Of a stretch of 64,000 bases of DNA, positions 1 to 64,000 are shown one piece after another; position 1 is the stretch's first letter, and each line of letters opens with the position of its first letter. The notes under the pieces are model-generated. The model searched no databases. It saw only the letters and a program-made list of their open reading frames with translations, and was not told where the DNA came from. Source of the DNA: Thermoplasmatota archaeon (GTDB lineage Archaea; Thermoplasmatota; Thermoplasmata; Lutacidiplasmatales; JAMCUS01); contig JAMCUS010000019.1 in assembly GCA_023379385.1 (NCBI GenBank), positions 1 to 64,000 of the forward strand, given 5' to 3'. Both the position numbers and the translations under genes were made by a program.

Positions 1-5
1 TTAAA

Positions 6-3000
6 GTGAATTATCTCAATTATGCATTCATGTTTGTATCAGCGAACAAAACGGATATGGTTGGGTTCAACGGAAATAAAATAACAAATGTAACTAAAGA
101 TATTGTGAGTAACAGCACCGCACTATTGTATGTAAATAGTGCAGGCAATGTATCAATTAAAACCATTACATCAAACAGCATAAAAGATCTTTATTCTGGA
201 GATTTCATTGGTGTTTTATCTATGTCTGAATACTCCTCTACAGTTATAGGCAGTATTTCCAATAATACTGCATCTACCTATTCTACGGTTAAGTCTATAA
301 ATACAATGTTCTGGATGATTTATGTATTTAGCTATGGTTATACCAATGTAACTTACATCTCTGGAAACAACATCGATATGAGCAGTAATGGTGCACCGTA
401 TGATGGAGTGGTGATCTTTAGCATTTACCATGATATATCTATCTCTACCATAGGCTACAACGTTATAACAGGTGGAACGATAGGTTTCCTTGTCGAATCC
501 CCAACTAATAAACGTATAACTGTTAATGGTATAGTTAATAATACTATTTCTAATGATTGGTATGGTATCTACTTTGCTTCTTATAATTTTGGTAACTACG
601 TACCGAAGAGTATAACTGTTGATAGTATAGATAACAATACTTTAAATAATACGTATAATGGCATCTATTTTTATGCTAATAACAATATAAATGTTATAGA
701 TATGAATAACAATCTCTTTTCCAATGCAATTTATGGAGCATATTTTTATGCTAATAACAATATAAATCTATTAACTATAGACAAGAATACCATTTACACC
801 TCTAACATACTAACAGACTATGGCATCTATCTCGTTGCCTCAAACAATGTAACCATTACCACCATATCAAAAAATAGTCAATTAAGCTCCGATGGGGTTC
901 CACAATCTACCTCTTATTTTATATTAATATCTAGCAATAATAGTACAATAGGGGTTATTACGTATAACAGAATGTCAGATATAGGAACGTGGCTTTATAT
1001 GAGTTGCATAGGTTATATTCTAATAAAACAGATAACGAATAACCTCATTAACGGATTGGGCAGTGGATTAAGTGGGTATGGGGTATACCTGACAGCAGAG
1101 AGTCTTACTGTTGACAACATGGCTAATAATACAATCTCCTCTTTTGTTAATGGATTGTATGCCAGTGCAGGTACAGCAGGATCATTGTACCTCTACGCCG
1201 ATACGATAAATGGATCAAGTTATGCGATTGAGGTAACCAATATAAATTTCACAGGTACCAGTCTGAATATATACAATAACCAGTATGGTATAGATAGTTA
1301 TGAAGGGGTTATTGGTGTATACAGGTCTGTTATATACAATAACAGTTACTACGGCATATATGGGGACTATGGAACGCTCCATGTAAACAATAATTCATTT
1401 TACAACAATTATGGCTCTGTTTATGCAGAAAATGGGTTGATCTATATTGACCTTACAACTGTTTATAACTCCACCTATGGTATGTACCTTTACAACGAAA
1501 AAGGCTATATAAATAATGATACGGTATCCAGTACAGTAGTGGGGTTATACTCACGGGGAAGCAGAGTTATCGTTACTGATGATTCATTTATAAACATATA
1601 CAACAGATACGTTAACATATACTACAATGCTGGAGCTATCATTGGATACAGTAGTTATATAACCATCTATAACGGGTACTTTACAACCATAAATGGTTAT
1701 GGAATATACGGAGATAGTGTATCCAATATAAACTGGATTATTACAGCATCTGTAGGAAATGGCATTTCGTATATGAATCATGTTACATCCATATACATAC
1801 CGGGTAACATAACGGTGGAATCTGGAGGTAGCTGGTACATTACTAATGTATCCTCTATCACCTTCGAAGAATCATGGTTCAATATTTATGGAATATCCAT
1901 TAAAAATACGGATAAAAGCAGTTATATGGGGTATATATCGGATATATCCAGTGCGAATGAGCCATTCTACTTTAATGTGTATGGCAGTTTAAAAATGGTC
2001 TACAGCATTGTTAACGATGCTTCGGAGATAGGTATGTATAGCAACATGGCAACCATTGAGTATTCCATCGTAGAGCAGAGTTATTTCTGGGGTATTGTTA
2101 TTCAGTCCTCAACGCCTGTATTGATAGGTGATAACATCCAGTTCAATAGATATTATGGAGGTATTTTGGTAAACAATACATATGGAATTCATATGACCGG
2201 AGTAAGCTTTTCTAATAATTATAATGGATTGGTATTGGAAAATTCATATGTTATCGGGAACGGCTTCCAATTCACAGGTAATACGTACGGCGGTATATAT
2301 TCCATAAAATCCACACTCATTACCAATTCAACAACTATAAATGAGGAAATGATAGGTGTTGATCTTGTTAATTCGACAGGAACTTTCAACTCTATGGTAG
2401 CACATGATGTGGGCACAGTGTTAATCTCCAAAAGTTCTACAATATATTCGACCGGTGACGTGATAGAGGCCAATGTAAACTTATTTATAGAGGGGAATTC
2501 GTCTACCATTTACATATCCAACAGCGTTTCAGCCGGTATATCCACAGCATATTTTGTTTTAAGTGGCGGTACCGTTGCGTACTCGCTCAACAACACTTTT
2601 GCTGCTCCGAGTTACATCTATGACACAAGCAAGCTATATGTTGAAGGGTACGAAAACATATTGGTTAAGACCTCAAACAATACAGGATATGGTGGCGTTA
2701 ATGTAACCTTGACCAGTGGAACATATATAGAAAAAGGTATGACGTCCACAGGTGGTCAGATAAACAACCTGTTTGTGATTGAATATGTAATGACCTCAAC
2801 CTCAAGCAATCTTGTGGAATCCAGAGCCACTTTATATGATGGTGTGGTAACCTACAACGTATCTTTCTACGGGTATATTATAAATCCACTGGTAGTGGTA
2901 ATGAAGGTACCTCCCTCCTTTACTACAGTGCCTTTAACCACACAGGTTGTTGCGAATAGCAGTTACATCTATAACTTCACGGTAAATGATCCTTTCACCG

Positions 3001-4457
3001 CTTACGGCGATAGCTTAACGTTTAACCTCCTGAATGCTCCTGCAGGTATGTCAATATTGAAGACATCAAAAAACAACGGTGAAATAAAATGGACGCCAGG
3101 TCTGGATCAGGTAGGCACATGGACTTTCACGATTATGGCTACCAATTTATACGGTCAGCAGGGATTCCAGACCATTGCGTTAACTGTTCTGAATACGCAG
3201 ATTGCACCGGAGATAACCTCAACGCCGTCATCAACCGCCTCCGTGGGCAGTACCTATCTGTATCAGGTAAAGGCAAGCAACAACGCATACGGTAATTTGC
3301 AGTACTCTCTCTTAGCAGCTCCAGCAGGTATGAATATCAATAGCAAGACTGGATTAATTACATGGGTACCGGACAGTTCCGAAGTCGGCACGAACTATGT
3401 ATCATTGATGGCGGAGTCCTCCAACGGGTTATATGCCGTACAGACCTTTACAGTGAATGTATCATTATACTCCAATATTGCATACATATCGTCATCCGTT
3501 ACACCGTATAACAGTACAGCAGGACCTTATACAATAACGCTATCTGTATCAGACAGCCCGGGTGTATCAATAAGCTCAGCAATTGTTTATATCAATGGTG
3601 TTCCTTACACCATGACTCAGCAATCCGGTGTACCTGGAGGTGTGTATACCTTTTCCTATGCGTTAAACCTTACGGCAGGCAGTTATGTCTACAGCTTCAA
3701 GGTGACAGATTCCACAGGCAGTTCAAAAACACTGGCAGGTGGTGCAGTGACGGTGAAAGCAATACCCGCTGTACCGGTTGCAAAACCGAATTATCTTGAA
3801 GATTCGCTTATTGTATTAACAATTATAACAGTAATTGCTATGATTGTTGCAATTATAATAATGGCGTTATATATCCTCAACAGGAGAAAGGGAAAGGGTG
3901 AGCCCTACGTAACCGGCAAGACACAATCCGGTACTGCCTACAATACACCAACCTCATATGACAAAGGCAAAATGGCTGTGCCACCTGCTGACATTACGGA
4001 GGCAAAATCAATGCAGCCTGAAAAAGAGATGCCTGTTACGGGCGGAACACTGGCGGCTGCCGAAATTTACGGAGCAACTGAATCTAAAAAAGAGACAAAA
4101 GAGGATAAGAAAGAGGGAGGTTTATTCTCCAGTATGTTCGGTAAAAAGGAAGATAAGAAAGCTGCATCACCACAAAAACCGCCAGTAAATGCACAGAATG
4201 ATGCAAAAGCAAGAGATGTAATGGCTGCAGAGGAGTTCAGACAGGAAATTGCATTATCAAAAAAGATCAAAGAAAAGGAACCATGGGAAAATGCAAAAGA
4301 AAAATCTGTGCAGGATACGGTAGCCAAAAAGCCAGAAGAGAAACAGGGTACGCCAGACAGCGTGACCGGTGCGGATAACAAATCAGATAGCGTGGATAAA
4401 GATAAGAGTGAGGTTAAAGAAGATAAAAAGCCAGTTCCAAAAACACCATGGGGTTAA
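6..4457 (+). CDS. Giant beta-helix surface protein, C-terminal membrane anchor (5' partial)
   Basis: Very long protein (1483 residues visible). Residues 1 to about 950 are Asn/Ile/Tyr/Gly-rich short repeats of the NNN-I-NGIYFYANNN type, the pattern of a right-handed parallel beta-helix (NosD/pectate-lyase-like). Two putative Ig-like domains of the He_PIG type follow at about 968-1058 and 1066-1155, then another beta domain at about 1157-1255. One transmembrane helix lies at about 1266-1292, and the last 180 residues are a Lys/Glu-rich, presumably cytoplasmic tail. No signal peptide is visible and the frame is open to the left edge, so the GTG at 6 is unlikely to be the true start. I infer a cell-surface anchored protein with its repeats outside. 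The ligand or function is unknown. Confidence 0.8.
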   Translation: MNYLNYAFMFVSANKTDMVGFNGNKITNVTKDIVSNSTALLYVNSAGNVSIKTITSNSIKDLYSGDFIGVLSMSEYSSTVIGSISNNTASTYSTVKSINTMFWMIYVFSYGYTNVTYISGNNIDMSSNGAPYDGVVIFSIYHDISISTIGYNVITGGTIGFLVESPTNKRITVNGIVNNTISNDWYGIYFASYNFGNYVPKSITVDSIDNNTLNNTYNGIYFYANNNINVIDMNNNLFSNAIYGAYFYANNNINLLTIDKNTIYTSNILTDYGIYLVASNNVTITTISKNSQLSSDGVPQSTSYFILISSNNSTIGVITYNRMSDIGTWLYMSCIGYILIKQITNNLINGLGSGLSGYGVYLTAESLTVDNMANNTISSFVNGLYASAGTAGSLYLYADTINGSSYAIEVTNINFTGTSLNIYNNQYGIDSYEGVIGVYRSVIYNNSYYGIYGDYGTLHVNNNSFYNNYGSVYAENGLIYIDLTTVYNSTYGMYLYNEKGYINNDTVSSTVVGLYSRGSRVIVTDDSFINIYNRYVNIYYNAGAIIGYSSYITIYNGYFTTINGYGIYGDSVSNINWIITASVGNGISYMNHVTSIYIPGNITVESGGSWYITNVSSITFEESWFNIYGISIKNTDKSSYMGYISDISSANEPFYFNVYGSLKMVYSIVNDASEIGMYSNMATIEYSIVEQSYFWGIVIQSSTPVLIGDNIQFNRYYGGILVNNTYGIHMTGVSFSNNYNGLVLENSYVIGNGFQFTGNTYGGIYSIKSTLITNSTTINEEMIGVDLVNSTGTFNSMVAHDVGTVLISKSSTIYSTGDVIEANVNLFIEGNSSTIYISNSVSAGISTAYFVLSGGTVAYSLNNTFAAPSYIYDTSKLYVEGYENILVKTSNNTGYGGVNVTLTSGTYIEKGMTSTGGQINNLFVIEYVMTSTSSNLVESRATLYDGVVTYNVSFYGYIINPLVVVMKVPPSFTTVPLTTQVVANSSYIYNFTVNDPFTAYGDSLTFNLLNAPAGMSILKTSKNNGEIKWTPGLDQVGTWTFTIMATNLYGQQGFQTIALTVLNTQIAPEITSTPSSTASVGSTYLYQVKASNNAYGNLQYSLLAAPAGMNINSKTGLITWVPDSSEVGTNYVSLMAESSNGLYAVQTFTVNVSLYSNIAYISSSVTPYNSTAGPYTITLSVSDSPGVSISSAIVYINGVPYTMTQQSGVPGGVYTFSYALNLTAGSYVYSFKVTDSTGSSKTLAGGAVTVKAIPAVPVAKPNYLEDSLIVLTIITVIAMIVAIIIMALYILNRRKGKGEPYVTGKTQSGTAYNTPTSYDKGKMAVPPADITEAKSMQPEKEMPVTGGTLAAAEIYGATESKKETKEDKKEGGLFSSMFGKKEDKKAASPQKPPVNAQNDAKARDVMAAEEFRQEIALSKKIKEKEPWENAKEKSVQDTVAKKPEEKQGTPDSVTGADNKSDSVDKDKSEVKEDKKPVPKTPWG

Positions 4458-4503
4458 ATCATAAATACCACATATAGCATACTCTATCAATGCTGAGTTG
4501 TAA

Positions 4504-6285
4504 ATGAGTGTCAAGAAGAAAAGGCACAGACTAGAAAGGTTTGTATTCGGTTTATCCAGAGATATATCCTCTGCAGTTCCTGATAGCCTGTACCAGTTCA
4601 TAAAAAAATGGCTACCCCTGGGTGTGCTTGCTGGCATTGCAGGTGCCATGGCTGCAATATTATTTGCGTACATGTTATCTGCCTTCCAAAAAATTTTCAT
4701 ATGGGTTATCAATAAAAATTTTTTATTTATTCTTTTATTGCCTACTGCTGGATTACTTTTATCTTTATACATCATAAAATTTTTTAAAATACCTCATAAT
4801 TATCACGGAATGAATGCTGTTATAGATGCAATTCATTATAAAAGAGGCATTACTGAAAAGAAAGGCTGGATTGCAATACTGCTGAGTTCTACGGCGTCGC
4901 TGGGATTGGGTGCCAGCGGTGGTCCTGAAGGCCCTGTTTCGTATATAGCTGCAAGTATCTCCACCAATTTTTTTTATATTTTTAAAAATATATTGAATAT
5001 CAAAAAAGGGGATACCAAGTTATTTGTGATCAGCAGTATTGCAGGAGGGCTATCAGCAATTTTCAAAGCACCTTTTGGAGGTGCGTTGTTCGCTCTTGAA
5101 GTTCCGTACCTTAATGATTTTGAGAGCAGTGCTACAGTTCCTGCCCTGGTTTCCGGTGTTACTGCTTACTTTATATATACTGCAATATTTGGATTTGCAC
5201 CTGTTATAAATGTTCCGGTTATATTGTTATCATCCTGGAGTATGTATTTGCCATTCATCATCATTACCGGTATTGTGTGTGGTATTGTATCAATAATCTA
5301 TGTTATAACGATAAATAAAATGTCTTTATTTTTTAAAGAGGTGAATAAAAGTAACTACCTTTTACCGGCGGTTATAGGTGGATTGATGATCTCCGCCCTG
5401 TCTATTTTTATACCACTATCTCTGGGAGAAGGTGATGCGGTATTATCCGATGTATTCACAACAAATTTTACGTGGTTATTATCGTTTAATATGAACTACC
5501 GCATTATCTATGTACTCATTCCTATATTACTTATTTTTTTAATAGCCAGGTTATTGACAAACGCAATATCTCTGGGTGCAGGTGCTCCTCTGGGTGTTTT
5601 TTATCCAGCCTTAATCCTCGGTGCAATTACTGGACTGATTATAGGCGTTTTATTCAATATAGGTTCTGTGGGTACTGATATCCTCATTGTGGTAGGCATG
5701 GGCTCTGTTCTTGCAGGATCTACCAAAACTCCGATATCCTCTGTTGTACTTATGGCTGAAATGGTTGGATTATACATTATCTCAATACCCGTAGCTATAG
5801 CCGTCATTCTGAGCTACATCATATCCGGTAACTACACGGCAAATTCAAGACAGATTATTAAAAAGGGATTTCAAATTGATCTATCTGTATTTGAAAATCA
5901 TGCTGTAAAGGATATATGCACCAAAAATGTTGTTACCATACCATATTACGCCACAATAAAGGAGGCACAGGAGATTGTCTCCGTGCACAATCACAGGTTT
6001 TATCCGATTATATCTGATGGAGGTGGTGTGGTGGGTGTAGCATACAGGGATTCTCTGAACAAAATTACCGGAGACCTCAGAGAAAAATCAGTTCTATCAA
6101 TAATGCAGAGTCACTTTGAATATATAGATGAAAATGCATCTGTAATACACACCTATAACCTCATGAATGAAAAGCAGATAGGCAGGGCGATAGTCATAGA
6201 ATCAAAAAGTAAATTCAAACTTGCAGGAATAATCACCATGAGAGATATAATCAACATGCTTGATACACCGGATAATTTAGAATAA
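4504..6285 (+). CDS. ClC-family chloride channel/transporter with C-terminal CBS pair
   Basis: 593-residue polytopic membrane protein. The ClC signature is seen as GASGGPEGP at residues 137-144, where the family norm is GREGP, followed by GLSAIFKAPFGGALFALE and by GAGAPLGVFYP, equivalent to the GxFxP selectivity-filter motif. About 10-12 hydrophobic segments fill residues 35-450. From about 460 to the end the protein is soluble and resembles two CBS domains (for example TIKEAQEIVSVHNHRFYPII), which in other ClC proteins bind nucleotides and gate transport. It may move chloride, perhaps as a Cl-/H+ exchanger, which would suit an acidophile. Whether it is channel or exchanger cannot be told here. 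It starts 46 bp after the surface-protein stop. Confidence 0.9.
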   Translation: MSVKKKRHRLERFVFGLSRDISSAVPDSLYQFIKKWLPLGVLAGIAGAMAAILFAYMLSAFQKIFIWVINKNFLFILLLPTAGLLLSLYIIKFFKIPHNYHGMNAVIDAIHYKRGITEKKGWIAILLSSTASLGLGASGGPEGPVSYIAASISTNFFYIFKNILNIKKGDTKLFVISSIAGGLSAIFKAPFGGALFALEVPYLNDFESSATVPALVSGVTAYFIYTAIFGFAPVINVPVILLSSWSMYLPFIIITGIVCGIVSIIYVITINKMSLFFKEVNKSNYLLPAVIGGLMISALSIFIPLSLGEGDAVLSDVFTTNFTWLLSFNMNYRIIYVLIPILLIFLIARLLTNAISLGAGAPLGVFYPALILGAITGLIIGVLFNIGSVGTDILIVVGMGSVLAGSTKTPISSVVLMAEMVGLYIISIPVAIAVILSYIISGNYTANSRQIIKKGFQIDLSVFENHAVKDICTKNVVTIPYYATIKEAQEIVSVHNHRFYPIISDGGGVVGVAYRDSLNKITGDLREKSVLSIMQSHFEYIDENASVIHTYNLMNEKQIGRAIVIESKSKFKLAGIITMRDIINMLDTPDNLE

Positions 6286-6357
6286 ACATATGTTTAAATA
6301 AATCAAATCAGTTATGGGCAGTACGACATGCAATCAGGCTAAAAAAGAGATGATGTT

Positions 6358-7281
6358 ATGAATAGAGAACGAGAGATTGCATCCATGTTCAGAAAAGTTC
6401 TTAACGTTAAAACGATGGACGATACAGCCATAGTTAAATTTGATAAAAATATGGTGGCTATAACATCTGATTCCGTTATAGAAAATGTTCATTTTGTCAG
6501 GAACTCAAATCCGTTAATGATAGGCAAATATGCCGTAAATGTTAACCTCAGTGATCTTGCAGCAGCTGGTAGCGTACCTACAGCCTTAATGATCTCAGTT
6601 GGTATACCGGCAGCTACAAAAAACAGTTACATAAAAAGTATGGTAATGGGAATGAAAATGGCTCTTGAACCATACAGCATTGAGGTTATTGGTGGTGATA
6701 CCAAGGAATCGGAAACTCTATTCATATCCATTACAGCATACGGTACGTCTCCAAACAGGGATCTATTTTTAAAAAGGGAGGGTATTAAACAGGGTGACCT
6801 TGTTGCTATCACCGGTAACCTTGGAAAAGCCGGTAGAAACCATTATTTATGGAAGAAAACTGGCTATGTAAAATATATGAATGATATGCTCTCAATCACT
6901 CCAAGAATAAAAGAGGGCATAAAATTGAACAAATATGGATTGGCTACGGCATGCATGGATCTGTCTGACGGTCTTACAGAATCCCTGGAATTATTATCCT
7001 CTACAAATCATGTGGGATTCAACATATTGAAAAGTGATATAGCCGTAGATGTAGGAGCAATTAAATTATCAGAGAAAGATCAGATACCCATCGAAGAATT
7101 TTTTGATTATGGAGGCGATTACGAACTTCTTTTTACAACAAAAAAAGATAGGCTTAATAAGCTTTTAGAGATACTTGATTTTACAATAATAGGCGAGGCA
7201 ACAGGAGATAAAACCATCTATTATATTACTGAGCACGGGTTAGAGCATGCTGTTGATCACGGATTCAAGCACTTTAGATAA
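6358..7281 (+). CDS. thiL: Thiamine-monophosphate kinase
   Basis: 307 residues, the usual ThiL length. It phosphorylates thiamine phosphate to thiamine diphosphate with ATP, the last step of cofactor synthesis. Family motifs are present in order: MDDTAIVKF near residue 19 (Mg/ATP site), ITSDSVIENVHF, NVNLSDLAAAGSVP, GGDTKES, ITGNLGKAG, ACMDLSDGL and GGDYELLFT near 250. A GAGATGATG stretch just upstream of the ATG could act as ribosome-binding site. It lies on the same strand as the ClC gene, 72 bp downstream, so co-transcription is possible but not shown. No other thiamine gene is nearby. Confidence 0.95.
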   Translation: MNREREIASMFRKVLNVKTMDDTAIVKFDKNMVAITSDSVIENVHFVRNSNPLMIGKYAVNVNLSDLAAAGSVPTALMISVGIPAATKNSYIKSMVMGMKMALEPYSIEVIGGDTKESETLFISITAYGTSPNRDLFLKREGIKQGDLVAITGNLGKAGRNHYLWKKTGYVKYMNDMLSITPRIKEGIKLNKYGLATACMDLSDGLTESLELLSSTNHVGFNILKSDIAVDVGAIKLSEKDQIPIEEFFDYGGDYELLFTTKKDRLNKLLEILDFTIIGEATGDKTIYYITEHGLEHAVDHGFKHFR

Positions 7282-7353
7282 ATAATATAAGTAATAAGAT
7301 TAAATACAAAATAAATGATATTGGTTACGGTATTATTTGGAGACGGAGAATAC

Positions 7354-8253
7354 ATGGCAGATAATGATGTTAATGATTCCAGGGAGGAGGTAAGTCAGGC
7401 TAGGGATAGCAGAGTTCATATACAGGAGCACAAAGCGATCCTCCAGCTCAGAGAGGAGCAGAAAAAATATGAAAAAGAATCTGCAAAATATCATCATAAA
7501 TCTATGAAAAATGAGTCCAAAGCCCAGAAACACAAAGAAAAATCATTTGCATATAAAAGTAAAATTTCTAAAACAGAGGATCTTATCAAGACTGTAAATA
7601 AAGACATAGCCACCTATACAAAAATGCTTACGACCGAGAACAATCCAATTGCTCAGATAAGGGTAAAAAAAATTGAAAATAAAATTAAAAAACTGGAAGA
7701 GAAAAAGGCAAGGATTGAACGAAAGATCATAAAATATAATCAAAAAAATGCAGAGTTAAACGTTAAAATAAAAGAATATGATAGAATGATTGATGGATTC
7801 AGTAAATCTTTAGCCAGATCAAATAAGAGCTCTGCCAGGGATCATGCAACCCTGTTGAATGAAAAGAATACTGAAATAAAAATAAAAAAATATGAAGGAA
7901 AACGATCAAAATTGGCTACAAAAATAGCGAATTACAATAACAAAATTGATAAAAAAAATACAAAAATAAACGGGATAATTACTGACATGGAGAACTTTAA
8001 AAAACATCACGAAGAAACCAAATATGAAGATAATCCAAAAATACAGACAAAAATAAAAAAACTGGAAGAAAAAAGAGCTAAACTGGAAAAGAAGATCAGA
8101 ATATTTGAAGAAAATGCAAATAGACATATGCGTATATCCTCGGAATATAATGAAAAAGCGGCAATATTGAATGAAAAATCAAAACAGATGATGCAGGAGG
8201 CCAATACGCTCAAAGAACGGGTAGATAAGATCGATCAGGCGTTGTCTGAATGA
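7354..8253 (+). CDS. Coiled-coil protein of unknown function
   Basis: About 299 residues, extremely rich in Lys, Glu, Asn and Ile, with almost no Gly or Pro after residue 15. This predicts one nearly continuous set of long coiled-coil helices, with repeated KKLEEKKAK-type heptads around residues 115-135 and 230-255. There is no signal peptide or membrane segment. I chose ATG 7354 because GGAGACGGAG lies just upstream. An in-frame ATG at 7315 would add 13 unconvincing residues. It could be a structural or nucleoid/cytoskeletal protein, but low complexity makes homology assignment unsafe and I do not recognise the family. Confidence 0.75.
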   Translation: MADNDVNDSREEVSQARDSRVHIQEHKAILQLREEQKKYEKESAKYHHKSMKNESKAQKHKEKSFAYKSKISKTEDLIKTVNKDIATYTKMLTTENNPIAQIRVKKIENKIKKLEEKKARIERKIIKYNQKNAELNVKIKEYDRMIDGFSKSLARSNKSSARDHATLLNEKNTEIKIKKYEGKRSKLATKIANYNNKIDKKNTKINGIITDMENFKKHHEETKYEDNPKIQTKIKKLEEKRAKLEKKIRIFEENANRHMRISSEYNEKAAILNEKSKQMMQEANTLKERVDKIDQALSE

Positions 8254-8419
8254 TCTTCACTCAAAATTTATTTTAAACCCTTTAGATTTATAACCTCTCT
8301 TTTTTGATCTATATTGTTGTGTATGAATATAAACTTCGTAACAATTATGAATTACGACGGTAACCTTAAAATTATGTATGAATAACCGTCTTCTCTGGTC
8401 TGATCAATTACTATCGGAA

Positions 8420-9562
8420 TCATTCCATTTCTTCAATCCATTTTTTAAATATGTTCAGGCCTTTTTTTATATTCTCTCTTGAATTGGAAAATGAAAATCT
8501 TATATGGTTCTCTCCGTGCATGCCGAAGGCAGAACCTGGCGATGTTAAAAGATCTTTATCGACAAGTGCTTTAGCAATATTCTCTGAACTCATTTTTATA
8601 TGTTCCGGTATTTCCGGAAATACGTAGAAAGCACCTGAAGGGTGCGGAAATGACAATTTCATCTCTTTCAGCATGGATACAACGAGCTCTCTTCTATTCT
8701 TGAATTCCTGGACATTCCTCTTTATATCACTCTCTGCTTTATCCCATCCATTCACAATAGCATATTGAAAGGGTGTTACAGGGCATGCAGAGGTATAATA
8801 ATGCATCTTCTTTATTGCGTTGCTAAACTTTGGGGGTGTAAGAATATATCCTACCCTCCATCCTGGAATGGAAAGTGTTTTTGAAAAAGAGTTGCATACA
8901 ATTACATTTTCATATTTACCCCAGAAAGAGATAGCTGGCGAATCATACGTTATTCTATCATAAACTTCGTCTGATATTATTATCAAATTATGTTTTTTAG
9001 CGAATTTTATTAATTCGTTGATATTGTCCTCATCCATAACGGTTCCAAGCGGATTGGACGGATTGTTGATGTATATGGCGACTGTTTTGTCATCAACGAT
9101 TTTTTCCAGTTCATATACATCTGGAATGTAATTGTTTGATTTTGTAAGTGTGTAAAAGACAGGCAATGCACCTGCAATTCTGACATGAGACGGATATAAA
9201 ACAAATCCTGGGTCTGGAACAAGTACGTGATCTCCATCATTAAAAAGTGACATTGCTATTGACATCAAACCTTCAGTAGCACCGTTGGTTACCATTACGT
9301 TTTCATAGGTTGTAGAATTATCCAGATCATGATACCACTCTGAGATCATATCTCTGAGTTCACGAATGCCATTTGTTGGTCCATATCTGTTTGTATTTGA
9401 TTTAAGAGACTCCTGCAATGCATCTGTTATTGCCCGTGGTGGTGAAAAATCTGGTTCTCCCAATCCAAGATTTACAATAGTTCTATCTGTTGAATTAGCC
9501 AGTTCAAACAATCTTCTTATACCTGACAGCTCAACGTTATTTAATCTATCAGCTTCAACCAT
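8420..9562 (-). CDS. Class I/II PLP aminotransferase (aspartate aminotransferase-like)
   Basis: 380 residues, full length for fold-type I aminotransferases. Visible landmarks: LGLGEPDFSPPRAI near residue 35, NRYGPTNGIRELR (substrate-loop region), VTNGATEGL (PLP phosphate binding), YINNPSNPLGT (Asn binding the PLP ring oxygen), ISDEVYDRI (Asp binding the pyridine N, then Tyr), and NSFSKTLSIPGWRVGY, whose Lys forms the Schiff base and whose Arg belongs to the phosphate site. HIRFSFSNSREN near the C-terminus carries the carboxylate-binding Arg. It most likely transfers amino groups from aspartate or another amino acid to 2-oxoglutarate. Exact substrate cannot be set from sequence alone. It lies 70 bp downstream of pyrH on the same strand. 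Confidence 0.9.
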   Translation of the reverse strand: MVEADRLNNVELSGIRRLFELANSTDRTIVNLGLGEPDFSPPRAITDALQESLKSNTNRYGPTNGIRELRDMISEWYHDLDNSTTYENVMVTNGATEGLMSIAMSLFNDGDHVLVPDPGFVLYPSHVRIAGALPVFYTLTKSNNYIPDVYELEKIVDDKTVAIYINNPSNPLGTVMDEDNINELIKFAKKHNLIIISDEVYDRITYDSPAISFWGKYENVIVCNSFSKTLSIPGWRVGYILTPPKFSNAIKKMHYYTSACPVTPFQYAIVNGWDKAESDIKRNVQEFKNRRELVVSMLKEMKLSFPHPSGAFYVFPEIPEHIKMSSENIAKALVDKDLLTSPGSAFGMHGENHIRFSFSNSRENIKKGLNIFKKWIEEME

Positions 9563-9632
9563 TTAAATCACTACTTTACAGATTCATTAAGGATACAAAA
9601 CAGAATGTGATATGTAAATATATAATTAAGTA

Positions 9633-10334
9633 TTAATTTGCATCAACTACAGTTCCAGTTTTTTCAGTTCCTTTAATTGCACTTTCAATATTTGCTACAT
9701 TCCCTCCATTAACAATAACTATTTTTATATTGGATCTTCTAGCAATTTTAGCCCCGAAATCATCAAATATGTTGTTCCTTCCCGGGCTCAATTTTCTGGA
9801 GGTTTCTATTAAATCTATCAGTTCATCATAATTCATGTGTTTAATCATTTTTGCATTTTTATATTTTTTGGGGTCCTTGTTATATACGCCATTCACATTG
9901 GTGGCATTTATAATGATGCCGGACCCTACGTATTCCGCAAGAAGGGCAGAAACGCCATCTGTAGTTATTCCGGGCATAACACCACCCATTACTGAAACAC
10001 CGTAAATGGAGCCATTCATCATAGAATCTGCGAATGTCCTTGATAGTGGAATCTTTATTTTATCACTTAATGCCGATACAAGAAGGTAGCCATTCAATCT
10101 GCTGGATAATATACCCATATCATCCAGTATATCGTCAGAACCACCTAAAATCCTTCCCAGATCTATAAATTTTCTGGCAACATAACCACCACCTGTAACG
10201 ATGTATAAATTATATCTGTCTTTCATACCTGCAATAACCTCAGCATATTTTTTTATTAATGTTGCTGGGTTGTTCTCAGAGAATATTGATCCTCCCATTG
10301 AAATAACAATTTTATTATTATTTTTTAACATCAT
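9633..10334 (-). CDS. pyrH: UMP kinase (archaeal type)
   Basis: 233 residues of the amino-acid-kinase fold. It phosphorylates UMP to UDP for pyrimidine nucleotide supply. Motifs: an N-terminal beta strand followed by MGGSIFSEN (phosphate-binding Gly loop), VTGGGYVARKF near residue 47, TTDGVSALLAEYVGS, INATNVNGVYNKDPKK near 143-158 (nucleotide site) and SPGRNNIFDDFGAKI. The archaeal UMP kinase lacks bacterial GTP regulation. Two adjacent start codons exist (10334 and 10331). The gene could be read with the downstream aminotransferase. Confidence 0.93.
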   Translation of the reverse strand: MMLKNNNKIVISMGGSIFSENNPATLIKKYAEVIAGMKDRYNLYIVTGGGYVARKFIDLGRILGGSDDILDDMGILSSRLNGYLLVSALSDKIKIPLSRTFADSMMNGSIYGVSVMGGVMPGITTDGVSALLAEYVGSGIIINATNVNGVYNKDPKKYKNAKMIKHMNYDELIDLIETSRKLSPGRNNIFDDFGAKIARRSNIKIVIVNGGNVANIESAIKGTEKTGTVVDAN

Positions 10335-10443
10335 GCTACATCACCCATGAATTTCAAAATCAGGTTTCAAATTCAATTGGCATAAACACGATCAACTTAT
10401 AAATAGATATCAATTTAACATATTTTATAATATCTACAGAAAT

Positions 10444-10492
10444 GGTCAACAGGCTGTAAAAGAATACCAAAAACGGATGTTTCAAGAGAATT
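10444..10492 (-). repeat. Truncated copy of the MITE-like repeat (copy D)
   Basis: GGTCAACAGGCTGTAA followed by AATACCAAAAACGG matches the reverse complement of the right half of the complete copy at 37310-37430, with only a few differences. Only the terminal inverted repeat and about 35 bp of interior remain. It sits in the 298-bp gap between pyrH and the PolD small-subunit gene. Confidence 0.75.
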
Positions 10493-10632
10493 TTTTAAAG
10501 GATCTATGAATGCGTACTATACTGGTCATATACATTTTATCTCTATCTTTTATTTTATACAGACTTGTGTTATAAAAATTGTATGCATCCTCATCAAAAA
10601 GGTTTTTATTTTAATGTGATCTTATCCTTTCA

Positions 10633-12057
10633 ATGGTTTATAGAAATGATATAATTAATCTTTTTACTGATAATAAAATGGTACTGGATTCGGCAACGCT
10701 GGAATTCATAATGTCAAATAAGGATCCTGTTAAAATCAGCAAATATATAATTACATTTTATTCAGAAAAGAAGATTTTCAGAATAAGTATGAATTTGATA
10801 AACGTGCTATTCAGCAATTCTAACACAACTAAAAAATCTGTTGTTACCATAAAAAAGATATCCGATCAATCGACAGAAAGTAAAACTAAAAACAGTGCAA
10901 ATCTTTTCAGAGATTATTTTATAAACAGGTTCAAAAAAACGAAAAATTTGCTCTCTTTAAAGCAGTCCATGTCCGGTGCTACCAGCATAGCTAAGGCATT
11001 TAAACGTGATGGTGAGGTATCAATAATAGGCATGATCTATGATATCAAAGAATCCAGGAGTGAAAACAATAAGGAAGCAACCTATGTTATTGAGCTGGAG
11101 GATGATACTGGATTCATACGTGGATACGTCAATAAATCAATAATCGAAAAAAATCCGGTGACATTGGACGAAGTTATAGGAGTGATAGGGCATATAAATC
11201 CCCAAAAGAAATACATTACGATAAATAACATTATACAACCAGACATTCCACGCAATATGGAAAAGAAAAAGGGCAACAGAGACGTATCCATTGCATTCAT
11301 CTCCGATCTTCACGTAGGTTCCAAAAATTTTTTAAGAGATAAATGGAATGATCTATCCTCTTTCTTAGGTACTGAACATAGAATAAATAATGAAGATATA
11401 CGTATTGAATCATTATTTGTTGTCGGAGACCTCGTAGATGGCATCGGTGTTTATCCAGGACAGGAAGATGACATCGATATTGTAGATATAATGAAGCAAT
11501 ACGAAGAACTATCATATCTATTAAAAAAATTACCCAGCAATATTAACATATATATTTTACCGGGTAACCACGATATTGTCAGGGCTATAGAACCGCAACC
11601 CGAGTTGCCTGATAACCTAAAAGAGTTATTCAGTGAAAATGTGATATTCTTATCCAATCCGTCATATATAACGTATGACGGAGTGAACATTCTTTTATAT
11701 CACGGAAGAACATTTGATGATCTTGTTGGATCCCTGCCTAAAATGACTTATTCAACACCCACCTTTGGAATGAACTACATGCTAAAAACCAGGTCTCTCG
11801 TGCCTGTATACGGTGGTAAAACACCTATAAGCCCGGAATACGAGACATGGGACTTTATAGAAACTTTACCTGATATATTCGCTACAGGTCACATCCATTA
11901 CCATGAAATCGCAAGTGCATACAATATATCTTTGATTAATTCGTCTACATGGCAATCCCAGACAGCTTATCAAAGAATGCATAATTTCTCACCAATGCCG
12001 TGTATACTTACAGTCGTTAATCTGGCTACAAGAAGTATTTACTCCGAGCAGGTATAA
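10633..12057 (+). CDS. polB: DNA polymerase D small subunit (DP1, exonuclease)
   Basis: 474 residues. DP1 is the 3'-5' proofreading subunit of the euryarchaeal replicative polymerase D and pairs with the large subunit DP2, not seen here. An OB-like domain lies around residues 120-200 (VSIIGMIYDIKES). A calcineurin-like phosphoesterase domain runs from about 215 to the end with the metal-binding motifs ISDLHVGSKNF, VVGDLVDGIGVYPGQ, LPGNHDIVR, YHGRTFDD and ATGHIHYHE. All key Asp/His/Asn residues are present, so nuclease activity is expected. The weakly conserved N-terminal region is normal for the family. Presence of PolD supports a euryarchaeal host. Confidence 0.93.
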   Translation: MVYRNDIINLFTDNKMVLDSATLEFIMSNKDPVKISKYIITFYSEKKIFRISMNLINVLFSNSNTTKKSVVTIKKISDQSTESKTKNSANLFRDYFINRFKKTKNLLSLKQSMSGATSIAKAFKRDGEVSIIGMIYDIKESRSENNKEATYVIELEDDTGFIRGYVNKSIIEKNPVTLDEVIGVIGHINPQKKYITINNIIQPDIPRNMEKKKGNRDVSIAFISDLHVGSKNFLRDKWNDLSSFLGTEHRINNEDIRIESLFVVGDLVDGIGVYPGQEDDIDIVDIMKQYEELSYLLKKLPSNINIYILPGNHDIVRAIEPQPELPDNLKELFSENVIFLSNPSYITYDGVNILLYHGRTFDDLVGSLPKMTYSTPTFGMNYMLKTRSLVPVYGGKTPISPEYETWDFIETLPDIFATGHIHYHEIASAYNISLINSSTWQSQTAYQRMHNFSPMPCILTVVNLATRSIYSEQV

Positions 12058-12090
12058 TGTTTTGCAAAAAACATTACAAAGTTGTGTGAT

Positions 12091-12538
12091 ATGATTTGGT
12101 AAATTTTGTAAGGGGGTCTATTAACAGATGCCTTTACTAGCCTTATCAAACCTACTCATCTTTCATTATTTACATATCTGTTTATTGATTCATATGATTT
12201 GTGCATTGCTTTTATAGGGTCGTCCTTGTTCAAAAAAAGATACCATGTAAGTGAACGAATAATATTACTGGATATCAAACTATCATAACTTACGTTTTTA
12301 TTCCTGTTCCTCCGGTCATCCGTTTTTGAATCCTCTGCATACCTGTGTCCGGAAAAATTGTCCAACGAATCTAAGCCCATAGGAATAGATACGTCATAGA
12401 TCATTAAATAATTTTTCTCCTGTACTACGGGATTGCGTAGAAATAACATAGCAAAGAATACGATTATATCGTAAAGGAAATCAAACCTGACCTGGGTACG
12501 TTATTTACACAACCCCTTACAAAAATGTTAAATCATAT
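12091..12538. mobile_element. Small element with imperfect terminal inverted repeats
   Basis: The 546-bp gap between the PolD small-subunit gene and prefoldin is bounded by inverted repeats: ATATGATTT then TTTTGTAAGGGG at 12089-12115, and the complementary CCCCTTACAAAA then AAATCATAT at 12513-12538, with one small indel between the two blocks. They enclose about 450 bp including one possible reading frame (12156-12449, minus). The layout is that of a short insertion sequence, a MITE, or a decayed transposon. No target duplication is evident and no second copy is seen in this window. Confidence 0.45.
12156..12449 (-). CDS. Hypothetical protein within the inverted-repeat element
   Basis: 97-residue frame starting with ATG. 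The product is polar and charged with no signal peptide, membrane helix or motif I recognise. The middle (GHRYAEDSKTDDRRNRNKN) is strongly hydrophilic and the C-terminal half looks helical. No convincing ribosome-binding site was found. Its position, centred between inverted repeats at 12089-12115 and 12513-12538, suggests it is cargo or the relic of a mobile-element gene. It could also be chance. Confidence 0.35.
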   Translation of the reverse strand: MLFLRNPVVQEKNYLMIYDVSIPMGLDSLDNFSGHRYAEDSKTDDRRNRNKNVSYDSLISSNIIRSLTWYLFLNKDDPIKAMHKSYESINRYVNNER

Positions 12539-12552
12539 AAATAATATCTTCT

Positions 12553-12572
12553 ATAGCTACAAAAATAGCTAT
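12553..12572. promoter_or_regulatory. Palindrome upstream of prefoldin alpha
   Basis: ATAGCTA, six bases, then TAGCTAT: a perfect 7-bp inverted repeat 41 bp before the prefoldin start. It may be an operator or a 5'-UTR hairpin. An A/T-rich TATA-like stretch (ATATAAATAATA) lies just upstream at 12535-12546, so the palindrome would fall near the transcription start. Confidence 0.4.
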
Positions 12573-12612
12573 GGAATAGTATAGGATAATAAAAAGTAAA
12601 AAGGTGAATAAT

Positions 12613-13056
12613 ATGATGAATAACTCTGGTGGCGAGATAAAGCTTACAAAAGATGATATCAACAACATGCTGATGGAGATGGATGAATTAAAAAGGAGCA
12701 TAAATGCGTTAAATCAGGAAATAAAATTATTTGATACAATTATAAATGAAAACATGGAAGCTCTTGAGCTATTACACAAATTGAATGAAGGCAGTAATTT
12801 GAATGATATTTTGGTACCGATAGGTGGCGATGTATTTATTAATGCATCTATAACAGATGTTTCAAAGGTTGTAGTACATATAGGATCTCACGTATTTTCT
12901 GAAATAACACCTGGAAAGACAATTGAATTTATAGAAAAGAGGCTCGAGGCTTTGAATACCCAGAAATCTAAAGAACGTGGGCAATTGGCTGAAGTGGAAA
13001 ACAGGTATAACGATATGGCTCAGTTTATCCAGTCAATATCCCAGAGGAGTAGCTAA
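12613..13056 (+). CDS. pfdA: Prefoldin alpha subunit
   Basis: About 147 residues. Archaeal prefoldin is a hexamer (two alpha, four beta) that captures unfolded proteins with coiled-coil tentacles and hands them to the thermosome. The sequence has the expected plan: an N-terminal coiled coil (residues about 10-55), a central beta-hairpin region containing ILVPIGGDVFINASI and VVVHIGSHVFSE, and a C-terminal coiled coil (about 100-145). I chose ATG 12613 because AAGGTG precedes it. An in-frame GTG at 12604 overlaps that site. Its stop overlaps the ftsY start by one base (TAATG), so the two are translationally coupled. Confidence 0.93.
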   Translation: MMNNSGGEIKLTKDDINNMLMEMDELKRSINALNQEIKLFDTIINENMEALELLHKLNEGSNLNDILVPIGGDVFINASITDVSKVVVHIGSHVFSEITPGKTIEFIEKRLEALNTQKSKERGQLAEVENRYNDMAQFIQSISQRSS

Positions 13057-14018
13057 TGTTTGAAAAGCTAAAAAGTGGTTTAAAAAAGATAAAGAATTTT
13101 GTAGCCAGAGATACAAATGAGGATTCAGGCATATCCTCCACTGGTAATGCATCTAATGTTTTATCCAGCAAAATAGGTCTGAAGCTCAGTTCTGACATAA
13201 TTAACAAAGTTCTAGAGGATGTAGAAATAGAGCTTTTATCATCAGATGTAGCGTTAGAGGCAATCGAATCATTTAGAGACGACCTTAAAAAAGAGGTAGA
13301 AAACAGGAGAGTTTCACTAGGAAAAAGCAGGGAAGCTGTTATTGAATCTCTTTTCAGAGATACACTGCATAATGCTCTTAAAAAGAGAGAAATAGATTTT
13401 CTTGAGATGGTTAAATCGCTACCAAGACCTGTTTCCATAATGTTTGTAGGCATAAATGGTTCTGGAAAAACAACCACTATTGCTAAAGTTGCAAAATTTT
13501 TAAAGGATAATGGTTTCTCCTCTGTTATAGCTGCTGGGGATACTTTCAGGGCCGGAGCTATAGAGCAGATATCGATACACGGTGAAAGAATTGGTGTCAG
13601 AGTTATAAAACATGACTTTGGTGCAGATCCAGCAGCCGTAGCATATGATGCGGTAGAGCATGCTAAAGCGAAAAGGAGGGATTTTGTTCTTATAGATACT
13701 GCTGGTAGAATGCATACAAATGTAAATCTTATGGATGAAATGAAAAAAATAAAAAGAGTGGTCAATCCAACACTTATCATATGGGTTGGGGATTCTCTAA
13801 ATGGAAATGATATTATAAATCAGGTCAGAGATTTTGATAAGGTTATTGGGGTCTCAGGAACTATCCTGACAAAAGTAGATGTAGATGTAAAAGGTGGCGC
13901 TATTCTATCTGTTGCATATGCAATCGAAAAACCAATCTACTTCTTAGGCATGGGGCAGGAATATAATGAATTTCTTCCCTTTAGGGCACAATGGCTTATG
14001 AATGCATTGTATTCGTGA
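13056..14018 (+). CDS. ftsY: Signal recognition particle receptor FtsY
   Basis: 320 residues. FtsY is the membrane-associated SRP receptor, a GTPase that docks SRP-ribosome complexes at the translocon. An N-terminal helical bundle covers residues 1-120. The G domain shows GINGSGKTTTIAKVA (P-loop, near 132), AAGDTFRAGAIEQI, DTAGRMHTNVNLMDEM (G3), TKVDVDVKGGA (G4) and FLGMGQEYNEFLPF at the C-terminus. There is no long acidic N-terminal domain, as is usual in archaea. The start overlaps the prefoldin stop and follows AGAGGAG. The pfdA-ftsY pairing links two nascent-protein handling genes. Confidence 0.95.
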   Translation: MFEKLKSGLKKIKNFVARDTNEDSGISSTGNASNVLSSKIGLKLSSDIINKVLEDVEIELLSSDVALEAIESFRDDLKKEVENRRVSLGKSREAVIESLFRDTLHNALKKREIDFLEMVKSLPRPVSIMFVGINGSGKTTTIAKVAKFLKDNGFSSVIAAGDTFRAGAIEQISIHGERIGVRVIKHDFGADPAAVAYDAVEHAKAKRRDFVLIDTAGRMHTNVNLMDEMKKIKRVVNPTLIIWVGDSLNGNDIINQVRDFDKVIGVSGTILTKVDVDVKGGAILSVAYAIEKPIYFLGMGQEYNEFLPFRAQWLMNALYS

Positions 14019-14160
14019 ACTGCACTTCAGCTAAAAACCATAGAAATTGTCTGCATAATTCCGATTGAGATTCCAAAATACTGGTAATAAAATCACCTGA
14101 ATTTGTAAATCCTAATCATGCAAATATTATATAGTTTAAATGTATATAAACATTTATGGT

Positions 14161-14214
14161 TGTGGAAGTCTGTGTGTCTCCACCCTAAAGATAGGAGTTT
14201 TACTGTTTTCCACA
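14161..14214. other. Hairpin-forming intergenic sequence upstream of the TrmJ-like gene
   Basis: TGTGGAA at 14161 pairs with TTCCACA at 14208, with an internal segment containing CCACCCTAAAGATAGGAG. It lies 40 bp before the trmJ-like start and may be a 5'-UTR hairpin or the end of a decayed IS605-type element. A similar TTGTGGAAGTCTG occurs at about 63074, next to the broken tnpB. Nothing decides between these readings. Confidence 0.3.
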
Positions 14215-14254
14215 TAACCTACACTGCTGTAAACCTGAAATTGGAGGCTTAATA

Positions 14255-14983
14255 ATGATAAAATACAGAGTTGTTCTTGTAAGACCTACGTATGAAGGCA
14301 ATATCGGTGCAGTTGCAAGGGCAATGATGAATTTTGGATTTTCTGAGCTTATTATTGTATCCAGTCAATGTGAAATAGGACTGGAGGCCAGGCAGAGAGC
14401 TATGCATGCATATCCTATATTAAAAAAGGCAAAGATGGTTACAGAACTTAAAGAGGCTACAGATAATGTAGATATTGTTATTGGTACAACTGGTGTTGAC
14501 TCGTCTAGCAGGAGAAATATATCACGGCAATCAATGGACCCAAGATTTTTTGCTATGTTGAGTAGCCGAATAAATGGAAAAGGCGCCCTTTTATTTGGCT
14601 CAGAGGCAGACGGACTATTGAATACAGAAATTAATCAGTGTGATTTTGTATTGACAATTCCTGCAGATCCTATCTATCCAATACTCAATCTATCTCATGC
14701 TGTTGCATTAATACTGTATGAACTATACACCGCAACTGGTAATAGATCTGTAAAGTCTATAAAAAATAAAGAGAAAATGAATGGTACCATACTCCATATA
14801 TTGTATGACTACATTGATAAATTACTTGATGATATAAACTACCCGTTACATAGGCGATATAAAATATCTATGCAGCTGAAAAGAATTATTGCAAAATCAT
14901 GGCCTACTGAATCAGATACACAGGCTTTACTGGGAGTTATAAAAAAAACAACACGGGCAATAGAAAAACAAAAAGCAAAATAA
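14255..14983 (+). CDS. SPOUT-family RNA 2'-O-methyltransferase (TrmJ-like)
   Basis: 242 residues. The archaeal TrmJ group methylates ribose 2'-OH of tRNA, typically at position 32, using SAM. The N-terminal SpoU/TrmH knot domain shows VVLVRPTYEGNIGAVARAM (motif 1, Asn and Arg conserved), GALLFGSEADGLLNTEI (motif 2) and LTIPADPIYPILNLSHAVA (motif 3), the last two forming the deep trefoil knot that binds SAM. A helical C-terminal extension from about residue 165 fits TrmJ rather than TrmH. GGAGG lies about 6 bases before the ATG. Exact target nucleotide is inferred only from family resemblance. Confidence 0.88.
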   Translation: MIKYRVVLVRPTYEGNIGAVARAMMNFGFSELIIVSSQCEIGLEARQRAMHAYPILKKAKMVTELKEATDNVDIVIGTTGVDSSSRRNISRQSMDPRFFAMLSSRINGKGALLFGSEADGLLNTEINQCDFVLTIPADPIYPILNLSHAVALILYELYTATGNRSVKSIKNKEKMNGTILHILYDYIDKLLDDINYPLHRRYKISMQLKRIIAKSWPTESDTQALLGVIKKTTRAIEKQKAK

Positions 14984-15181
14984 AATATATACAATGAAGG
15001 CAAATAAATTTATAAATCTTTTACTGGTCATGAATATTAAAAGAATAAATTATTTATAAATTAAGTAATATTTAAATAGTTTATCACAGCAAGCGGGAAG
15101 ATCAATCCATTTCGCAAATTAGAGGATGAACGTGAGCAAAAGTTCATATCACATTATGCACTTCTTATATTAATCCCTAAT

Positions 15182-15301
15182 TCTGTAAAAAAGCCTGTAG
15201 ATGCTCTGACCTCTACTCAAATAGACGAGCAAGTCGGAACGATGAAGCAGGAAGCTCCTATGGTTTTGCTGGGGAGAGGGTGTCACGAATATAGCTATTA
15301 A
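15182..15301 (+). pseudogene. TnpB (IS605/IS1341) C-terminal relic
   Basis: The frame ending in TAA at 15301 encodes PVDALTSTQIDEQVGTMKQE, a recognisable TnpB C-terminal tail of archaeal IS605-family elements, followed by about 14 more residues. No RuvC or zinc-finger part remains upstream. It is the only recognisable content of the 362-bp gap between the TrmJ-like gene and the permease. The right end of such elements encodes the scaffold of the TnpB guide RNA, so a transcribed fragment is conceivable. Another relic at 45449-45571 shares the GAAGCAGGAAGCT core. Confidence 0.65.
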
Positions 15302-15345
15302 GATCAAGATTTGATGTTGATCCACACTAAAAGAGGGTTGCAATT

Positions 15346-16728
15346 ATGGTTAAGGAAGAACATGAACTGCATTTAAAAAATAAAAAGGGTAAATCTCATC
15401 CATTATGGCTTCTTGTTTTTCAAAACATTTCTCAAATTGCACCTGCTGGCTCAATGGCTGCTTTGATGACTGGCACTGCGTTATTTTCTCTGGGGATGTT
15501 ACCTGTAGCGTATCTATTTGCACTTCTTCTTACTGTTATAATGGCGTATGCGCCCTATCAATTTTCCAAGCGTAATAATTCTTCGGGTGCGTATTATTCG
15601 TATGTGAGTGATTCTATATCCAAAAAAATGGGCGTTATAACAGGACATCTTTATATTTTATATCAAATATTCAATATTGCATTTATACCCATATTCTTCA
15701 CTATTTTTATGAAAAGTACAATATATCTATTCACATCATACACAATTCCTGATTATCTTATTTATCTGTTACTGATGGTTCCTTATGTAATTACCTTTGT
15801 AATAGCCTATTCAGGAATAAAAATATCGTTAGCATATTCTATTTATGGTGGTGTTATTGAACTAGCAATTTTAATCATTGCAGGGATTCTTTTTATTACC
15901 CATCCCGCTACAACTGGGAACAATATACCCTATTCTATAAATATGACTCCATTATTCTTTATAGCTGTTGTATTTGCGTCATTATCTTTTGCAGGATATG
16001 GGTCGTCGTTACCGATCGGGGAGAGCATAAAATCAACAGGCAATGAGTTATCCAAATCCGTAATAATATCGATTCTTATAGCAGGCCTGGTTTTTATATT
16101 TATAGCAGCTGCCCTTACGATCGGATGGGGGTTAAACAATATGAAATCCTTCGGCACCCAGATAATACCAGGTATTATCCTCTCATATAGAATTGCAGGA
16201 CCTTACTTCACATTTTTGTTGTTCATGGTTGTAATAAACAGTGGAATTCTGGCACAGCTGGCTATGACCAATGCTCTTGCACGCGTAATATCTGATATGT
16301 CCAATAAAGGTGCACTATCACCATACCTGAGTATAAAAGATAAAAATGGTACACCTGTAAAATCAATACGAATCGTTGTGATATGCGCTATAGCTATATC
16401 TGTTACATCTCTATTGTTATTAGGTCCATTAACTGCATTTGTAATTCTTGCAATTACTGCATCCATTGCTAATCTTCTTATTCACTCTATTACCAATACT
16501 GGCTTACTATTTTTTTACAATAAATTAAAGAAAAAATTCTTTGCAGTGGACCATCTGTTTCCAATAACCTCTACAGTTTTTGCAGTAATTACAATCGCAG
16601 TATCTATGGTTGTTCTGTATCCTTATGAAATACCACCCCTCCTGATCCTCGGATACATTTCAATAATTTACTACAGGTATTCCAGAAGCCAAAAAAATAA
16701 TAAAATTAATAATTTAATCACTGGCTAA
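15346..16728 (+). CDS. APC-superfamily amino-acid permease
   Basis: 460-residue integral membrane protein with about 12 predicted transmembrane segments. The N-terminal region has the APC hallmark of an unwound first helix rich in small residues (NISQIAPAGSMAALMTG near residue 27), then NSSGAYYSYVSDSISKKMG, a typical loop of the amino acid-polyamine-organocation family, and GYGSSLPIGESIKSTGNELSKS in the helix-6 region. It should import amino acids with protons. It converges on the glutamate dehydrogenase gene with an 11-bp 3' overlap, fitting amino-acid catabolism. AGAGGGTTGCAATT precedes the ATG. Substrate is not determinable. Confidence 0.88.
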   Translation: MVKEEHELHLKNKKGKSHPLWLLVFQNISQIAPAGSMAALMTGTALFSLGMLPVAYLFALLLTVIMAYAPYQFSKRNNSSGAYYSYVSDSISKKMGVITGHLYILYQIFNIAFIPIFFTIFMKSTIYLFTSYTIPDYLIYLLLMVPYVITFVIAYSGIKISLAYSIYGGVIELAILIIAGILFITHPATTGNNIPYSINMTPLFFIAVVFASLSFAGYGSSLPIGESIKSTGNELSKSVIISILIAGLVFIFIAAALTIGWGLNNMKSFGTQIIPGIILSYRIAGPYFTFLLFMVVINSGILAQLAMTNALARVISDMSNKGALSPYLSIKDKNGTPVKSIRIVVICAIAISVTSLLLLGPLTAFVILAITASIANLLIHSITNTGLLFFYNKLKKKFFAVDHLFPITSTVFAVITIAVSMVVLYPYEIPPLLILGYISIIYYRYSRSQKNNKINNLITG

Positions 16729-17857
16729 ACAGATCGCTTATATATGCAATAAAATGTTCAATGGTTTTATCCCTTTCAAACAGACTTTTTAACCTTTTTC
16801 TGTTTTTTATTGCATCGTTTATTGCGATTTCAATAGGCAATTTATTACCCGTTCTAGATCTCTTCAGAAGATCATACGTTCTGCTGTATATCATATCTGT
16901 TATTATTGTTTTCCATTTGCCTTTATCAATGGCAGTTCTTGCAAGTACTTCATAAAGCAAGCCACCTGCGTTAACGACGAAATCTGGAATGTATGTAGAT
17001 CCAGTTAAATGATAGATTTTGACAGCATCGTAGGTGAAGGGAACATTTGCGACAGGAATTGCAACCCCTGCCCTGATCGTTTTAACATTTTCAGCATTCA
17101 CCATATGAACTCCTGTTCCAGGGATAATAAGCTTTCCTTTCATAGCATAAAGATCAGACGGCGGGTGTATCTGGTAATTCGTATGTATAATAAAACTATC
17201 ATTGTATTGTTCTTTTAATCTGGATAGTGACGGTATATCAATACCGTTTTCATCATATATAGAGCCATGGACTGTAGATATTCCAACAACTCTATATCCG
17301 TTGTTATGAAGGAGCATGGCTATGGATTCTCCCATCTTTCCAAAACCATCTATCAGCACCGATTCCTTGAGGTCCTCTGAGCCATAAAAATCTGTATACG
17401 ATTCAATAGCGCTCATAATTCCATAGCATGTTAAATTTACCTCATTACCTGCCCGTCTATGTAGCGGAGAATTAACCGTTCCGTCACCATTAACCATTTT
17501 TATATCATTTTCATCGGTATTCATATCTGTGGCAGGTATATATTCCAGAGTTCTTATTTCAGAGGCCAGTGCTTCTCCCAGCCACTTTAGAATCTCTTTT
17601 TTTGAGCGGTTGGCTGCATCCAATCTAATTCCACATTTTGCACCTCCTACAGGTATTTCGTAAAAAGTAGTTTTTAAATTCATTGCATGTGCTAAAATTC
17701 CAATTTCCTCTTCTGTAACATCCTTATTCAATCTTATCCCACCACCATTTATTCCCACTATCGTATCATGAATTATAACAAATGATCTGACGCCCAATTT
17801 GTTATTATACAAAATAATTTTTTTTAATGGTTCTTCAACGATATTGTAAATGGTCAT
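16718..17857 (-). CDS. Glu/Leu/Phe/Val dehydrogenase family protein (probable glutamate dehydrogenase)
   Basis: 379 residues, slightly shorter than usual (about 410-420). Oxidative deamination of glutamate to 2-oxoglutarate with NAD(P)+ is the likely reaction. The substrate domain shows GGGIRLNKDVTEEE, MNLKTTFYEIPVGGAKCGI (the two Lys of the active site, with a Cys replacing the usual Gly of GGAKGG) and IPATDMNTDENDI. The Rossmann domain has LIDGFGKMGESIAMLLHNNG near residue 170, then VPFTYD and FVVNAGGLLYEV. The VPFTYD segment, where family members usually have a different loop, leaves leucine or phenylalanine dehydrogenase possible. It converges with the amino-acid permease. Confidence 0.82.
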   Translation of the reverse strand: MTIYNIVEEPLKKIILYNNKLGVRSFVIIHDTIVGINGGGIRLNKDVTEEEIGILAHAMNLKTTFYEIPVGGAKCGIRLDAANRSKKEILKWLGEALASEIRTLEYIPATDMNTDENDIKMVNGDGTVNSPLHRRAGNEVNLTCYGIMSAIESYTDFYGSEDLKESVLIDGFGKMGESIAMLLHNNGYRVVGISTVHGSIYDENGIDIPSLSRLKEQYNDSFIIHTNYQIHPPSDLYAMKGKLIIPGTGVHMVNAENVKTIRAGVAIPVANVPFTYDAVKIYHLTGSTYIPDFVVNAGGLLYEVLARTAIDKGKWKTIITDMIYSRTYDLLKRSRTGNKLPIEIAINDAIKNRKRLKSLFERDKTIEHFIAYISDLFSQ

Positions 17858-17977
17858 TGAAAATGCATTGTTTTATATCTATTAAAGATTAATTATTCTC
17901 TACTCGTATGCCCGTGACAACTGAATCTGTTTAATAATTATAAAACAATTTAATTTTTACAAAGTTTCAAAAAATTT

Positions 17978-17994
17978 AATGGTGTGACACCATT
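17978..17994. promoter_or_regulatory. 17-bp perfect palindrome (AATGGTGTGACACCATT)
   Basis: Two 8-bp arms around a single G, in the 284-bp divergent space between glutamate dehydrogenase (minus) and the sedolisin gene (plus). A second looser inverted pair, TTGGTA...TACCAA, follows at 17995-18026. The position about 100 bp upstream of the sedolisin TATA box, between two peptide/amino-acid catabolic genes, suits a regulator site. A transcription terminator role is less likely because both genes point away. Confidence 0.5.
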
Positions 17995-18094
17995 TTGGTA
18001 CTATTCACATTTATGCATCATACCAATTTTACTTTTGTTACGTAAAAAATGAATTAATAGGTATGGTCATCATAAATTCAATAAAACCATTTAA

Positions 18095-18102
18095 TTTATA
18101 TA
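18095..18102 (+). promoter_or_regulatory. TATA box of the sedolisin gene
   Basis: TTTATATA at 18095-18102 lies about 40 bp before the ATG and would place the transcript start near 18125, giving a short leader that contains GAGGGA. The purine-rich BRE-like AAACC precedes it. Confidence 0.5.
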
Positions 18103-18141
18103 TTGATATTATATACATAAACTAATCAGAGGGAATTTTAA

Positions 18142-20961
18142 ATGAACAAAGATAAAGTCAGCAAATATGTGGCTATAGCAGCAGTGATAATTCTTGCTGC
18201 TACAGCATTTGCAGTATTTAGCGGGCCAAGGAGTGGGAATGAGATTAGCTTATCAATGGTATCTGGAAGTATATACAATGCAGCTATAGAGCACAGTGTA
18301 TACATGGGTGCGGATCATTACACAACGCCGGTCTATGTAATGATATCATTGAAATACAGGAATGAAAATGAGTTAAATCAGTATCTGCAGGAGGTATCAA
18401 CGCCTGGCAATCCGATATACAGGCATTATATAAATGAGAGTGAGTTTGTCAGACTCTACAGTCCAACAGAATCACAATACAGCGCGTTGGAGAATTATTT
18501 AACAGCGAATGGAATGAAGTACACAACATATGGAGACAGAATATCGATTAACGTGGTGGGAACAGCGCAGCAGTTTGACAAACTGTTTCATACAGAGATA
18601 AATCTATACAAGACAGGTAGTGGAAGGATCTTTTATGCAAACAGCATAGCGGTAGAGATGCCGAGTGACATAACACCTCTGGTGAATGGTATTGTGGGAT
18701 TGAACAACTATGTGGTATACCACAGTGATATAGTATTGCCACACGGTAATCATCTATATCAACTGGGTAAGGGAGTAAGAGGGAACTACATAATAGGCAA
18801 AGGGGTGGGAGTAAGCAATGTGCAGTTAACATTACCCGGAGATCTGCAGGTAGCATATCAGGAGAAGCCGATATTCAATGCGGGGATATACCCAAGCAAG
18901 GATATAATAGCGACAGTGTTATGGGCAGGAACCAACGGAGGATTCATGGGGATAGGCGGGACGCCGGTAGGGGCGTATGATCCGACAGATGTGAACACGT
19001 TCCTGAACAATACACTACCGAAAGGAGAGCCAATGCCAGTAGTGAAGGGAGTACCTGTGAATGGAGCGGTAGCGCCAGGAATATCAGCTACGAATGATAG
19101 TACAGGAGCAAATTTTGAAAATACATTGGATGTGGAATATGCATCAGAGATGGCACCTGGAGCGACGGTGGAATGTTTTTACGGGCCATCAGCGAGCAGT
19201 TCATCGATAGATAGTGCATTTACTAAAGCAGTGAACACGCCTGGAGTAGTGGTGATAAGCAATTCATGGGGAGGATCTGACCAGAATGATAGCACGTACG
19301 ATCAGCAGGTAGCGCACGCGAATGCAATAGGCATAACAGTGCTTGCAAGTTCAGGAGATTCCGGTAACAGTGCAGTTGGCTTCCCATCGACGGATGGGCA
19401 CAACGGGTACGGAGTGGTAGCAGTAGGAGGTACAACGATAACGTATACAGGTACACCTGGAATGAGAGGAGAGAACACAACAGGAATAGCGAATCAGGTA
19501 GCATGGTTTGATTCAAACTGGGGGGCAGTAACAGGGCAGAGCCAGCAGTACATAGGTAGCACGAGTGGAGTGAGCAGTGTATTCAGCGAGCCGACATGGC
19601 AGAGCGGGTCAGCAGATGCAGGGAAGGTAATATCTGGAGTGGGGAATGGCAGAGCCACAGCAGACATATCAGCAGTCGGTAATAACAGTTTAATATACAT
19701 ATCAATAGCGAATCAGACGACAGGAGCGATACAGAGTGGGTACATGTGGATAGCAGGTACGAGCATAGCCTCACCAGCGACCGCAGGAGAGATAGCAACG
19801 ATGGATGGATATATAACAGCGAAAGGAGGCAGTACAATGGGCTTTATGGATCCAGTGATATACAGATACGGGGATATGCAGTACAGCGGGAAATATAGCA
19901 GTGCGCCACCGTTTTACGATGTAACGCAGGGAGCTACATCCACCTATACAGCACTGAAAGGGTGGGACTTCCCGACAGGGTGGGGAAGTATAAATGCATG
20001 GAACTTTGTAAATATAGTATTAAACGGAACCAGCAGTGGTGGGGGAAGCGGAAACAGCAGTGCACCGCTAACAGCAACAGCTACAGCGACACCGACTGTT
20101 GGCACGGCACCATTAACGGTGAGTTTTGCAGGCAGTGCAGGTGGCGGGGTATCCCCGTACAACTATTCATGGAACTTTGGCAATGGAGCAACCGGTAATT
20201 CTCAGAAAATCTCTTACACCTATACAGCGGCAGGAAACTATACCGCGACTCTGACTGTTACAGATAAAAACAGTGTTAAGGCACAATCAAGCGTAAGTAT
20301 AACGGTTAACGCACCATCATCAGGTGGTAGCAATGGAACCGCCGGTTCATTGAAGATATCTGATATCAAAATAACTACCACAACATACGATATATTCATA
20401 CAGTGGAATACAAACATTGCAGCGAACTCGTCTGCAAGTATAGGTAGCAGTTCTGGAAGCTATAACTACGGTAATTTTCAGGGTGTAGATAGTGATCATG
20501 GACTTATGCACAACGTAACGGTTGGAGGTGCTACGCCTGGAACTGTATACTATCTGCAGCTATATGGTACATCAACAAATGGCAATGCCACCAAAGGGAG
20601 CGTAGCGAGTTCTCCGATGACTGTTACAACAGATAATGCAGTTATTTTATCCACAAATGGGTCTGCTACAGGTACACTGTATTACATTGGTGACGGTGCC
20701 TATTTTGTGGTAAACGTAACAAATAGCGAGTATAACAGTTCAATTATCCTGTATATAAGCGAAGTAGAGGGCTCATCGGGCAGTGTATACAACCTGTATG
20801 AGGGATATGGCTACATACCCACTACTGCTGTTTACGATAACAACGCTTCAGGGCCAGATGCATCACTTTTCGTACCTCTGTTGGGGCCTGGTTTCTATTA
20901 CATATTCATAACATCGTCATCTGGAACAGGTAGCTTCTCGATAAATGCATCACTCTATTAA
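18142..20961 (+). CDS. Secreted sedolisin/kumamolisin-type acid protease (S53) with PKD domain
   Basis: 939 residues. A signal anchor spans residues 8-30. A pro-kumamolisin activation domain covers about 45-190. The catalytic domain follows, with Glu326 and Asp330 in FENTLDVEY, Asp406 in SSGDSG (oxyanion) and nucleophile Ser541 in AGTSIASP, all the S53 catalytic residues. A calcium-site-like segment is GWDFPTGWGSINAW near 610. A Gly/Ser linker leads to a PKD domain (about 650-735), a fibronectin-like domain (about 745-830) and a C-terminal beta domain. This should be an extracellular protease active at low pH, feeding the neighbouring permease and dehydrogenase. The catalytic-domain DNA looks richer in G and AGG/GGA codons than its surroundings, which may mean a transferred core. 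Confidence 0.93.
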   Translation: MNKDKVSKYVAIAAVIILAATAFAVFSGPRSGNEISLSMVSGSIYNAAIEHSVYMGADHYTTPVYVMISLKYRNENELNQYLQEVSTPGNPIYRHYINESEFVRLYSPTESQYSALENYLTANGMKYTTYGDRISINVVGTAQQFDKLFHTEINLYKTGSGRIFYANSIAVEMPSDITPLVNGIVGLNNYVVYHSDIVLPHGNHLYQLGKGVRGNYIIGKGVGVSNVQLTLPGDLQVAYQEKPIFNAGIYPSKDIIATVLWAGTNGGFMGIGGTPVGAYDPTDVNTFLNNTLPKGEPMPVVKGVPVNGAVAPGISATNDSTGANFENTLDVEYASEMAPGATVECFYGPSASSSSIDSAFTKAVNTPGVVVISNSWGGSDQNDSTYDQQVAHANAIGITVLASSGDSGNSAVGFPSTDGHNGYGVVAVGGTTITYTGTPGMRGENTTGIANQVAWFDSNWGAVTGQSQQYIGSTSGVSSVFSEPTWQSGSADAGKVISGVGNGRATADISAVGNNSLIYISIANQTTGAIQSGYMWIAGTSIASPATAGEIATMDGYITAKGGSTMGFMDPVIYRYGDMQYSGKYSSAPPFYDVTQGATSTYTALKGWDFPTGWGSINAWNFVNIVLNGTSSGGGSGNSSAPLTATATATPTVGTAPLTVSFAGSAGGGVSPYNYSWNFGNGATGNSQKISYTYTAAGNYTATLTVTDKNSVKAQSSVSITVNAPSSGGSNGTAGSLKISDIKITTTTYDIFIQWNTNIAANSSASIGSSSGSYNYGNFQGVDSDHGLMHNVTVGGATPGTVYYLQLYGTSTNGNATKGSVASSPMTVTTDNAVILSTNGSATGTLYYIGDGAYFVVNVTNSEYNSSIILYISEVEGSSGSVYNLYEGYGYIPTTAVYDNNASGPDASLFVPLLGPGFYYIFITSSSGTGSFSINASLY

Positions 20962-21006
20962 CCTTTTTAAAAATTTTAAGTTTTATTATTTATTTTATTA
21001 AAATAT

Positions 21007-22077
21007 TTATAGTACGCTCATCTGTGATAACTTTTCCGGTAAATAGTGGTCGCTAACAAACTCCAGTCCATACTTTGCCAGGGATTGTTGCTCTGCTTTT
21101 TTATTTATATTCAGCATAAGTTCTATTTCATTTTTCCAGAATTCGGTATTGAATCTTGGATCTGTAAGTTCGGCTTTTAATGCATTAACATCCTCTCCCT
21201 TTAGCTTATCAGTCGGTAAATTATAATTTATGATATCTGATGCTGTAACCCCCATGAATTCTGCGGATGGAGTTGCCAAATAATCCGAAATATGTGATGT
21301 TTTAATGGCTCCATACGCCACAGATGCAAATATTCGGAATGACCACGGATCCCCATCTGTAAATACCACAACAGGCAGGTTCATCTCTTCAGAACATCTC
21401 TTTATAAATCGTCTCGTTGATCGTGCTGGCTGTCCCTTCAAATGCACAAGTACGGCACCATATTTTTCATCAAATCTATTTTCAGTTAGTCTATCAAACA
21501 TACCTCCACATTCTATTGCCAGTATAAATTTTGCGTTGGTAGATATAAAATTTATCTTTTCGCTTTCTACGTTGTATGGTAACGCATACCCTCCGTCGCC
21601 AACATCGTCCTTGCAGTTGATCTTTTTTTTATTACCTTTTCTGTTCACCTCTGTAATTGTCAGATCCCCTATGACTGAAGCACCATTTTCTTCGGGTCTT
21701 ATTCTAAGATTCTCCCTCATTTTATCTGTTAAAATTTCCAGATCCTCTACAAGTTTGTTGGATTCATCCTGCATGCTGAATTTACCATTTTTCCATTGTT
21801 CCGAAATATAATACAATTCTCTCAATGTGGATGTTTTTTCTTCCCTGCTCATATTGAGTATGAATTCAATGGTATAAAGCGTTCTGAGTATTGATCTGGC
21901 ACCATTGAGTTTCATGGCTGATCTTTTTATGCATGAATTTCCTATATTCCATACGCCTGTATTATTATTGATCTGCAAATTTTTTCTATTTCTTGCTTTT
22001 ATGGAAAGATATGGTATCTCCTCCCTTTTTATCTGTTCGTAAATTTCATCTACAACTTCTTTAAGAGTCCTGCTCAT
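21007..22077 (-). CDS. top6A: DNA topoisomerase VI subunit A
   Basis: About 356 residues. Topo VI cuts both strands of a duplex and passes another through, and the A subunit is the Spo11-like cleaving subunit. The catalytic Tyr is in STLRELYYISEQW near residue 120. The Toprim metal site shows IECGGMFDRL and FTDGDPWSFRI (DxD), followed by YGAIKTSHISDYLATP. I chose ATG 22077 because GAGGAGG stands 6 bases before it. An upstream in-frame ATG at 22107 would overlap top6B by 47 bp. With this start the overlap is 17 bp, still implying coupled translation. Confidence 0.95.
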   Translation of the reverse strand: MSRTLKEVVDEIYEQIKREEIPYLSIKARNRKNLQINNNTGVWNIGNSCIKRSAMKLNGARSILRTLYTIEFILNMSREEKTSTLRELYYISEQWKNGKFSMQDESNKLVEDLEILTDKMRENLRIRPEENGASVIGDLTITEVNRKGNKKKINCKDDVGDGGYALPYNVESEKINFISTNAKFILAIECGGMFDRLTENRFDEKYGAVLVHLKGQPARSTRRFIKRCSEEMNLPVVVFTDGDPWSFRIFASVAYGAIKTSHISDYLATPSAEFMGVTASDIINYNLPTDKLKGEDVNALKAELTDPRFNTEFWKNEIELMLNINKKAEQQSLAKYGLEFVSDHYLPEKLSQMSVL

Positions 22078-23986
22078 CCTCATCCTCCTCGCTGGAATCC
22101 TCCTCATTTTCCTCTATAACAGGCATGTCTATATCCCAGTCACCCGGTAATGGCTCAATACCTATAACCTCTGTTCCTGTTACGTCTGCGTAGTATATTT
22201 CTGCATCATCACTGGCAGATAGAATTTCCATAGAGAGTGTTTTTGTGTTACCAGAATCGATATTTTTAACGATCCATTTTATTCTTCCATTTTCGTTTAC
22301 TACGTTTTTATCACTTAAACTCTTAATGGTTACTGTCCCGCAGTCTATATATACGGTTATCTGCTGTTCCGCTGAGGTATAATTCGTTACCTGTATGGTA
22401 TATTTTTTACCCTTTTCACCGGTATTCTCTTTTATGACGTTTACCCAGAGAACATTCATTATTTTAGCAATTATTGAATTATATCTGATTTCAGGTCTAC
22501 CTGTTATAGCAACGGTTTTTTCCGTTATTAAAGGCAGAATTTCATTAATAATCTCAAATTTCTCTTCAATTTTCTTTCTTCTAATCTCCTTGTTCAGATG
22601 CATTCTCAGTCTCCTGCCCAGTCGCTGCACTACCTCCTTAATCTCATTCTCAATTTCAGGAATTTCTGCGATAGCCTCCTTTGCCTCTGACGTATACGGT
22701 ATTTTGGTAGATGCGACATGAACCAGAGCGACAGCAGGACCTGAAGGTATTCCGGAACCTCCACGCTGTTCAAGTCCGTACTGCTTCCAGTTTACAGATG
22801 ATATTGCATTTGTTATAAGGCATCCACCCTGTTGAAATAGGAGCGGTACCCTGTTGGCGTACCTCAATATCTGGATGGGCTGATCTGCGGGCAGATCACC
22901 ACCCCATACCATTCCAGCTTCTACAATGAATGGATTTCCATTCCAGATTTTTGGTTTTCCTGTTACCGGTGATACATAATAGTCTGGCTTAAGAGCACCG
23001 ATCACATTTTTCAATCCTTTTTTTATAAGGTCCTCCTCAATGGGTATAAGCGCTTCATCTGTTGGCTCCTGTACGGGTAGTTTCTTGATATATTCAACGA
23101 TCCGTTTAATATGCTCGTGTTTAAGGGCATGTATCTTTATATTTTTTACATCAGCATCGCTTTCAATTTCACTGGCAATCCTTGTGGATATATTGCTGAA
23201 ATTTTTTAAAAAGAAATCCTTTACAGACATGTCCGGTGATCTCTTTATGATCTCCATGATGTTTCCAATCTCTATACCGTATATGTACGGTTTTATAACC
23301 TTTGGCAATCTTGGAATTCTATCCGTTACCCGGGCAAATTTAACAATGTTTTTATCAGGTTCTATTAACTCTATGGTTATGTGTGGATTGACTATCGCTG
23401 TATTTTTTATATATTCATATATACTCTGCTTTCCTCTCTGATATTTTCCCTTCATGAATAGAGTTATGGATAGGCCATGATCAACATGTTCCCACATCAT
23501 AACCTCCTTCTCCATGATCTCTGGTTCATTTTTTTTCAGATTTATCATTAGCTTAACTACATAGGCGACCCTGTCTTCCGCACGCTTGGAAATAATTTTT
23601 GCAGGTTTACCGGTGGTAATCTGTGAGTATAATACTGCTGCAGATATACCTATTCCCTGCTGCCCTCTTGCCTGAACCACGCTGTGAAATTTGGTTCCAT
23701 AAAGAAGTGATCCGAAGGAGGAGGCGATCTTGTTTTTATCTATACCAGGGCCATTATCTGTTATATTGACCTCAAATTCGTGATTCTCACGCTCAACGAT
23801 CTCAATTCTGATAGAAGGGAGTATTCCAGCAGACTCACATGCGTCAAGGGAGTTATCAACAGCCTCCTTTACAGAGGTTAGCAAAGCTCTCTGTGAATTT
23901 TCGAAACCAAGAATATGCCTGTTCTTTTCAAAAAACTCGGCTATGGAAATCTTATTTTCATCTGTTTTTAACATCTCATTTGCCAC
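22061..23986 (-). CDS. top6B: DNA topoisomerase VI subunit B
   Basis: 641 residues, longer than the common ~530, with an Ig-like and acidic tail at the C-terminus (ending in EEDEDEQDS). This ATPase subunit of topo VI dimerises on ATP binding to drive strand passage. The GHKL fold shows VKEAVDNSLDACESAG (Asn for Mg-ATP, near residue 40), NITDNGPGIDKNKI, ARGQQGIGISAAVLY (ATP lid) and the transducer-domain segment NPFIVEAGMVWGGDLP with its conserved switch-Lys region upstream (SPVTGKPKIWNG). It is the first gene of the top6B-top6A operon. Confidence 0.96.
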   Translation of the reverse strand: MANEMLKTDENKISIAEFFEKNRHILGFENSQRALLTSVKEAVDNSLDACESAGILPSIRIEIVERENHEFEVNITDNGPGIDKNKIASSFGSLLYGTKFHSVVQARGQQGIGISAAVLYSQITTGKPAKIISKRAEDRVAYVVKLMINLKKNEPEIMEKEVMMWEHVDHGLSITLFMKGKYQRGKQSIYEYIKNTAIVNPHITIELIEPDKNIVKFARVTDRIPRLPKVIKPYIYGIEIGNIMEIIKRSPDMSVKDFFLKNFSNISTRIASEIESDADVKNIKIHALKHEHIKRIVEYIKKLPVQEPTDEALIPIEEDLIKKGLKNVIGALKPDYYVSPVTGKPKIWNGNPFIVEAGMVWGGDLPADQPIQILRYANRVPLLFQQGGCLITNAISSVNWKQYGLEQRGGSGIPSGPAVALVHVASTKIPYTSEAKEAIAEIPEIENEIKEVVQRLGRRLRMHLNKEIRRKKIEEKFEIINEILPLITEKTVAITGRPEIRYNSIIAKIMNVLWVNVIKENTGEKGKKYTIQVTNYTSAEQQITVYIDCGTVTIKSLSDKNVVNENGRIKWIVKNIDSGNTKTLSMEILSASDDAEIYYADVTGTEVIGIEPLPGDWDIDMPVIEENEEDSSEEDEDEQDS

Positions 23987-24084
23987 CGTTTCAACGTTAG
24001 CAGGTATCCATCAATCAGACTCCCGTGATCCTGTTGACCCTACGCCATTGAAGTATATATCCACTGCATGGTCATTTATCCCTG

Positions 24085-25041
24085 TCATTTATGTGATAAC
24101 ATAGGGTTCTTTAAAGCTTTAGATATTGCATATTTATATCCGATTATGCCTATAACCACAACTGCAATAATCACCAGAAAGAATCCGATACCCAGGTTAT
24201 GCAAATTATGGACGTAGATCGGTGTTACAACACCGTAGTCCAGAATTGATGGAAATAAAATAATTGCAATACCGGAAACTATAAAGGCCAGACCACCATA
24301 TTCCAGTACAAAGGTAGAGATGGTCTTGCCGACGTAAGCAATACCCTCTTTGGTCAGTTTTTTTATATTGCTTAACCATTTTCCAAATATCGTACCGAAC
24401 AGAATCTGCATGGTCATGGTTCCAAGACCGAATAGTAACCCTGGTACGAATCCCAGGTAAACGGATGGCATAGAGGGTGCCAGTACTGTGTATATTATCA
24501 ATGCAAAAGCTCCAAACCCGAAGCCAGCTATAAATCCATGGAGAAGTGCAAGATTGGAGGGTACAGGTTTCAGATCTATGCAATCGTCAGATACACATGC
24601 CGGATTTACGTTGTGGTTAAACTCCTCTCTCTGTGTTTCACTGTCTTTTTTGTGAATGCCAGTTAAGGTACCGAGCAGTTCTTCAATATAATGCCAGTGA
24701 AAATATTTGCCTTTCCTGGCAATATACAATCCTGCCAGCGCCATTGCCAGTCCAACAAACAGATATGTTATTCCAAATACCATGGCACTCATAAAAAATC
24801 CTGCGAGTGCAAGATAGCTGAGCTCTGATAAAATTGCCCTCTGAATCGTGAATCCTGTAGAAAAGATAAGGCCTGTTTTTGCACCACCCCTGGTGCTGTA
24901 GGACCCCACGGAATATGAAAAGGTAATGGGCCATGTATGCTCATCAGGCGTTACTCCGTGCATTACGCCCAGCAGGTATGAGATTATGAACGCACTTGCA
25001 AGATCCAAATTTTGGGGATTCCATAAATTAATTACTACCAT
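24085..25041 (-). CDS. Membrane transporter, NicO/UreH-like (probable divalent metal)
   Basis: About 318 residues with 6-8 predicted transmembrane helices and a His-containing loop (YFHWHYIEELLG). The first helix carries GVMHGVTPDEHTWP, resembling the His/Asp motif of nickel/cobalt transporters of the NicO/RcnA group, and LLHGFIAGFGFGAFALI repeats the HG motif later, suggesting an internal duplication. Probable role: nickel, cobalt or other divalent metal movement across the membrane; direction unknown. It begins 13 bp after the DtxR-type regulator, giving a two-gene operon. I prefer ATG 25041 over the upstream GTGs because GGTGG precedes it. Confidence 0.65.
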   Translation of the reverse strand: MVVINLWNPQNLDLASAFIISYLLGVMHGVTPDEHTWPITFSYSVGSYSTRGGAKTGLIFSTGFTIQRAILSELSYLALAGFFMSAMVFGITYLFVGLAMALAGLYIARKGKYFHWHYIEELLGTLTGIHKKDSETQREEFNHNVNPACVSDDCIDLKPVPSNLALLHGFIAGFGFGAFALIIYTVLAPSMPSVYLGFVPGLLFGLGTMTMQILFGTIFGKWLSNIKKLTKEGIAYVGKTISTFVLEYGGLAFIVSGIAIILFPSILDYGVVTPIYVHNLHNLGIGFFLVIIAVVVIGIIGYKYAISKALKNPMLSHK

Positions 25042-25054
25042 ATCCACCACTGGT

Positions 25055-25477
25055 TCAATCTGACCCCTCCTGAATTTTCATTCCGTGAGGGCAATTAACC
25101 GGATTTCCAAGCTTGATCAAAATCAGTTTAGCAGTTGTGTCATTTATCATATAGTCAAAATTACTGGCTTCTGCACATGCATCATCAATTGATACACCAC
25201 AATCCACAAAAAACGTTTCCAGTATTCTATGTATCATAATAATCTTTGAATAAATCTCCCTACCTTTTTCTGTAAGAATGATCATACCCCGGTTCCGTTC
25301 TATCATCTTTTTATTTTCCAGTCTGTGCAATAGCTCTTCTACAGTGGGTGGTTTTACATGCATGGCTTCAGCCAATTCTGAAACACGGATCGGAAAGCTG
25401 TTTCTGTCGCTATTCTTTATTACCAGAATACACGCTCTCTCCTTTTTCGTAAGGGTGTGATTAGCATTACTATACAT
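25055..25477 (-). CDS. DtxR/MntR-family metal-dependent transcriptional repressor
   Basis: 140 residues. The N-terminal winged helix (residues 8-65) has the DtxR pattern: IRVSELAEAMHVKPPTVEEL recognition region, then LENKKMIERNRGMIILTEKG for the wing. The second domain (about 72-140) has IHRILETFFVDCGVSIDDACAEAS, the metal-binding and dimerisation segment, and ends in NCPHGMKI, a typical DtxR C-terminus with Cys and His metal ligands. It lacks the SH3-like third domain, as do short MntR-type members. It presumably senses Fe, Mn or Ni and controls its own operon with the transporter downstream. The ATG sits inside a large palindrome. Confidence 0.88.
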   Translation of the reverse strand: MYSNANHTLTKKERACILVIKNSDRNSFPIRVSELAEAMHVKPPTVEELLHRLENKKMIERNRGMIILTEKGREIYSKIIMIHRILETFFVDCGVSIDDACAEASNFDYMINDTTAKLILIKLGNPVNCPHGMKIQEGSD

Positions 25478-25497
25478 ATGTTAGTATTATGCTAATC
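25459..25497. promoter_or_regulatory. Operator palindrome overlapping the start of the DtxR-type gene
   Basis: GATTAGCAT at 25459 and ATGCTAATC at 25489 form perfect 9-bp arms. Inside are TACTA/TAGTA and the self-complementary ACATATGT around the start codon. This symmetric 39-bp site is a strong candidate for autoregulatory binding. Because it covers the first codons, the transcript is probably leaderless or nearly so. Confidence 0.65.
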
Positions 25498-25551
25498 AAC
25501 TATATATTGTTATTGTAATCATGGCAACATGGAGACTGAAAAAGGTGTCAA

Positions 25552-26442
25552 TTAATCGTATATAAAATCATCCAACTGCAGCTCTGTTATCTCTCTTTTC
25601 ATTTTTTTTATTTTGTCAAGTTCTGTAGCCATCATGGTTGTCAGATATGATGGTAAAATTCTGATGTTATTGCTGATCAGTATTAAATTGCGTATATCTA
25701 TATCCTGTATTACGAACATCCTGTTGATAGCCACAAGAATTGCATAACCATATTTCCAATCACTGTTTTTTACTGAATTAAACAGGTTCCATTGATTCTC
25801 AATATCGTTATTTAGATTCACTATCTTTTGAAGCAATGCGTTTATCTCCTCTATTTTTTCTCGTACCATAACTCCATTACTATTTTTTGACAATTTATCA
25901 TTGGAATCAGAAAATTTTTTTATTGTGTAATCAAAAACTATTTCCACAGGTGTTATATGATAAAAATTTTGAAGGGATCTGAGTAACTGTGGCAGAGGTG
26001 AGGCCACCTTTCTTATTGACAATATTAACGATATTGCAGATTCATAACTGAGATTGAGATCTGGATTTGATTTACCATTCATAAGCGAAGCTGTTAAAGC
26101 AATGATGGACCTGTTCATTCCACCGTAACAGAAAAATATAACCTTTTTACCCCCGGCTATGAAGTCACCTGCTTTATAAACGATTTCATTCATTATATTA
26201 AACGGTATTTTAGCGCCGTTATCCAGCGGTATGTGGACATACTCTATATTCACATTTTTGAAAACTTTTTCTGCATTGATCTCTTTAGCCATATTTATAA
26301 CCGCAGTGTTACTGTTCAGGGTATCCAGTATTTCCTCCACCTCTATGAGCGCACCCACACCGTAACTCTCTGTTATCCATGTAAAACCGAAGTGAGATGT
26401 TCCCCTTACCTGATTTACTATATATTCCCAGCTTTTATTCAT
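25552..26442 (-). CDS. Cysteine phosphatase-like protein (CX5R motif)
   Basis: 296 residues. VIFFCYGGMNRSI at 101-113 has the CX5R core of dual-specificity/tyrosine phosphatases (Cys105, Arg111) preceded by Phe instead of the usual His, and HIPLDNG near 74 offers a candidate general-acid Asp. The N-terminal 150 residues fit a small DSP fold. The C-terminal half is helical with Leu/Ile/Asn heptads and no known domain. It could dephosphorylate proteins, RNA ends or phosphoinositide-like substrates, and family resemblance does not say which. It is monocistronic by spacing. Two 15-bp direct repeats flank its TATA-like sequence. Confidence 0.6.
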   Translation of the reverse strand: MNKSWEYIVNQVRGTSHFGFTWITESYGVGALIEVEEILDTLNSNTAVINMAKEINAEKVFKNVNIEYVHIPLDNGAKIPFNIMNEIVYKAGDFIAGGKKVIFFCYGGMNRSIIALTASLMNGKSNPDLNLSYESAISLILSIRKVASPLPQLLRSLQNFYHITPVEIVFDYTIKKFSDSNDKLSKNSNGVMVREKIEEINALLQKIVNLNNDIENQWNLFNSVKNSDWKYGYAILVAINRMFVIQDIDIRNLILISNNIRILPSYLTTMMATELDKIKKMKREITELQLDDFIYD

Positions 26443-26445
26443 GCA

Positions 26446-26495
26446 TATTATGATGTACTCAATACAGATAAATATAGCGTTATTATGATGTACTC
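26446..26495. promoter_or_regulatory. Direct repeats flanking the promoter of the phosphatase-like gene
   Basis: TATTATGATGTACTC occurs at 26446-26460 and again at 26481-26495, exactly 35 bp apart. Between them, on the minus strand, lies CTATATTTAT, a plausible TATA box 25-35 bp before the ATG at 26442. The arrangement suggests two binding sites for one regulator, or a short duplication. Confidence 0.5.
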
Positions 26496-26603
26496 CCCAA
26501 TTATTTGGAATCTTTAATTATCAGTGAATTGTACCGACTTATTCTAAAAAGAGGCAAAGCAATTCAGCGTTAAAATATACTGGATATTATCTGAAAAAGA
26601 GGG

Positions 26604-28346
26604 TTACTTCAATACAAACAGCAGTGCGGCAAGCAAAATTAGAAAACCATTTGAAATAAGAGCATAACCGGTTATGGAGTAGCTCATTGTTAAAGCATCT
26701 TCCAGTCTTGCATTTCCATCATCTCCGAACAGCCTGATATTTTTGATGGTAATGGTTGATACTCCTACAGCCATTTCTCCCATATTTTTCAATGTTTCAT
26801 CTATAAGCCCTTTCAATACATCTGTGTGTATTGCGTGAGCATTAACAGGATTGAATCCAGAAGAGGTAGCATTGACGTAATGGTTGTCTGTGGTCAAAAT
26901 TTCGAATGAACTGAATGATCCCTCCATAACCGTTGCGATTTTTTCATACGCATTATGATCAATGTTATTGCCGTCTATAAGCAACAATCCATATATCTCT
27001 GTTCCAACATTTATAGAAGCCAGCTGAATACCCATAGGTGCAATTGAATCCTCGTTATCAACAGACCTTTTAGATGCAGCGAATCTGAATGGCAGCAAAG
27101 GTTCTGACAGGACATGATCTATTATTTTATCCGTATCCCTAATCAATACATCCGCTTCGTCTGTTCCATACTTTACTCTTCCTTTGCTTTTGTGAAATGA
27201 ATTATGGCAATCTATGTATATACCATGAATACCTGTTTTTTCCAGTGTATTTCTGTCAATAATATCTCCAATGACTTTATCCACGTCATCAGTTGGTTCT
27301 GGATATCTGCTACCAAAATATAAAACAACATCTCCCAGTCTGATAGCCTTAACCGATGATCCAGGCATCTCTATAAGTCTGGTAGCATAATTCTGGAATT
27401 TTAAATCAGCGAGATCTTTCTTTATACTGGAGGCAATTAAGCTGCAATCATCTGTTACAGCCATGTTATCTGCATGACTTGATGCACTGTGGAATACAAA
27501 TATATTCTCAGAAACCTCTTTCAATCTGTTATAAAGTTTTCTGGGTATGTCACTTGCACCCAGTCTGTAAAACGGGCCCGGGTGTACTGAAGGTATTATA
27601 AATGAGGCTTTATTACCTTCTGAATTCCTGAATAAGAGTGTAGCTACATTAACATTTCCATTTCTTGAAAAGGAGGTAAAAAAATTTTCAATAATTTCTC
27701 TATCGTCTTCTGATTCCTCTGTTATGTAATCAAGCATGTATTTAAGAAGGGCTGGTTTACCCTCCCCTACGATCTTTTTAAATGGCAGGGAGAGCAGGTA
27801 ATACGTTGAATAGCTAACAATCAGTGATATGATGAATAAGTATATTATAAACGGTATGAGTGTAAAAAGTGAGAATATGTACACAATACCCGCTGTTAAA
27901 ATTATAAAGTAAACAGATGAAATTACAACTGCACTGTATAAGTAAGAGGTAGCAGTGGTGGAATTGGTTATTATCTGAAACCAGAATCCAATAGCAATAC
28001 CTGCAAGTAAAAAATAAATTATATTTTTATTAAAAAAATAACTGAACGGTATACCGATCAGTATAACCAGCAACAGTATGGAATATGAAAAAACAGTCAG
28101 GAATGAGCTTCTTCTTAAATATGATCTGCCGCTGATTAACTGGGTGATATATTTTTGAATAACAGATACCACCACAGAAGACGAATAAATAAATATAAAC
28201 ATGGCCAGGAACAGATAATTTAATGTATATACCGATAAATACGAAATTACGGCAGATAGTGGCAAAAGGAATGCAAAGCTTTTATAGGGTTTAGGCGTGG
28301 TGAATATGAACCTGCTGATTCTGCTCAAATCTCTTTTTTTATGCAT
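26604..28346 (-). CDS. DUF2070-family membrane protein
   Basis: 580 residues. Seven or so transmembrane segments occupy residues 18-200 and one more closes the C-terminus (about 555-578). Between them is a large soluble domain with IPSVHPGPFYRLGASDIPRK near residue 250, HSASSHADNMAVTDDC and IDCHNSFHKSKG. These His/Asp-rich motifs are characteristic of archaeal DUF2070 proteins. They look like a metal-dependent hydrolase core, but no activity is established to my knowledge. It overlaps the GGGP synthase stop by one base (TAATG), so the pair is an operon. The context hints at a membrane-lipid or envelope role (inference). Confidence 0.8.
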   Translation of the reverse strand: MHKKRDLSRISRFIFTTPKPYKSFAFLLPLSAVISYLSVYTLNYLFLAMFIFIYSSSVVVSVIQKYITQLISGRSYLRRSSFLTVFSYSILLLVILIGIPFSYFFNKNIIYFLLAGIAIGFWFQIITNSTTATSYLYSAVVISSVYFIILTAGIVYIFSLFTLIPFIIYLFIISLIVSYSTYYLLSLPFKKIVGEGKPALLKYMLDYITEESEDDREIIENFFTSFSRNGNVNVATLLFRNSEGNKASFIIPSVHPGPFYRLGASDIPRKLYNRLKEVSENIFVFHSASSHADNMAVTDDCSLIASSIKKDLADLKFQNYATRLIEMPGSSVKAIRLGDVVLYFGSRYPEPTDDVDKVIGDIIDRNTLEKTGIHGIYIDCHNSFHKSKGRVKYGTDEADVLIRDTDKIIDHVLSEPLLPFRFAASKRSVDNEDSIAPMGIQLASINVGTEIYGLLLIDGNNIDHNAYEKIATVMEGSFSSFEILTTDNHYVNATSSGFNPVNAHAIHTDVLKGLIDETLKNMGEMAVGVSTITIKNIRLFGDDGNARLEDALTMSYSITGYALISNGFLILLAALLFVLK

Positions 28347-29080
28347 TATTTCCCCTTTGTCAGATCTATTATCTCTCTAAGCGCAGAGTAATCATCTTCC
28401 TCAACAAGAGTACCGGTAACTATAATATTCGCACCAGCGTCTATAATTTTTCTGGCAATATCGGGAGATCTTATTCCTCCACCCACTATAACAGGTATGG
28501 ATATGTTATTTTTTACAGTCTTAATCATATCCGGCGGAACTGGTTCAGGGGATCCAGAACCTGCCTCAAGATACACCACTTTCATGCCAAAAAATTCTGC
28601 GGCGATAGCATATCTTACAGCAGTATCTACATCCTCCCTTCTGATCAATTCTGCCTTTCCTACGGTTCCTACAGTCATACCTGGCTCTATAACAATATAA
28701 CCCATGGATATTGTCTCTATATTATATTTCTTTATGTACGGGGCAGCCTTCATCTGGTGCCTTATTATATAATCCACACTATTGGAATTGAGCAGGCTCA
28801 TAAAATAGATTGCATCGGCTACCTCTGTTACAGATGACGCACTACCTGGAAACAGTATAATGGGTAAGGAGGTGGCTCTTTTGATAGAGATCGCAACTTT
28901 ATCAAGATGTTCTTTACTAACACCTGTAGAACCACCGAGCATAATTATTGAACTTCCATATTTTTCCGTAACCTTTGCTTTAACAGCAGCTGTTTCAGGG
29001 GATTCCTTTTCTGGATCCAAAAGTGTCATATGCACAGGACCATTTTTTATCATATTGACAATATTACTCCATACATGCAT
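28346..29080 (-). CDS. Geranylgeranylglyceryl phosphate synthase
   Basis: About 244 residues, TIM-barrel fold. It joins geranylgeranyl diphosphate to sn-glycerol-1-phosphate, the first committed ether bond of archaeal membrane lipids. Motifs: TLLDPEKESPE near residue 18 (Mg-diphosphate), IMLGGSTGVSKEHLDK, LFPGSASSVTEVADA, VVYLEAGSGSPEPVP (G1P site), VIVGGGIRSPDIARKI and NIIVTGTLVEE (phosphate-binding barrel ends). I place the start at ATG 29080, with GGTGAT just upstream, rather than at the ATG at 29101. It is the first gene of a pair with the DUF2070 protein. Confidence 0.92.
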   Translation of the reverse strand: MHVWSNIVNMIKNGPVHMTLLDPEKESPETAAVKAKVTEKYGSSIIMLGGSTGVSKEHLDKVAISIKRATSLPIILFPGSASSVTEVADAIYFMSLLNSNSVDYIIRHQMKAAPYIKKYNIETISMGYIVIEPGMTVGTVGKAELIRREDVDTAVRYAIAAEFFGMKVVYLEAGSGSPEPVPPDMIKTVKNNISIPVIVGGGIRSPDIARKIIDAGANIIVTGTLVEEDDYSALREIIDLTKGK

Positions 29081-29195
29081 TCTATCACCATGACAATTCA
29101 AACAATTATGACAAAAGCACTATTAATATATAATTGAGACCTATATGAATAAGAAACACAGTGAAGTGAAAAAGCCATGTGAATCCGTTCCTCCT

Positions 29196-29768
29196 TCATG
29201 GGTGCCCGACAGCAAGATTGGCCATTATGAAAATTATAACAAACTGGAAAAATGCCTGACTTGCTGACAGTTTGAGATTGATCATATTTAATCTAGCAAT
29301 TTTTTCTTTATCCGGTAATCCCTTCTTTTTGGTTATCTCCAGAAGTATCCTGACGCTATTTGGCAATAATATGGCGAAACCCTGTACAGTCAATATTATA
29401 ACTACAATGATAGCAGCTACCACCCATGAAGAGAGTGGATTAAAATAACCATCAATCTCCGCCAAATATATACCTGCAGTTACTGTAACCGCTGCCAGAG
29501 ACGGCAGAAGAAAAACCGTTCTTGGCGTGAGTCTCTTCGCAATCTCTACACGTTCATTTATATTCAGCGTACGCATCAATCTAGCAAGAACCACACCCAT
29601 AAACACATCCGTTCCCGTCCAAATGGCACCGGAAATAACGTGCACGTAATCCAATAGCAAAAAGCTTTTGCTTATCAATGAAACAATAAGTGCGGCAACA
29701 GGTATCAACGCGATCAGCAACTGCATCGTTACAACCTGCTTATTGAAAATTGCTGAATTCTCCTCCAC
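29196..29768 (-). CDS. Small integral membrane protein, DUF2269/CopD-like
   Basis: 190 residues, mostly hydrophobic, with 4-5 transmembrane helices. DYVHVISGAIWTGTDVFMG near residue 42 resembles the H-x-x-G-A-x-W-x-G helix of DUF2269 and CopD-like proteins, where the His may bind heme or metal. A basic loop RTLNINERVEIAKRLTPR separates helices 2 and 3. The frame opens with GTG at 29768, preceded by GGTGC, and ATG 29726 is an alternative. Function unknown. The next gene beyond is the 23S rRNA, so it stands alone. Confidence 0.6.
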   Translation of the reverse strand: MEENSAIFNKQVVTMQLLIALIPVAALIVSLISKSFLLLDYVHVISGAIWTGTDVFMGVVLARLMRTLNINERVEIAKRLTPRTVFLLPSLAAVTVTAGIYLAEIDGYFNPLSSWVVAAIIVVIILTVQGFAILLPNSVRILLEITKKKGLPDKEKIARLNMINLKLSASQAFFQFVIIFIMANLAVGHP

Positions 29769-29900
29769 AGATGCACCGCTGATAACCTATCACCTTTCTT
29801 TATATGTATATTTACCAAACACAAATAAATCTAACTATTTAATGATACCGAAACAGAATGAAATAAAAGGTTAAAATCTGAATCAAATATTAAAAAGTTA

Positions 29901-29934
29901 CATATGTGATCTGTGAAACTGTAGACCAAAAAGT
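29901..29934 (-). other. 3' arm of the pre-23S rRNA processing stem
   Basis: On the minus strand the trailer reads TTTGGTCTAC, AGTT, TCA, CAGATCACATATG. It pairs with the leader at 32882-32912: a 13-bp outer helix, a 4-bp central helix (AGTT with GACT), and a 10-bp inner helix, with a 3-nt bulge here. This is the bulge-helix-bulge layout cut by the archaeal splicing endonuclease in rRNA maturation. Confidence 0.7.
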
Positions 29935-32875
<2,941 letters not shown>

Positions 32876-32881
32876 CAACAA

Positions 32882-32912
32882 TTTGGCCTACATTAAGTCC
32901 AGATCACATATG
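32882..32912 (-). other. 5' arm of the pre-23S rRNA processing stem
   Basis: The leader reads CATATGTGATCTG, GACT, TAAT, GTAGGCCAAA on the minus strand, complementary to the trailer at 29901-29934. The bulge here is 4 nt (or 3 nt plus an unpaired T), so it is a slightly relaxed bulge-helix-bulge motif. Confidence 0.7.
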
Positions 32913-33022
32913 ATTGGCATTCATTAACCTCTACGGTTTTATGCCCTTCCCCACCTAGCTAGTTAGCTGGGCGAGTGCATGATATTGCCCAATTAAGAGC
33001 AAATATTGATAATGTAACATAT

Positions 33023-33034
33023 CATATATATAAC
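33023..33034 (-). promoter_or_regulatory. TATA box of the 23S rRNA transcription unit
   Basis: On the minus strand GTTATATATATG stands about 25-30 bp before the presumed leader start near 33000 and about 150 bp before the mature 23S 5' end. A strong TATA box here indicates the 23S gene has its own promoter. Confidence 0.5.
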
Positions 33035-33165
33035 TTACCAAAGCTATTGTGAATATGTTATCTTTATTTTTTAATTTATGGTGTTATATAATTATTTGTT
33101 CAACGATAATAACATTGCATTACAGAATCTTAATATTCTAAACCTCCATTCTATGATTGATCTTT

Positions 33166-33939
33166 ATGAATGATGAGATACCAGAAACACATCCCAGATA
33201 TAAGAGTCTGGTGATCAGAGAGAGATTGAGAGATTTTATGGAAAAGGGAATTGTTGTTCCTGAAGGTCTCATTGCCCACGGCAGAGGTGAAGCATTTGAT
33301 TATATTTTTGGAGAAGCAAGCCAGGATTTTGCACTTGAAAGTGAAAAGGCTGCAATATCACTTTTAATGCTTTCTAAAAATCCAGTTATAACTGTAAATG
33401 GCAATGTAGCAGCTCTTTCTTACAAAGAAATTGTTGAATTACACAACGTGACAGGCATAAAGGTAGAGATCAATCTTTTTCATAGATCTGATGAAAGAAT
33501 AAAAAAGATCGCAGAGCTATTCCAGAGGGAGGGGTTAACCGAAATTTATGGTATACATGCCGATAAAGAGATACCTGGATTGGTGCATAATAGAAGATTT
33601 GCAGATGGAAACGGCATATACAGTGCAGATACTGTTTTCATTCCACTTGAAGACGGCGACAGGGCTATGTCTCTAAAGAATATGGGTAAAAAAGTCATAG
33701 CCATAGATCTGAACCCATTCTCTAGAACCTCTATAACTGCCGATATATCTATCATAGATGAAATTACACGCACTATAAAAAATTTTATAAAAATATATGA
33801 AGAACTCAAAAATTTAAATGAAAGTGAATTAAAAGAGATATTGAATAAATTTGATAATAAAAAAAATAAGGTAGATGCCATAAACCTGATTTGCGAAAAA
33901 CTCAGATACTGGCAAACAGATCAGAAACCTCATTTATAG
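33166..33939 (+). CDS. 4-phosphopantoate--beta-alanine ligase (archaeal phosphopantothenate synthetase)
   Basis: About 257 residues. In archaea this enzyme joins 4-phosphopantoate and beta-alanine with ATP to make 4'-phosphopantothenate, replacing bacterial PanC in CoA synthesis. Signature segments: IPETHPRYKSLVIRERL at the N-terminus, GLIAHGRGEAFDYIFGE near residue 35, NPVITVNGNVAAL, KVEINLFHRSDER, and KKVIAIDLNPFSRTS. I take ATG 33166. The upstream in-frame TTG at 33157 adds three residues. It converges with the Nudix gene, overlapping by 38 bp. Another CoA gene (CoaD-like) lies 4 kb downstream. Confidence 0.92.
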   Translation: MNDEIPETHPRYKSLVIRERLRDFMEKGIVVPEGLIAHGRGEAFDYIFGEASQDFALESEKAAISLLMLSKNPVITVNGNVAALSYKEIVELHNVTGIKVEINLFHRSDERIKKIAELFQREGLTEIYGIHADKEIPGLVHNRRFADGNGIYSADTVFIPLEDGDRAMSLKNMGKKVIAIDLNPFSRTSITADISIIDEITRTIKNFIKIYEELKNLNESELKEILNKFDNKKNKVDAINLICEKLRYWQTDQKPHL

Positions 33940-34366
33940 CCATTATTCCAAAGTATCTTACATTTTTAGTAATTTCATCTCCAAATAATTGATCAACCGT
34001 GTACCTTCTTATATCCGCAGCCTCTTTATGATTTATTTTAATCTCCTTACTAACGATTTTTGCGAAATATACCAGATCAATATGCTGATGATTTCCATCC
34101 GCAATGTTTTCTACCTGAATATGATGCGGAGCTGGAATGATCTGAACCTTATCCTTCTCATTGCCTAGAACATATGGTTTGTAGAGAAGTACCACATCGA
34201 GTCCTGTTTCCTCTTTCATCTCTCTAATAGCCGCCTTATGTGGCAGTTCATTATCATTTATATGGCCTCCGGGAGGTAACCACATATTTAATTTCTTGTG
34301 ATAAATAAGAATAATTGTTCTGTTTTCATCTACACCATACACAGTTGCAACCATGTGTTTTTCCAT
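33902..34366 (-). CDS. Nudix hydrolase
   Basis: 154 residues. Nudix enzymes hydrolyse nucleoside diphosphates linked to another group. The 23-residue Nudix box runs from Gly in GGHINDNELPHKAAIREM to KEETGLDV (GX5EX7REUXEEXGU pattern complete, residues about 36-58), supplying Mg-binding Glu residues. PAPHHIQVENIADGNHQHIDLVY follows, a segment common in small Nudix proteins annotated as ADP-ribose or MutT-like hydrolases. The substrate cannot be assigned. Its 3' end overlaps that of the phosphopantothenate synthetase gene. Confidence 0.9.
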   Translation of the reverse strand: MEKHMVATVYGVDENRTIILIYHKKLNMWLPPGGHINDNELPHKAAIREMKEETGLDVVLLYKPYVLGNEKDKVQIIPAPHHIQVENIADGNHQHIDLVYFAKIVSKEIKINHKEAADIRRYTVDQLFGDEITKNVRYFGIMAINEVSDLFASI

Positions 34367-34523
34367 GTCAATCGGTATACAGAATAACTACAACAAATAA
34401 AATAATACCGCTATTAAAAATACAATAAAGGTAAGCAAATTTCTATATATCTTTTATTTATTATACCATCTACACAACTACACAAAAAACAGACCATCAT
34501 TTGATAAAATTTTAAATATTATT

Positions 34524-34595
34524 GGGCTCATGGTCTAGGGGTATGACGTCACCCTGACACGGTGAAGGTCGTCGGTTCAAATCCGACTGAGCCCA
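34524..34595 (+). tRNA. tRNA-Val (anticodon GAC)
   Basis: 72 bases. Acceptor GGGCTCA pairs with TGAGCCC, discriminator A. Anticodon stem TCACC/GGTGA encloses loop CTGACAC, giving GAC. T arm GTCGG-TTCAAAT-CCGAC is uninterrupted. There is no intron and no encoded CCA. It is a useful contrast to the intron-bearing tRNAs at 39892 and 58477. Confidence 0.97.
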
Positions 34596-34816
34596 CTTAA
34601 AATTTGGGGATATAGATAAGGCTAAAAAAATGTCACCCCTATATAAAGCAGTAAAAAATAATAATCATCTTGTTATTGGTCTAGATTTGAAAAGTGATAA
34701 CAGAATCCTGTTTACCTTAGTTTTGAAATTTAGCCTCTTTCCTTTCCTTATATTAGCTTTGTTTTTCTCTTTAGTCCAATTCCATTCTTAATCTGATTCT
34801 TCGCATAGCTTAGGTC

Positions 34817-35883
34817 TTGCTTAGACCCAAGTTGAGAGCTGTTGTTAGGAATGGGAAGAGAACTGTCAGGGAAGTAATAAGATCTGAACTGCTCCTGCTG
34901 GCACACGAAGGCAGGGGAAATGATGAGATTGCAGGCATTCTGCACATAAACAGGGACACCGTTCTCAGGGTAAAGAAGCGATTCGTTCAAGGTGGCGTGG
35001 ACAGAGCTATTCACGATTCTCCCAGAGACGGGGACAGCCTGTCAAATACAGCGATGATGCAAAGGCCGAGGTAATAGCCCTGCATTTTCGTCGCCCCCGG
35101 AAGGCAGGAGGAGATGGTCAATCCGCCTTTTGGTGGAGGAACTGAAGAAGAGGCCATCGTTTGAAGGGATCAATAGGGAGGTGGTCCGCATGATTTTAAA
35201 AAAACGACACTAAACCCTGGAAGAGAAGAATGTGGTGCATCCAGGCCATAGACGGGGAATACAGGAAAAGGATGTACGACGTCATTGATCTTTACACAAA
35301 GAAAAACATGCGGCTTCACGTGATTGCAATCGACGAGAAACCCAAGCAGATCGTCTCAGACAAGAGAAAACCTATACCGATGAAACCCGGATCGCCTGAA
35401 AGATACGATTACGAATATGTAAGACATGGAACGGCAAACATATTTGTTGCCGTTGAATTCAAGGCAGGAAAGAGGATGACAAGGGTCACGAAGAGAAGAA
35501 CAAAGAAAGATTTTGCCATGTTTGTGAAAGAGGTTCTTGACGGATACCATCGGACAAGGAAACTGCACATAGTTCTTGACAATCTTAACACCCATTTTGC
35601 GGGATCATTTGAAGAGACCTTTGGAGAAGAAGAGGCCAAATCCATTCTGCGAAGGATCGAGTTCCATTATACGCCAAAGCATGCAAGCTGGCTCAACGTT
35701 GCAGAGATAGAGATCAATGTCATGGACATGGAATGCACGGGCAGAAGATTCGAAGACTTCAGGAGCCTGGAAGATGAGGTCAGTGCATGGACGGGAAAAC
35801 GTAATCGTGACAGGAAGAAGATAAAATGGGGATTTGACAGGGCAAAGGCGGATAAGAAGTTATCAAAATATTATACCGAATAA
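34817..35883 (+). pseudogene. IS630-family transposase, frameshifted
   Basis: An N-terminal helix-turn-helix part (LLLLAHEGRGNDEIAGILHI, frame ending at 35074) and the DDE catalytic part (35230-35883, with VLDNLNTHFAGS and HYTPKHASWLNVAEIEI carrying the second Asp and Glu) belong to one IS630/Tc1-like transposase of about 350 residues. The intervening stretch encodes the missing middle only if frames are changed near 35033, near 35085 and at the A-run near 35203, so at least three frameshifts inactivate it. GC and codon use (AAG, GAG, GGC) differ from the AT-rich neighbours, as expected of a transferred element. Confidence 0.88.
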
Positions 35884-36502
35884 TGCAATTGTCATGACAC
35901 TAGTTACGTTTATTAGCATCATCACAATAATTTTGTGATATCGTTTTTCATACATAAAACCTAAAATTCAATAGCCCTATACCAACCACCTATTAGTTCA
36001 TCGCTAATCTGTATCCTTTGGCATATTATCTAGATCCCTATTATTTAGTCATTAACATATTACTATTGTGTATTGCCTAATATGAATGTAGACTATGCCA
36101 GGGATGACCAAGCATAGGCATGACTTTTAGGTGCAGTCTACAAGTGTGGAGTATAAATAACGAACAGCAAAAATCCAAAGTTAAACTTTACAAATCTTTT
36201 TAAATTTGTAATACATTACAAATCTTTTTAAATTTGTATTATATTATTACACGCATGTAAAATCTCAGGTCAGCCCTTCACTACTACATAGTTAACATCT
36301 CCATCCTTATGATACTATCCTATGGACCAGGGCGAAACCTGCCTTTTCTGCCTTTTCGCAAACACGCATAAGCATTCATAGATGCAATCTGACAATACAG
36401 CGAAGACAGATACTGGCACTCAATAGTAAGAGTTCAAAATATTTGACTCATGTAATTCATAGCCATACAGCAGGTTTCGTTGACCTGTTTATCCGGATTA
36501 GT
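35884..36502. other. Intergenic region between IS630 and IS110 remnants
   Basis: 619 bp without a credible gene. It holds the right flank of the IS630 copy and the tandem palindromes at 36188-36238. The remainder shows no feature I can name. It probably represents decayed insertion-sequence ends. Confidence 0.5.
36188..36238. repeat. Two tandem 23-bp palindromic repeats
   Basis: TTACAAATCTTTTTAAATTT followed by GTA occurs at 36188-36210 and again, identical, at 36216-36238. Each contains TACAAAT and ATTTGTA as perfect 7-bp arms. The 28-bp period is a little under three helical turns. It resembles a double operator, but no intact gene follows. The gene it served may have been lost among the IS debris. 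Confidence 0.6.
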
Positions 36503-37159
36503 TCATTCCTCCTCCAGCTTTGACAGCTTCATCTCTGTCAGTACAGGACTTTGATATTTCCACTCCTCTTTCTCCGTTAGCATTTTGTATATCATTCTCG
36601 TGAGTTTGCGCATTGTGGACACATGTGCAAACCTACCTGACCCCTTCCTTTTCTTGATTGAATTGTAGTATTCATTGATGGGTTTATTTCTCAGTATTAT
36701 TGTGTCTACCGCTACAGAGAGTGCCCATCTCGCTGTATGTGCACCTTCCTTTGACATGTGACCTCTCCTATTTATTGTGGATGAATCCTTCATACTGGGT
36801 ATTATTCCAAAAAATGCAGCCAGCTTGTCATTGCTCTCAAACCTGTGAACATCCCCAATATATGATGATAATAGAGATGCAAGGTAATAATCTATCCCAG
36901 GTATGCTCATGAGAAGCTTCACGTCTTCAGATCCCCTTGCTGCTCTCTTTATACCTGTCTCAAGGAGAATGCACTGTTTCTCATAGAATTCCAGTTTATC
37001 CATCATGATCTTGAATATTATATCCTTCTGGTTTCCGAATCTTATCTCATGCATTGCTTTCCTTCTCTTTTCTGAGAAGTTATCAGAGGATTTCGGCAAG
37101 CTATCAAATAGTCCTTCCCTCTTGAGATATCCTATAATAGAATTCTTTGTTGAGGATAC
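36503..37159 (-). pseudogene. IS110-family transposase, C-terminal half only
   Basis: The frame is open from a stop at 37160-37162 to 36503 and encodes about 218 residues. LLMSIPGIDYYLASLLSSYIG followed by KLAAFFGIIPS and RRGHMSKEGAHTARWAL is the Transposase_20 (IS116/IS110/IS902) C-terminal domain with its conserved Ser region. The N-terminal DEDD/RuvC-like domain of about 150 residues is absent, and no ATG precedes the domain (only TTG at 37099). The element is therefore 5'-truncated and inactive. No bridge-RNA-bearing end is recognisable. Confidence 0.82.
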
Positions 37160-37309
37160 CTATATAAGATCCCTGGGTACGGATCCAGAGGTACCCACTA
37201 ACATCAAAACATCATCTATCCATTTGGATAAAAATTCAAATGACGTTTACAGCTATTAAGTAAAAACAGTGTAAGCAATGATAATGTAGCAAAAGAATGG
37301 TTATCTGAG

Positions 37310-37430
37310 GTTTCGACAGGTTGTAAGAGAACGGGATAATTCAACAAAATTTTCAAAAATTCACACTCAAAAAATGTTTTTTTAGGGCAAAAACATACCG
37401 TTTTTGGTATTTCCTTACAGCCTGTCGACC
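37310..37430. mobile_element. Full-length MITE-like repeat (copy A)
   Basis: About 121 bp bounded by inverted repeats TTCGACAGGTTGTAAG (left) and CTTACAGCCTGTCGA (right), with AATTTTCAAAAATTCACACT and CATACCGTTTTTGGTATTTC inside. It encodes nothing. Partial relatives are at 10444-10492, 52070-52133 and 57158-57250. The terminal inverted repeats and non-coding interior suggest a non-autonomous transposable element. No intact partner transposase is visible here. Confidence 0.75.
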
Positions 37431-37562
37431 TAAGAGCCGTTTGACCCCATATTATCGGATTATCGATGCATACTGCGGATATACTGCCTTCATCGCTTTT
37501 TTTATTGCACTGTTCGCTGTTACATGCCTCCCCCCATAAATATCCAACGGAAAAGCAAAATC

Positions 37563-37641
37563 ATTCGTATGGAAAAAGAGGGAGGTAAAGGGTTCATAGC
37601 TTAGGAATACTATCACTAACTTAATCAATTAAGCACTAGTA
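37563..37641. repeat. Second interspersed repeat, copy 1
   Basis: ATTCGTATGGA...CTTAGGAATA...ACTAGTAC matches, in inverse orientation, 57255-57332 over about 79 bp with frequent substitutions. A small hairpin, CTTAA-TCAA-TTAAG, is kept as ACTTA...TAAGT in the other copy. Nature unknown: an IS end or a structured RNA are both possible. Confidence 0.55.
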
Positions 37642-37691
37642 CAAACTGATAAGGTTTAGATGAAATTATAAAAACATTATGCCAGATTTAT

Positions 37692-38654
37692 TCAACGTAG
37701 CAGATGAGTTCTTATTTTTCTGTAATTAATAGCCATTTCTATGGCCTCTGTGGTTGATTTAATATTGTTATAGATTTGTTTCTGTACCAATGAGATGTTT
37801 ATAGTTTTATGTGTATGCTTAAGTTCTGAATTTTTTACATTATTAAGTTGTGGTTCACAATATACAGATATACCTGTAGATGTTGTTTTCGTTTCGTCAA
37901 TAATCAGTGCAATGTAAATCTTCATGTAGCATTCAAATCTCTTTAGATATATCTGGCATGAAGAAATATCTATGAATATATCTGCAGTTATCTTTTTACC
38001 AGCATATTTCTCTAACAGGTGATCAATACCCTCTTCCAGTGTTGAATATGTTTCTGTTGTAGTGCTAGTATTGCTGATAATATGAATTTCGTGCTTTATG
38101 TTTTTATACGTTTTATCTATGATGTTTATTGCAGTTTTTTTCATTATCTTATCTGATACGGACATCTCTATTTTTAACATGGTAACTCTCTTACCCATGT
38201 CGTTTATTATTCCTTTTCTTATTCTGGTAGACGATACCGGTATCAAATCATTACCCATAACCTTTTCAGCGACTATTATTTTTAAGCTGTGGATTCCTTT
38301 TTTCAGTCTAAGGTTATTGATCTCAACGGCTCTTTTACAGGTCTCCTCTGAAACAATAATTGTTGTCAGCTCCCTATCCTCTGTTGCCATGCCGTATATA
38401 TCATCTATTCTTTCAATTATAAATGGTTTATTGAATTTCTTACAAAATTTTTTTAGTTTCTGTAGTCTGGTAGCATAATTCTCTATATACGTAATATTTT
38501 CTTTCCTGCTTTTATATATGAATTCATCGGAGGTCAATCCGATTTTTACATAACTTCCATAAGAAAATGCGATTCTGAGAATATACCTGTGACCTATATG
38601 CAATTTATCAAAAGATCCGCCTACAACAACAACCTCTTTATCCCTTGAACTCAT
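37692..38654 (-). CDS. Phosphopantetheine adenylyltransferase fused to a DUF84-like domain
   Basis: 320 residues. The first ~150 form the archaeal CoaD nucleotidyltransferase: VGGSFDKLHIGHRYIL (T/HxGH ATP site) near residue 12, KIGLTSDEF, and VSSTRIRKG near 140. It makes dephospho-CoA from phosphopantetheine and ATP. Residues about 160-320 look like a divergent DUF84/YjjX NTP-phosphatase domain (MLKIEMSVSDKIMKKTAI start; DIFIDISSCQIY centrally), a fusion known from some euryarchaea, but the usual glycine-rich motifs are poor here. It is the last gene of the operon with csl4 and the methylase. Confidence is high for the first domain and moderate for the second. Confidence 0.82.
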   Translation of the reverse strand: MSSRDKEVVVVGGSFDKLHIGHRYILRIAFSYGSYVKIGLTSDEFIYKSRKENITYIENYATRLQKLKKFCKKFNKPFIIERIDDIYGMATEDRELTTIIVSEETCKRAVEINNLRLKKGIHSLKIIVAEKVMGNDLIPVSSTRIRKGIINDMGKRVTMLKIEMSVSDKIMKKTAINIIDKTYKNIKHEIHIISNTSTTTETYSTLEEGIDHLLEKYAGKKITADIFIDISSCQIYLKRFECYMKIYIALIIDETKTTSTGISVYCEPQLNNVKNSELKHTHKTINISLVQKQIYNNIKSTTEAIEMAINYRKIRTHLLR

Positions 38655-38672
38655 ATTTTATACCAGCTAAAT

Positions 38673-39233
38673 TCAAAAAATTACGGGGTCCCTGTAATTG
38701 TCTGATATCTTTCTAAATTCACTTCTCTCACATACTTTACAGTACAGAACCTTATCCCTTCTTTCCATTATGTTCCTGCATTTAGTACAGTATCCGATGA
38801 GTACCCCCATTCCGTTATCAATTATACTCAATTCCAGTGGATTCAATCGGATAACTGATGCACGTATTATATCTCCTATTCTTATGTACAAAGAAAAGTC
38901 CTTTGCATAACCATGTATAACTTTGGAAATATGAATCACACCTTCATACTTTCCGGTAAGCATCTCCTTTCTTCCTTCGATGAAGTATACAGTTATGCCT
39001 GCAGTGGATTGCTTTACGTCGTCAACTGCACCATAAACTATGCTGTTAAGAGGAATGCTTTCCATATTATGGAATGGTATTACTGAAATTATCCTCTCTT
39101 TACCATCTATTTTAATACGCCCTATAACCGACGCGAAAAGCTTTCCGTTAAACTCATATGTACCATTTCCTGGAATATACTCTTCAGCGATAGCTACTTC
39201 ATCTCCAGGGTATACAACTGCATTAGAATCCAT
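38673..39233 (-). CDS. csl4: Exosome subunit Csl4
   Basis: 186 residues. Csl4 is an RNA-binding cap protein of the archaeal exosome, the 3'-5' RNA degradation complex. An N-terminal domain opens with VVYPGDEVAIAEEYIPGNGT. An S1-like OB domain spans about 60-140 (IVYGAVDDVKQST, HISKVIHGYAKDFSLYIRIGD). A C-terminal zinc ribbon has CTKCRNIM and LYCKVCERSEF, four Cys ligands. It lies 18 bp from the CoaD-like gene and 21 bp from the methylase gene upstream, consistent with one operon. Confidence 0.93.
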   Translation of the reverse strand: MDSNAVVYPGDEVAIAEEYIPGNGTYEFNGKLFASVIGRIKIDGKERIISVIPFHNMESIPLNSIVYGAVDDVKQSTAGITVYFIEGRKEMLTGKYEGVIHISKVIHGYAKDFSLYIRIGDIIRASVIRLNPLELSIIDNGMGVLIGYCTKCRNIMERRDKVLYCKVCERSEFRKISDNYRDPVIF

Positions 39234-39254
39234 TTTTTCACCCTTTTATTTGAC

Positions 39255-39863
39255 TTAATTTTTTGTTATTTTACATGCAACTATATCTATATATTCAACC
39301 TTTTTGGAATGGAATTTATACATATACGGTATTGGCAGGGTATATTTTTGATTCCAGTTGATGATACCACCCAGTTCCCTTACATATTTTGTTACAAAAT
39401 CATAACCCTTGAAGTTGTGTATGGAATATATCGTATCAGATAACTCCATTGCCTTGGATATAAATAATCTGTCCGCTCCTTTTTTTTGTGATCCGAAAGG
39501 TGGATTTTCTATAACGCAGTCAATAGATCTGAATGATACTGTTGATACGTCTGCTTTAACAAAATTTATGAGACTATGATTAATTTTACCATTTCTTTTA
39601 GCTACGTAAAGGGACTCCATATCTATATCTACCCCAGTAACAGAACGTGCATTCAGGAGATAGGCACCTATTGCAATAATACCATTGCCTGTTCCCTGAT
39701 CTACGATCACCTTGTCTTCTATATCTCCTTCCAAATATGCCCTGATCAGTATGTCCGAAGCGATCTCTCCGGATAAGCAATACTGCTCCAAAGCAACTTT
39801 GGGATTGTCCACCTTTTCCAGGTTATCGAGTATAATTGCAAGTTTTTTTTTATTAATTTTCAT
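39255..39863 (-). CDS. METTL5-like N6-adenine RNA methyltransferase
   Basis: 202 residues, Rossmann-fold SAM methyltransferase. VIVDQGTGNGIIAIGAYLLNA near residue 53 binds SAM, GVDIDMESLYVAKRN is the acidic ribose loop, and VIENPPFGSQKKGADRLFI carries NPPF, the catalytic motif of N6-adenine methylases. Family members related to METTL5 modify rRNA. ALEQYCLSGEIASDIL at the N-terminus matches the group. It starts 28 bp after the 3' end of tRNA-Leu and leads an operon with csl4 and the CoaD-like gene, so tRNA and mRNA could share a transcript. Confidence 0.88.
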   Translation of the reverse strand: MKINKKKLAIILDNLEKVDNPKVALEQYCLSGEIASDILIRAYLEGDIEDKVIVDQGTGNGIIAIGAYLLNARSVTGVDIDMESLYVAKRNGKINHSLINFVKADVSTVSFRSIDCVIENPPFGSQKKGADRLFISKAMELSDTIYSIHNFKGYDFVTKYVRELGGIINWNQKYTLPIPYMYKFHSKKVEYIDIVACKITKN

Positions 39864-39891
39864 ATATACGTTGAAATGTTTTAATAACAGA

Positions 39892-40025
39892 TGCGGGGAG
39901 CCGGATTTTCAGTATTCCTTTGAACCGGCGAATGCCTACGCAACAGGATTTCTTATCATTAATCTTAAGTCCTGCACCGTTGGTCTATAACCAGGGTATA
40001 TTTAACCAGGCTTAGCTATCCCCGC
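39892..40025 (-). tRNA. tRNA-Leu (anticodon UAA) with three introns
   Basis: 134 bases, 85 after removing three inferred introns. Acceptor GCGGGGA/TCCCCGC, discriminator A. Anticodon stem CAGGA/TCCTG, loop CTTAAGA, variable arm TGC-GTAG-GCA, T stem GCCGG/CCGGC. Intron 1 (22 nt, 39980-40001) lies in the D-loop between positions 21 and 22: central helix GGTT/GACC, inner helix TATA/TATA, bulges AA|A and AA|C. Intron 2 (14 nt, 39950-39963) is at 37/38: central helix CTTA/TAAG. Intron 3 (13 nt, 39906-39918) is at 59/60 in the T-loop: TTCA/TGAA, bulges AA|G and AA|T. Splicing restores loop TTCAAAT. Without the introns no normal cloverleaf forms. The D-loop junction is the least certain, since its outer helix is weak. 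Confidence 0.9.
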
Positions 40026-40431
40026 ATTATGAGATGATAATCCATGAATGGTATCCCTACCATTATCACGACATGCCTTAGATGGATACTCCAGTCTCCT
40101 TTGCACCGTGAAGATCCGTACATTCCGTTATTATTCACGCATCGTTGCCAGCAGTTGATCAGTATCAGGAATGGTTTTATACCGTTTCCAAAGACATTAA
40201 TTTATACAGTTCACGATTTTTATGATGATTGTTTCAGTATATTTCCAAACAACTTTAAAATATAAAATCCTTTTGCAATTTATCTCATTTCCTAAAAATA
40301 TAATTTTTGTTCAGTATTGAAGTTAATTTATGGATAGATAATACAAATCTTTTAATAACTGTTAACCGTTAATTGGAGTTGGTGTTATAACTATCAATAA
40401 TTTCGTATCGTAAGGATATACGGGAGGTTGT
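40026..40431. other. Intergenic region between tRNA-Leu and the pilin gene
   Basis: 406 bp. The left part must contain the tRNA-Leu promoter (minus strand). The right end carries AACTGTTAACCGTTAATT, a partial palindrome near 40357-40374, about 60 bp before the pilin start. A 73-residue plus-strand frame at 40044 lacks any supporting feature. Nothing else was recognised. Confidence 0.5.
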
Positions 40432-41103
40432 ATGCATTACAGAAAGCTGGTAAAAAAAAGAGGTGTGTCTACAGTTATAGCAACTCTTTTGCTGGTTGCC
40501 ATAACTGTGGTATTGGCGGGTGTACTGTTTGTTATGGTTACTGGATTGGTTAAGACACCTCCTTATACACCTGTTAACGTTTCATTTTATGATACTACCA
40601 GAGCTGCTTATGGATCATGGGGATCATCCACTAATCCTGAATATACAATTATTGAGAACGTATCCATAATGAGTACTTCATCGTCTGTTCCCATTGGAGA
40701 TGTTGGTTTTTCTATTGTAAATAGTGCAAATGGCACATCTATACCACTCCCTGAAGGAAATTACCCTACATGTCCGTATATTTTGATAGATTACTGGAAT
40801 GCCACTGGTAAGTTTATGGGTCAGTATGACATATATGGAAACTGGTGTTCCATACCTGCCAACACGAATGGGCAATGGCAATCGTTAAGTTGCCCACCCT
40901 CAATTTACGGAACTAGCAGCCAGCAGGTATGCTTCCAGGCTCCATCAAATTACCTGACCACAATGTTTGTGGGTGGTGGTTGGGTAACAATCATTTATAA
41001 TTCCGCGGTACCTCTTAGCCATACAACCTTCAGTGGTTATACGCTAGAGGTACATTCCATAGCAGGCACCACCACTATAAATGGTGCCATAGACCTGCAG
41101 TGA
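40432..41103 (+). CDS. Archaeal type IV pilin-like protein
   Basis: 223 residues. The N-terminus is a class III (prepilin) signal: a basic KLVKKRG, cleavage expected after this Gly, then the hydrophobic VSTVIATLLLVAITVVLAGV helix that forms the filament core. The mature domain is Ser/Thr/Tyr/Asn-rich and beta-type, with two close Cys pairs (around CPYI/WCS and SCPP/VCFQ) that might form disulfides outside the cell. Similar proteins assemble adhesion pili or surface appendages. GGGAGG stands 4 bases before the ATG. No pilus ATPase or membrane gene is nearby. Confidence 0.82.
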   Translation: MHYRKLVKKRGVSTVIATLLLVAITVVLAGVLFVMVTGLVKTPPYTPVNVSFYDTTRAAYGSWGSSTNPEYTIIENVSIMSTSSSVPIGDVGFSIVNSANGTSIPLPEGNYPTCPYILIDYWNATGKFMGQYDIYGNWCSIPANTNGQWQSLSCPPSIYGTSSQQVCFQAPSNYLTTMFVGGGWVTIIYNSAVPLSHTTFSGYTLEVHSIAGTTTINGAIDLQ

Positions 41104-41237
41104 ACAGAGTATACAGAACTATTCTACAATTGGAATTTAGCTTTGATTACATAAAATCACTCTCTATTTCTGTTCCGTTGCACAAAAGGAAAATAATATT
41201 AGTACAATTGTTATAATCTCCAATGAGTGTGTAGTGA

Positions 41238-43556
41238 ATGAAGCATATATATTGGTTGAACGAGCTAAGAAAGGATGATATAGAGATTGGTGGTGGAAAA
41301 GCGGTAAATCTGGGTGAACTGATAAGCTTTGGTATAAATGTACCGGAAGGATTTGTAATAACCACCGAAACATTCAATCTTTATACTATAGAGAACGGCA
41401 TAGACGGTTATATAAAAGAAAAATTGAGCAAGATTCCTGAGAATCAATCTGTTATTGATACAATATCCAATGAAATAAAAGAGCGTTACGTGAATGGAAA
41501 AATGTCTGAGGATATAAAAGCGGAGATCCTTTCATCGTATAACCGTTTATCCAAAGAATTTTCTGGAATGTTTGTGGCTGTGAGATCCTCTGCTATAACA
41601 GAGGATATGGTGAATTCAAGTTTTGCAGGCCAGCAGGATACGTATCTTAATATAAAGGGCGAACATGAGCTCATTGAAGCCGTTAAAAAATGCTGGGCTT
41701 CTCTATATACCAGCAGAGTTATACTGTACAGAGAAAAACACAGGATACCAGTGTCCAATCTCAAAATTGCTGTTGTTGTGCAGAAAATGGTTAATTCAGA
41801 TAGCAGTGGTGTCATGTTAACGCAAAATCCAACAAATGGAAAAGATGAAGTGATGATTGAAGGTATTCTGGGCCTAGGAGAGGCAATTGTGAGCGGAGAA
41901 GTAACGCCAGATAACTATGTTGTATCTAAAAATCCTTTATCAATCAATAGCAAGGTTATAAATAAGCAGGTACATAAGATTGTTAAGTCAGAAAATGGTG
42001 GCGTTAAAAGGGTAACCCTTGATGAGGAAAAAGATAAAGAAAAGATAAGTGATAGCGATATCATAGAATTGACCAAAAATGGCATTGCCATTGAAAAGCA
42101 TTACGGGAAACCGATGGATATTGAATGGGCAATTGAACGTGGCAAGATATACATTGTTCAGGCCAGACCGATAACAGCAGTTGGAGGTGGTAATATAAAG
42201 ATGAAACCAAAAGAAGGTAATGAAGCCGGAAAAATATTGATTAAAGGATTAAGTGCTAGTCCAGGTAAAGCTACAGGAACGGTTAAGGTGGTTCATGACC
42301 TGTCAGAACTTAAAGATGTTAAAGAAGGCGATATACTGGTAACCGTTATGACAACACCTGATATGGTAATGGCAATGACAAAAGCGAAGGGAATTGTGAC
42401 GGATGAGGGTGGTATGACCTGCCATGCTGCCATTGTATCCAGAGAGCTAGGTGTTCCATGCATAGTTGGTACGAAAAATGGGACCTCTGTTCTTAAAGAC
42501 GGTATGGTTGTTAGTGTTGATGGTTCTGTAGGTAGTGTATCACTCGGCACGTATGAGTCAGAGGAAAAAACAAATAAGGAAACATCTGTAAACCATGGAG
42601 ATGGCCTATCCATAACTGTGCCTGTAACAGCCACAAAAGTGATGGTCAATATTGGAATTCCTGAAAAGGCAGATGAATATTCAAAATTACCGGTTGAGGG
42701 TGTCGGACTTATGAGAGTTGAATTCATATTGACAAGCTACGTCAAGGAGCACCCATTATATTTAATAAAAAATAATAAAGAAAAAGAGTTTGTAGATAGG
42801 CTAGCAGAAGGCATATCCAAGGTATCCAGGGCTTTTTATCCAAGACCAGTAATTGTCAGAACGAGTGACTTCAAAACCAACGAGTACAGAGGTATGACGG
42901 GCGGCACTGAGTTTGAACCTGAAGAATCAAATCCTATGATAGGATGGAGAGGTTGCTCCAGATATGTATCAAACATGTACAGGAATGCGTTTTTACTGGA
43001 GTTGGAGGCTATAAAAAAGGTAAGAAATGAGATGGGTTTAAAGAACACCTGGGTTATGCTTCCTTTTGTCAGGAATATTGTTGAGTTAGAGAAAATCATA
43101 GAGATGATGAAGTCTGCAGGTCTTGAACGTAATCCAGATTTTAAATTATACCTCATGGCAGAAGTTCCATCCATAATATTCATGGCCGATCTCTTTTCCA
43201 AATATTGTGATGGATTCTCAATAGGTTCAAATGATTTAACGCAGCTTATAATGGGTGCAGACAGGGACTCAGAGGTTTTGGGATCCATGGGTTATTTTGA
43301 TGAAAGAAACGAAGCAATTAAAAGAGCCATAAGCCATCTTATAAAGGTAGCACATGAACACGGAAGGGTAGTATCTATATGTGGTCAGGCTCCGTCTGTA
43401 TATCCTGAATTTACAGAATTTCTTGTAGAGGAAGGTATTGACTCAATATCTCTCAATCCAGATACTGTCATTAAAACGATAAGACTTATTGCATCCTCGG
43501 AACAGAAAATGGTTTTGAAATCTATAAAAAGAAACAGATCTGATGTACTGAATTAA
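41238..43556 (+). CDS. ppsA: Phosphoenolpyruvate synthase
   Basis: 772 residues. It converts pyruvate, ATP and water to PEP, AMP and phosphate, the entry to gluconeogenesis. The N-terminal ATP-grasp domain shows GGKAVNLGELISFG near residue 18, VRSSAITEDMVNSSFAGQQD, and MDIEWAIERGKIYIVQARP near 300. The swivelling His domain has GGMTCHAAIVSRELG with phospho-acceptor His396. The C-terminal TIM barrel has VRTSDFKTNEYRGMTGG, FSIGSNDLTQL and SICGQAPS with its active-site Cys. All catalytic elements are intact. A small ferredoxin gene follows 31 bp later. Confidence 0.96.
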   Translation: MKHIYWLNELRKDDIEIGGGKAVNLGELISFGINVPEGFVITTETFNLYTIENGIDGYIKEKLSKIPENQSVIDTISNEIKERYVNGKMSEDIKAEILSSYNRLSKEFSGMFVAVRSSAITEDMVNSSFAGQQDTYLNIKGEHELIEAVKKCWASLYTSRVILYREKHRIPVSNLKIAVVVQKMVNSDSSGVMLTQNPTNGKDEVMIEGILGLGEAIVSGEVTPDNYVVSKNPLSINSKVINKQVHKIVKSENGGVKRVTLDEEKDKEKISDSDIIELTKNGIAIEKHYGKPMDIEWAIERGKIYIVQARPITAVGGGNIKMKPKEGNEAGKILIKGLSASPGKATGTVKVVHDLSELKDVKEGDILVTVMTTPDMVMAMTKAKGIVTDEGGMTCHAAIVSRELGVPCIVGTKNGTSVLKDGMVVSVDGSVGSVSLGTYESEEKTNKETSVNHGDGLSITVPVTATKVMVNIGIPEKADEYSKLPVEGVGLMRVEFILTSYVKEHPLYLIKNNKEKEFVDRLAEGISKVSRAFYPRPVIVRTSDFKTNEYRGMTGGTEFEPEESNPMIGWRGCSRYVSNMYRNAFLLELEAIKKVRNEMGLKNTWVMLPFVRNIVELEKIIEMMKSAGLERNPDFKLYLMAEVPSIIFMADLFSKYCDGFSIGSNDLTQLIMGADRDSEVLGSMGYFDERNEAIKRAISHLIKVAHEHGRVVSICGQAPSVYPEFTEFLVEEGIDSISLNPDTVIKTIRLIASSEQKMVLKSIKRNRSDVLN

Positions 43557-43587
43557 ACATTTTATAAACATTTTATTTATAAATAAC

Positions 43588-43764
43588 ATGAAAAAATTAA
43601 ATATAGATACCAGTAAATGTACGCTGTGCGGTATATGCGTAGCAATCTGTCCATACGATGCTATCAGTATAAATAAAATTCAGTTAACGATAGTCCATGA
43701 CAAATGTACTTTATGTCTCAAATGCATAAGAAAATGCCCCACAGGTTCATTTTATCTGGAATGA
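43588..43764 (+). CDS. Small 2[4Fe-4S] ferredoxin
   Basis: 58 residues, ATG 43588 to TGA 43764. Two complete cluster motifs are visible: CTLCGICVAICP (Cys 11, 14, 17, 21) and CTLCLKCIRKCP (Cys 40, 43, 46, 50), the bacterial-type dicluster pattern with the internal duplication obvious. It lacks the N-terminal extension and zinc site of the abundant Thermoplasma ferredoxin. It lies 31 bp after ppsA, so it may be co-transcribed and donate or accept electrons for pyruvate metabolism (inference). Confidence 0.92.
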   Translation: MKKLNIDTSKCTLCGICVAICPYDAISINKIQLTIVHDKCTLCLKCIRKCPTGSFYLE

Positions 43765-43842
43765 ACCGATCCCCGCAAGTATGTTAATCATGAACATATA
43801 CTTAACTAAACCTTTTTTTATTTTAATAACCATATCCCATCT

Positions 43843-45303
43843 ATGAGAGTCTTATCTCTTTTTTATGATGATGCAGATGCTCCTCATGAATTAATAAACA
43901 GATTCAGCGATGTTGATGCCGTCGAGCTCAGGCTAGATAAAATAAGGTCCGTTGAACAGGTGCCTGACATACGTAAAATAACAGAAATGCCTGTTATCGC
44001 TACCTTCAGATCTACAAGTGAATCTGGTTTTTTTACATCAACAGGCATTAAAAGAAAAAAATTTATCATAAATGCATTAGAAAAGGAATATGATTATGTT
44101 GATATTGAATACAAAAACGACATAGAATTTATAAATGATTTTTTAAAATATAACAGAAAATCAAAAATTATTATCTCAATGCACAGAACAAAAGAGATAA
44201 ATTTATCAAAAATCTATAACATCTTAAAAAAAATAATGGTTTATGATGCAGATTTCATAAAAATTGTTGTGCCAGTAAAAGATACAGCAATGGCATGCGA
44301 ATTATTGAGCTTTTCTGATATGCATTACAACAAAAAAATTACGATATTGTCCAATAAGAGATGCAATGGTTTAATGAGAGCTGTCGCAGCAAGAGATGAA
44401 AATAAACTTTCATTTGGATACGCAGAATCATATCAATCACATTCACCAGCTATACCACCCATCACCTCCATAATTAAGATAAACAAAACTACACCGTTTT
44501 TTGGATTGATAGGATGGCCACTTCTATACTCACTTTCACCCTATTTTCTAAAAAAAATATACAGGGGTAGAGGTATTGATGTACCCTATCTTTTATTACC
44601 TGTAAAACGTAAAAGGAGTTTGGGGATGGTAATTGAAAACCTTCATCAATTAAATTTTATGGGTATAAACGTAACGACACCATACAAAGAAGAGGTTATA
44701 CAATACCTGGATATGGTGGATTCAATAGCTGAAAAAACAAGATCGGTAAGTACTGTAAATTTGACCAATACATTGTACGGATTTAATATGGATTATCACG
44801 CCCTTAAGAGAATTTTGGAAGACAGAGTTATAAATGGGTCCAGAGCGATCATTCTTGGATCTGGAGGCGCTTCAAGAACCGCGATAGTTCTTATGAAAGA
44901 ATTTGGCTACGATGTCCATGTTAAATCAAGAAATAAAAACAGATTGAAAAAGATCATGAAAGAATATGACATAAAAGAGGACAATGGGCTGCCATACGAT
45001 CTCATTATAAATGGCACTGTAGTAGGGTATAGTGCTGATAAGTTCCCTTACAGGCTTCCTAGAATAGCCAAAAATGGCATAGCTATAGATTTCGTTTATA
45101 AAGAAAAAGGTGATTCTCCGTTTGTTAAAGCTATGAAACAGGATGGTTGCAGAAATATTGTAAGAGGGGAAGAGCTAGTTGCATATCATGCAATTCTTTC
45201 ATTTGAAAAGTGGTTTAACGCTGTTCTGACTAAGAATGAAGTTAATAATGTTATTGCAAATATTGCCAACACAAAAAAAGAAAATTTACACGATTATTCA
45301 TAA
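43843..45303 (+). CDS. aroDE: Bifunctional 3-dehydroquinate dehydratase / shikimate dehydrogenase
   Basis: 486 residues, fusing two consecutive shikimate-pathway enzymes. Residues 1-210 are type I dehydroquinase: AVELRLDKIR (Glu/Arg substrate binding), IISMHRTKE (catalytic His) and FIKIVVPVKD (Schiff-base Lys). Residues 218-475 are AroE: FFGLIGWPLLYSLSPYF, GINVTTPYKEEV (catalytic Lys), GFNMDYHALKRIL (normally NTD; Thr is replaced by Met, Asp kept), ILGSGGASRTAI (NADP fold) and INGTVVGYSADKFP. Both active sites look usable. The fusion makes dehydroquinate to shikimate a one-protein step. The start ATG at 43843 is 79 bp after the ferredoxin stop. Confidence 0.92.
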   Translation: MRVLSLFYDDADAPHELINRFSDVDAVELRLDKIRSVEQVPDIRKITEMPVIATFRSTSESGFFTSTGIKRKKFIINALEKEYDYVDIEYKNDIEFINDFLKYNRKSKIIISMHRTKEINLSKIYNILKKIMVYDADFIKIVVPVKDTAMACELLSFSDMHYNKKITILSNKRCNGLMRAVAARDENKLSFGYAESYQSHSPAIPPITSIIKINKTTPFFGLIGWPLLYSLSPYFLKKIYRGRGIDVPYLLLPVKRKRSLGMVIENLHQLNFMGINVTTPYKEEVIQYLDMVDSIAEKTRSVSTVNLTNTLYGFNMDYHALKRILEDRVINGSRAIILGSGGASRTAIVLMKEFGYDVHVKSRNKNRLKKIMKEYDIKEDNGLPYDLIINGTVVGYSADKFPYRLPRIAKNGIAIDFVYKEKGDSPFVKAMKQDGCRNIVRGEELVAYHAILSFEKWFNAVLTKNEVNNVIANIANTKKENLHDYS

Positions 45304-45448
45304 ATACATGATACATAAATTTTATATTTAACGAAATTGTGGTAAGTGGCTGAAAGGCAGGGCTATGGGCATGACGTTTTTAACTACAGCGGGCATGGGG
45401 GTCCCTCTAGTAAGATAGGTAATGAAAGTGAGCAAAAAGTTTTTATAA

Positions 45449-45571
45449 TTATCTTTGGACATCCATCGTAAAGAAACTCTACCAAAATGGCAGGCAGGAA
45501 CTATGAAGCAGGAAGCTTCGCCAGTAACAGGTGTGGGGTTGTTTACCTTTTACCACGCCATTATGATATAA
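45449..45571 (+). pseudogene. TnpB C-terminal relic (second)
   Basis: The short open frame ending at 45571 encodes KETLPKWQAGTMKQEASP and then VTGVGL, a TnpB C-terminal tail. It shares GTMKQEA and the DNA core GAAGCAGGAAGCT with the relic at 15182-15301. Both loci also have GTGAGCAAAA(A)GTT 76-113 bp upstream. Stops interrupt the frame above 45449. It occupies the 298-bp gap between aroDE and the aspartase-like gene. Confidence 0.6.
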
Positions 45572-45601
45572 AAAAAATAAAAACAATAGAATATGAAAAT
45601 A

Positions 45602-47059
45602 TTAATTATGTTTTCTTTTTTTATTACTACCGGCTATACCCATCTCTGTAAGTTCAAAAGGATCAAAAATCTTTTTCACCAGGTTCCTGGAAAGTAGCCT
45701 CATCTCCATAACAACCTCCTCTATTTTTTTGTTTTCTTTCACCGCTTTTTTTACCACCTCTGCTGTTTTATCATAACCAATATATGGGTTCAGTGCAAGT
45801 GCTGCCCCGGTACTGCTATTAAACAATTCAGAAATTCTTTCAGTATTTGCCACAATTCCAGATATTGCCAGGTTAGAAACAGTTCTGATACTGTTTTTTA
45901 ATATTATAAGATTGTATATCAGGCAGTATCCTATCAAAGGCATCATAACGTTGAGTTCAAGCTGTCCAGCCTGAGATGCCATCATTATTGCAGTATCGTT
46001 ACCTATTACATGAAAAGATACCATGTTCATCATTTCAACAACTGAAGGATTGATTTTACCTGGCATTATAGATGAACCAGGCTGGACAGAAGGCAACTCT
46101 ATCTCTCCTATAGCTGTATCAGGGCCTGAATTCAATAATCTGAGATCGTTCGATATTTTTGTCATATCCACAGCAATCTCTCGCAGGGTGCCTGATAGAT
46201 CCAGAAAATCTGCAGTAGATTGGGTAGCTTCAGGCAAAAAATCTGTTTCATAGAATTTTGTATTCGTTAGTCTACTTATTATATTAACAACATATTTAAC
46301 ATATTTCGGATCGGCGTTCAATCCGGTACCTACTGCAGTTGCACCTATATTCAATTTGCATAATCTGTTCTGGCATTCAATTAATTTAGTTATATTCTTT
46401 TCTAACATTATTGACCATGCCTTGAATTCCTGCCCCAATCTAACAGGCGCCGCATCCATAAGGTGTGTCCTTCCAGGCTTGATTATATTATCAAATTCTG
46501 TTGCTTTGGAGTTAAGTGTATTTATAATCTGTTTCAATGCATCCATCAGCTGACTGGTAAGGTTCACTACAACGATTCTTATGGAGGTGGGGATAACGTC
46601 ATTTGTTGATTGGCTCATGTTAACATGATCGTTAGGATGTATCAATTTATAATCCCCTTTACTACCACCCAGTATCTCTATTGCCCTGTTCGCAATAACT
46701 TCATTAACATTCATATTGTGAGAGGTTCCAGCTCCTGCCTGGTATATATCCACTACAAACTGATCATCAAAATTCCCTGAAATTATATCGTCTGCGGCTT
46801 TCATTATTGCGTATGCCTTTTTCTTCTCCAGATGACCTGTTTTGTAATTCGCTTCTGCAGCAGCTCTCTTTACAATTGCAGTAGCTATTATGAATTCTTT
46901 AAACTGTTTTATTCCAGATACCTGAAAATTAATCCGTGCCCTTTCTGTTTGAGGACCCCAGTATGCACCAGCTGGAATTTCTACGCCACCCATATAATCA
47001 CGATCTATTCTGACACCCGCCTTGCTATTTTTGTTAATTTTATCAACATTCATTTTCAT
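45602..47059 (-). CDS. Aspartate ammonia-lyase / class II fumarase family enzyme (aspartase favoured)
   Basis: 485 residues. Both enzymes reversibly add or remove a group across fumarate: ammonia (aspartase) or water (fumarase). Shared signatures: GAYWGPQTERARINF, HPNDHVNMSQSTND near residue 145 and the flexible loop GSSIMPGKINPS near 332. YQAGAGTSHNMNVNEV, IGNDTAIMMASQAGQLELNVM and ALNPYIGYDKTAEV resemble aspartases more than fumarases, but MPGKINP is fumarase-like. A definite call needs phylogeny. Role: fumarate/aspartate metabolism beside the TCA cycle (aconitase lies 2 kb on). GAGGTGG precedes the ATG by 6 bases. Confidence 0.85.
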   Translation of the reverse strand: MKMNVDKINKNSKAGVRIDRDYMGGVEIPAGAYWGPQTERARINFQVSGIKQFKEFIIATAIVKRAAAEANYKTGHLEKKKAYAIMKAADDIISGNFDDQFVVDIYQAGAGTSHNMNVNEVIANRAIEILGGSKGDYKLIHPNDHVNMSQSTNDVIPTSIRIVVVNLTSQLMDALKQIINTLNSKATEFDNIIKPGRTHLMDAAPVRLGQEFKAWSIMLEKNITKLIECQNRLCKLNIGATAVGTGLNADPKYVKYVVNIISRLTNTKFYETDFLPEATQSTADFLDLSGTLREIAVDMTKISNDLRLLNSGPDTAIGEIELPSVQPGSSIMPGKINPSVVEMMNMVSFHVIGNDTAIMMASQAGQLELNVMMPLIGYCLIYNLIILKNSIRTVSNLAISGIVANTERISELFNSSTGAALALNPYIGYDKTAEVVKKAVKENKKIEEVVMEMRLLSRNLVKKIFDPFELTEMGIAGSNKKRKHN

Positions 47060-47133
47060 GACGTGCCACCTCTCATTGTCTGATGTGTTACATGTATAAC
47101 TCTATTATAACATCGAATTATCTAGGTTATGGT

Positions 47134-48336
47134 TTATGTTAACCATGTTAACATCCGCCTTTGGAAGTTATCATCTGCTTGATGCTTAAACTTCGTGGGG
47201 TGTAACCCTACACCCTCTATCCCGTCCGCAAACTCTTCCGGGAGTGCTTTTTTTATTATATTGTATGACGCGTTAAGATATGCGTTTATACGTGTGCTAT
47301 TAGCTGATAAGAAAACTCCACGGCTTATTCTTTTGCCAATGTATGTATCGTGATGTTCTACACTTTCATTATCCAAAAATGAACATTTACTAGTATGACT
47401 TTCTTCCTGTATCACGACGTTTATGCCTTTTTCTTCAGCTTTGTACTTAATCTGTTGTATAAGCATGTCGAAAGGCAGTTGCACGAAATTTTGATTATTA
47501 ATTTTTTCATTATTAATGCTCTGTTTCCATCCATTATTGTGTTTTATAACAATTGTGTCAATGCTTCTGTCTATCGCATAATCAACGATTGATTTACTCA
47601 CCCTGTGCATAATGTCTTTAACCTTTCCATTACGTATTATAGATAATCGTTGCATTCTTTTTGTCTGTTTTACATTTTTCTGAATATCGTTTATGCTTCT
47701 AAGTCCTGCCAATTCTTTATTATAGAACTGGTTTTTTGATTTAAGCAATCCTGCCCTTACAACAATATCGATACCTATAACACGCTCAAATTTCGCAGTC
47801 CTATCCACCACATCTTTCTGATATACAATTTCTATCATGTACCCAACACCGCTGGGTAATATTCTCACCTCTCTTAAATCCACATTTTCCAATCCTGTTT
47901 TTACCTCCATTTCCATTATCTTCGGAAATTTTAGAACACCATTATCAATTTTACATTGCTGGTTTGTAAATATCAGCATGAACTCACCGTTTCTATTCTT
48001 GTATTGTGGTGGTCTTGGCTTTCCCGAAAAGTTATCTGGTTGTTTCTTCCATGCCTTGATTAATTTAAAATGAGAGTTCCAATCCTGTTTTGCCTTCTTT
48101 ATTGTCCATTGTGCTGTCTGCGTCGGAAGTTTTTGATAATTATTATGCTCATCTACTGTAGTTGGTTCTTGAAATAATTTTACAAGTGCTGAATAACCGC
48201 TCATTTTTTCTTTGTTAACGAACTGATTCTTTAAGATATAATTAACCTGATTATACAAGTTTTTAGAAATATGACACATATTTGATAATGTGTCATTTTC
48301 TTCAATATATATCTGTTCAGTTCTCACTGCTTTCAT
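47134..48336 (-). CDS. TnpB-like protein with degraded RuvC catalytic residues (IS605/IS1341)
   Basis: About 400 residues. TnpB is the RNA-guided nuclease carried by IS605-type elements. Family features: LPTQTAQWTIKKAKQDWNSH, KPRPPQYK, DTIVIKHNNGWKQ, IQEESHTSKCSFLDNE and SYNIIKKALPEEFADGIEGV. The RuvC-I Asp remains in IGIDIVVR, but the strand normally following (VNN...) is missing and jumps to the AGLLKSKNQFYN segment. The RuvC-III motif reads INAYLNASYN where NADxN is expected, so the catalytic Asp is Tyr. It is probably nuclease-dead. There is no adjacent tnpA. ATG 48336 follows GAGGTGGG; the frame itself is intact. Confidence 0.8.
   Translation of the reverse strand: MKAVRTEQIYIEENDTLSNMCHISKNLYNQVNYILKNQFVNKEKMSGYSALVKLFQEPTTVDEHNNYQKLPTQTAQWTIKKAKQDWNSHFKLIKAWKKQPDNFSGKPRPPQYKNRNGEFMLIFTNQQCKIDNGVLKFPKIMEMEVKTGLENVDLREVRILPSGVGYMIEIVYQKDVVDRTAKFERVIGIDIVVRAGLLKSKNQFYNKELAGLRSINDIQKNVKQTKRMQRLSIIRNGKVKDIMHRVSKSIVDYAIDRSIDTIVIKHNNGWKQSINNEKINNQNFVQLPFDMLIQQIKYKAEEKGINVVIQEESHTSKCSFLDNESVEHHDTYIGKRISRGVFLSANSTRINAYLNASYNIIKKALPEEFADGIEGVGLHPTKFKHQADDNFQRRMLTWLT
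47136..47154. repeat. Perfect palindrome at the 3' end of tnpB
   Basis: ATGTTAAC, CAT, GTTAACAT: 8-bp arms spanning the last codons of tnpB. This could be the right-end hairpin of the IS element or a terminator. Confidence 0.5.
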
Positions 48337-48462
48337 AACCCACCTCAATCAAATGATTTTTTCTATTTGAATACATTTTCATTGTTAATAATATATTATA
48401 CACTACTAACATATATAATCATCATTAAAAATAACTATATTGTAACATTACCTATACGCATA

Positions 48463-49107
48463 ATGGATATGACTTCGTTAAAAGAGATGGTAGATACTCT
48501 TTCTGCAGAAGGTTACATACATACTGAAAGGGTCAAAGAGGCAATGTTATCCATAGACAGAAGGGATTTTATAGATGAACTGTTGAGTAATGAGCCTTAT
48601 GTAGATACACCCCTTTATATAGGTGAAGGTCAGACAATATCCGCACCACACATGGTAGCTATAATGCTTGAATTAAGTGAGATCAATGAAACATCCAAAA
48701 TTTTAGAAATAGGAACCGGATCTGGATACAACGCAGCTCTGCTCTCTTTTTTAGCAAATAGAGGTGCAGTTTTCACCATAGAGACAAACAGGGTGATCTA
48801 TAATCGTGCGGTATTAAACCTTTCTAAATGTAAATATGCTAAAAATGTTGTTACACTGCTTGGAGATGGGTCTCAGGGATATGAAAAGAATTCTCCCTAC
48901 GACAGGATAGTTGTTACCTGTGCTGTTCCATCTGTACCTGAACCATTGATAAATCAGCTATCTGACAACGGCAGAATGGTTATTCCTGTTGGTAGTATGG
49001 ATTATCAAAGGTTATATTTAATTGAAAAAAATAGCAACAAAATAAAAAAGAGTATAATGGCCGACGTAATCTTTGTTCCTCTAATTGGTAAATTTGGTTT
49101 TAAATAG
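48463..49107 (+). CDS. pcm: Protein-L-isoaspartate O-methyltransferase
   Basis: About 214 residues. It methylates isoaspartyl residues in aged proteins with SAM so that they can revert to aspartate. Motifs: YVDTPLYIGEGQTISAPHMVA near residue 47 (PCMT signature), ILEIGTGSGYNAALL (SAM motif I), VFTIETN and RIVVTCAVPSVPEPLI, then GRMVIPVG. The in-frame ATG at 48367 would add a hydrophobic 32-residue stretch absent from the family, and AACTATAT at 48431-48438 lies about 25 bp before 48463, arguing for a leaderless transcript starting there. Confidence 0.92.
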   Translation: MDMTSLKEMVDTLSAEGYIHTERVKEAMLSIDRRDFIDELLSNEPYVDTPLYIGEGQTISAPHMVAIMLELSEINETSKILEIGTGSGYNAALLSFLANRGAVFTIETNRVIYNRAVLNLSKCKYAKNVVTLLGDGSQGYEKNSPYDRIVVTCAVPSVPEPLINQLSDNGRMVIPVGSMDYQRLYLIEKNSNKIKKSIMADVIFVPLIGKFGFK

Positions 49108-49160
49108 CTTAACTGCGTCAGAGATCCATATCTAATTTGTATTCTGTTTTATTTACCCAG

Positions 49161-52025
49161 TTAATCTGTATTTAAAATTTTTCTGCTCATATATGGCAGG
49201 ATTCCTCCATTTTTATAATATTCAATTTCTACAGGAGTATCCAATCTTATCTTTAGCATTACCTTTTTGTCTTTACCCTCTTTATCAAAGTAATTAAGTT
49301 CTGCCATACTGTTCAGTTCCATCATTTCTGGTATTTTTATAGTAAATGGTCTCTTGAAGTCTGCATTAAGAGCAGCAAAATCAATACTTTCTGGAAATTG
49401 TAAAGGCAATATTCCCATATCTATTAAATTGGATCTGTGGATCCTTTCAAAACTTTTCGCTATTATCGTCCTGACACCAAGCATGTATGTACCTTTGGCA
49501 GCCCAATCTCTGGAACTTCCTGTTCCATATTCCTCTCCTGCAAAAACAATTAATGGTACTCCCTCTTTCTTATATTGCATTGCTATATCATATACAGTTC
49601 CTTTTTTATTAGATGGAATATGCAATGTGTATCCACCGGTGTCATCTACCATCTGGTTTTTAATTCTGGTATTGGCAAACGTACCACGGACCATAACTTC
49701 GTGATTCCCTCTTCTAGCACCATATGTATTAAAATCCTTTTCAGATACACCATGCTCTACAAGATATCTTGCAGCAGGGCTATCCCTGGGGATGGAGCCA
49801 GCAGGTGAAATGTGGTCGGTAGTTACAGAGTTACCCAGAATAAGCAGAGGTCTTGCATTTACAATATTTTTTATTTCTGGCAATTCATTGGCAATGAAAT
49901 CATCAAGAAAAGGAGCTTTTCTTATGTATGTACTTTTATCATTCCAATTATATATAATATCGCTTTCAACGCTCAATTCCTTCCATCTTGGATTGTAACT
50001 GTCCAGATTCCTGTATTTTTCAATGAATGTATCTGGCACAATATTTTTATTCATGATCTCATTAATCTCTTTATCGGAAGGCCAGATATCATGAAGGTAG
50101 ATCTCCTTTCCTTTGCTGGATATACCTAACGGATCTTTTACAATATTTTTTATGACATTTCCTGCTATTGCAAAGGCTACAACGAGTGGAGGTGACATTA
50201 GATAATTTGATTTTACATTTTTATGTATTCTTGCTTCAAAATTTCTGTTTCCAGAAAGTACAGATACAACATTCAAACCTTTTTCAACGATGGCTTTCTC
50301 TATACTTTCGTGAAGCGGCCCACTGTTGCCTATGCATGTTGTACACCCATACCCAACGATATAAAATCCCATTTTTTCTAGATATACCAACAACCCTGAC
50401 TTTTTAAGATATTCAGAAACTACCTGAGATCCGGGTGCCATACTTGTTTTAACCTTATCTGTATTTATTCTGAGACCCAGTTCGTAAGCCTTCTTGGCCA
50501 GCAATCCTGCCGCAATCATTACTTTTGGGTTGCTTGTGTTGGTACAGCTGGTTATTGCAGCTATAACGATGTCCCCGTCACCAAGGGTTTCGTTGTGCCC
50601 ATTAATATTAATATTAGCATATCTGATACCTGAATAACCATATTTTTCAAGTCCTGCCTTTTTGTTTATTGATAGCATTAACTCTGGCTGAGCAAAAGGA
50701 GCTACCTCCTTACCCATTCCATGAATGACACTACTCAGTTCATCATTATTCAATTTTTGCATATTGATAATGTTGTTATCCATGATCTGTTCTGTCTCCT
50801 TTTTAATATTTGAAACTGTTTTATTCTGCATCTCCAAATTTCTGAAAGAATCAATAAATCTCTCTCCTACGTCCTCTAAATCCATTCTCTGTTGCGGTAG
50901 TTTTGGTCCTGATATAGAGGGCCTTACCCTGTCTAAATCAACATCAATAATTTTATTATATTCCACATTTTTTTGTACACCAAACAGGTGCTGGGCTTTA
51001 AAGTAGCTTTCCACCAGCGATACCAGTTCAATGTTTCTGCCCGTAAGTTTGAGATATTTTATGGTTTCATCATCCACTGGAAATAGGGCTGTTGTAGCTC
51101 CATACTCCGGACACATGTTAGATATCGTTGCCCTGTCTGCAAGAGATAGACTCCGAATGCCGTCACCATAAAATTCTACAAATTTACCGACAACATTATT
51201 TTTTCTTAATAATTCCGTCAATGTTAGAACAAGATCCGTTGCGGTAACACCATCTGATAATGCTCCGTGGAGATTTACTCCAACCACCTCTGGAATTGAA
51301 AAAGTGATGGGCTGACCTAACATAGCGGCTTCCGCTTCTATACCACCAACACCCCAGCCTAACACACCCAATCCATTGATCATTGTTGTGTGTGAATCGG
51401 TTCCTACTAGAGTGTCCGGGTATAACACGGTATCATTACCAGTACCATTTTTAATGACTACAGTAGCGAGATATTCTAGGTTTATCTGATGAACAATTCC
51501 TACAGAAGGTGGCATAACCCTTAATTTTTTAAAAGAGGTTGACGCCCATTTTAAAAATTCATATCTCTCTTTGTTTCTGATAAACTCCATTTCCCTGTTA
51601 CTTTCAATGGCGTTTTCATTTCCGTATACATCTACCTGGACGGAATGGTCTATTACAAGGTCGACAGCTATTTGAGGTTCTATAATGGATGGATCTTTAT
51701 TTATGCCCTTCATGAATTCTCTTATTGTTGCCAGGTCAACTATAGCGGGCACACCTGTAAGATCCTGCATTATTACCCTGCTAACAATAAACGGTATCTC
51801 CCCTGCAGGGTGCTTATCATTGCTCCAGTTAGCAATTTTATGGAGGTCTTCTTTTCGTATTGTTTTGCCATCAAAGTTTCTTATCATTGATTCAAGAATG
51901 ATGCGGAGTGATACCGGAATGGTAGATATATCATACCCACCCCTCTGGATCGCATCCAGTGAGTAGTATTTGTATTCTGTATTATTTACAGTTAATTTGT
52001 CAACAAATTCAGAATTATCAACCAT
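49161..52025 (-). CDS. acnA: Aconitate hydratase
   Basis: About 954 residues, length and order of the AcnA/IRP1 type. It isomerises citrate to isocitrate in the TCA cycle through a [4Fe-4S] cluster. Cluster ligands: Cys in AAITSCTNTSNPKV and the Cys pair in GYGCTTCIGNSGPL. Other motifs: TLVGTDSHTTMINGLGVLGWG near residue 215, and the swivel domain LGNSVTTDHISPAGSIP, then GEEYGTGSSRDWAAKG with the catalytic Ser region. I chose ATG 52025, preceded by GGTGATCG. The frame opens at a GTG 12 bases earlier. Confidence 0.95.
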   Translation of the reverse strand: MVDNSEFVDKLTVNNTEYKYYSLDAIQRGGYDISTIPVSLRIILESMIRNFDGKTIRKEDLHKIANWSNDKHPAGEIPFIVSRVIMQDLTGVPAIVDLATIREFMKGINKDPSIIEPQIAVDLVIDHSVQVDVYGNENAIESNREMEFIRNKERYEFLKWASTSFKKLRVMPPSVGIVHQINLEYLATVVIKNGTGNDTVLYPDTLVGTDSHTTMINGLGVLGWGVGGIEAEAAMLGQPITFSIPEVVGVNLHGALSDGVTATDLVLTLTELLRKNNVVGKFVEFYGDGIRSLSLADRATISNMCPEYGATTALFPVDDETIKYLKLTGRNIELVSLVESYFKAQHLFGVQKNVEYNKIIDVDLDRVRPSISGPKLPQQRMDLEDVGERFIDSFRNLEMQNKTVSNIKKETEQIMDNNIINMQKLNNDELSSVIHGMGKEVAPFAQPELMLSINKKAGLEKYGYSGIRYANININGHNETLGDGDIVIAAITSCTNTSNPKVMIAAGLLAKKAYELGLRINTDKVKTSMAPGSQVVSEYLKKSGLLVYLEKMGFYIVGYGCTTCIGNSGPLHESIEKAIVEKGLNVVSVLSGNRNFEARIHKNVKSNYLMSPPLVVAFAIAGNVIKNIVKDPLGISSKGKEIYLHDIWPSDKEINEIMNKNIVPDTFIEKYRNLDSYNPRWKELSVESDIIYNWNDKSTYIRKAPFLDDFIANELPEIKNIVNARPLLILGNSVTTDHISPAGSIPRDSPAARYLVEHGVSEKDFNTYGARRGNHEVMVRGTFANTRIKNQMVDDTGGYTLHIPSNKKGTVYDIAMQYKKEGVPLIVFAGEEYGTGSSRDWAAKGTYMLGVRTIIAKSFERIHRSNLIDMGILPLQFPESIDFAALNADFKRPFTIKIPEMMELNSMAELNYFDKEGKDKKVMLKIRLDTPVEIEYYKNGGILPYMSRKILNTD

Positions 52026-52069
52026 GTCGATCACCACGATTCTGAATGAAATTAAATCTATTTTAACTT

Positions 52070-52133
52070 TTTCGACAGGTTGTAAAAAGCAAAATATTTT
52101 GACAAAATAATCAAAAATTCATGTCCAAAAAAT
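52070..52133. repeat. Partial MITE-like repeat (copy B)
   Basis: TTCGACAGGTTGTAA followed by GACAAAATAATCAAAAATTC matches the left half of copy A at 37310. It abuts the stop codon of the CBS-ParB gene, so an insertion may have trimmed or set the end of that gene. No right terminal repeat remains. Confidence 0.7.
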
Positions 52134-52937
52134 TTAAAGATTGTCCTGGCGAAGCAACCTGGTGGTAATCTCTACCAGAGGGTGATGGTTGGTATTTTCA
52201 ATGATAATGTCATCCAGTTTCTCTACATGCTTCTCTGTTGCCGTTTTTTCCAGTCCCAGTGGTTCATTCATGTAAAAAATGATGATAAAAGCCATTAGCT
52301 CCTTTATTCCCAGTTCCCGGGCAGCAATAGCTCTGTGATGCCCATCTACAAGCAGCATTACATCGTTTCTTTTAATAACTATGAGAGGTTCGGTTAAACC
52401 CCTTTCAAGCTCATATTTTCTTCCTTCAAGTTCATCTTTATAGATGATCCATTGTGTTGGTTTCAATTTTTCAACTTCAACATGCTGTTTAACCACGTCA
52501 ACATTTTTAATGTTGTATTTTATTTTTATAAGTTCTAAAATGGTCGTAACCTTTGAAGGCGTGGCGCGATCAAAGTGGGAACGGACGATATCTAAATTGG
52601 ATATTATACCTATAAGTTTTCTATTCTCATCTATCACAGGAATGTCTCTTAACCCCCATCTAAAAAGAATGCGTGCAGCGTCATCAATATCCATATCAGG
52701 AGATGCTGTGTATGTGCCTTTCTTAATAAGCAATCCTATAATCACATCCTGATGTGAATATAATTTTAGTAACTCCTTGGATGTTATAAACCCCTCAAGT
52801 ATTCCATCCTTATTTATAACAGGAAATCCCGCGTGTGTTGAACCTATCAGCTTTATTATTGCCTCCCTTACTGTAGTTGTATCATGTATGACCTCCACAT
52901 TTCTGGTCATGTAATCCTTAACCTTAACTTCAGACAT
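52134..52937 (-). CDS. CBS-domain pair with ParB/sulfiredoxin-like domain
   Basis: About 267 residues. Two CBS repeats span residues 5-120 (YMTRNVEVIHDTTTVREAI and YTASPDMDIDDAARIL), a module that senses adenine nucleotides or SAM. The C-terminal half (about 140-225) has LKPTQWIIYKDEL, LTEPLIVIK and LLVDGHHRAIAARELG, the ParB/Srx nucleotide-binding signature with the DGHHR motif. Function unknown. A nucleotide-sensing kinase or regulator is plausible, since some ParB-like CBS proteins are ADP/ATP-dependent kinases (free serine kinase family). ATG 52937 begins one base after the TrmI stop. Confidence 0.78.
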   Translation of the reverse strand: MSEVKVKDYMTRNVEVIHDTTTVREAIIKLIGSTHAGFPVINKDGILEGFITSKELLKLYSHQDVIIGLLIKKGTYTASPDMDIDDAARILFRWGLRDIPVIDENRKLIGIISNLDIVRSHFDRATPSKVTTILELIKIKYNIKNVDVVKQHVEVEKLKPTQWIIYKDELEGRKYELERGLTEPLIVIKRNDVMLLVDGHHRAIAARELGIKELMAFIIIFYMNEPLGLEKTATEKHVEKLDDIIIENTNHHPLVEITTRLLRQDNL

Positions 52938-52938
52938 A

Positions 52939-53718
52939 TTAATCCATCCTGATCTTTCTGGCAAAGATCATATATCCTGTAAAACCCAGCATTGAAAACT
53001 CAGGTCTTATAATGTTTTTTTCTAGATGTATTTCACGCTCCAGGATCTCCAGTGCCCTTATATTTATAAACCCGTTATCTAATAACCATAAATAGGTTTT
53101 TTCAAGTTGATTGAAGGTGGGAATATAACTGCATATTGTTCCGTCGTTCTTAAGGATATTCATCATATTGGGAAGTACTTTCCATGGTTCTGGCAAATCT
53201 ATTACGCATGCATCTATAGATTCCTGTTCTATTTCTATTTTGTCATAGCAATCTCTTTCCAGTATAGTTATTCTTTTACCTAACATGGCCATATCTATAT
53301 TCTTCCTTAATATCTCAATCTGTAATTTATTGACCTCAAAGGTGTATACATGGCCATTATCACCGGCATGATAAGCTAACATTATGGTCAATGCACCGTT
53401 GCCACCTCCACACTCCAGGACTCTGCATCCATTGTGTATTGATAACTCTGAAACAATTCTGGAGCTATCTTTAAAGGTTATAATCTGTGCTCTACGTTCT
53501 ATATTGTTAATATAATCCGATAAAATGGGTCTGAGAATATAGTACATTTCGTTACCGAATTTAAAAAGAGATCCATAACCTATACCTACGATTTTTGAAC
53601 TATCAATTACACCAACACCATCTATCTTCTGAAAATTCCCATCTATTGTTGATATTATTTTTTTTCCACCATTTAGTCTGTAAAATAGAATTGTATCCCC
53701 GATCTGCACAACATCCAT
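52939..53718 (-). CDS. trmI: tRNA (adenine-N1)-methyltransferase TrmI
   Basis: About 259 residues. TrmI methylates N1 of A58 (and A57 in many archaea) in the tRNA T-loop, stabilising it at high temperature. An N-terminal beta domain covers residues 1-75. The SAM domain shows VLECGGGNGALTIMLAY, HVYTFEVNKLQIEILRKN, ERDCYDKI and DACVIDLPEPWKVLPNM (IDLPxPW). It is co-operonic with the aminotransferase upstream (overlap) and the CBS-ParB gene. Its target, position 58, lies right next to the T-loop intron site 59/60 seen in two tRNAs here. ATG 53718 is preferred over the GTG at 53727. Confidence 0.92.
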   Translation of the reverse strand: MDVVQIGDTILFYRLNGGKKIISTIDGNFQKIDGVGVIDSSKIVGIGYGSLFKFGNEMYYILRPILSDYINNIERRAQIITFKDSSRIVSELSIHNGCRVLECGGGNGALTIMLAYHAGDNGHVYTFEVNKLQIEILRKNIDMAMLGKRITILERDCYDKIEIEQESIDACVIDLPEPWKVLPNMMNILKNDGTICSYIPTFNQLEKTYLWLLDNGFINIRALEILEREIHLEKNIIRPEFSMLGFTGYMIFARKIRMD

Positions 53719-53723
53719 GCTCA

Positions 53724-54836
53724 TCACATATTTTTTAAATCGTTGATAACATTAGGAAATGCATTGATAAATCTCTCCGCATGCTCCTCAGGTACACTAA
53801 ATGATACCCGTATAAAATTCTTACCATATTTTGCAGATACATAATTTCCAGCCCTAACAAAAACTTTGTGTTCAAATAGAAGCTTTCCCTGAATTGCTTC
53901 TGTATCCAATTTTGTTTTTGATACATCTATTATAAACATATTGGCTTGAGATGGATATACCGGTAAGAAGATATCTTCAAAATTCTCTAACATGTTTTTT
54001 ATCTTCAGCTGATTTGTTCTGGTTATCTTTTTTACTTCAGGAAACCATTGCGATTTGGTTTGAAGTGCCTTATACGTTGCTATCTGTCCTATTATATTCA
54101 CAGAAAGATCATTTGTGTTATATTTTGCAATGGTATTCATAAGTTCTGGTGTTGATACAAGTGATCCTATACGCATACCGGCTAGTCCGCAATTTTTTGA
54201 TACGGAATATATTGTTATTGTTCCCTCTGGATAATACGACGCAGCAAGATGGTGTTCATCTGAAAAATCCCTGTACGTTATATCATTCAGTACGTATAGC
54301 TTTTTATCCCTAGCTATTTCAGCAATTGCCTTCACTTCCTCTTTACTGTATCCCGTACCCAGCGGGTTGAGTGGGTCTATGAGGAGTATCATCTTCGTTT
54401 TGGAGGTTATACGTTCGTTGATCTCATCCACCGGTATCTTCCACGGGTCTTTATATATCGGAATTTCAACTGGTATGGCTCCTGATAATCGTATAAATTT
54501 ATGAATTATAAAATAGCTGGGATCCGAAGCTATAACTTCGTCACCACTTCCAAGCAAGGCACGTATGGTTATGTATAACGCTTCTGTGCCCCCTGAAGTT
54601 AAAAGGGAGCGCTGTTCCTTAAGGTGCAAATCATCAAGAATCAGTTCGTTAAGCCCAAATAACCCTTTTGAATACGGATACCATTGATATATTTTCTTCT
54701 TAATACCTTCTTCAATTGCATCATTTATTATGTTTGATGGTGCAATATGATTTGTATTCTGGCTCATCCACGCTATTTCATCCCTGTGTTCATGTGCCCA
54801 TTTAAATACATCCACGTCCTGTTTGGAATTGTCCAT
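53724..54836 (-). CDS. Class I/II PLP aminotransferase (second)
   Basis: 370 residues. Motifs: YQWYPYSKGLFGLNELILDD near residue 52, LTSGGTEALYITIRALLG (PLP phosphate), LIDPLNPLGTGYSKEE (Asn), LNDITYRDF (Asp) and TIYSVSKNCGLAGMRIGSL with the Schiff-base Lys. FIRVSFSVPEEHAE near the end holds the carboxylate Arg. It differs from the aminotransferase at 8420, so the substrate is probably different, perhaps aromatic or histidinol-phosphate-like. It leads the operon with trmI and the CBS-ParB gene. An A/T-rich promoter lies in the 133-bp divergent gap with the acyl-CoA dehydrogenase gene. Confidence 0.88.
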   Translation of the reverse strand: MDNSKQDVDVFKWAHEHRDEIAWMSQNTNHIAPSNIINDAIEEGIKKKIYQWYPYSKGLFGLNELILDDLHLKEQRSLLTSGGTEALYITIRALLGSGDEVIASDPSYFIIHKFIRLSGAIPVEIPIYKDPWKIPVDEINERITSKTKMILLIDPLNPLGTGYSKEEVKAIAEIARDKKLYVLNDITYRDFSDEHHLAASYYPEGTITIYSVSKNCGLAGMRIGSLVSTPELMNTIAKYNTNDLSVNIIGQIATYKALQTKSQWFPEVKKITRTNQLKIKNMLENFEDIFLPVYPSQANMFIIDVSKTKLDTEAIQGKLLFEHKVFVRAGNYVSAKYGKNFIRVSFSVPEEHAERFINAFPNVINDLKNM

Positions 54837-54969
54837 AAGATCACAACCCTGTTAATTACATATAATATTGCACTGATTACATTCTAGTTATTAATATTAA
54901 TCTATCTATTCTAAAATTTATGCTGATTTTTAGTGTAAAATATATCTGTTTTGAAATGAATACCCTTTT

Positions 54970-56121
54970 ATGTTTAATAATTGCAGTCTATATTTTGAGA
55001 AAACAGAGGTTGACATCCTGAATCAATATGAAGAATTTGTAAAAGAATACATCTCTCCTTTTACAAAAAAAATGGAGGATACAGAACAAATTGATAAAGA
55101 CTACTGGTACAGGCTGGGAGAACATAGGTATCTGGGGCCCATTATAGATAAAAAATACGGTGGTTTGGGAGGATCTGTTGCATTATTTGCAGAAATGACA
55201 AGGATTCTGTCAAAGCAGAGTGGTTCATTTGGATTGGCGTATGATATTCATGCAGGGCTTGCATCCTATATGATAAGTAAATACGGCAGCGAAAAACAGA
55301 AAGAAGCAATACTCCCTGAGATGGCAAGTGGGAAAAAGGTTGTTGCATTTGCAATGTCTGAAGAACAGGCAGGATCTGATATATCCGGTATCAAGACAGA
55401 AGCTTATAATGATGGCAATCTTTATCATATTTATGGAAAAAAGATTTTTACAAGTAATGCTATAAACGCAGACCTTTTTTTAACGGTTGCAAAAGTCAAA
55501 GGCACAGAAAATAGCATGACCCTCTTTATTATTGAAAACGATCCTGAAACAGTAAAAATTGTAGAACGAATGAATATGATTGGGTTAAAAGCATTATTTG
55601 TAGGCACCGAAGAATTCAAAGATGTAGTGCTAAAAAATGGATCTATAATAGGCAATATAGGTGATGGGACAAAGATTGCGTTGTCAGCACTAGATATTGC
55701 ACGCATAGGCGTGGCGGCACAGGCTGTAGGTATAGGAGAAGCTGCATTTGAATACGCCTATAAATACGCAAAGGAGAGAAGACAATTTAATAATACAATA
55801 TCTGAAATAAGAACAATCTCTGACTATTTTGCAGAAATGTATACTAACTTACATACAGCAAGAATAACCTATCTTGACGCAGCAAAAAAGATTGAAACGA
55901 ATGAGAAAACGATATCAGCAAGTGTTGCAAAAATATATTGCACAGAGAAATGTAAAAAAGTTGTGGATACAGCAATGCAGATCGTGGGTGGTAGATCTTA
56001 TTTGTTAAACAATTCACTGCAGAGGTATATGCGTGATATAAAGATAACAGAGATATACGAAGGTACAAATGAGATACAGAAGTATATAATATTTAACCAG
56101 TTAAAAAAACTATTGGGTTAG
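54970..56121 (+). CDS. Acyl-CoA dehydrogenase
   Basis: 383 residues, full length. It oxidises acyl-CoA to trans-2-enoyl-CoA with FAD, in fatty-acid or branched amino-acid breakdown. The N-terminal helical domain has LGPIIDKKYGGLGGS. The beta domain has VVAFAMSEEQAGSDISGIKT, a signature for FAD and substrate binding, and YGKKIFTSNA. The C-terminal helical domain has YAKERRQFNNTISEIRTI, MQIVGGRSYL and ITEIYEGTNEIQKYI near 365, where the Glu of YEGT is the usual catalytic base. No electron-transfer flavoprotein or thiolase is adjacent, so its pathway is not shown here. Confidence 0.92.
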   Translation: MFNNCSLYFEKTEVDILNQYEEFVKEYISPFTKKMEDTEQIDKDYWYRLGEHRYLGPIIDKKYGGLGGSVALFAEMTRILSKQSGSFGLAYDIHAGLASYMISKYGSEKQKEAILPEMASGKKVVAFAMSEEQAGSDISGIKTEAYNDGNLYHIYGKKIFTSNAINADLFLTVAKVKGTENSMTLFIIENDPETVKIVERMNMIGLKALFVGTEEFKDVVLKNGSIIGNIGDGTKIALSALDIARIGVAAQAVGIGEAAFEYAYKYAKERRQFNNTISEIRTISDYFAEMYTNLHTARITYLDAAKKIETNEKTISASVAKIYCTEKCKKVVDTAMQIVGGRSYLLNNSLQRYMRDIKITEIYEGTNEIQKYIIFNQLKKLLG

Positions 56122-56276
56122 AACTATGGTAACTTATACCTGTATGAGTTTATTGGATCAAAAGGGAGGTCAACAAGAGCTGTAAGGTATCATGAAAAAG
56201 GGGGCTCTGCTCTTTGGGAAAGGGCGATAGAGAAAAGGATAAAAAGGCGTTTGCCTATTCTCCTGTGAGGATTTAT

Positions 56277-57047
56277 ATGTCTGCAGCAGTGGGCGTGAAG
56301 AAACAAATTAAAGAAAAGGCATTAGAATTGCTTAAAAATGCATCTGATGGATTGCAGTATTCAGAATTGGTGGCTGCGATCAAGGAGGCGCTTCCAGATG
56401 CAAACGAAAATACCATTCACGGTAGTATTTGGAATTTGCATAAAACATGCTCCACACAAGTGAGCAAACCTGCGAGAGGTTTATTTAAATACATTGGTTC
56501 TGGTGTATCAGGTACAGTTACGGGTGGTGTAACTACTACCACCGTTCAGGCCGGAAGAAACGAGAGTTTGTTTTACGATTCCTTTAAAAAGTATTTAACA
56601 GGAGGTCTAGGGGATAGTGATAATGCTATAGTGATAGGTGGGTCCGCCTTTGGTGAGAAATGGAGTACTCCCGACGTGTTAGGTCTGCGTAAATCTGAAC
56701 GTGGTGCTATGGTAGTTTTACCTACTGAGATAACAAGTGCAGAAATAAAAGTAAGTAAGGTTCCACAGGAACTAATAACTGGATTTGGGCAGGCGTGTGT
56801 ATACTTGCTTTTTAGCAATAAGTCTTATCTTGTTGTGCCAAAACAAATCGGTAAGGAAATTTTAGATAGGTTAGATGCGTTGTGTAGGTTATTTAATATT
56901 GGCCTAATACTATTTAACAAAGACAACGTCAATACTCCTGACTATGAAATTAGGGTTAGAGCAACAAAACACGACCCTGACATGTTTTATGTAAATCACT
57001 ATTTGAATAAGCTTTCAGAAAAACAGAAGGATGACCTAAAACTGTAA
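56277..57047 (+). CDS. Winged-helix plus PD-(D/E)XK nuclease-like protein
   Basis: About 256 residues. Residues 5-70 resemble a HARE-HTH/winged-helix domain (ALELLKNASDGLQYSELVAA, HGSIWNLHKTC). After a Gly/Thr linker, residues 90-200 look like a restriction-endonuclease fold: STPDVLGLRKSE with a candidate Asp, then ITSAEIKVSK giving E-x-K, followed by the helix QELITGFGQACVYLLFSNK and a strand SYLVVPK typical of the core. It may be an orphan restriction or defence nuclease, but the homology is my own reading and the catalytic residues are tentative. ATG 56277 follows GTGAGGAT. It stands alone next to a repeat-rich gap. Confidence 0.55.
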   Translation: MSAAVGVKKQIKEKALELLKNASDGLQYSELVAAIKEALPDANENTIHGSIWNLHKTCSTQVSKPARGLFKYIGSGVSGTVTGGVTTTTVQAGRNESLFYDSFKKYLTGGLGDSDNAIVIGGSAFGEKWSTPDVLGLRKSERGAMVVLPTEITSAEIKVSKVPQELITGFGQACVYLLFSNKSYLVVPKQIGKEILDRLDALCRLFNIGLILFNKDNVNTPDYEIRVRATKHDPDMFYVNHYLNKLSEKQKDDLKL

Positions 57048-57157
57048 AATGCTTATACAAACTGAGAAAGAATTTAATAATAGCAATATGTCAGTCAGCA
57101 AAAACAATAACTGCTTAAGAGGTCATTTCTATGAAAAAAAAGAGGTTTGAAAAAAGC

Positions 57158-57250
57158 TTTGACAGGCAGTAAAAGAATGCTCAAAAATGATGTTTTTAGT
57201 TAAAAAAGAGATCTTTTGAGTGTGAATTTTTGAAAATTTTATTGATTTTG
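57158..57250. repeat. Partial MITE-like repeat (copy C)
   Basis: Reverse-oriented relative to copy A. TTTGACAGGCAGTAAAAG is the terminal repeat, and TGAGTGTGAATTTTTGAAAA matches the complement of the copy-A interior. The far terminal repeat is missing. Confidence 0.72.
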
Positions 57251-57254
57251 GGTT

Positions 57255-57332
57255 GCTAGTACTTAACTGCATAAGTTACTAATCGTATTCCTAAGTTGAG
57301 GTCCCTTAACTTCCCGTTTCCTCCATACGAAT
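57255..57332. repeat. Second interspersed repeat, copy 2
   Basis: Read on the minus strand it runs ATTCGTATGGA...CTTAGGAATACGAT...ACTAGC, the counterpart of 37563-37641. It directly abuts MITE copy C here, whereas in the other locus the two repeats are 132 bp apart. Confidence 0.55.
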
Positions 57333-57816
57333 GGTACTGCATGTTCATTGTAATTCTTTACAAATTTTGTATCTGTTTAGCCTATAGTCCAGACTGTAAG
57401 AATGCCTTAAAGAGGGACACATTGATAATAAACTGATAAGACCGTTTAAGAGGATGGACAACCCATTGACCAGTTATGCAAAAACAGTTCCAAAAGTTGA
57501 TAATAAATGGGAAATAAAAGACACTAGCACAGAGCTAAACAGATACCAAATTTTTTATCGTTGTTAATAGCTTATCTGTGTTCTTGACAATTCACTTGCC
57601 CATAACATATAATACAGGCAGGTATATAAGGTCGTCTATTAATGCAGTTAAGTAATAGGTGCATCATTTCACGTATGGTGGTACGTACTATCTGAAAAAA
57701 ACAGGGTTTACTGGCATTCAATTATTTATAGTGATTGCTCTAACGGTTAATAATGTCCGTAGGGTTAGAATATATTTGAGTTAGATATATATCATAATAA
57801 CAATTTACATAGATCA

Positions 57817-58380
57817 ATGTCTAATGACGATAATTTACTTGATAAAAGTCCAGAAGCGATAAAGAGATATGCTCTATTCTCTTATATCTTTTCCATGGTA
57901 GCTATATTTATATTTTTAATATGGCTATTATCTAGTATTATCGCAATTATATCTGTTATTACCTCTAAAACTGATCTAATATCTGCAGTTACATATATGG
58001 TTGAAGCTGTAGTTGCATTTTTATTTATTTTGGTTAGCTTTTTTGTATGTTATCCTGCCATAGAGACTGTATATCATTTGAGTAGAGATGATAAATTTAA
58101 CGATATGCTAACCAGTATATCTGAAAATATTATTTTAATTACTATAATATTCAACGGCTTAATAAGTGGAATATTCCTTCTGCTTATTGAAGATGCATTA
58201 AGATCCTATAAAAGCGAAGCTATACCAACACCACCTAATGAAATACATGCATCACCTGAACCACAAAAAGAAAACATACAAAAAAATGTTACCGATAAAT
58301 CCATATGCCCCATTCATCATAATAAAATGATATATGAAAATGAAAGATGGTTTTGTCCACTATGCAGAAAATATTGGTAA
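57817..58380 (+). CDS. Membrane protein with C-terminal zinc-ribbon-like motif
   Basis: 187 residues. Three or so transmembrane helices are predicted (about 23-47, 58-82 and 100-123), then a polar linker and a C-terminal segment with CPIHHNKM and WFCPLCRKYW. The Cys/His spacing suggests a single zinc site on the cytoplasmic side. I do not recognise a family. The ATG lies about 30 bp after AGATATATATC, a TATA-like sequence, so the transcript may be leaderless. It precedes tRNA-Gly on the same strand by 96 bp. Confidence 0.65.
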   Translation: MSNDDNLLDKSPEAIKRYALFSYIFSMVAIFIFLIWLLSSIIAIISVITSKTDLISAVTYMVEAVVAFLFILVSFFVCYPAIETVYHLSRDDKFNDMLTSISENIILITIIFNGLISGIFLLLIEDALRSYKSEAIPTPPNEIHASPEPQKENIQKNVTDKSICPIHHNKMIYENERWFCPLCRKYW

Positions 58381-58476
58381 TTTTATAGAAAAGTAATGGG
58401 AATTGGAGATGCAGTAAATCATTAATCATCAACCTGAATAAAAACTAAATACTAATTTTGTCTATAGGGCTTTGGT

Positions 58477-58575
58477 GCAGGTGTGGTCTAGTGGTAGGAT
58501 CTTAGCCTTCCATTGGGTAAGAAGATAGCTAATAACCCGGGTTCAAATGGTATTCTGAAAATCCCGGCACCTGCA
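58477..58575 (+). tRNA. tRNA-Gly (anticodon UCC) with two introns
   Basis: 99 bases, 71 after removing two inferred 14-nt introns. Acceptor GCAGGTG/CACCTGC, discriminator A. Anticodon stem TTAGC/GCTAA, loop CTTCCA+A. Intron 1 (58513-58526) is at the canonical 37/38 site: central helix CTTC/GAAG, bulges CA|T and AT|A. Intron 2 (58548-58561) is in the T-loop at 59/60: central helix TTCA/TGAA, bulges AA|T and AA|T, outer helix CCGGG/CCCGG. Splicing restores TTCAAAT. The T-loop intron matches that of tRNA-Leu in position, central helix and ending TGAAAA. No CCA is encoded. Confidence 0.92.
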
Positions 58576-58629
58576 TTTAACCCTATAAGGATGTGAATTA
58601 TTCTGAATTCATAGGCATTCATTCAAAAT

Positions 58630-60117
58630 TTAACTGGGAAATAGTTTTTTTATTATATGTATTATAAAAGATGGAATTCCCAGTGGTTTAAGCAGTGTAT
58701 CTACATCATTTTTTCGGAATTCCCTGAGAATGCTGAGTATAATGAAGTATATGATAAATCCTATAATCCACACCGATAAAAGATCATACCATCTGTTTAA
58801 AGGAATTATATGATTTATCAAAGCGAGTGCTACGAATGATGCAGAAGCTGAAAAAAGAATAATAACAACTGATTTTATGTCTGGATATAGTTTTAAGAAT
58901 TCATATCCAACAACGATTGAGATTGAAGCAGTAATTATTGAAGAAAACAAAACTGCCAATGCTGCACCAAGCATACCAATGGACGGTATCAGAACAATTG
59001 ATATTGATATTGTTATCAGAAGTTTTAAAATGGTAAAATATAGCTGAAACCTCTGTTTATCTATTGCCATAAGAAATGTGCTATACATGTACAGATATCC
59101 CTGCGGGATCACTGAAATGGTGAGAATTACCACTTCTGGAGATACAACAATAAATGCATTGCTATATAGTATGTGTAAAAGGTTTACCCTGTATACAATT
59201 ATAAATAAAACTAGTGGTGCTATAATCACTAAGAAATAACGTTGTATGGTAATGAATCTGTTTGCCAATGCATCTCCATTACCATGGCTTTTGAAAAAAC
59301 TTACCAGATCTGGAAAAAGCAGTGTTGTTATTATACCCGGTATGATCAAAAGCATTCCTAAAAATCCTTTTGATATGCTATATAATCCAAGAAGAAAGAC
59401 AGAGCCATATATTGAGATCAGAAAATTATCTGCCATTTGAGAAAAATAGCCGATTGCATTTGCCACTCCTATAGGTAATGAAAAGAGGAACATTTTTTTT
59501 AACATTAACCAGTTAAATTTACTAATGGACATGAAAAGCAGTACAAAAGAAAGTATTGAACAGATCAATGCTGCATAAAGAAATGAGAGCATAAGAGAAC
59601 TGGTTGTTTTTATAAATATTGCAGAGTAGGAAATCAGTATGGTACGGAGCGTATATTCTATGATATTAGGTAGCTGTGAGTATAATGTTCTACCCTTTGC
59701 TATGTTGAGTCTAGCAAAAACTCTGGTAGGTACCCACACTACTGGAATCAGTGCCGCTATCTGTACAGCAAAAACATCATTTATATTGAAAAATTGAGAA
59801 ATCTGCTGGGAAAATAAAATTATCACAAAAGCAACCAGGCCCGTAGTTATAAAACGATAAATAATGTATGTTCCAACAACCTCTTTTTCTGCAGTTCCAG
59901 AGGCAATTTCACGTTCAAAGGCAGTACTTACACCTATATCTGCCAACCCTGTTATCATGTTTATAACAAGGACCAGAAACATGTAGGAACCGAAAACGAT
60001 CAAGCCTTCTTTACTTACACCCAGATATCTTGCCATAAAGAAGGTAGCAATATATCCTATAATCTGAAAATAAATATTTGATATAAACAGATAAAAAGAT
60101 CGTTTCACTAAACTCAT
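58630..60117 (-). CDS. Polysaccharide-type flippase (MATE/MOP superfamily)
   Basis: 495 residues with about 12-14 transmembrane helices, the normal topology of Wzx/RfbX-like lipid-linked oligosaccharide exporters. SLVKRSFYLFISNIYFQIIG at the N-terminus and LGVSKEGLIVFGSYMF, GLADIGVSTAFEREIA in helix 2 are typical of the polysaccharide-synthesis flippase group. It probably moves a lipid-linked sugar across the membrane for surface glycans or protein N-glycosylation, which would suit the many Asn-X-Ser/Thr sites of the surface proteins here. It lies 21 bp downstream of asnS on the same strand, so co-transcription is likely. No glycosyltransferase is adjacent. Confidence 0.85.
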   Translation of the reverse strand: MSLVKRSFYLFISNIYFQIIGYIATFFMARYLGVSKEGLIVFGSYMFLVLVINMITGLADIGVSTAFEREIASGTAEKEVVGTYIIYRFITTGLVAFVIILFSQQISQFFNINDVFAVQIAALIPVVWVPTRVFARLNIAKGRTLYSQLPNIIEYTLRTILISYSAIFIKTTSSLMLSFLYAALICSILSFVLLFMSISKFNWLMLKKMFLFSLPIGVANAIGYFSQMADNFLISIYGSVFLLGLYSISKGFLGMLLIIPGIITTLLFPDLVSFFKSHGNGDALANRFITIQRYFLVIIAPLVLFIIVYRVNLLHILYSNAFIVVSPEVVILTISVIPQGYLYMYSTFLMAIDKQRFQLYFTILKLLITISISIVLIPSIGMLGAALAVLFSSIITASISIVVGYEFLKLYPDIKSVVIILFSASASFVALALINHIIPLNRWYDLLSVWIIGFIIYFIILSILREFRKNDVDTLLKPLGIPSFIIHIIKKLFPS

Positions 60118-60138
60118 TAACAGAACACCCGTTATTCT

Positions 60139-61437
60139 CTACGGTGTATATCTGTTGGTAGTGCGAGGATATGGGATGGTATCCCTTATATGTTCCGCTT
60201 TGGCTATCCATCTGGTAACTCTCTCTACTCCAACTCCAAATCCAGAATGCGTCACATTACCGAATCTTCTCAGATCAAAATACCAGTCGTATTTGCTTAC
60301 ATCTGCATTTTCGTTTATTAATCTTTTTTTCATATACTCTATATCATTGGACCTTTCACTTCCCCCTATGATTTCACCGAAACCTTCTGGTGCCAAAAGA
60401 TCTGCATTTTCAACGGTTTTTCCATCATCGGAAAGTTTCATATAAAATGCCTTTATCTCGGCCGGATAATGTGTGACAAAAATTGGCTCTTGTTCATCGA
60501 TTGTCAATGCATGTTCCTCTTCTGCTCCAAAATCATCTCCCCAATGTATATCAAATCCTTTATCAGAAAGGATCTGAATTGCCTTTTCATATTTTATTTT
60601 TCTGAATGGTGGGTTAATATTTTTTAAAATCTCTATATCTCTGTGCAACTGTTCCAATTCATTGGCTCGTTCCTTAATTACTGTTTCACATATTGTTGTC
60701 ATAAGGTCTTCCTGGATTTTTATATTCTTGGCAAGAGGAGTCCATGCCTCCTCTGCTTCAAGAATCCAGAATTCAGTTAAATGCCTTCTGGTCCTTGATT
60801 TTTCTGCTCTGAATGATGGCGTTATGCTCCATACGTTTTCCAGTGAATATATAAGCGATTCCAAATACAGCTGTGCACTTTGGGAAAGGTATGCTTTATT
60901 ACCAAAATAATCAAAAGAGAATAAGGTGGCACCTCCTTCACATGCATTACCTGTTATTATAGGTGGTGTTACCTCAAAAAAAAGATTATCATCAAAATAT
61001 TTTTTTGCTCCTTTTAAAATGGTAGATTTTATCTTAAATATGTTTGTTAAATCTGTTGATCTTATGGTTAAGTGCCTGTTATCAAGAAGAAACGCTTCGT
61101 TCTGATCTTTAAATATTGGAAAATTCTCTGCTTTATGAACCAGATTAAAATTTGTTACATGAATTTCCAGACCATTAGGAGCCCTTTTATCTTCATATAA
61201 TGTACCTGTAACCTCTATAGATGATTCAACCAATGCCTTTTCTATTTCGTTATACTTTTTTTCATCTATGTTTTTTTTGGATACGGTTACCTGTATTATA
61301 CCTGTAGAATCTCTGATAATAGCAAAGACAACTCCTCCACTGGACCTTATCCTCCAAATCCATCCGCGTATTGACTTTACCGTTCCTACCTCTTTTAAAT
61401 TTAGCAGATCCTTTATATGTGTATAATCTTGTTCCAT
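60139..61437 (-). CDS. asnS: Asparaginyl-tRNA synthetase
   Basis: 432 residues, class IIb. It charges tRNA-Asn with asparagine. An N-terminal OB anticodon-binding domain (about 15-105) has VKSIRGWIWRIRSSGG. The catalytic domain shows motif 2 SFRAEKSRTRRHLTEFWILEAE near residue 215 and LLAPEGFGEIIGGSER, a segment favouring AsnRS over AspRS. Motif 3 is SGFGVGVERVTRWI, then IRDTIPYPRT. The alternative, an AspRS, usually ends in DIREVxxFPR. Having AsnRS means the cell need not use the Asp-tRNA-Asn transamidation route. Confidence 0.9.
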   Translation of the reverse strand: MEQDYTHIKDLLNLKEVGTVKSIRGWIWRIRSSGGVVFAIIRDSTGIIQVTVSKKNIDEKKYNEIEKALVESSIEVTGTLYEDKRAPNGLEIHVTNFNLVHKAENFPIFKDQNEAFLLDNRHLTIRSTDLTNIFKIKSTILKGAKKYFDDNLFFEVTPPIITGNACEGGATLFSFDYFGNKAYLSQSAQLYLESLIYSLENVWSITPSFRAEKSRTRRHLTEFWILEAEEAWTPLAKNIKIQEDLMTTICETVIKERANELEQLHRDIEILKNINPPFRKIKYEKAIQILSDKGFDIHWGDDFGAEEEHALTIDEQEPIFVTHYPAEIKAFYMKLSDDGKTVENADLLAPEGFGEIIGGSERSNDIEYMKKRLINENADVSKYDWYFDLRRFGNVTHSGFGVGVERVTRWIAKAEHIRDTIPYPRTTNRYTP

Positions 61438-61585
61438 ATCCTTTAACCAGTTTCAAATATGGTTATGTTTATTATAAATGTTTCTTATTTGTTTATTTGT
61501 ATACTTGTATATTTATACAATCTGATACTTTATGGAATCTTTGATAGATGCAGTGTAGAGAACAGAAATGTGCTTTGAGCCAAAA

Positions 61586-63025
61586 TTAAAAGTCACTTCT
61601 GTGCTTCATCGTTCCGACTTGCATATCTTTACGATATGTAGAGGTTGAAATCTCAGCAGGCTTTTTATTCTCTTTGATAAGGGAGTTCCACACTAGCCGT
61701 ATGTACTTCTTTCTTATATTGTGAGCAGCGTTAAGGTTCCTATCCATTACTAATCCGCAGTTATTACAACTATGAATTCTTATAGATAATCCCTTTTTTA
61801 CTACTACGCCACAGGAGGAGCATATTTGACTTGTCCCTCTTGGATTTACAAACTCTATGTATTTACCAGCACTTTCAGCTTGGTAAACACACTGGTCTAT
61901 CAGTTTGCTCCATGAATCGTCTGATATACTCTTCGCCAGATTGTGAATCTGTACCATTACCTGAACATTTAAATCTTCAAATACGGTTACATTTCCACTC
62001 CTTATTATTTCATTGTATGCTTTATGCAGGTTATCTTTTCGTGCATTTGCTAACTTACGCTGTTTTTAGCTAATTTCTTTCTTATTTTATTCCTGTTACA
62101 ATAGTTTTGCATATACATGTAAAAATAAAAATGCCATTTCTATTTATTTATTGATAACCAGATGTTGATTTTAAATATTATAAAATATTAAAGATTATTT
62201 AATATTCTGTAATTCTGTGCCATCCATTGAATCTGGAGGTCAATAAATATTTTTATATGATGAAATGAATGTAAAACTATTGCCTGTTATAAGAGTGTTT
62301 TTTGTTCTAGATAGTTGTTTCTGTAATGTTTTGATACTATTTTCATATCCCTTTATTAATTTCGGATTATCTATTTCTTTAACTTCAGTACCGTTGGTTA
62401 ACACGGCCAATTTGTTTATGCCTACGTCTACGCCCGTAATAGATTTGGGGTTGTATTTCAGTTATATCCATTGAGATAATGTCAGGGAATTCTATAGCAA
62501 AGGAAGCGAACCAATCGCCACCTTGATCTCCTTTAATAGTGCATGTCTTGATTTTACCAACATTTATATCTCTGCTTATAATGGCTTTGATATTACCAAT
62601 CTTGCTTAACTGCAGAATACCTTTTTTAGAACCGTTGTTTTTATGGATTAATTTGAAACTGAGTTGAGGATAAGTCAATGAGTTACAATTCTGTTTATAT
62701 TTATAACGTGGAAATCCAGCCTTCTTACCATTTTCACCTTTACTTTAACCCGATCAAAGAATCCTTTATAAGATTTATCCAGACGGTTAACTACATCGCA
62801 TAAAACCTGAGAATGAATATTTTTATATTATGGGTTATTTAATTTAACAGCTGGAAGTTCGTTCTGTTGTGATTTATAGTTAATAGAAGTCTGGAATAAT
62901 CTATAAGCTTCTTTACGTCTGGTAAGAGCATTGTTATATAATTGCCCGCATGGTTCCAACTGATAATCTAATATTTTAGTAATTTTCTTATTGGGATATA
63001 ATCTGCATTGATAAGTTCTTATCAT
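61586..63025 (-). pseudogene. IS605-family tnpB, broken into fragments
   Basis: Three pieces in order on the minus strand. At 62828-63025 is the N-terminus (MIRTYQCRLYPNKK). At 62385-62678 is the middle (IKTCTIKGDQGGDWFASFAI), and a shifted frame then gives SITGVDVGINKLAVLTNGTE, the RuvC-I site. At 61586-61957 is the C-terminus with zinc finger CSSCG/CNNCG and MDRNLNAAHNI, where the RuvC-III Asp has become Asn. Frameshifts near 62460 and 62700-62830, and further stops between 61960 and 62260, inactivate it. The end QVGTMKHRSDF corresponds to the relic tails at 15301 and 45571. No tnpA is nearby. Confidence 0.85.
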
Positions 63026-63232
63026 AACAATTTATATATTGGATGCATACATATGCACCTTATTGAAAAAATTGTGGAAGTCTGATTGATGAAGCAGGGA
63101 AGAGATGTTTAGTTTAGTTTAGTCTCAAAGCCACAGAAATGCAAAACTTAATATGTACGTCTAAAAATAAAATTATTAAATTAATGAGGGTATATTTATA
63201 TATTGAAAACCATATGTATTTTACAGGTCCAT

Positions 63233-64000
63233 ATGGTTAAACCGATTCTTAGACGTTTAAAGGAGAATACAATCTTTCTTATTTTATTGATTACATATTC
63301 TGGTAAAAACAATACCCCTAAAGTTATATCAAAAAAAACAGATATGACTCTGCAAGGTGCTTTACAATATGTTAAAGAGATGAATAAAATGGGATTGGTT
63401 GAATATGAAAACAGACGTATAAAAATTACTATGAAGGGAATACAGTATATGCAGGATTATCACAAGGAATTTACTAACTTTATAAAAAATGTAGGGTTGG
63501 ATCTAAATATAATTGATAAATGCAGTGCAGTTGCTGAAGAAGATATTAAGCATGGCGATAAGGTGCATCTGTTTATGCAGGGCGGAATTATGACAGCCTA
63601 TAAAACAAAACACTCCCTTTCCTATGGCATAGCTGTAACAGATTCAAAAAAAGGGGAGGTTGTGGTAATAAGCAATTTAAGGGGATTGTTGAAATTTCCA
63701 TACGGTACCGTTTATGTCGTCAGGATATACTATGGACTAAAAGAAAACGGTGATAAATTAAAAGAGTTTATGAATAAAAATAATATAAAGATTGCAGGAG
63801 TTGAGGGCATTGAGGCGTTATGGTATTGTAAAAAATTTCATATTAATACTGATATATCGTTCGGTGCAATATATGGCGTCATAGATGCTGCAATTAGAGG
63901 ATTAGATGTGATTTTTTTTGTATCGGGATTGGAATTTTCTGATATAATGAATGAATTCAAAAAAGCGTGTGATAAATATCCTGTATTAAACATAAAAAAC
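63233..64000 (+). CDS. Winged-helix transcriptional regulator, DUF7839-like (3' partial)
   Basis: 256 residues visible, frame open to the window end. Residues 3-75 form a winged helix (ISKKTDMTLQGALQYVKEMN as recognition helix, VEYENRRIKITMKG wing). CSAVAEEDIKHGDKVHLFMQGG and GIAVTDSKKGEVVVISNLRG then resemble the effector-like domain of archaeal DUF7839 regulators. A second alpha/beta region begins near 175 (GVEGIEALWYCKKF). ATG 63233 follows TTTATATATT at 63195-63204 by about 30 bp, so the message is probably leaderless. Ligand and targets unknown. Confidence 0.75.
   Translation, partial: MVKPILRRLKENTIFLILLITYSGKNNTPKVISKKTDMTLQGALQYVKEMNKMGLVEYENRRIKITMKGIQYMQDYHKEFTNFIKNVGLDLNIIDKCSAVAEEDIKHGDKVHLFMQGGIMTAYKTKHSLSYGIAVTDSKKGEVVVISNLRGLLKFPYGTVYVVRIYYGLKENGDKLKEFMNKNNIKIAGVEGIEALWYCKKFHINTDISFGAIYGVIDAAIRGLDVIFFVSGLEFSDIMNEFKKACDKYPVLNIKN

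Follow-up and report, generated by a model that had tools for sequence, protein, structure and literature searches.

A tRNA-Leu(UAA) gene best read as carrying three introns, and its sister T-loop introns, in a genome of the Thermoplasmata lineage

tRNA genes with several introns at non-canonical sites are established in Crenarchaeota and Thaumarchaeota (PMC8450103), in Asgard archaea (PMC11291895) and in red algae, among them Cyanidioschyzon (PMC9602550), a wider distribution than the mainly Thermoproteales one that the initial annotation of this DNA had assumed. Reviews describe the euryarchaeal alpha4 and alpha'2 splicing endonucleases as cutting complete bulge-helix-bulge motifs only, and euryarchaeal tRNA genes as having single 37/38 introns (PMC4090602, PMC4033280). 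Likewise, published work has alpha'2 enzymes that lack a CSL/ASL loop acting on complete bulge-helix-bulge substrates only (PMC4033280, PMC6379350, PMC12397907), and in a structural model of 2025 broad specificity is linked to a loop insertion (PMC12397907). The initial annotation knew of no described multi-intron tRNA in Thermoplasmata; our full-text literature search, with subscription papers and preprints outside it, turned up none for Thermoplasmata, Thermoplasmatota, Thermoplasmatales or Lutacidiplasmatales either. Multi-intron tRNAs are already known elsewhere, and the Thermoplasmata instance would be what is new.

The stretch of DNA analysed here (the window, 64,000 nucleotides, from an uncultivated archaeon) holds a locus that is by far best read as a class II tRNA-Leu(UAA) gene with three bulge-helix-bulge-type introns. 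It occupies positions 39892-40025, exactly where the initial annotation had placed it, on the minus strand, which that annotation had left unstated. A plus-strand reading was also tried, but neither the fold nor a manual reading of that strand yielded a sensible tRNA. The gene is laid out as follows.

40025-39892, minus strand: pre-tRNA-Leu(UAA) gene, 134 nt, with G1 at 40025 and A73 at 39892
40002..40025, minus strand: exon 1, positions 1-21, 24 nt, GCGGGGAUAGCUAAGCCUGGUUAA, aligned with the intronless orthologue L040
39980..40001, minus strand: D-loop intron at 21/22, 22 nt, AUAUACCCUGGUUAUAGACCAA, full bulge-helix-bulge
39964..39979, minus strand: exon 2, positions 22-37, with the anticodon UAA, CGGUGCAGGACUUAAG
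39950..39963, minus strand: anticodon-loop intron at 37/38, 14 nt, AUUAAUGAUAAGAA, hBH
39919..39949, minus strand: exon 3, positions 38-59 with the variable arm, AUCCUGUUGCGUAGGCAUUCGCCGGUUCAAA
39906..39918, minus strand: T-loop intron at 59/60, 13 nt, GGAAUACUGAAAA, hBH
39892..39905, minus strand: exon 4, positions 60-73, UCCGGCUCCCCGCA

After excision of the 22, 14 and 13 nt, 85 nt remain, with the anticodon UAA and all stems intact. Alignment with the intronless tRNA-Leu(UAA) of G004, a genome of the same order, is free of gaps, with 81/85 positions identical. ARAGORN finds no gene at the locus in the window and none in the unspliced 134-nt precursor; its plain mode calls tRNA-Leu(taa) only once all three inserts are excised, its intron mode once the D- and T-loop inserts are. 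Likewise, the locus falls below the threshold of the Rfam tRNA model. The insert lengths given at the outset for 21/22, 37/38 and 59/60 were right, and so was the claim that a proper class II tRNA appears only after their removal. Excision restores a normal tRNA, the mark of archaeal tRNA introns, and with three of them the gene counts among multiple-intron tRNA genes (two or more introns). Shifting the junctions by 2-3 nt leaves the product unchanged; those listed were chosen among the possible positions by bulge-helix-bulge register.

In archaeal tRNA introns, a helix forms between four exon bases and four intron bases, each set ending two bases short of a splice site, the 5' one for the exon bases and the 3' one for the intron bases. 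All three inserts show this central helix with 4/4 pairs (GGUU/GACC in the D-loop, CUUA/UAAG at 37/38 and UUCA/UGAA at 59/60, where UUCA is exon bases 54-57), and their splice sites fall in 3-nt bulges. In base-shuffled introns, each taken alone, a 4/4 helix arises at frequencies of 0.066 (D), 0.024 (37/38) and 0.024 (59/60); by itself, the D-loop helix is just mildly unlikely by chance. The D-loop intron has an additional 4-bp inner helix (UAUA/UAUA, read from the sequence) and is the only one to take the strict hBHBh' form. Past its central helix the 37/38 intron has a 7-nt loop and no inner helix, and the 59/60 intron a 6-nt loop and no stable inner helix; as folded here, both are relaxed (hBH) motifs. 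The initial statement that every insert folds with a 4-bp helix and bulges is borne out for all three, with the amendment that two of them are relaxed for want of a stable inner helix. The hBH form is also accepted for archaeal tRNA introns, and anticodon bases pair with the intron (PMC4090602).

Some of the inserts might stay in the mature tRNA and enlarge its loops; in favour of this are the variable size of D-loops and a D-loop helix that is not strongly unlikely by chance (0.066). However, the conserved tRNA fold would be broken by a T-loop of 20 nt and an anticodon loop of 21 nt, the intronless orthologues have normal loops, and the inserts show the helix register, so that we regard retention as extremely improbable and continue to read the inserts as introns.

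The tRNA-Leu(UAA) gene is not isolated in its genome. T-loop introns were found in 12 tRNA genes, all fitting 59/60 (Leu-UAA, Leu-UAG, Asn, Arg-UCG, Arg-UCU, Ser-UGA, Ser-GCU, Gly-UCC, Gly-CCC, Glu-CUC, Asp and Lys-UUU). The 4-bp helix with bases 54-57 is complete in 11/12, and 11/12 are 13-15 nt long. Most of these genes came from or overlap Rfam or BLAST matches and not the intron-shaped pattern, whose T-loop matches are mostly chance (93 versus 72 in a reversed control); Glu-CUC, Asp and Gly-CCC are pattern-only, with an AAAAT end required beforehand, so that two of their four pairs do not count as independent. Furthermore, at least nine tRNA genes have two or more introns (Leu-UAA, Asn, Arg-UCG, Arg-UCU, Gly-UCC, Gly-CCC, Glu-CUC, Asp and Lys-UUU), with three only in Leu-UAA among those found. 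D-loop introns with a 4/4 helix occur in Thr-CGU, Thr-UGU, Arg-UCU, Lys-UUU and others, and the 37/38 intron of Asn has central pairs at 3/4 only. A second multi-intron tRNA gene lies in the window, below both Rfam and ARAGORN detection.

58477..58575, plus strand: tRNA-Gly(UCC) gene
58513-58526, plus strand: its 37/38 intron, 14 nt
58548-58561, plus strand: its T-loop intron at 59/60, 14 nt

The tRNA catalogue was built from searches and is incomplete, as is the assembly (93.8% complete, 45 contigs). The searches did not recover tRNA genes for Gln, His, Thr-GGU, Val-UAC and Arg-CCG, and the automatic catalogue has ambiguous excisions in Arg-CCU, Trp, Tyr and Arg-GCG. We also considered copying from a common ancestor as the way in which the T-loop introns had spread. 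Pairing with the invariant T-loop UUCA accounts for the 3' end that they share, UGAAAA, and because of this pairing their likeness is weak evidence for copying; the idea was set aside. Two repeats came up along the way: an identical 21-mer, GTTCAAATTGCTGTCGAAAAT, at G000:C16:5180, C19:65802 and C26:38865, which is probably a repeated element and not a tRNA, and the same tRNA-Met(CAU) sequence inside contig C20 (L007) and at the very start of contig C39 (L054), probably an assembly overlap.

These data bear on two ways in which the locus could mislead. It could be a decaying pseudogene that has collected insertions while another gene supplies tRNA-Leu(UAA), a view to which the incomplete assembly, the several unrecovered isoacceptors and the want of a clear promoter lend something. 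A second intact tRNA-Leu(UAA) gene, which the initial annotation had named as grounds for giving up its reading, was searched for, and none was found in the 93.8% complete assembly. Decay also sits badly with the intact stems, the exons identical to the orthologue at 81/85 positions, the placing of every insert in a loop and in splicing register, and the occurrence of such introns in 11 further tRNA genes; we judge it very improbable. The locus could also be an artefact of assembly or binning, given the fragmentation into 45 contigs. But the same 108-kb contig has a 23S rRNA gene, the T-loop introns of Gly-UCC and Ser-GCU and the splicing endonuclease gene, and the exons match genomes of the same order, which leaves an artefact barely credible. 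UUA codons are common in the long ORFs of the window (323/16,476). There is no clear TATA box upstream of the tRNA-Leu(UAA) gene, nor upstream of some intronless tRNA genes of the genome. Directly upstream on the minus strand, in the expected promoter place, an imperfect inverted repeat, GATAATGGTA...TACCATTCATGGATTATC, spans 40029-40062, and a nearby ORF at 36503-37099 on the minus strand resembles the C-terminal part of an IS110-type transposase.

Relatives within the order show other states of this gene. In family f3 (L040 of G004 and L041 of G002) tRNA-Leu(UAA) is intronless; the f2 copies that were read contain one intron, at 37/38. From this distribution, the D- and T-loop introns of tRNA-Leu(UAA) would most simply be gains in the window's own lineage. 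T-loop introns are frequent in f2 too (G001, G011), at 28-35 nt. Most have inner helices of 4-10 bp, and the central pairs often number just 3/4; the automatic parse left two genes without a result. By their structure these f2 introns appear to be a second, different form of the same invasion. In the high-GC f2 relative G001, about ten tRNA genes (L287-L296) have T-loop introns of roughly 28-35 nt, mostly with long inner helices, and mostly low Rfam scores. The f2 initiator tRNA-Met (L280, G001:C11) seems to have a D-loop intron.

A search of the genome with PF01974 reveals one endonuclease ORF, of 363 aa and two units, on the same contig as the window. It matches M. jannaschii alpha over 196-358, the second unit aligning end to end, and A. 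fulgidus alpha'2 over 38-349; the regions of the catalytic Tyr, His and Lys are aligned. The protein would be a fused two-unit enzyme resembling the alpha'2 type, which is a homodimer of chains with two fused N+C units, one of them catalytic. Its named relatives are all Thermoplasmata, Methanomassiliicoccales or 'Euryarchaeota' assemblies, and it is from these relatives, not from a tree, that we state the lineage, which bears out the guess of the initial annotation. RtcB is also present in the genome (E 2.7e-170).

The CSL/ASL is an inserted, lysine-bearing loop of 11-18 residues that lies next to the active site, immediately N-terminal to the strand with which the second half of the catalytic unit opens. 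In this endonuclease the site falls just before the strand LSLLESIYL, and aligned with M. jannaschii and A. fulgidus the protein has no insertion there. The alignment to ARMAN-2, whose loop residues are Y160 and K161 (PMC12397907), restarts at ARMAN-2 residue 170. Likewise, the other aligned Thermoplasmata homologues have no such insertion, save for L164, with an insertion further upstream, and L166, which is partial. The enzyme does not qualify as a broad-specificity endonuclease with a CSL/ASL loop. This, together with the incomplete assembly, is what recommends the alternative that the introns are real and that relaxed specificity comes from an undetected enzyme or partner, be it a structural subunit of its own or a component absent from the assembly. 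Against it, PF01974 has two matches and no third in 59 of the 61 genomes of the order that were searched, one of them 100% complete. We consider such a partner unlikely, though it deserves more weight than either decay or artefact.

Taken jointly, the observations are very probably explained by a working tRNA-Leu(UAA) gene with three protein-spliced introns, handled most likely by the alpha'2-like endonuclease and RtcB, the D- and T-loop introns probably going first. At each intron four exon bases would pair with four intron bases that stop two short of the 3' splice site, which places both splice sites in three-base bulges, to be cut after the second bulge base. Cutting would most likely be done by the single fused alpha'2-like endonuclease, and RtcB would join the exons. 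The D- and T-loop introns would probably leave first because they block the contact between D-loop and T-loop; with both loops interrupted, removal of the 37/38 intron is expected as the final step, as in Cyanidioschyzon (PMC9602550). Three points count against this joint explanation: the missing clear TATA box, the relaxed form of two of the three introns, given the published restriction of loop-less alpha'2 enzymes, and the D-loop helix, which taken alone is just mildly unlikely by chance.

The relaxed introns pose the harder question for the enzyme. A. fulgidus alpha'2 cuts a loop-type motif at 37/38 when given a full-length precursor (PMC6379350). The T-loop hBH introns would need to be cut without full-length help, which by current models a loop-less alpha'2 should not manage (PMC4033280, PMC12397907). 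The enzyme may have another way, the perfect 4-bp central helix may be enough, or a partner may have escaped notice. On balance we lean slightly towards a large-scale invasion of tRNAs by minimal 59/60 introns in this Thermoplasmata lineage, processed by a loop-less alpha'2-type endonuclease that gained relaxed specificity otherwise. If true, this would go against the rule by which non-canonical introns occur together with CSL/ASL enzymes. The genome combines many non-canonical, relaxed and multiple introns with, as far as its sequence tells, only a loop-less fused enzyme, which makes the rule of enzyme-intron co-evolution directly testable. Furthermore, the thresholds of ARAGORN and Rfam miss many such genes, so that the tRNA sets and the completeness of such genomes are underestimated.

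Several described systems share features with this one. The Asgard Atabeyarchaeia and Freyarchaeia (PMC11291895) likewise have many non-canonical introns, and there more than half of the tRNA genes have several; their lineage is unrelated to that of the window. The tRNA-Ile(UAU) of Cyanidioschyzon merolae (PMC9602550) has the same combination of D-loop, anticodon-loop and T-loop introns, and removal of the D and T introns is thought to precede that of the anticodon intron. It belongs, however, to a eukaryote with a different endonuclease, and its sites are 12/13, 37/38 and 53/54 in contrast to 21/22, 37/38 and 59/60 here. Korarchaeum cryptofilum (PMC4033280) also pairs a fused alpha2-type enzyme with non-canonical tRNA introns, whereas the enzyme of the window's genome is without an insertion at the corresponding site. 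Pyrobaculum and other Thermoproteales (PMC8450103, PMC4033280) resemble this genome in that a single gene may contain as many as three introns, which occupy both canonical and non-canonical sites and show both bulge-helix-bulge and relaxed motifs. In contrast to the (alpha beta)2 endonucleases with a CSL loop in Crenarchaeota, the enzyme here is a fused two-unit protein without CSL, in a Thermoplasmata lineage, and unlike those of Thermoproteales, the T-loop introns are nearly fixed in position and mostly 13-15 nt long.
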